A stretch of 21,015 bases of DNA from IMG/VR virus record IMGVR_UViG_3300028025_003779, positions 1 through 21,015 of that record. One strand, written 5' to 3'. Each line of letters begins with the position of its first letter. Positions within the stretch are counted from its first letter, which is position 1. The DNA comes from a virus. The notes beneath the pieces were generated by a model that was not told the DNA's origin, made no database searches, and saw nothing but the letters and a program-made list of their open reading frames with translations. Shown one piece after another: positions 1 through 21,015 of this stretch. The position numbers were made by a program, and so were the translations under genes.

Positions 1-99
1 CAATACGATTATACTCGGAGCGAGCCGGTGAGTATGTGCGAGCGACCCGTTAACGAGGAACCGCTTTGGGCGGTTCCGAGTAATAAACATAGTATTTGA
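1..99 (+). CDS. possible C-terminal end of a convergent gene (partial, weak)
   Basis: The first plus-strand frame is open from base 1 to a TGA at 97-99, giving 32 codons whose beginning lies outside the window. It contains no recognisable motif. This stretch looks richer in G and C than the rest of the window and sits on the far side of the late-operon terminator, which fits the end of a gene from an oppositely transcribed unit. A random frame of this length stays open fairly often, and the same bases can form hairpins, so a non-coding structured region is an equal alternative. Confidence 0.25.
   Translation, partial: QYDYTRSEPVSMCERPVNEEPLWAVPSNKHSI
57..77. other. 8-bp inverted repeat
   Basis: GGAACCGC at 57-64 is exactly complementary to GCGGTTCC at 70-77, with a 5-base loop. 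A second pair, ACTCGGA at 13-19 and TCCGAGT at 75-81, could instead close a larger structure over the same bases. No T-tract follows on either strand. It may be part of an RNA structure or simply lie inside the end of a convergent gene. I do not recognise a known RNA family and it does not fold as a tRNA. Confidence 0.4.
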
Positions 100-129
100 A
101 AAAACAAAAAAAGCCCCTCACAAGGGGCT
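99..129 (-). terminator. rho-independent terminator of the late operon
   Basis: Read on the minus strand, AGCCCCT (129-123) and AGGGGCT (118-112) form a 7-bp G+C-rich stem with a 4-base loop, followed at once by a U-run (A-tract at 99-112 on the plus strand, broken by one C). It lies about 60 bases beyond the stop of the last late gene and is the only classic terminator I see in the window. It presumably ends the whole leftward late transcript. The motif AAGGGGCTA recurs at 159-167 without forming a second terminator. Confidence 0.88.
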
Positions 130-187
130 AGGTATATTCCTACACCAAACCACCCTGTAAGGGGCTATAAATGGCCTTAAATTGGCT

Positions 188-2389
188 TTAAACGGTACGT
201 ATGGACACGTACACAATGCCACCAAAACCCGTATATCTACGATCCGGTGGGCTAGTACGCTCAAAACTTAACTGCTCAATAACACCAGTAACTTGTTCAC
301 CAGTAGTAAAGTCTTGAATGATGACTGTATCTCCTGCAGCTTCAAGTGTTTCAAGTGTTTGTAAACGTTCCCAAGCACGACCTTCGTGACCAGTCATTAC
401 ACCATAACGATCTGATTCAAAATCAAAATTAAGTAACGGAATGGTTAATTGGCGTGCACGATTAACAGCAGGTAAAGACTTAACTTGGTACCCATCAAAC
501 TCTGGACCTTTAGTTGTGTCTGTTGTGTCACGATTAAAAGTAAACTTAAAAGCTAGTTCTTCTTGTGGTGTGCTTATGTTAGTTGTTAAATCAGTATTTA
601 ACGCTGGAACAGAACCAGCAATGGTGATGATGGAGTTTATGTCACCATCAACTTCTTTAGTTGAGATAACACAAGTACCAAACATTGGTGTGTTAAAACG
701 TGGTTTAATTAACTTGAAGTATTTCTTTTCAACAGTTGCATATCTGACGAAACCTGTTGTTATGTAACCTGTTTCAGTGAGAGTGTTAGCATCTTCAATG
801 TAAACATAACCATCGGTACCATTATTGTTAGTACAGAAAGCAAGACGTTCACTGCCGTTAACAAAAGCACAAGCAGTAGTTGAACGGTTCTGATCCTCAT
901 TATAATACAAATCGTTTGCGTAAGCAAAACGTAACGGTTCAATTTCTTTAGATAAATCAATACGTGTCACACCAGGTTTACCATTAACATTTGTGGCAGC
1001 CCAAACAAAATTATCTCTGGCAGCAAAATCGTAAACAGGTTGCTCAGTATGAACAATCAAAGGACCATAAGTTAATGAACCATCATCAGAAACTGTGGCA
1101 ATGCGTACACCTTTAGATGTACCAATCATCATATAACCAAGGTAGTAATAGATTTTATAAACAACTTCACCAGCAGGCATCTCAGCTGCTGTGATAGCAG
1201 ATGTTAATGTTGGCATAACACCGGATGAGTTCAAAGTAAACTTGTAAATGTTTGATTGAATACCGGAATATCCTGCAACATAAATGGCAGCACCTGATGC
1301 TGTGATACTTGTAAAAATATGATCATCATCGCTATGTGTATACACAGCTGTAGGTAAAGCTGATGCGCTTGAAGAGAACTCGTACACTTTATCATTAGCG
1401 CACATAACAATACGTTCTTTAACATATTCAATAACAGCGTTAGTAACCGTGATACCAGGAGAAGTAAACATTACTGTTGCAGCAGTAGAAGCAGTACCAG
1501 TCAAAACCTTCTTATTGACCTCAAGTTTACCTGAAACAGTATCATTAGTAACCCAATATGCTGTTGTACCATCATCACAGATAGAAAACACAGGGTCATC
1601 TGTGCCAGTGTTGTAGTCAATGAAATGGATAACGTTTGTTATACCTGTACCAACAGGTGACACAGCAGTAGAAGTAACGTTAGATGCTGTTTTAGCGTAA
1701 GTAAAAGTTGTTGTAGTTGGAACACCAGTAATAGTATATGTACCATTGAATGTTGCATCAACACCTGTGATAGTAATTTCCATACCAACACATAGCCCGT
1801 GTGCTGCTGTTGTTGTTAACGTGGCAACGTTAGAAGTAAGAGCCTTATTGTTTATTGAAACAGTTATGGTTGGGAAAACTTTGTCAACATCAAACTCATC
1901 GTGGTTTAAAACACCTTCATAGGTGTTACTGTTTTGTGCCCATTTGATAGAGCGTAAGAACTGCCAAGGTCTACCGTTAGCACGAATAGCACCAGTGACC
2001 TGATGTGTTGCAGAAACATTTTTTAAAAGAGTAGCTTGACCTGGTGTCCAAACATCAACACCTTCAGAGTCAAAAAACCTGTACTGAACATTCTCACTTA
2101 CATAAGGATCAAGATAGTTAATACCAGAACCATTATGGAAAGAAGATTGTGATCTTAACCACCAACCCTCAAAGGATTGCTCGCCAACTTCTTTAGTGTT
2201 ATCAAACTGTTGCTTACGATACGTAGCTGTTTGGCGTTGGTAAGGGTACTTATCTGATGAGGCAAGAAGGAAAGGTTCACCACCTATAGCAATATCATAA
2301 ATATTACTGGTGTTAGTATAAAGGTTTTGGGTTGTTGAAGCAATACCAATCGGGGAAACTATCGGTTCTGTAATACTTTCAGTTGCCAT
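188..2389 (-). CDS. large tail protein, possible propeller or nozzle type
   Basis: A 733-residue protein, last gene of the operon. Its beginning (roughly residues 25-85, with NIYDIAIGGEPF, YPYQRQTATYRKQQFD and a GWWLRSQSSFH stretch) is the type of N-terminus seen in tail proteins of aquatic and actinobacterial phages. Residues about 183-245 form a compact threonine/valine-rich beta module (AHGL...FNGTYTITGVPTTTTFTYA) that recurs as an inserted domain in many phage tail proteins and resembles the FCCH-like module. Residues about 255-600 alternate short hydrophobic strands with turns, as expected for a beta-propeller. T7-type nozzle proteins are propellers, so this could be a tail nozzle or a host-contact protein; that is inference. 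ATG start with AAGGAG 6 bases upstream; it overlaps the preceding gene by 11 bases. Confidence 0.75.
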   Translation of the reverse strand: MATESITEPIVSPIGIASTTQNLYTNTSNIYDIAIGGEPFLLASSDKYPYQRQTATYRKQQFDNTKEVGEQSFEGWWLRSQSSFHNGSGINYLDPYVSENVQYRFFDSEGVDVWTPGQATLLKNVSATHQVTGAIRANGRPWQFLRSIKWAQNSNTYEGVLNHDEFDVDKVFPTITVSINNKALTSNVATLTTTAAHGLCVGMEITITGVDATFNGTYTITGVPTTTTFTYAKTASNVTSTAVSPVGTGITNVIHFIDYNTGTDDPVFSICDDGTTAYWVTNDTVSGKLEVNKKVLTGTASTAATVMFTSPGITVTNAVIEYVKERIVMCANDKVYEFSSSASALPTAVYTHSDDDHIFTSITASGAAIYVAGYSGIQSNIYKFTLNSSGVMPTLTSAITAAEMPAGEVVYKIYYYLGYMMIGTSKGVRIATVSDDGSLTYGPLIVHTEQPVYDFAARDNFVWAATNVNGKPGVTRIDLSKEIEPLRFAYANDLYYNEDQNRSTTACAFVNGSERLAFCTNNNGTDGYVYIEDANTLTETGYITTGFVRYATVEKKYFKLIKPRFNTPMFGTCVISTKEVDGDINSIITIAGSVPALNTDLTTNISTPQEELAFKFTFNRDTTDTTKGPEFDGYQVKSLPAVNRARQLTIPLLNFDFESDRYGVMTGHEGRAWERLQTLETLEAAGDTVIIQDFTTGEQVTGVIEQLSFERTSPPDRRYTGFGGIVYVSIRTV

Positions 2390-2603
2390 TATGCTCCTTC
2401 AGATGGTTAATCATTTCTTCAGTTAAAAAATCAATACGATGCTCAATACGTTTAATAGAATCAGCCATAGATGAACCACCATTAGGTTTCAATTCCTGCA
2501 AATAATTCTTCAACCAGTTCTTAAAAACCCAAGCCAAAGCCGAAATGATAATAACAACCCCGGCAAGAGCTGTGGCAGCTAAAGCAGCATTCTCCAAAAC
2601 CAT
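2379..2603 (-). CDS. small membrane protein with helical tail
   Basis: A 74-residue protein. Residues about 5-32 form one hydrophobic segment (alanine/valine/isoleucine-rich, ending AWVFKNWL), followed by a polar C-terminal half (SMADSIKRIEHRIDFLTEEM) that looks like an amphipathic helix or short coiled coil. One membrane span plus a helical tail fits a small holin or a lysis accessory protein, and its place after the peptidase and another small membrane protein supports a lysis role. No catalytic motif is visible. The ATG overlaps the stop of no gene behind it but overlaps the next upstream start region by one base (TAATG with the 65-residue gene). Function not established. Confidence 0.7.
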   Translation of the reverse strand: MVLENAALAATALAGVVIIISALAWVFKNWLKNYLQELKPNGGSSMADSIKRIEHRIDFLTEEMINHLKEHNGN

Positions 2604-2800
2604 TACTTTTTGTCCTCATCCTCAAACGTGACCTCAGACAAGGTCCAAAAAAGGAAAGCAAAAATGATGGCAACACCAACAACACCACGGGTATCACCAG
2701 GTGGAAGAACAATCCAAGCGATAAGCAGACCTACAAGTGTGAAGGACTCTGCGAACCAAGCACGGAAGTGTCGCCCAAGAAAGGACAAGACACGTTTCAT
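2603..2800 (-). CDS. small two-span membrane protein, holin-like
   Basis: A 65-residue protein with two hydrophobic segments, about residues 17-33 (FTLVGLLIAWIVL) and 40-55 (VVGVAIIFAFLFWTL), a short PPGDTRG turn between them, a basic N-terminus and a very acidic/lysine C-terminus (EDEDKK). This is the layout of class II holins, small proteins that permeabilise the inner membrane so that peptidase reaches the wall. The start is an ATG in a 4-base ATGA overlap with the preceding gene, preceded by GGAGGG. Two other membrane proteins nearby could equally be the holin, so the assignment is by topology and context only. Confidence 0.7.
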   Translation of the reverse strand: MKRVLSFLGRHFRAWFAESFTLVGLLIAWIVLPPGDTRGVVGVAIIFAFLFWTLSEVTFEDEDKK

Positions 2801-3774
2801 TTAACCCTCCTAGGGTTTGCTAGTTGTGATACGATAATTGCACCAAGAACCACCTGTTGTGCCTCACGGCGTTCCTCAGGTGTAAACTCGGAACCAAGAT
2901 TATTAACAAATTGGGCGGCAGCAAGAACTTGCTCGCCACCAGGAATGGACTCTAATGCAGAACCTATGGATTCAAATATTTGTTGGACTGACTCTGGCAA
3001 ACTTAACGAATCATCTTGTACAACATCTTCTTGATCTTGTACAACTTCATCAACTAAGGAAAGGTCGCTAGATGTTAACTCCTCAACAGGTTGCTCTGAA
3101 ACGTCTGGCTCAACTGGAGCCACAGATTCTTGATCTTCTACAACTAGCTCGTCTAGCAAAGACTCTGGAGACGGTTGAACCACTGGAGAATTATCTTGAT
3201 CGGGAAGATTCTCTGGTTGTGACTGAGTCTCTGAAGGAGTCGGAGAAGGTTCAGGAGATGGTTGCTCATTTGAAGTCTCAGATGGGCTTGGAGTAGGTGT
3301 CAGAGTTTCAGTTGGCGAAGGGCTTGGCTCTGGTGTCACTTCTGTCACTGTCGGTGATGGGCTTGGCATACTTACTGTTAAATTTGTAGACAACAAATAA
3401 GACCCAGTAGGATATTGATTGCAACATATATAAGCATATGATGTTGCGCGAATAAAATATTCACCAGCAGTTAAAGGCATAGTAATAATAGATGCCAAAA
3501 TGTTTGTTGCACTATGTGCACCATCATCATTATAAGCAAGCCTGACAGCACCTTGCCAAATCTCAATCCAAGAATCAATAAACCCAGGATTAGTTTGAGG
3601 AGTACCAGTAACAGTTGACACAGTTGCATCAACCGGTTCAGTAATAGTTACCGGAACATCCACATAAGGTGTTGATTGATCAAGGTTAATTGTTACATCA
3701 TCAGAGTATGATGGTCGTGCGATAAGAGTTGTTAAAACAACAATCGCTATTATCGCAGAGAATCTGCGAAACAA
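2797..3774 (-). CDS. secreted protein: signal peptide, PPC-like domain, Pro/Ser/Thr stalk
   Basis: A 325-residue protein of unusual build. Residues 1-24 are a typical signal peptide (two arginines, long hydrophobic core, probable cut after SYS). Residues about 45-134 match the pattern of bacterial pre-peptidase C-terminal (PPC) domains: an aspartate/strand block (DSWIEIW), YNDDG, then LTAGEYFIRATSY and a closing GSYLLSTNL. Residues 137-205 are a proline/serine/threonine/glutamate stalk with SPSPT-type repeats; 206-255 are strongly acidic; the last ~65 residues are helical, ending in a hydrophobic stretch and basic tail. The only usable start is TTG at 3774, one base after the peptidase stop, with no clear ribosome site, so translation is probably coupled. 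An export signal is unexpected in a virion operon; it may act at the host surface or wall. Role unknown. Confidence 0.75.
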   Translation of the reverse strand: MFRRFSAIIAIVVLTTLIARPSYSDDVTINLDQSTPYVDVPVTITEPVDATVSTVTGTPQTNPGFIDSWIEIWQGAVRLAYNDDGAHSATNILASIITMPLTAGEYFIRATSYAYICCNQYPTGSYLLSTNLTVSMPSPSPTVTEVTPEPSPSPTETLTPTPSPSETSNEQPSPEPSPTPSETQSQPENLPDQDNSPVVQPSPESLLDELVVEDQESVAPVEPDVSEQPVEELTSSDLSLVDEVVQDQEDVVQDDSLSLPESVQQIFESIGSALESIPGGEQVLAAAQFVNNLGSEFTPEERREAQQVVLGAIIVSQLANPRRVK

Positions 3775-3775
3775 T

Positions 3776-4177
3776 CTATACCGCTAAAACGTCTTTAGGG
3801 TCAACATCTTTAGAAGCAGACCAACGTGCACCATCTCTTACTTCAAAATGAAGATGAGGACCACTTGAGTTACCAGTATTCCCAGATTCAGCAATATGTT
3901 GACCTTTTTTAACCTTGGCTCCAGCTTTAACAAAAGTTTCTGAACAGTGAGCATATATCATCCAAAGGTCTTTACCATTGATATTGGCCTTAACAATAAC
4001 TTGTTTACCGTAGGCCGCACCCCAGTTGTTGCCTTGAACTACACCATCACAGGCAGCAACAATGTCAGTACCTGTTGGTACAGCAAAGTCCACACCTGTA
4101 TGTTTTCCTGATTTCCACATCTTACCTTCTTTACCGTAAGGTGTGGTTATTTTTCCGTTAGCAATAGGGAGACCCAA
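3776..4177 (-). CDS. M23-family (LytM-type) peptidoglycan endopeptidase
   Basis: A 133-residue zinc peptidase that is essentially only the M23 catalytic domain. All signature residues are present: H26 and D30 in HTGVD, H77 in YAH, and H108/H110 in GPHLHFEV. In this family the zinc ligands are the first His, the Asp and the last His, and the other two histidines are catalytic. These enzymes cut peptide bridges in peptidoglycan. There is no signal peptide and no wall-binding domain, so it could be a minimal endolysin released by a holin or a virion-borne lysin used at entry; the holin-like neighbours favour the former. The start is TTG at 4177 with AGGTGG 7 bases upstream, right after the holin-like gene's stop. 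Confidence 0.92.
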   Translation of the reverse strand: MGLPIANGKITTPYGKEGKMWKSGKHTGVDFAVPTGTDIVAACDGVVQGNNWGAAYGKQVIVKANINGKDLWMIYAHCSETFVKAGAKVKKGQHIAESGNTGNSSGPHLHFEVRDGARWSASKDVDPKDVLAV

Positions 4178-4429
4178 TTATTTGCCACCTTTACCTTTAG
4201 ATGCTTTCTTAAATACTTCGTCTACTTCAGCTTGAGATAGTTCACCGTCTTTTAGGAACGCTTTAGCTAGATCTGTTACTACACCTGCTACTGCTAGGCC
4301 TCCAGCGATCGCTGCTGCTTTAACTGGTTCTACTCCAGCAAATGCACCAACACCTACTGATGGTAGTGCAAAAGATATGAATAAAGCTAGGCTTCTTAGT
4401 ATTACATCTTTAATTACTTGTAGTGTCAT
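4178..4429 (-). CDS. holin candidate
   Basis: An 83-residue protein with two hydrophobic stretches (about residues 8-32, ILRSLALFISFALPSVGVG, and 38-57, KAAAIAGGLAVAGVV) and a charged tail ending KGKGGK. The N-in, two-span hairpin with basic tail is holin-like, and it directly precedes the M23 peptidase, the usual holin-lysin pairing. I chose the ATG at 4429: it makes a 4-base ATGA overlap with the previous gene and has GGAAG about 7 bases upstream. An in-frame ATG at 4444 would add five residues (MGRTT) and has a weaker ribosome site. Exact holin family not identified. Confidence 0.75.
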   Translation of the reverse strand: MTLQVIKDVILRSLALFISFALPSVGVGAFAGVEPVKAAAIAGGLAVAGVVTDLAKAFLKDGELSQAEVDEVFKKASKGKGGK

Positions 4430-4773
4430 TGTTGTTCTTCCCATTCTTTTTTATCTTCATTCCATATATAATTTTTATCATCTGTTGGGTATGGAATAGG
4501 GGCTTCCCAACGATAAGTTGTTTCATTTAAAGTCCAAGAAGGATAAGGTTGTGGGTGATAAAAAACATCACGTTCTTCATCATAAACCATTCCAATACCA
4601 GCAAAATTAAACCTTAAAGGTGTACCGCCTAAAGCGTGAACACCATCTCTTGTATTATATGATGTTTGTACCCATTGACCTGTATATCTATCAGAATTAT
4701 TGTTAAAAAAATCTTCATCAACAGAATTAACTTGTACAACAATTCCGTTTTCTATTTTAGCATAATGAGCCAT
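4426..4773 (-). CDS. conserved phage structural protein (marine/cyanophage type)
   Basis: A 115-residue protein I recognise as a widespread hypothetical protein of marine and cyanophage genomes. Its hallmarks are the opening MAHYAKIENGIVVQV, a central WVQTSYNTRDGVH, then GIGMVYDEERDVFY, a proline/aromatic stretch PQPYPSWTLN and a tryptophan-rich end (WEAPIPYPTD, YIWNEDKKEWEEQQ). In those phages it usually sits among tail-fibre or adhesin genes, as here, directly after a glycine-rich adhesin-like gene. It may be a small fibre-associated or chaperone protein; no function is established. Its ATG shares one base with the preceding stop. Confidence 0.8.
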   Translation of the reverse strand: MAHYAKIENGIVVQVNSVDEDFFNNNSDRYTGQWVQTSYNTRDGVHALGGTPLRFNFAGIGMVYDEERDVFYHPQPYPSWTLNETTYRWEAPIPYPTDDKNYIWNEDKKEWEEQQ

Positions 4774-5696
4774 TAGTTTGCATACCTCACTATAACTATT
4801 CCTTTACCACCATTACCGCCTGCTACAGCGTTAGAAGCACTTCCTGCTCCTGAACCACCGCCACCTGTATTAGCGGTACCGTTAGAACCTGCACCATTAC
4901 CATTACCTGCAGCACCACCACCATTACCACCAGTTGTGAAAGCATCACCATATCCTCCGCCTCCACCACCACCTGCATACCAGTAAGTACCACTTACGTT
5001 TTGTCCTGTGGATGTTGCTAAACCCCAATTAGAATAAACAGATGAACCATTTCCACCACCTGCTGCTTTAACGTTGTTGCCACCAGAAGCACCTACTGCT
5101 CCAGCACCACCGCCACCACCGCCAGCAGTTATACTTAAAGTTCCATTAAATGTTCCAGCGCCACCGTTATATCCTTGTAGTGTTGTTGCAGTACCACCAC
5201 CGTATTGCGTAGCAGAGTTATTACCACCACCACCACCGCCAGAACCACCAGTTCCGCCAGCAACAGCTCTGTTTACAGAAGCACCAAATCCGCCACCTTC
5301 TGCTGCAGTCAATGAACCAAATTGACTATTACTTCCTTTAGAACCGTTATAGTAAGTACCACCAGATTGTGCTGCACCACCATTACCGCCTGCGCCAACA
5401 GTTGTTGTATAACCTGTGCCACCTGTTAAAGATTGTGCACTGAAAAAAAGAAGTCCGCCTGCTCCTCCGCCACCACCCATATTGTTACCGCCTCCGCCGC
5501 CACCACCGGCGATAACAAGAATGTCAGCAGTTAAATTAATAAGAGGTGTGAAAGTTCCATCGTTTAAAAAAGTATGATAAGTATAGCCACCTGATTGTGT
5601 TATAGTTCCACCTGTTGCTAAATAACCAGAAGCACTATTAATTGAAGTATATTTTCTTCCAACTAATCTAGAGTTACTAAACTTAGTTATAGCCAT
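4773..5696 (-). CDS. glycine-rich adhesin-like tail protein (paralogue 1)
   Basis: A 307-residue protein. Residues 1-60 are a non-repetitive head (GRKYTSINSASGYLATGG, then a beta stretch YTYHTFLNDGTFT). From about residue 63 it is dominated by glycine runs separated by short polar or aromatic pieces (NSQFGSLTAAEGGG, TSTGQNVSGTYWYAGG), closing with GGKGIVIVRYAN. This is the glycine-rich domain found in phage adhesins; polyglycine-helix tips such as T-even Gp38 contact host receptors. A receptor-binding tip is therefore likely but inferred. It is a clear relative of the protein at 6035-6916, with the same order of motifs and the same ending. The start ATG overlaps the preceding stop by one base. 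Confidence 0.8.
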   Translation of the reverse strand: MAITKFSNSRLVGRKYTSINSASGYLATGGTITQSGGYTYHTFLNDGTFTPLINLTADILVIAGGGGGGGNNMGGGGGAGGLLFFSAQSLTGGTGYTTTVGAGGNGGAAQSGGTYYNGSKGSNSQFGSLTAAEGGGFGASVNRAVAGGTGGSGGGGGGNNSATQYGGGTATTLQGYNGGAGTFNGTLSITAGGGGGGAGAVGASGGNNVKAAGGGNGSSVYSNWGLATSTGQNVSGTYWYAGGGGGGGYGDAFTTGGNGGGAAGNGNGAGSNGTANTGGGGSGAGSASNAVAGGNGGKGIVIVRYAN

Positions 5697-6025
5697 TAAA
5701 CAATCTCACTACCAAAAATATTAATAGACAAATTAGCAGAAGAAGCATAAACTGTTACAACATCTGTTGCAGCAAGAGTAACCCCAAGAGTTAAACTGAT
5801 AGTGTCATTAGCGGGAACTGTTGCATCATAAGCAATATATTCTTCATTAGATAAAGCTGAACCGGCAACGCGAATTGCTATACGATATGTGGCAGCAGTT
5901 GCCGCACGATTACACACAGTGATAGTTGAAACAACAGCTGACTTACCTGATCCAACTGTGTACACGTCTGTGTTTGTTGTAGCACTTGGTGCACTTTGTG
6001 CCAAGACTTTATATGTTGTTGACAT
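5696..6025 (-). CDS. small beta-rich virion protein
   Basis: A 109-residue protein with no catalytic motif and no membrane segment. Short alternating strands (TNTDVYTVGSGKSAVVSTI, YRIAIRV, DTISLTLGVTL, VVTVYAS) suggest a single compact beta-sandwich. Similar short proteins occur in tail gene clusters of marine phages. It lies between two paralogous glycine-rich adhesin-like genes and may link or cap them, which is inference from position. ATG start with a strong AGGAGA 6 bases upstream. Confidence 0.7.
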   Translation of the reverse strand: MSTTYKVLAQSAPSATTNTDVYTVGSGKSAVVSTITVCNRAATAATYRIAIRVAGSALSNEEYIAYDATVPANDTISLTLGVTLAATDVVTVYASSANLSINIFGSEIV

Positions 6026-6034
6026 TAATTCTCC

Positions 6035-6916
6035 TTAGTAAATATATCTAACGATGACTACACCAGATCCACCAGCAGAACCAGAAACAGCACTATTAGC
6101 AGAACCACCACCTGCTCCACCACCGCCAGTATTTGCTAAACCTGCTGTACCAGTTCCATTATCACCAGTACCACCACCACCAGAACCACCTGCAGTAGTT
6201 TGACCAATGTTAGTTGATAAACCTCCACCGCCACCGCCAGCAAACCAATATGTTCCTGAAATGTTTTGACCTGTAGAAGTTATAGAACCCCAAGTAGAGT
6301 AAGTAGATGTTCCAACACCACCGGCACCATTACCTGCATTAACTCCAGCACCGCCAGCACCACCACCACCTCCACCACCACTGTTAGTGTTTAAAGCAGA
6401 GTTAGTTGAACCATTACCGCCAGCATTACCTTGACCAGATGTTGCAGAACCACCTGTGCCGCCAGCGTAACCATCTAAGTTACCACCACCACCACCGCCA
6501 GAACCGCCAGTACCACCTGCTTTATTATTGGTATAACTTATATAACCAGCTCCACCAGCACCGCCACCAACAGCAGCAGTTAAAGAACCAAATTGTGAAT
6601 TACCACCTTGAGAACCAGCAGTTTTAGCAGCACCAGCAGCGCCACCAGCACCAACAGTTATTGTGTAATTTTGAGGTGTAACAGTTTGATTAGCAAGATA
6701 AACAACACCACCAGCACCGCCACCGCCACCACACCAACTTCCACCACCGCCACCGCCACCGGCAACAGCAAAAATATCAACTTGGCCACCATTAGTTACA
6801 GTAAAAGTTGATGTACCTGTAGTAGTAAAAGCGTGATATTTGTATTGACCTGAAGTGTAAACAGTTCCACCAGTTGCTTCAACATTAGCAGAACCAAGAG
6901 CGCCAAGAAGTAACAT
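6035..6916 (-). CDS. glycine-rich adhesin-like tail protein (paralogue 2)
   Basis: A 293-residue protein related to the one at 4773-5696. It opens with a short hydrophobic stretch (MLLLGALGSANVEA) and a beta block (GQYKYHAFTTTGTSTFTV), then long glycine runs broken by NSQFGSLTAAVGGG, STWGSITSTGQNISG and TYWFAGGGGGG, ending GGSGVVIVRYIY. These landmarks appear in the same order in the paralogue, so one probably arose by duplication. The N-terminal 14 residues are hydrophobic but lack a basic leading region, so I do not call a signal peptide. Probably an alternative or additional receptor-binding tip. ATG start with AAGGGG upstream. Confidence 0.8.
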   Translation of the reverse strand: MLLLGALGSANVEATGGTVYTSGQYKYHAFTTTGTSTFTVTNGGQVDIFAVAGGGGGGGSWCGGGGGAGGVVYLANQTVTPQNYTITVGAGGAAGAAKTAGSQGGNSQFGSLTAAVGGGAGGAGYISYTNNKAGGTGGSGGGGGGNLDGYAGGTGGSATSGQGNAGGNGSTNSALNTNSGGGGGGGAGGAGVNAGNGAGGVGTSTYSTWGSITSTGQNISGTYWFAGGGGGGLSTNIGQTTAGGSGGGGTGDNGTGTAGLANTGGGGAGGGSANSAVSGSAGGSGVVIVRYIY

Positions 6917-6925
6917 TATTCCCCT

Positions 6926-7705
6926 TTATGCAATTAAGTTACCGAAAGCAACCCAAGTATCGGTATCAGTTTTAACAACACCAGCAACAGCATACTGTCC
7001 TTTAAGTTTTAACTTAGAAGACTCAGACTGAATAGTTACACCTGAAGCACCAGTCATCAAAATAGGACCAGTACCTGTTTGAATAAAATTTACAAAAGAA
7101 CCAGTAGGAAACGCAACAGAACTATTTAAAGGAACAGTAATAGTACCAGTAGAAGAAGTACTAAATGGTAAAATTTTACCTTGATCATTTAAAGTTAAAG
7201 TATAAGAACCAGTGTTACTATTAAAACCATAATAGATGGCACCAGCTGTAAGTGTTCCACCACCAGATGCTGCAGTATGTGCGTGAGTAGCATTAACAAA
7301 AGAACCAATAGTAGGTGTAGTTAAAGTCTTATTAGACAAAGTTTGTGTATCAGATGTACCAACAACAGAACCAGTAACACCGTGAATAGCACTTGATGCA
7401 GCAATGTGTTCTTGTGGTTCACGCAAATCGCGACCAGAAATAACGTGCTTAACAGCAGCACCAGCATCGTGAGAAACACCACTTGTACCATCTTGACCAC
7501 GAACAATAGTTAATGTGGTACCAGCAGCAGCTGTTACGTTAACAAGTTCTTCAGAAGAAGTATCATAATCTAATGCCAAAGTATAAGGGTATGATGCAGG
7601 GAATCCTGATACAGCAGCAACAGTAATAGTTGTTGCCGAAGCATTAATAGCACCAGTAAGGGTAGTGTCTACAGCAGTAGACGAATAATAACGATTAACA
7701 GGCAT
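6926..7705 (-). CDS. tail fibre or virion surface protein
   Basis: A 259-residue protein. Residues about 12-100 hold a beta-rich N-terminal module (TLTGAINASATTITVA ... EELVNVTAA, IVRGQDGTSGVSHDAGA, GRDLREPQEHI) widespread in phage tail proteins, where it probably docks to the particle. Residues about 118-150 contain a TLSNKTLTTPTIGSF repeat-like segment and a histidine-containing THAHTAASGGG stretch typical of trimeric fibre shafts. The C-terminal ~100 residues (from YYGFNSNTG) resemble small beta domains of marine phage fibres (LTLNDQGKILPFSTSS, FIQTGTGPI, LKLKGQYAVAGVVK, WVAFGNL). Likely a fibre or spike. ATG with GGAAGG 6 bases upstream. Confidence 0.75.
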   Translation of the reverse strand: MPVNRYYSSTAVDTTLTGAINASATTITVAAVSGFPASYPYTLALDYDTSSEELVNVTAAAGTTLTIVRGQDGTSGVSHDAGAAVKHVISGRDLREPQEHIAASSAIHGVTGSVVGTSDTQTLSNKTLTTPTIGSFVNATHAHTAASGGGTLTAGAIYYGFNSNTGSYTLTLNDQGKILPFSTSSTGTITVPLNSSVAFPTGSFVNFIQTGTGPILMTGASGVTIQSESSKLKLKGQYAVAGVVKTDTDTWVAFGNLIA

Positions 7706-7707
7706 AC

Positions 7708-8601
7708 TTACCTTCCATATCTAATACGAATTGGGAAATCTTCTTGTTGTCTTTTAGAAGCAACAGAAAGTCTTTGCTGATACAACTGAAACAAAGCCCT
7801 AGTCACAGTTCCACCGGAACCAACAGGGGACTGTTGATCAATCTGGTCAACCTCAGCAGCTTGCACAGGTAAACGACCAACATCCATAAACGAAGCCATA
7901 CGATAAGCAGCACCTAAAACAACAGCTTCTTTAGCGTAAGCAGGAAGATTAGTTACATCTTCAAAATCATCAGAAGTTAAAAGCATTTCTTGTGGTTGAC
8001 GGGAATAAACCACGTGCACAGTACGACCTGGAACAATGCCATCATATACTGAAATAGTTTTACCTGTATTAAAAGTACCAACATAAGCGTTCTTGTTGAT
8101 AGCATATTGTCTAACGGGCAACCATTCCTGTGTAGGACCAGTTGTTTGCCAAGTTACTTGTAAAATTTCATCTGCTTCTGAAGGAAGCTCATAAGTATTT
8201 TGGCTTGAGATAAAACTAAATGTTGTATAGAAAACACCAAATAGATCAGGAAAAACACCAGACACAGAGTTATTGATTTGTTTACGAATAATATCTCTAG
8301 GAAAAGATGGGGAAATAGTCACTCTATCACCAATGTTATGTGGTGTTTTTTGTGTGCCGCGAAACCCACGACCATAAGGTGCAAGAGTTGCTGTGTTAGT
8401 TGCACGGTCAAAAGAATCAATCCACATCAACTCATCACCAACTTCAATAAGACCACGTGACAAAGTTGAAGCATCAGCAACAACCAGTGTTGTTTGCGTA
8501 TCGGTCATAGCAGAAGTTAAATAGGTTGCTTGGTCTTGGCGTTGTGTATACCCAGATAGGGCAATAAGTGTGTCATCAACTAAATCAGCAAACGATGGCA
8601 T
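7708..8601 (-). CDS. head-tail adaptor candidate (gp11/gp4-like)
   Basis: A 297-residue protein. It begins with a helix (FADLVDDTLIALSGY), has an inserted beta stretch (residues ~25-95, GDELMWIDSFDRATNTATLA), a helix RDIIRKQINNSV, then a strand-turn-strand FSFISSQNTYELPSEADEI. The latter resembles the typical 'F...G.. Y.LP......I' strand pair of short-tailed phage adaptor proteins. Late helices (YAKEAVVLGAAYRMASFMD; ALFQLYQQRLSVASKRQQ) complete the helical-bundle pattern. In podoviruses such adaptors bind the portal and carry the tail nozzle. Assignment rests on fold-like pattern rather than a sequence signature, so it could be another neck or tail protein. Start ATG overlaps the previous stop by one base. 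Confidence 0.6.
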   Translation of the reverse strand: MPSFADLVDDTLIALSGYTQRQDQATYLTSAMTDTQTTLVVADASTLSRGLIEVGDELMWIDSFDRATNTATLAPYGRGFRGTQKTPHNIGDRVTISPSFPRDIIRKQINNSVSGVFPDLFGVFYTTFSFISSQNTYELPSEADEILQVTWQTTGPTQEWLPVRQYAINKNAYVGTFNTGKTISVYDGIVPGRTVHVVYSRQPQEMLLTSDDFEDVTNLPAYAKEAVVLGAAYRMASFMDVGRLPVQAAEVDQIDQQSPVGSGGTVTRALFQLYQQRLSVASKRQQEDFPIRIRYGR

Positions 8602-8879
8602 TAGGAAGCAACCTCTCTTAGAGCAGGAATGGCCTCAAGGCCAGTTGTTCCTGCAAGTTCATTACACACAGCATTCAAACCTTTATAGTCTTTAGGACTA
8701 CGACCTGCTTGTGCTTTTTGGTTAAGTGAACCAAGTATTTCAAGACCAGTTGTGCCAGCCCATTTATTAGCAGCACCTGCTTGATCTAAATAAGCTGTGC
8801 GCGCAGGATAAGACGCACCGCCATTAGCAAGGCGATTTAATTCGTCAACAAGTGTTGAGCCAGCAAAACCGTAAGTCAT
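8601..8879 (-). CDS. small repeated-motif virion-associated protein
   Basis: A 92-residue soluble protein of a type I have seen repeatedly in structural clusters of aquatic actinophage-like genomes, without an assigned function. It carries an internal duplication: KWAGTTGLEILGSLN (about residues 39-53) and ELAGTTGLEAIPALR (about 74-88). The first third has FAGSTLVDELNRLANGG. No membrane segment, cysteine motif or catalytic signature is seen. It shares one base with the preceding 50-residue gene and precedes the adaptor candidate, so it may be a minor neck or capsid component. Confidence 0.7.
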   Translation of the reverse strand: MTYGFAGSTLVDELNRLANGGASYPARTAYLDQAGAANKWAGTTGLEILGSLNQKAQAGRSPKDYKGLNAVCNELAGTTGLEAIPALREVAS

Positions 8880-9031
8880 TATTTCTTCTTTCTCGCAACA
8901 GCCATATTGTCAATCAAATTAGGATAAGGACGACCAGCAGCTTTAGCACGTGCCTTAGCAGCAGCCTTCTTAGCCGGTGTTAATTTAGTTGATTTCTTTT
9001 TAGGGTTTTTTGTTTCCCAAACTTTTTTCAT
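8879..9031 (-). CDS. tiny lysine-rich protein, DUF5872-like
   Basis: A 50-residue protein (ATG at 9031, TAA at 8879-8881). It starts with a lysine-rich leader (MKKVWETKNPKKK), continues with LTPAKKAAAKARAKAAGRPY, then PNLIDNMAVARKKK. The segment from LTPA to VAR matches the pattern of the DUF5872 family found in phages and environmental bacteria. About a third of the residues are lysine or arginine, so nucleic-acid binding or packaging with the DNA is plausible but unproven. Both ends overlap neighbours (ATGA upstream, 1 base downstream), which strongly supports it as a real gene despite its size. Confidence 0.8.
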   Translation of the reverse strand: MKKVWETKNPKKKSTKLTPAKKAAAKARAKAAGRPYPNLIDNMAVARKKK

Positions 9032-9306
9032 TTGCAACTACAATCCCACGCACGCAACGATTTGTTGATACGTGAATTAGGGTCTCTAGCAGTTTTAGCT
9101 GAAGTCAGTTTAGACTTCATACCACACATACGACCACAAAAAGACTTACGTCTACCAGCAGCCTTCGGTGATTTTTTGGCCTCTGCCGCTTTGACAGGAG
9201 GTTTAAGATTCATACCTTGTGCCTTAGCACTAGCACGGCCTTTAGCATTCAACCCACCTTTAGGGTTCTTGCCTTCTTTACGTTGCCAAGCAGCAGATTT
9301 AGCCAT
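9028..9306 (-). CDS. small basic cysteine-containing protein, DUF6321-like
   Basis: A 92-residue very basic protein. It opens SAAWQRKEGKNPKGGLNAKG, has a middle KKSPKAAGRRKSFCGRMCGM, and ends SRINKSLRAWDCSCK. The AWQRKEGKNP-GGLN, RRKSFC-RM-GM and terminal LR-W(D/N)C blocks are the conserved parts of the DUF6321 family of phage proteins. Four cysteines (two in FCGRMCG, two in DCSC) could bind a metal. No function is known. It starts immediately after the stop of one tiny basic gene and overlaps the next by ATGA, so the three are surely co-translated. Confidence 0.85.
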   Translation of the reverse strand: MAKSAAWQRKEGKNPKGGLNAKGRASAKAQGMNLKPPVKAAEAKKSPKAAGRRKSFCGRMCGMKSKLTSAKTARDPNSRINKSLRAWDCSCK

Positions 9307-9462
9307 CTATTTCTTCTTACTCTTACCAGCCTGAGACAAAGCAATAGCAATTGCTTGTTTCTTAGACTTAACTTTTTTAGGTGACTTACCAATGTTTAAT
9401 TCACCTTTTTTAAATTCTTTCATAACCTTAGAGATCTTAGCTTGCGACTTAGTCTTTTTCAT
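9307..9462 (-). CDS. tiny lysine-rich protein, DUF6496-like
   Basis: A 51-residue protein (ATG 9462, TAG 9307-9309) with sequence landmarks KVMKEFKKGELNIG and KKQAIAIALSQAGK. The spacing of 'KVM.EFK.G.L..G' and 'KQAIAIALS.A' is the signature of DUF6496, a small family common in phages and environmental bacteria. About 18 of 51 residues are lysine. Ribosome site GGAGATGAAGA lies just before the ATG, inside the end of the upstream gene, which it overlaps by 14 bases. Function unknown; strongly positive charge suggests DNA or RNA contact. Confidence 0.82.
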   Translation of the reverse strand: MKKTKSQAKISKVMKEFKKGELNIGKSPKKVKSKKQAIAIALSQAGKSKKK

Positions 9463-9622
9463 TCTTCATCTCCGGTTCGTTAGAGTATTCACCGATCTCA
9501 ACATACTTTGGTTGAGGTCTACGTGCAGGTGTTTTACCTGACGCTTTAGCAGGTTTACCAACAGCGGAACCACCAACACCATAAGGGTTAACAGCACCGT
9601 AACATCCACATTCATAACACAT
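9449..9622 (-). CDS. small CxxCxC protein
   Basis: A 57-residue protein (ATG 9622, TAA 9449-9451) starting MCYECGCYGAVNPYG. Three cysteines in a CxxCxC arrangement at the very N-terminus could bind a metal such as zinc. The middle is glycine/alanine/lysine-rich (GGSAVGKPAKASGK), followed by a proline/arginine patch and an acidic end (YVEIGEYSNEPEMK). AGGAATATAAT precedes the start. It fits exactly between its neighbours, with 14 bases shared with the DUF6496-like gene. I do not recognise a named family; similar MCYECGC starts are familiar from aquatic phage genomes. Confidence 0.65.
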   Translation of the reverse strand: MCYECGCYGAVNPYGVGGSAVGKPAKASGKTPARRPQPKYVEIGEYSNEPEMKNEKD

Positions 9623-9623
9623 A

Positions 9624-9944
9624 TTATATTCCTAACTTAGAGATAGCCTTTGCTACCTTCTTATTGGCAAGCCTATGCGCCGGGGCCATCTTCTCCCCAT
9701 TGTAAGGTTTACCAAGATTTTCACTAGCAGTAACAGCATCTTTCACTGCCTTCATACTTGTACCAGCAGGTTGAATACCTTGTTTTCTGGCATCAGCATA
9801 AGCATTAAGTTCAGCGTCCCACTTCTTACGGGGGACAACACGCATATGTGCTGCATCACCAGGATGCAATTCTAACGTTGCAGCCTTACAACCAAAACAT
9901 CCTTCAACATAATCAGGATGGGTTCTCTGCCTGTGTAGCGACAT
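9624..9944 (-). CDS. conserved hypothetical phage protein with CxxC motif
   Basis: A 106-residue protein with an N-terminal HPDYVEGCFGCKAATL block; the CFGC pair could be half a metal site. The rest is KKWDAELNAYADARKQGIQP followed by helix-rich text (MKAVKDAVTASENLGKPYNG). The HPD..EGCFGCK and KKWD.EL.AY..AR.QGIQPAGT blocks recur in actinophage structural clusters without a known role. The ATG at 9944 lies 32 bases inside the end of the glycosyltransferase gene and has an excellent GGAGG seven bases upstream, which fixes the start. Confidence 0.75.
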   Translation of the reverse strand: MSLHRQRTHPDYVEGCFGCKAATLELHPGDAAHMRVVPRKKWDAELNAYADARKQGIQPAGTSMKAVKDAVTASENLGKPYNGEKMAPAHRLANKKVAKAISKLGI

Positions 9945-10983
9945 AGTTTTCCTCCAACCACTTCAAGTTATCTTGCAAGCGCCCGTCCTTTGGGTTAGCC
10001 TCAAGGGCTATCTTTGCAAACTTAACAGCCTCATCTTTTTTACCAAGTTGCCAACCAGAAACAGATAACAGATCATAACAACGCCAGTCCCAAATAGACT
10101 TGTCGTTTAAATAATGTGTTGATGGTTCAAGTTCATTAACTTTATTTGCAGCGTCCCAACAACCTTGCCAGTTACCAACAGTGTAAGAAAACTGTGCAAA
10201 ACTAAACCAAGGTTCAAGTTCATTAGGATTTTCTTTAATGGCTCGTTGAAACCATTTCAAAGCATTTTCGTTATTACCAAGTTCCTGTGAAGCCTGACCA
10301 GCAGCACGACACACAGCTGAGCGTTCAACATACCAACCACCTGCGTTCAATGTTGCAAAAGCAGTTTCAATAACTTTGTCCCACATTCTGTGAAAATAGT
10401 ATTCACGTGTGAGATAGGCCCACATTCGTGCATCGCGTGGATCTTCGTGCACAGCAGCCTCAAGCATAGGCAAATAATAAGTTCTAGCCTTAGTGTCATC
10501 AGGTTTATGAAACACAGTCAAATCGTACTCTAAAGTTTTCTCATCACCAGGAGTATATTTAAAAGTTACTTCGTGGCAAGGTTTAATCCACCTGTACCCG
10601 TGCCTACGGTGCAATCTGTTATTGTTTTTCCATTTATTACCGGTGTCCCACCAAACCCAACCACGATCCGTGTCAGCTTCCCACGTCTCGCGCACTGTGT
10701 GAAAGAAACCCTTTTCAGGTATCTCATCCATATCAAGTGATAAACAAATGTCTATGTTGTCTGGGATTAAAGCAAGGGCTGCGTTTCGGGCATCATCAAA
10801 CCTAAAAGGTTTAATACTGATTTGGTGCACGATAACATTTGGTGCTGCTTGCAGTAGGGCAACGGTTCTGTCTGTTGAGCCAGTGTCTACTACCACACGT
10901 AGGTCTGCGTCACGTGTTCCTTCTAACCATCGCATTACGTGTTTTTCTTCGTTTAATGCTATTGTGTATGCTGCTATTTTCAT
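9913..10983 (-). CDS. family 2 glycosyltransferase with TPR-like tail
   Basis: A 356-residue protein in two parts. Residues 1-160 form a GT-A (family 2) glycosyltransferase domain: YTIALNEEKHV at the N-terminal nucleotide site, VVDTGSTDRT at 31-40, and the metal-binding DXD motif as DMDE at 84-87. Residues about 165-345 are paired helices of tetratricopeptide type (e.g. GNNENALKWFQRAIKENPNELEPW at 236-259, GKKDEAVKFAKIALEANPKD at 314-333), often a protein-binding surface in such enzymes. It would move a sugar from a nucleotide-sugar to an unknown acceptor. Its seat inside a virion operon suggests a virion protein, or the host surface, as acceptor. ATG with GGGGA five bases upstream. Confidence 0.88.
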   Translation of the reverse strand: MKIAAYTIALNEEKHVMRWLEGTRDADLRVVVDTGSTDRTVALLQAAPNVIVHQISIKPFRFDDARNAALALIPDNIDICLSLDMDEIPEKGFFHTVRETWEADTDRGWVWWDTGNKWKNNNRLHRRHGYRWIKPCHEVTFKYTPGDEKTLEYDLTVFHKPDDTKARTYYLPMLEAAVHEDPRDARMWAYLTREYYFHRMWDKVIETAFATLNAGGWYVERSAVCRAAGQASQELGNNENALKWFQRAIKENPNELEPWFSFAQFSYTVGNWQGCWDAANKVNELEPSTHYLNDKSIWDWRCYDLLSVSGWQLGKKDEAVKFAKIALEANPKDGRLQDNLKWLEENYVATQAENPS

Positions 10984-11012
10984 ATCGTCCCCAATATGTT
11001 AATGTTTAATAG

Positions 11013-11276
11013 TCACGGTTTTGGGTATTTACTTTTAACAGATTGTATTGTTTGTTCCCAATTATTAGTGTTATTTACTTTATCCCAATATTGCATATCA
11101 AGTTGTTCTTGAATAGATGGGTATTCTGCAATTCTTTTATTAATATAAGCGTAAGTATCTGCATAAGATTTAACTGCATCTTCATCATATGCAATTTCGT
11201 TACCATTAATATCGTAGGCTACATTACCTACTGTACGAACTACCTGTGGATATAGTTTATAAACTGCGTCAATCAT
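11013..11276 (-). CDS. small tail-assembly accessory protein (XkdW/cyanophage-like)
   Basis: An 87-residue protein. The N-terminal half (AVYKLYPQVVRTVGNVAYDINGNE) and the C-terminal half (AEYPSIQEQLDMQYWDK ... QSVKSKYPKP) match a small protein common beside tail-fibre genes in marine myoviruses and cyanophages, related in its ending to the XkdW type. There it may be a chaperone or accessory factor for fibre assembly; not demonstrated. ATG start with GGAGG seven bases upstream and a 4-base overlap with the fibre gene before it, consistent with a fibre partner. Confidence 0.65.
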   Translation of the reverse strand: MIDAVYKLYPQVVRTVGNVAYDINGNEIAYDEDAVKSYADTYAYINKRIAEYPSIQEQLDMQYWDKVNNTNNWEQTIQSVKSKYPKP

Positions 11277-11806
11277 CCACCAACCTCCATTAATGTTATG
11301 CTAGAAGGTGCAAAATTTGTATATGTGTTTCCAGTATCAACAGTATATGGACCGTTTAGTTTCATAATACCACCATATAATCTTGCCCACCAAATAGCGT
11401 AAGTTTGAGATGCAGTAGATGCTGGAGAATCTAAATAATTTTGACAATATGTATCAGATTCGTATGATGCATCAGTATCTCGGTGAGCATAATTAATAAA
11501 TAAATTGGCATTTGAACCTGTTGCTTGATTTGAGTTTGCTCCAGTAACAGCAGAACCATTTCTGTATAAACGAAATCCACCATAAGTATCAGTTTGGCTA
11601 CTTGTAACAATGTTTGCTATAACCAAAATTTTACTACTTGTTGATATTGGGGTTATGGATGCTGAAATACCTGTAGCAGCAAATGTGCTTGAGTTAATTG
11701 TTTCAGTTGTTTTATAGTAAGTTTGAACTACCTGTAAAACAAGACCTGATTGTTCTAGCTTGTTTGTGTTATCGCCAAGGTTTGCAAGATCACGACTACG
11801 TGTCAT
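11273..11806 (-). CDS. tail fibre-type protein
   Basis: A 177-residue protein. It starts MTRSRDLANLGDNTNKLEQSG, a short amphipathic helix of the kind that trimerises at the head of phage fibre proteins, followed by a beta domain (VLQVVQTYYKTTETI, ISASITPISTSSKILVIANI, GGFRLYRNGSAV) and a closing TNFAPSSITLMEVGG. The LQVVQ....... S.I.P.STSSKILV....... LMEV arrangement is typical of fibre-tip domains in marine and cyanophages. Probably a receptor-contact or fibre-decorating protein. No strong ribosome site; start coupled by TAATG to the preceding gene. Confidence 0.75.
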   Translation of the reverse strand: MTRSRDLANLGDNTNKLEQSGLVLQVVQTYYKTTETINSSTFAATGISASITPISTSSKILVIANIVTSSQTDTYGGFRLYRNGSAVTGANSNQATGSNANLFINYAHRDTDASYESDTYCQNYLDSPASTASQTYAIWWARLYGGIMKLNGPYTVDTGNTYTNFAPSSITLMEVGG

Positions 11807-12033
11807 TATACACCAACCAATGCTTTGATTTCATCCTCAGTTAAACCGAGGGCTTGTAGTTTTACTAAAGCAGATTCTTTAGCAACAACCTTAGATTCTT
11901 CTTCTACTTGACGTGCTGTTTGCTCAGCAAGTGCATCTGCTTCACGTTGTGCTAATTCTTCTTCAGTCCAAATTTCTTCATAAACTGGAACAAATGAATC
12001 TTCAGGTGTTACTTCTCTAACTTGTCTTGTCAC
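11806..12033 (-). CDS. small acidic helical protein, tail-accessory type
   Basis: A 75-residue mostly helical, acidic protein: PVYEEIWTEEELAQREADALAEQTARQ forms a long charged helix and the end, ALVKLQALGLTEDEIKALVGV, is a hydrophobic helix pair. This ending recurs in short proteins near fibre genes of aquatic phages and resembles small assembly chaperones. It lies between two fibre genes. The start codon is GTG at 12033, preceded by AAGGA at a spacing of six; the ATG overlapping it would read directly into TGA. Function inferred from size and place only. Confidence 0.65.
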   Translation of the reverse strand: MTRQVREVTPEDSFVPVYEEIWTEEELAQREADALAEQTARQVEEESKVVAKESALVKLQALGLTEDEIKALVGV

Positions 12034-12042
12034 ATTGTTTCC

Positions 12043-13052
12043 TTATTTATTGTAACCATAAACGCTGATAGTGCCAGTAATAGTTCCAGATGCTGGGTAA
12101 AAAGTAAAACCATCATAAGAATTTGTAACAGTCATTACGCCACCATTAACAGTTCTACCATAATCGCTTGTACCACTCCAAAAGAAAGCATCTGCTAAAT
12201 AACCTGTTTGGTCTGTTGAAAAAGGATTCAAAATATCAATAGCGTGCTTTGATTGATAAGTTGAACCCACTGGACTTAATCTAAAAGAAGTTGAAGCAGT
12301 TGAAGTACCAGAAGTTACTATATATGTTGTTGCTTGGGCAGTTGTTAAAGAACTTGAAAACCAATAATTTGCAGATGAATTATCTGTTGTGGTTGCCCTT
12401 AATCTTAATGATAAATCAATAATTGTTGCACTTGAAGTAATTTTGCAAACTAATTTATAATTATCATAAGTGCTAGAGAATACACTATTTAAAGAAATAG
12501 ATTCAGTACCACTAAAAGTAACATTACCTTTAGCATCAACTGATGCAGAACCAGAAGCACCTTTAGTTACAGAAGATGCAATAACTTGAGTTAAACCGTT
12601 ACCAACCCATTTAAGACCAGTAGATTCACCAGAAGCAGCAGTAAGAACTTGACCATTAGTACCAACCGCTAAACGACCAACCGTATCAGCTGCAGTACCG
12701 GCAATCAAATCACCCTTAGCATCAACCACAGTAGGGGCAATAGTGTTAGCAATATTAAACGGTGCATAACAAACCACAGTCACAATATCATTAGCAACCA
12801 ACGCAGTTAAACCAGTAATAGAAGTACCAGTAGTAGCTGTGTAATCAGATCCACGAACCTGTAGAACACCGTTAATGAAAACTTGTTCCAAACCTACTGT
12901 GTAAGAAAGAGTTACAGCATTATCATCGGTACCAGAAACAGAAGTTTCCCCACCTGACATTGTTTTTTTCCAGGTTGTAAAATTAGCTGTAGTGGAAGCA
13001 GCAATATATTCCCAAGCTGATGTTGTTGTATTATAATATTTTAAAACAGCCA

Positions 13053-13053
<1 letters not shown>
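12043..13053 (-). CDS. modular tail fibre protein
   Basis: A 336-residue protein built of typical fibre modules: an N-terminal LKYYNTTTSAWEYIAA block; a VFINGVLQVRGSDYTATTGTSI module seen in cyanophage fibres; a shaft-like DAKGDLIAGTAADTVGRLAVG ... LTAASGESTGLKWV; and a C-terminal beta domain of about 150 residues. The start is set at 13053 rather than 13095: the ATG there makes TAATG with the preceding stop and has AGGTGG six bases upstream, while the longer form would run back over the end of the collagen-like gene. Likely a receptor-binding fibre working with the collagen-like protein immediately upstream. Confidence 0.8.
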
Positions 13054-14090
<1,037 letters not shown>

Positions 14091-14438
14091 TTAGGAAGTA
14101 ACCCCTTCGTAAACGATAAATCCACCTTCTAACAAACGTGTGACAACACCACCAGGTGAAGTAACTTCAAGATCATAAACATATTGACCAGCAGCTAAAG
14201 CTGTGGTTTCAGCAGCAGTTAAAGCGAGAGTAAACTTACCATCAGTTGTACCAACAGTAATACGACCATTAGAAGAAGTTAAAGAAACAATTGTTGTTGA
14301 AGAAGAAGGAGAGTTTTTAACACTCATAGCAGCAGTGTAACCGGTAACATTAACATATGTTCCATCAATTTTCCATTGTGGTGCAAGGCTAAAAGTTGAG
14401 CCTTGATACACTTTCATATTATATCTACCTGGTGTCAT
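14091..14438 (-). CDS. small beta-sandwich virion protein (BppU-like)
   Basis: A 115-residue protein. It opens MTPGRYNMKVYQGSTFSLAPQW and contains VNVTGYTAAMSVKNSPSS, SSNGRITVGTTDGKFTLALT and GQYVYDLEVTSPGGVVTRLLEG. The order 'QG.TF......G....LTGY......K......I.......G......T......A..Y.YDLE........R.L.G' is common in small Ig-like phage proteins related to baseplate BppU N-domains and is frequent beside capsid and fibre genes. It may anchor fibres to the particle. ATG start with GAGGA four bases upstream. Confidence 0.75.
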   Translation of the reverse strand: MTPGRYNMKVYQGSTFSLAPQWKIDGTYVNVTGYTAAMSVKNSPSSSTTIVSLTSSNGRITVGTTDGKFTLALTAAETTALAAGQYVYDLEVTSPGGVVTRLLEGGFIVYEGVTS

Positions 14439-14698
14439 TATTCCTCTATTATGTAAGCGCCGTAACCGGCAGCAATTAAACTTGTGCGTTCTGCATCAGA
14501 AATCAAATTCTTGTGTCCACCAGGATAATAATAAAGAGCACTCTGAGTCTCATCAACACTTGGTGTACGAACACTATAATAGGACCCGTCAGTCCTTTGT
14601 AAAATACTATTAGCCCTAGTTAACTTATAACGGTAAAACAATGCGCCACCACCGGCAGGGCCTTCTTCAACAGTAGGTGGTAAAAAATAATATGCCAT
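14438..14698 (-). CDS. small conserved protein following the capsid gene
   Basis: An 86-residue soluble protein starting MAYYFLPPTVEEGPAGGGALFYRYKL, with YYSVRTPSVDETQSALYYYPGGHKN and an end ERTSLIAAGYGAYI. The tyrosine-rich opening and the YYPGGH piece are striking; the shape (a short protein with a central ...Y.GG... directly downstream of the capsid gene) is a regular feature of aquatic phage genomes, and it could be a minor capsid or head-completion protein. It starts 60 bases after the capsid stop with a strong AAGGAG ribosome site. No family assigned. Confidence 0.7.
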   Translation of the reverse strand: MAYYFLPPTVEEGPAGGGALFYRYKLTRANSILQRTDGSYYSVRTPSVDETQSALYYYPGGHKNLISDAERTSLIAAGYGAYIIEE

Positions 14699-14713
14699 TG
14701 TTCTCCTTTAGGT

Positions 14714-14741
14714 GTAACCCCCACCCGAAGATGGGGGTCAC
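14714..14741 (-). other. stable UUCG-tetraloop hairpin after the capsid gene
   Basis: On the minus-strand RNA, GUGACCCCCAUC and GGUGGGGGUUAC pair over 12 bp (two G·U pairs) around a C-UUCG-G tetraloop, one of the most stable RNA caps known. It starts 17 bases past the capsid stop and ends 15 bases before the next ATG. No U-tract follows, so it is not a classic terminator. It may be a partial terminator, a 3'-end stabiliser of capsid mRNA, or a processing site. A weaker inverted repeat, GCTTAAT / ATTAAGC at 14748-14764, overlaps the stop codon. Confidence 0.8.
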
Positions 14742-14758
14742 AATTTTGCTTAATAAAA

Positions 14759-15709
14759 TTAAGCGTTGTTGATGCTTGAGGTTGACTCAATGCGGAACAA
14801 GGAAGCTTCGCGGTAGCGAGCAAATCCAAGAACGCCGTACCATCCGATTGGACGGAAACGCATTAACTTATCGGTCACAGGACCAATCACTACGTGTGGT
14901 TCTTCAGCAACAGCTTCAGCCAATGCTTGTTTACCACAGATAAGTGTACGGAATACACGTGTAGTTCCAGAAGCACCGTCTGTAGCGTTGTACAAACGTG
15001 GTGATTCTACGAACATTGCACCTTCGTATACACCGATAGATCCTGGCCATAGATTGCCAGCACCTGATTCGTTGTAAACGTGTGCTTCGCGCCATCCGCC
15101 TGCGCCTGTTTCAGCACGTAAGTCGTGTGAAACTTCTGGATGTATTCCAACCCAGTATAATTCACCAACACGTGGAACAGCTTTGTTTGCACGCAATTTA
15201 GCAATAGCTCTACGGATATTTGCTGAAGTGATTACAGAACCACCGGTAACACCAGTAGTTGTTGTTCCACCACCTGAGTAAATAACGTTTGAACCTTGAC
15301 GTAGCACTGTTTGTGCGAAACCGTCAATAGAATCTGCCATATTGAATGCGATGATGTCAGCAATAGCTGGATCAACATCAGACAATGAGAACAGTTCTAA
15401 TTTACGTGTTGCGATTGCAGCGTTACCGTATTCGTTAAGAGTTACAGTTACGTTGCTTGTATTACCTAATGCTACTGAATCTGGATCTACAGTTTCAGTT
15501 AAAGTGCCGGTTACTGCCGATAAATCAGTGTATAACTGGAATACGACAGATGAACCTGGCATTGCTTGCTGTGCAGGACGCTTATCGGCAACGTCACGGA
15601 TAAGTGGCATTGCACGAAGAGCAAATTCTACGTAGCGGTCATAAGCAGTCTGTACCAAGGAAGTTCCAAGGGACGCGGTGCTGGTGCTAGTATAATTTTC
15701 TGTAGGCAA
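14759..15709 (-). CDS. major capsid protein, N4-gp56-like family
   Basis: A 316-residue HK97-fold major capsid protein. After a short arm come helix RYVEFALRAMPLIRDVADKR and the stretch PGSSVVFQLYTDL, then LTETVDPDSVALGNTSNVTVTLNEYGNAA, AIATRKLELFSLSDVDP and MADSIDGFAQTVLRQG. This order (a 'G..V.F......L...LTE...P.......V......YG' block followed by '...A.....D') is characteristic of the N4-gp56 major capsid family. The C-terminal half carries ELYWVGIHPEVSHDLR and GVYEGAMFVESPRLY, also typical. The scaffold precedes it. The start is TTG at 15709, supported by GAGGTG seven bases upstream and an in-frame stop just before it. Confidence 0.9.
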   Translation of the reverse strand: MPTENYTSTSTASLGTSLVQTAYDRYVEFALRAMPLIRDVADKRPAQQAMPGSSVVFQLYTDLSAVTGTLTETVDPDSVALGNTSNVTVTLNEYGNAAIATRKLELFSLSDVDPAIADIIAFNMADSIDGFAQTVLRQGSNVIYSGGGTTTTGVTGGSVITSANIRRAIAKLRANKAVPRVGELYWVGIHPEVSHDLRAETGAGGWREAHVYNESGAGNLWPGSIGVYEGAMFVESPRLYNATDGASGTTRVFRTLICGKQALAEAVAEEPHVVIGPVTDKLMRFRPIGWYGVLGFARYREASLFRIESTSSINNA

Positions 15710-15716
15710 TTTAGTT

Positions 15717-15722
15717 CACCTC
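15717..15722 (-). promoter_or_regulatory. ribosome binding site fixing the TTG capsid start
   Basis: GAGGTG on the minus strand, seven bases before the TTG at 15709-15707. The reading frame has a TGA three codons upstream and no nearby ATG, so this TTG is the only reasonable start of the major capsid gene. Confidence 0.75.
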
Positions 15723-15747
15723 TTTCAAGGTTGATAGTAGTTGCGGT

Positions 15748-16203
15748 TTATCGCCCGAGAGATTGACCAAAAAGAAGTTGATCTAGTTCATCTTTGGTCT
15801 TCGCAGCCATAACCTTTTGGTGTTGCGTTTGCTCACCTGAAGGATTTTGTGCTGTTGAAGTCACATTGTTGATACGTTGATTATCTCTTACGGTTTCTTC
15901 ATCTACAGACGGTTGAACAGGTTCTTCTTGTCTAATACCGAATACATCACTGTATTCGTTTAACCAAGCATCAATCTGTTCAGGTGTGTCCACATCACTA
16001 GGAATAAGTTTCGCTAGTTTATCTGGTACACCTTTTGAGGCCAATACATCTTTGACAGATCGGGAACGAAGTTCTGAACGCATTTTTTGGAGTTCAGCTT
16101 CTACAGCTTCTCTTTCTTTTTGCGCCTTTCTTAACGCCTTACGTAATTCCGCAGGGCCGTTATCTTGTTCCTCGTAATCATCTTCTTCGTATTGGTTGGC
16201 CAT
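15748..16203 (-). CDS. capsid scaffolding protein
   Basis: A 151-residue acidic, helical protein: an acidic start (NQYEEDDYEEQDNGPAEL), a coiled-coil (RKAQKEREAVEAELQKMRSEL at about 26-46), a middle VLASKGVPDKLAKLIPSDVD block, a flexible Q/N/T-rich part and a short helical end (TKDELDQLLFG). A coiled-coil acidic protein of 150-250 residues directly before the major capsid gene is the standard scaffold pattern in tailed phages, with the GVP.K.AKLIP block common in actinophage scaffolds. I chose ATG at 16203 (GGGAG eight bases upstream) over GTG at 16212, whose purine run lies too close. Confidence 0.85.
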   Translation of the reverse strand: MANQYEEDDYEEQDNGPAELRKALRKAQKEREAVEAELQKMRSELRSRSVKDVLASKGVPDKLAKLIPSDVDTPEQIDAWLNEYSDVFGIRQEEPVQPSVDEETVRDNQRINNVTSTAQNPSGEQTQHQKVMAAKTKDELDQLLFGQSLGR

Positions 16204-16231
16204 TGCAGCCACTCCCTTTCATTAAGTTGTC

Positions 16232-16274
16232 GTACACCACATACACAAACAGGGGAATCTGTGATGGCTTGTAC
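16232..16274 (-). promoter_or_regulatory. possible structured 5' leader of the scaffold-capsid genes
   Basis: The 110-base gap 16213-16322 is the longest within the operon. Minus-strand RNA could pair CAUCACA (16266-16260) with UGUGGUG (16241-16235) over 7 bp, extended by GUA/UAC (16274-16272 with 16234-16232) across a 5-base bulge. One pair is a G·U that would be an A·C mismatch on the other strand, which fits a minus-strand RNA. A second, weaker inverted repeat lies at 16298-16317. I find no convincing promoter boxes. It might be a leader, a processing site, or chance. Confidence 0.35.
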
Positions 16275-16322
16275 TACCGGGCTTCGGATACTCTTCTAAG
16301 TGCCGGTGCGCTTAGCAGGTTT

Positions 16323-17405
16323 TTAAAACTGGCCAGAAACAGGTTTGGCTAATGTGCCTCTACCTACGCCTGCTTCGCCAGCAAATCTTGATTGTTCTTG
16401 TTCAGAAAGATTTTGTAATTGTTGTTTATATGCAGCAGAACTTTCTCCACCAAATACTGCAGAAGTAGCTTGCTCCATACCAAATGGTTGAGCACTAGCA
16501 GTAATCTGTGAAAGTTTCTCAGCAGTAGGTAATAAACCAGCAACTTGTTCAAAACCTTGACGTGCTTGTGCTTGAGAAACACCAAGACCAGCATAAGTTT
16601 CAGCCATAGATTTAGGTGCAGTTAATCCTTGACGTGTAGCCTCAGCACCAAATTGAACTGCTTGAGCTTGACGTTCAATCACTGATAATGCACGATTAGG
16701 ATCAAGAGCATAAGCAATCATATCTCCGTCACCAAGATTATAATATTCTTTTAATTGTTGTTTGAAAAAAGGATCAGCACCATCAATGGTTTGTGCAGCA
16801 ATATCAACACGTGATTTAAGTTCAGCAGGTGAAACATCTACACCAATGAAAGTTGAAAAGTCTGAAGGATCATCATAGAAACCTACAGGCAAACCTGCGC
16901 TACGCATAGTTTGTTTGTATGCTGATTCTGTTGCAAGATATTCTGCAGGTGACAACACAGGAAGTCCTGCTTTTTTACGTGCAGTATTACCAGAAAAACG
17001 TTGTTGATATTCAGGGGTTTCTTGAAGTTTAAGAGTTACAGTATCAGGACTAAAACCTTGTTGAACATATTCTGTAATTTTAGGTGCAAGAGAACCAAGA
17101 CCATAGTTATTAAATAGTTGTGTTGTGTATTCAACCCAATCAGTTTTTTGTGTTTGCAAACGAGCATTTTCAACTTCTTGAGCTGCACGTCTAGCAGCTT
17201 CCTCAGCAGTAACCTCAGCAGCAGGGGCTGCACCAGTTACACCATAAACACCAGAAGGATAAAGAACTTTATTAATTTGGGCATCAAGTGCAGTTAACTG
17301 CGCTTTAGTAGGATTATTAGGAATTTTAACATCAACAGTTCTACCAAGATTTTTAGCTTCTTCAACACGGCGTTCTAAATATTGTTTACGAGTTTCTTTA
17401 GCCAT
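16323..17405 (-). CDS. virion-internal-type protein
   Basis: A 360-residue soluble, mostly helical protein. It opens KETRKQYLERRVEEAKNLG, has an alanine/glutamate-rich segment (EVTAEEAARRAAQEVENARL, about 64-83), then WVEYTTQLFNNYGLGSLAPKI, a middle GDMIAYALDPNRALSVIERQ and ends LSEQEQSRFAGEAGVGRGTL. The '..DGDMI.Y.LDP..A' and 'L...E..RF.G..G.G.G.L' pieces recur in proteins placed just before scaffold and capsid genes in actinophage-like genomes, likely internal or minor head proteins. The stop lies in the GC-rich leader region. ATG abuts the preceding stop; no clear ribosome site. Confidence 0.7.
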   Translation of the reverse strand: MAKETRKQYLERRVEEAKNLGRTVDVKIPNNPTKAQLTALDAQINKVLYPSGVYGVTGAAPAAEVTAEEAARRAAQEVENARLQTQKTDWVEYTTQLFNNYGLGSLAPKITEYVQQGFSPDTVTLKLQETPEYQQRFSGNTARKKAGLPVLSPAEYLATESAYKQTMRSAGLPVGFYDDPSDFSTFIGVDVSPAELKSRVDIAAQTIDGADPFFKQQLKEYYNLGDGDMIAYALDPNRALSVIERQAQAVQFGAEATRQGLTAPKSMAETYAGLGVSQAQARQGFEQVAGLLPTAEKLSQITASAQPFGMEQATSAVFGGESSAAYKQQLQNLSEQEQSRFAGEAGVGRGTLAKPVSGQF

Positions 17406-18998
17406 TTAAGATACCAATCCAAAGTCTTGAAGAACCTTACGAGAAGCAGACATCATAGACTCTTCAGCATTTTTAGTTGAACGCCAACGAGGGTCATTCT
17501 TTCTAATGTCTTGTTGAAATTGCCACAAAGGTTTCTGCATAGGTTTACCTTCAGCATCCAAACCAGTTAACGCTTGATTAATATAATAATCATCAAGAGA
17601 AATACTTTGCTCATCTATCTCTAACAAATTAGCCATAGCATTAGTATAAGAAGAAGCAAGTTGACGAACAGTAAAACCTTTATCTATTTCTGCAGACAAT
17701 GTAGGAAACTTAGATTTAGCTTGATTTTTAACATATTGTTTATAAGTTTCAATATCATCTTTACCAGTCAAAATATTAGTAGCAGCAGTATTATACCAAC
17801 CCTGGTCAAACTGCATACCATAAGAACCAGCAAGTTCTTTCAAAGTATTCAACTGCTCAACAGCAGAACCTTTACTAAAATCAATTTTACCTGAACGAGC
17901 AATCTGAGGTTTAATAGTTGTAGTATCAAAATTACCGGCAGCCCATTCACGGGCAAGTTTATTAACTGCTGCATCATCTAAACCAACACCAAGATCAGTA
18001 GCATAAATTCTAATAGCATCTGCTTTAACTTTAATATCTTGAGCAGAAGGACCTGTTTTAGCACCAGTAGCAGCAAAACCATACTTTTCAGGAGTAGATA
18101 AATATCCTTCAAGAGATGCTTGAGTACGTTTACCTGCAACAGCATTACCATAGTTAAGTTCAGAAACTGTACGAGCAGCTTGAAGCATATCGTCTTTAAA
18201 CTTTTTATCTACTACAGAGGTAGGATTAGAATAACCTAAAGCCTTTTTGTAACTGATAACCTCTTCAGGTGACATCTTGTACAAGCCATACTCAAATTGT
18301 TCATAACCTACAGGTTTAGAAAAAGTTTCAGCTGTACCAGCAGTACCTAAAAATAGGTATTCTCCACCAACAAAATTAGGATCATTAATTGTAAATACGC
18401 CATCTTGACTACCAGGAAGAACTTTACGTTCAGCTTGTCTATTAGGATCAATGTCAGCACTTACATCAATACCGGCAATAATTGTAGGATATGTATATTC
18501 CCCACTTCTTAAACCTCTACCAGCATTACTATCAACTGTTTTTAAAGGTTGTTCAAAACCAGCATCGGCTTGAGTTTGTTGTTCATCCTCAGTCTTTGGT
18601 TGACCTTTTAAATCAGAAAGTTGATTACGTAAATCTTCAACATATTGTTTAGTTACAGGACTACCAGGTCCTCTTTGACCAGGAGTAACAGGAAGTTTAG
18701 CACCAGGTTTAGTTGCCCTAGCAATTTCAGACTCAAGTGCAGCAACTTTAGATTCAGATTTTTTAGTCTTTGTTTCAGCTAAAAGAGTTTCAGATTTAGC
18801 TTTAGATTTTTCTCTGTTCTGTTTACGCTTTGATTCAAGGTCAGCAAGATCTGATTCTTTAGATTTAATCTCGTCATCTAAATTAACACCTTGTATAAGA
18901 TTTCTTTTATTTAAAGACTTAATCTCATCCTTTAAATTATTAATCTTAACGTTAAGGTCTTTATATTCTTGCGCTAAAGACTTATCATTGTCAGCCAA
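17406..18998 (-). CDS. large coiled-coil virion-internal protein
   Basis: A 530-residue protein. Residues about 1-140 are a long charged coiled coil (EYKDLNVKINNLKDEIKSL; DLESKRKQNREKSKAKSE), then a glycine/serine linker and a globular part. The rest is mostly helical, with GLDDAAVNKLAREWAAGNFD, YGMQFDQGWYNTAATNILTG and an end PLWQFQQDIRKNDPRWRSTKNAEE ... VLQDFGLVS. This 'W.FE..VR.DPRW..T.NA......A..VL..FGL' ending is typical of internal or minor structural proteins beside capsid genes in actinophage-like genomes. The start is TTG at 18998 with AGGAG five bases upstream. Possibly an ejection or core protein. Confidence 0.7.
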   Translation of the reverse strand: MADNDKSLAQEYKDLNVKINNLKDEIKSLNKRNLIQGVNLDDEIKSKESDLADLESKRKQNREKSKAKSETLLAETKTKKSESKVAALESEIARATKPGAKLPVTPGQRGPGSPVTKQYVEDLRNQLSDLKGQPKTEDEQQTQADAGFEQPLKTVDSNAGRGLRSGEYTYPTIIAGIDVSADIDPNRQAERKVLPGSQDGVFTINDPNFVGGEYLFLGTAGTAETFSKPVGYEQFEYGLYKMSPEEVISYKKALGYSNPTSVVDKKFKDDMLQAARTVSELNYGNAVAGKRTQASLEGYLSTPEKYGFAATGAKTGPSAQDIKVKADAIRIYATDLGVGLDDAAVNKLAREWAAGNFDTTTIKPQIARSGKIDFSKGSAVEQLNTLKELAGSYGMQFDQGWYNTAATNILTGKDDIETYKQYVKNQAKSKFPTLSAEIDKGFTVRQLASSYTNAMANLLEIDEQSISLDDYYINQALTGLDAEGKPMQKPLWQFQQDIRKNDPRWRSTKNAEESMMSASRKVLQDFGLVS

Positions 18999-21015
18999 TT
19001 AAACTCCTAATAATTCTGCAAATAAAACCCTCATAGCCATTTCAGCCTGTGGGTCTCCTTGTGCTATTTCTTGAATCTTGCGATACGCATTTTGACGTAT
19101 AGCTTCTTTTTGATTACGTTGAACTTTAGTATCACTGGTTAACATATTTAACATTAAATCAGCTTTATCATAAGCATCAAGCATCTGTTTATACTTACGG
19201 GTTAATTCGGTCTTAGGTGCATCCCCTGAATCAACCATAGAACGTAAATCTGTAACAGCATTAACAATCTGTTGTTTACTTTGTCTTGTTTCAAGTTCTT
19301 GAACAAGTAAAGGTTTGTCAGATAAAAAGTCTTCTTTAGTAAAAGCCCACTCATCACGAATAGCAGCCTTTAATGAAGGAGAAAAGGTTTGATCTAATCT
19401 TTCATCAAACGATTTCTTTAGTTCATAATATGATCTTTTATCTTCAGCAACGCTTACCTTTTTGAGGAAATCATCAATAGGTACAGCCTCAGTATAACCT
19501 TCACGCTTTAAGAAAGTATAATCATCAAAGTTAAATTCACCAACATAAGGAATGAAGAACCCTGAACCTTCTGGATACTTAGCGATAAGATCTCTGTTTT
19601 CACGTACCCATTTAGCAGCACTATTAGTTTTCTTAATAACTGCAACCTTATTAGTATCAGTTTCACCAATAGTATAAGCAAGTAAACCAGGATTTATCTT
19701 AGTCCATTTTTCTAAAGCAAGATTGTAAGCATCAGGTTCACCGGTCATAGCAATTTCATTAACCAGTTTATTAAACTCTGCTTTAAAGTTTACGTTACCA
19801 GCATCTTTTAAGTATTCTGGTATGTCTTGACCAAAACCTATTTGAGGTGCTACAGGAGAAATTAAACCAAGGAAGAAACGAGTAACAACAATGTTAGCTG
19901 CTATTCCTTCAATCTTTTGACGGTAATCAAGTTTTTGTGCTTCAGTTGCATCAAGAGGTAAAGACTGATTTGTTGCAGCCATATAAACAATTGCTTTACG
20001 AGCTGCTGAAGCAAATTGTGATTCACGTTCATCTTGATTTAAAGCATCAACTGCACGGCGAATATTAGAAGGAATAAGAACATCAGTCCATCTAGCATTC
20101 TGTGAACGTGGCCCAAGAGCAGTACCAAGTAAACGATCTTTAACAGGTGCCATAAAGTTAGGCATCATTCTGTATAAAGCATACATTGAAAAACCAGATA
20201 AAGGACCTGATAAAGTAGGAATAGAAGATTGTGGATCTAATGATGGGGTAATCATTTTAACCTTGCCAGTAAACTGCAAAGGCATAGGTGTTTGCAAAGT
20301 CTTACCAGTTAAAATTTTAGTAACAGGAGCAATAGCTGCAGTTAAAATTTCATCACCAGGGAATATAAAATACTTATCCCCATTTTCATCATTGTGAATA
20401 AAACCAGCGTGATCTAAACCATCAGATGATAAACGAAGTTTAATAAGTGATTGAGGATTCTTTATTGCAGTTCTGTATGCACGGCGATAAAAATCTTCTG
20501 TTGCTCTCCAGAATCTTGCAAAGTTACGAAGAGACCAAGCCATATTAGTACGAACATTTGGGTTATCAACAAACTCAAGAGTACGTCTAACAGCTAAATC
20601 GTTAGCAGCATTAGAAACATATTCTGCAGCAATCTTTTCTGCAACTTCTTGCGAGTAACCCTTTTCTACAAGTTGTTGAACTTTTTTATTCTCAACACCA
20701 GTAAGTTGTTTACGATAGTTTTGCCAGTTAGCATAAAAGAAAGGTTCACGTGTAAGTGTAGCAATTTGACGATCCATCCAAGCGTAACCTTTTTCTTGAA
20801 TAGCTTTAATGAATCCACCTTGATTATTTGCTACAGGAACAAACTGTCTACCTAAAACTGTTGCTGGAAGATCCTCTTTATTAAGAGCCTTTAAAGCATC
20901 CATATCAATATCAGCATTAAGAACAGTCTTTATTGTTCCATCTTCTGCAACTTCTTTTCTACGAACAAGGTCTAATAGTTTCTTACTAATAGCACCATCA
21001 GCGTTACGGTAGATT
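18999..21015 (-). CDS. very large virion-internal/polyvalent protein (C-terminal part, cut by window)
   Basis: The frame ending at TAA 19001-18999 stays open to the window's right edge, so at least 671 residues are visible and the true start lies outside; the ATG at 20903 is internal, because codons upstream of it continue without a stop. The visible part contains REPFFYANWQNYRKQL, EYVSNAANDLAVRRTLEFVDN, FARFWRATEDFYRRAYRTAIKNP, then a membrane-neutral middle with YALYRMMPNFMAPVKDRLLG and a helical C-terminus. Similar segments occur at the ends of giant (thousands of residues) structural or polyvalent proteins in aquatic and actinobacterial phages, thought to enter the host with the DNA. No polymerase motif is visible in this part. 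Role inferred. Confidence 0.7.
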   Translation of the reverse strand, partial: IYRNADGAISKKLLDLVRRKEVAEDGTIKTVLNADIDMDALKALNKEDLPATVLGRQFVPVANNQGGFIKAIQEKGYAWMDRQIATLTREPFFYANWQNYRKQLTGVENKKVQQLVEKGYSQEVAEKIAAEYVSNAANDLAVRRTLEFVDNPNVRTNMAWSLRNFARFWRATEDFYRRAYRTAIKNPQSLIKLRLSSDGLDHAGFIHNDENGDKYFIFPGDEILTAAIAPVTKILTGKTLQTPMPLQFTGKVKMITPSLDPQSSIPTLSGPLSGFSMYALYRMMPNFMAPVKDRLLGTALGPRSQNARWTDVLIPSNIRRAVDALNQDERESQFASAARKAIVYMAATNQSLPLDATEAQKLDYRQKIEGIAANIVVTRFFLGLISPVAPQIGFGQDIPEYLKDAGNVNFKAEFNKLVNEIAMTGEPDAYNLALEKWTKINPGLLAYTIGETDTNKVAVIKKTNSAAKWVRENRDLIAKYPEGSGFFIPYVGEFNFDDYTFLKREGYTEAVPIDDFLKKVSVAEDKRSYYELKKSFDERLDQTFSPSLKAAIRDEWAFTKEDFLSDKPLLVQELETRQSKQQIVNAVTDLRSMVDSGDAPKTELTRKYKQMLDAYDKADLMLNMLTSDTKVQRNQKEAIRQNAYRKIQEIAQGDPQAEMAMRVLFAELLGV

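Follow-up and report, generated by a model that had tools for sequence, protein, structure and literature searches.

A stalked exported protein with exchangeable heads and its two-transmembrane partner beside the lysis genes of actinophages

In the window, that is the whole 21,015-base stretch of viral DNA analysed here, a gene for a stalked, predicted exported protein shares its strand with capsid and tail-like genes. The stalked gene lies among small membrane-protein genes and lysis genes, with the following features:

2379..2603, minus strand: 74-aa protein with one N-terminal transmembrane segment and a charged helical end (phrog_9869, function unknown)
2603..2800, minus strand: partner protein of 65 aa with two transmembrane segments, in ATGA overlap with the stalked gene (hydropathy, adjacency)
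2797..3774, minus strand: stalked exported protein of 325 aa, TTG start (open reading frame; at least 133 related loci)
2800..2988, minus strand: conserved C-terminal module with a short hydrophobic core and basic tail, residues 263-325 (alignments with various heads)
2805..2811, minus strand: AGGAGGG, ribosome-binding site of the partner gene within the Arg-Arg codons of the tail
2989..3159, minus strand: acidic stretch, residues 206-262 (33% D/E)
3160..3366, minus strand: Pro/Ser/Thr stalk, residues 137-205 (63% P/S/T over 136-205)
3367..3702, minus strand: PPC-fold head, residues 25-136 (Pfam matches of relatives, AF2, Foldseek, NF038127)
3703..3774, minus strand: signal peptide, residues 1-24 (sequence and rule set)
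3776..4177, minus strand: M23 peptidase, presumed endolysin (Pfam PF01551, 1.8e-29; PHROG endolysin families)
4178..4444, minus strand: holin-like protein of 88 aa (phrog_443 holin, 3.6e-5)

A sequence-only reading of this locus had pointed out the TTG start right behind the peptidase gene, a signal peptide, a Pro/Ser/Thr stalk of some 70 residues and an acidic stretch, and all of these stand. The start lies one base after the M23 stop, the N-terminus displays a charged n-region, an h-region and a cleavage-like site between SYS and DD, and stalk and acidic stretch have the compositions listed above. Only two Lys or Arg residues occur across residues 25-300. The holin-like protein has a stronger PHROG match, phrog_26427 (1.4e-14), labelled nuclease, which is at odds with its small size and hydrophobic character. 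The 74-aa protein is possibly a further lysis membrane protein, whose membership of the cassette we infer; in isolate E7 (see below), a 68-aa ORF (L112:10182-10388) appears similar to it. Upstream of the lysis genes, two glycine-rich proteins (4773-5696 and 6035-6916) and a collagen-like GPTGATG protein (13053-14090) are presumably tail parts, and a glycosyltransferase-like gene with possible TPR repeats (9913-10983) lies within the structural region.

The head had been proposed to be a PPC-like domain at residues 45-134. Its fold and the profile matches of its relatives agree with this, although the window protein itself gives no match to Pfam PPC (PF04151) at E<=1 or E<=10, and the modelled domain is wider, covering residues 25-136. 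Among 45 relatives, 17 match the Pfam profile, weakly and over nearly its whole length; the best of ten scored singly reaches 4.4e-5 and 24.7 bits at profile positions 6-69 of 70, short of the curated cut-off of 25.9 bits. The NCBIfam model NF038127 (DVUA0089 family) matches the window head at residues 29-115 with 1.9e-6 and 28.4 bits for a cut-off of 29, and two relatives score 27.9 (L074) and, as printed, 29.0 bits (L075); this model resembles the head region and includes neither stalk nor C-terminal module. The AF2 model of the head, built with 45 sequences, shows eight strands at a mean pLDDT of 93.9. Its top PDB match is the PPC domain 5sv5 (TM 0.65/0.68, E 1.2e-3); 5sv5 and 1nqd are the top Foldseek matches (probability 1.00, query TM 0.65-0.66), ColG collagen-binding domains match with TM 0.58-0.68, and no PDB match reaches E<=0.001. 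In a viral structure library, the nearest entry is A0A6J5NU56, an uncharacterised protein of an uncultured phage (67% identity, TM 0.97), evidently a member of the same family. With respect to ligand or calcium binding, a conserved Asp-Asp pair is all that is seen. The fold resembles PF04151 and ColG domains and the relatives' profile matches lie near threshold; we regard the head as a PPC-fold domain bordering on the curated families. Known PPC domains are mostly parts of secreted enzymes, whereas here the domain forms the tip of a non-enzymatic stalked protein.

The same domain plan recurs in at least 133 distinct loci of IMG/VR actinophages, a count which, coming from pattern-based scans, is a lower bound and not a census. 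Stalk and C-terminus are common to at least three head types, which were found both by searching with the C-terminal module and by searching with the partner gene. Among the 107 loci with a complete 5' end, 69 carry a PPC head, 25 a head C (TTVTCADPQG...GWDNSN...YCEGG; L239, L259, L337-L358), 12 a head B (VVCNTYTYTG...; L225, L238, L334, L336) and one a minimal head (L331). A full-length AF2 model of a head-B member has a mean pLDDT of 44.2. On a tree of the neighbouring M23 proteins, built on 130 columns and with many unresolved forks, head types switch at least nine times where three changes would be the minimum, indicating that phages have exchanged either heads or endolysins. The PPC, head-B and head-C forms gave no match in the INPHARED phage collection at the sensitivity of the tblastn searches, the stalked protein none in plasmids, and the pair formed with its partner, as a whole, matches no curated Pfam or PHROG family; nothing was found in the literature on such a protein in freshwater actinophages. 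The family and the pair thus appear to be undescribed. Matches to PHROG 15511/38031, Med13, Trypan_PARP, TonB and PD-T4-6 were discarded, as all or most of each lay within the low-complexity stalk.

Proline-rich spacers and beta heads are also known from phage fibres, and tail-fibre-like genes adjoin the cassette, so the stalked protein might belong to the virion, for instance as a fibre or a decoration protein. We consider this very improbable, since a simple signal-peptide rule set is satisfied by 105 of the 106 complete family members, under different heads, and the gene has a constant membrane partner.

The spacer between head and C-terminal module measures at least 100 residues in every head class (medians 133, 110.5 and 118) and is essentially devoid of Lys and Arg throughout the family. 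In comparisons with five close relatives (Nei-Gojobori, few sites, hence rough), dN/dS is about 0.1-0.4 in the head and at least 1 in the stalk, while the C-terminus shows almost no amino-acid change. Such a length floor together with a free sequence looks like a spacer that is constrained in length only. By our estimate of ~0.31 nm per residue, 100-190 extended residues would span roughly 30-60 nm and cross a thin Gram-positive wall. Two members are unusually long, with extra acidic or helical stretches before the C-terminal module (L336:2008-3507, 500 aa; L075:2-1384, ~460 aa); the tail of the latter is Gly-rich and strongly basic.

At the C-terminus, the hydrophobic end and basic tail noticed earlier are both present, but the core of about 13 residues makes no canonical transmembrane helix in the window protein (KD19 only 0.59). 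The corresponding stretch, into which the motif N[LV]G[ST][DE].T.E.RE.[AS]Q.VV...I..Q[LI]...RRxK leads, exceeds the transmembrane threshold (KD19 1.6) in 60% of PPC-headed relatives. The Arg-Arg codons of the window tail, AGG AGG, are at the same time the ribosome-binding site of the partner gene, and an AGGAGG-like site lies in the tail codons of 87 of the 133 loci. The basic tail is thus real, but the overlap may account for part of its conservation. A reading of the tail as a plain topology signal was set aside in view of these 87 loci, yet the basic residues are kept in the other 46; as weaker purine-rich sites are present there, the two causes are not fully separated. No LPXTG motif occurs in the window protein or in the aligned C-termini, and on its sequence the stalked protein is not a sortase-anchored surface protein.

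The family has a constant neighbour. A gene for a protein with two transmembrane segments, as judged by hydropathy, directly follows the stalked gene in all 131 copies with at least 320 bases downstream, the junction being most often a 4-base overlap. The pairing is independent of how the loci were fetched: it holds in 107/107 cases found via the stalked protein or its C-terminus and in 63/63 found in the other direction, with the reservation that the partner profile was seeded from stalked-gene neighbours and could miss very distant partners elsewhere. Against known holin families, the partner has no Pfam match and reaches a PHROG holin family only at E 0.64. Actinophage lysis cassettes commonly encode proteins with two transmembrane segments (PMC9671378, PMC13056207).

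The pair might control the timing of lysis: the head would sense external conditions such as superinfection or cell density, and the C-terminus would signal to the partner acting as holin or antiholin, with a logic like that of T4 RI and holin T. A variable head, a conserved transmitting end and a constant two-transmembrane partner suit this idea, and holin-like proteins with two transmembrane segments set lysis timing in Mycobacterium phages (PMC13056207). However, a separate holin-like gene is present and there is no direct sign of sensing. T4 RI, moreover, has no such stalk. We regard timing control as improbable, and still a little more so its modular form, in which an exchangeable sensor head, a wall-spanning spacer and a membrane end would command a dedicated two-transmembrane holin or antiholin. 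If true, such a switch would occur widely among phages whose hosts are the most abundant bacteria of fresh waters.

In all 64 loci with enough sequence, both an M23 and a holin-like gene are found no further than 3.5 kb from the pair, in more than one order, the M23 gene being upstream in 53 loci and downstream in 11. In L018-type loci, opposite-strand genes separate M23 and pair, so that the pair can form a transcription unit of its own; the gap contains no known RNA. At L018:4909-6101 and in similar loci, a glycosyltransferase-like gene and a second gene of unknown kind occupy this place, possibly as late-inserted accessory genes. In head-B and head-C phages, M23 is followed by a second small exported protein of ~150 aa, with a signal peptide and a beta-looking sequence (L225:3753-4211, L235:3808-4266, L238:3743-4201, L239:3815-4264); it belongs to no Pfam family above cut-off and is an undescribed member of the same cassette.

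This neighbourhood bears on two other readings. The stalked protein could be an exported wall adhesin serving to keep the endolysin at the wall or to supply it there, or its secreted binding domain could have another accessory role unrelated to lysis: secreted enzymes and collagenases often carry PPC domains as accessories, and M23 adjoins in most loci. The opposite-strand genes that part pair and M23 in several loci, and the fact that the constant neighbour is a membrane protein rather than M23, make this improbable as well. Somewhat less doubtful, though still unlikely, is receptor masking or superinfection exclusion, in which the displayed head would hide or occupy receptors, so that rival or sister virions fail to adsorb to the cell or its debris. 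Masking is in keeping with the export of a head on a long spacer, with the variety of heads among related phages, as expected for variable receptors, and with a pair that can stand apart from the endolysin gene. On the other hand, its place beside lysis genes in 64/64 loci suggests late expression, which is late for exclusion; masking does not need a constant membrane partner, and the PPC head shows conservation, not diversification.

The acI bacteria dominate fresh waters, and they are the probable hosts here. In its capsid protein, the window shares 67.7% identity with LanE43AprE7/F5, the next being Streptomyces phages at 54.6%. These two isolates infect 'Ca. Planktophila', and WhiB, an actinophage indicator (PMC10202952), is encoded in 16 of 20 related contigs; on these grounds the host is most likely a freshwater actinobacterium, probably acI. 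Isolate E7 has no stalked gene, and the nearest isolated acI phages lyse their host without it (PMC10202952); the module is thus optional and not generally required for lysis. The stalked protein had also been likened to a host cell-surface protein of an architecture to be sought elsewhere. Export, a PPC-fold head on a stalk and a position in the lysis region are supported, and the architecture is widespread in IMG/VR phages, but no relative was confirmed among 84,980 species genomes searched with exact 8-residue patterns, which distant copies could escape, and no close cellular copy was seen, acI being only crudely covered. A scan aimed at acI genomes with a rhodopsin query gave no matches in genomes titled as actinobacterial, and WhiB was absent from the 26 of these genomes tested. 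With wide carriage by phages and no confirmed cellular relative, this is best seen as a family of phage proteins with a head similar to extracellular domains of bacteria. Placement at the surface, an effect on the wall or blocking of other phages are plausible, putative roles.

Little is known of how lysis is completed by phages of Gram-positive actinobacteria. From an architecture and a pairing that are directly observed, we infer that the two genes form an envelope module of freshwater actinophages acting at or near host lysis in the manner of LysZ or a spanin, a reading which we favour tentatively, at somewhat less than an even chance. A late role in the envelope is favoured by the unvarying membrane-protein neighbour and by the surrounding lysis genes. 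The stalked protein would be secreted by the Sec route, and its C-terminal helix and the two-transmembrane partner would keep it tied to the membrane, both the tether and the contact with the partner being putative. The stalk would hold the head at or outside the wall, where it would bind an envelope polymer; when holin and M23 endolysin act, the pair would help to disrupt or release the remaining envelope. Heads would vary, we propose, because surface polymers vary between hosts. In support of this lysis-associated role are the partner (131/131), the lysis genes (64/64), one stalk and C-terminus under at least three heads with nine or more head changes, the signal-peptide features (105/106), the spacer floor of 100 residues, purifying selection on the head, and WhiB as a pointer to actinobacterial hosts. 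Against it, neither protein matches a family known to act in lysis, the window C-terminus has no clear transmembrane helix, E7 does without the gene, and opposite-strand genes intervene in some phages. A widespread, strictly paired module would be either an extra component of actinophage lysis or a late surface-protection device, and its exchangeable heads may report the surface polymers carried by the hosts.

Two-component spanins (Rz/Rz1) likewise consist of two coupled, overlapping genes beside the endolysin gene, with one exported product and an envelope-spanning element. Unlike in their case, the likely host, probably actinobacterial, would have no outer membrane, and the stalked protein has neither a lipobox, with no cysteine around the cleavage site of the window protein or of aligned relatives, nor an N-terminal transmembrane segment with a coiled coil; as far as its sequence tells, it is not a spanin. 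The T4 antiholin RI senses from outside, as an exported domain, and thereby controls a lysis protein of the membrane, but it is short and has neither a stalk nor an exchangeable head. LysF1a and LysF1b of Mycobacterium phages (PMC13056207), small proteins with two and one transmembrane segments, are comparable to the products of 2603-2800 and 2379-2603, the latter being like LysF1b, by layout and not by sequence; no stalked exported partner is described in their cassette. LysZ of Corynebacterium phages CL31 and Cog, compared here by its description, is an actinophage lysis protein whose extracellular part is proposed to act on lipid-anchored envelope glycans, and it offers a precedent for an extracellular lysis factor of this kind (PMC13056207). 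Lysis proteins of the LysZ type are marked by small plaques upon deletion, an effect relieved in hosts with glycan defects. It has 177 aa and a single N-terminal transmembrane segment, N-in/C-out (PMC13056207), whereas the stalked protein has a signal peptide with a cleavage-like site, a distinct head, a long spacer, a hydrophobic C-terminal membrane end and a dedicated partner gene. Signal peptide and C-terminal membrane end would place its N-terminus outside; by this topology it is not LysZ, but it may work like LysZ or like a spanin.
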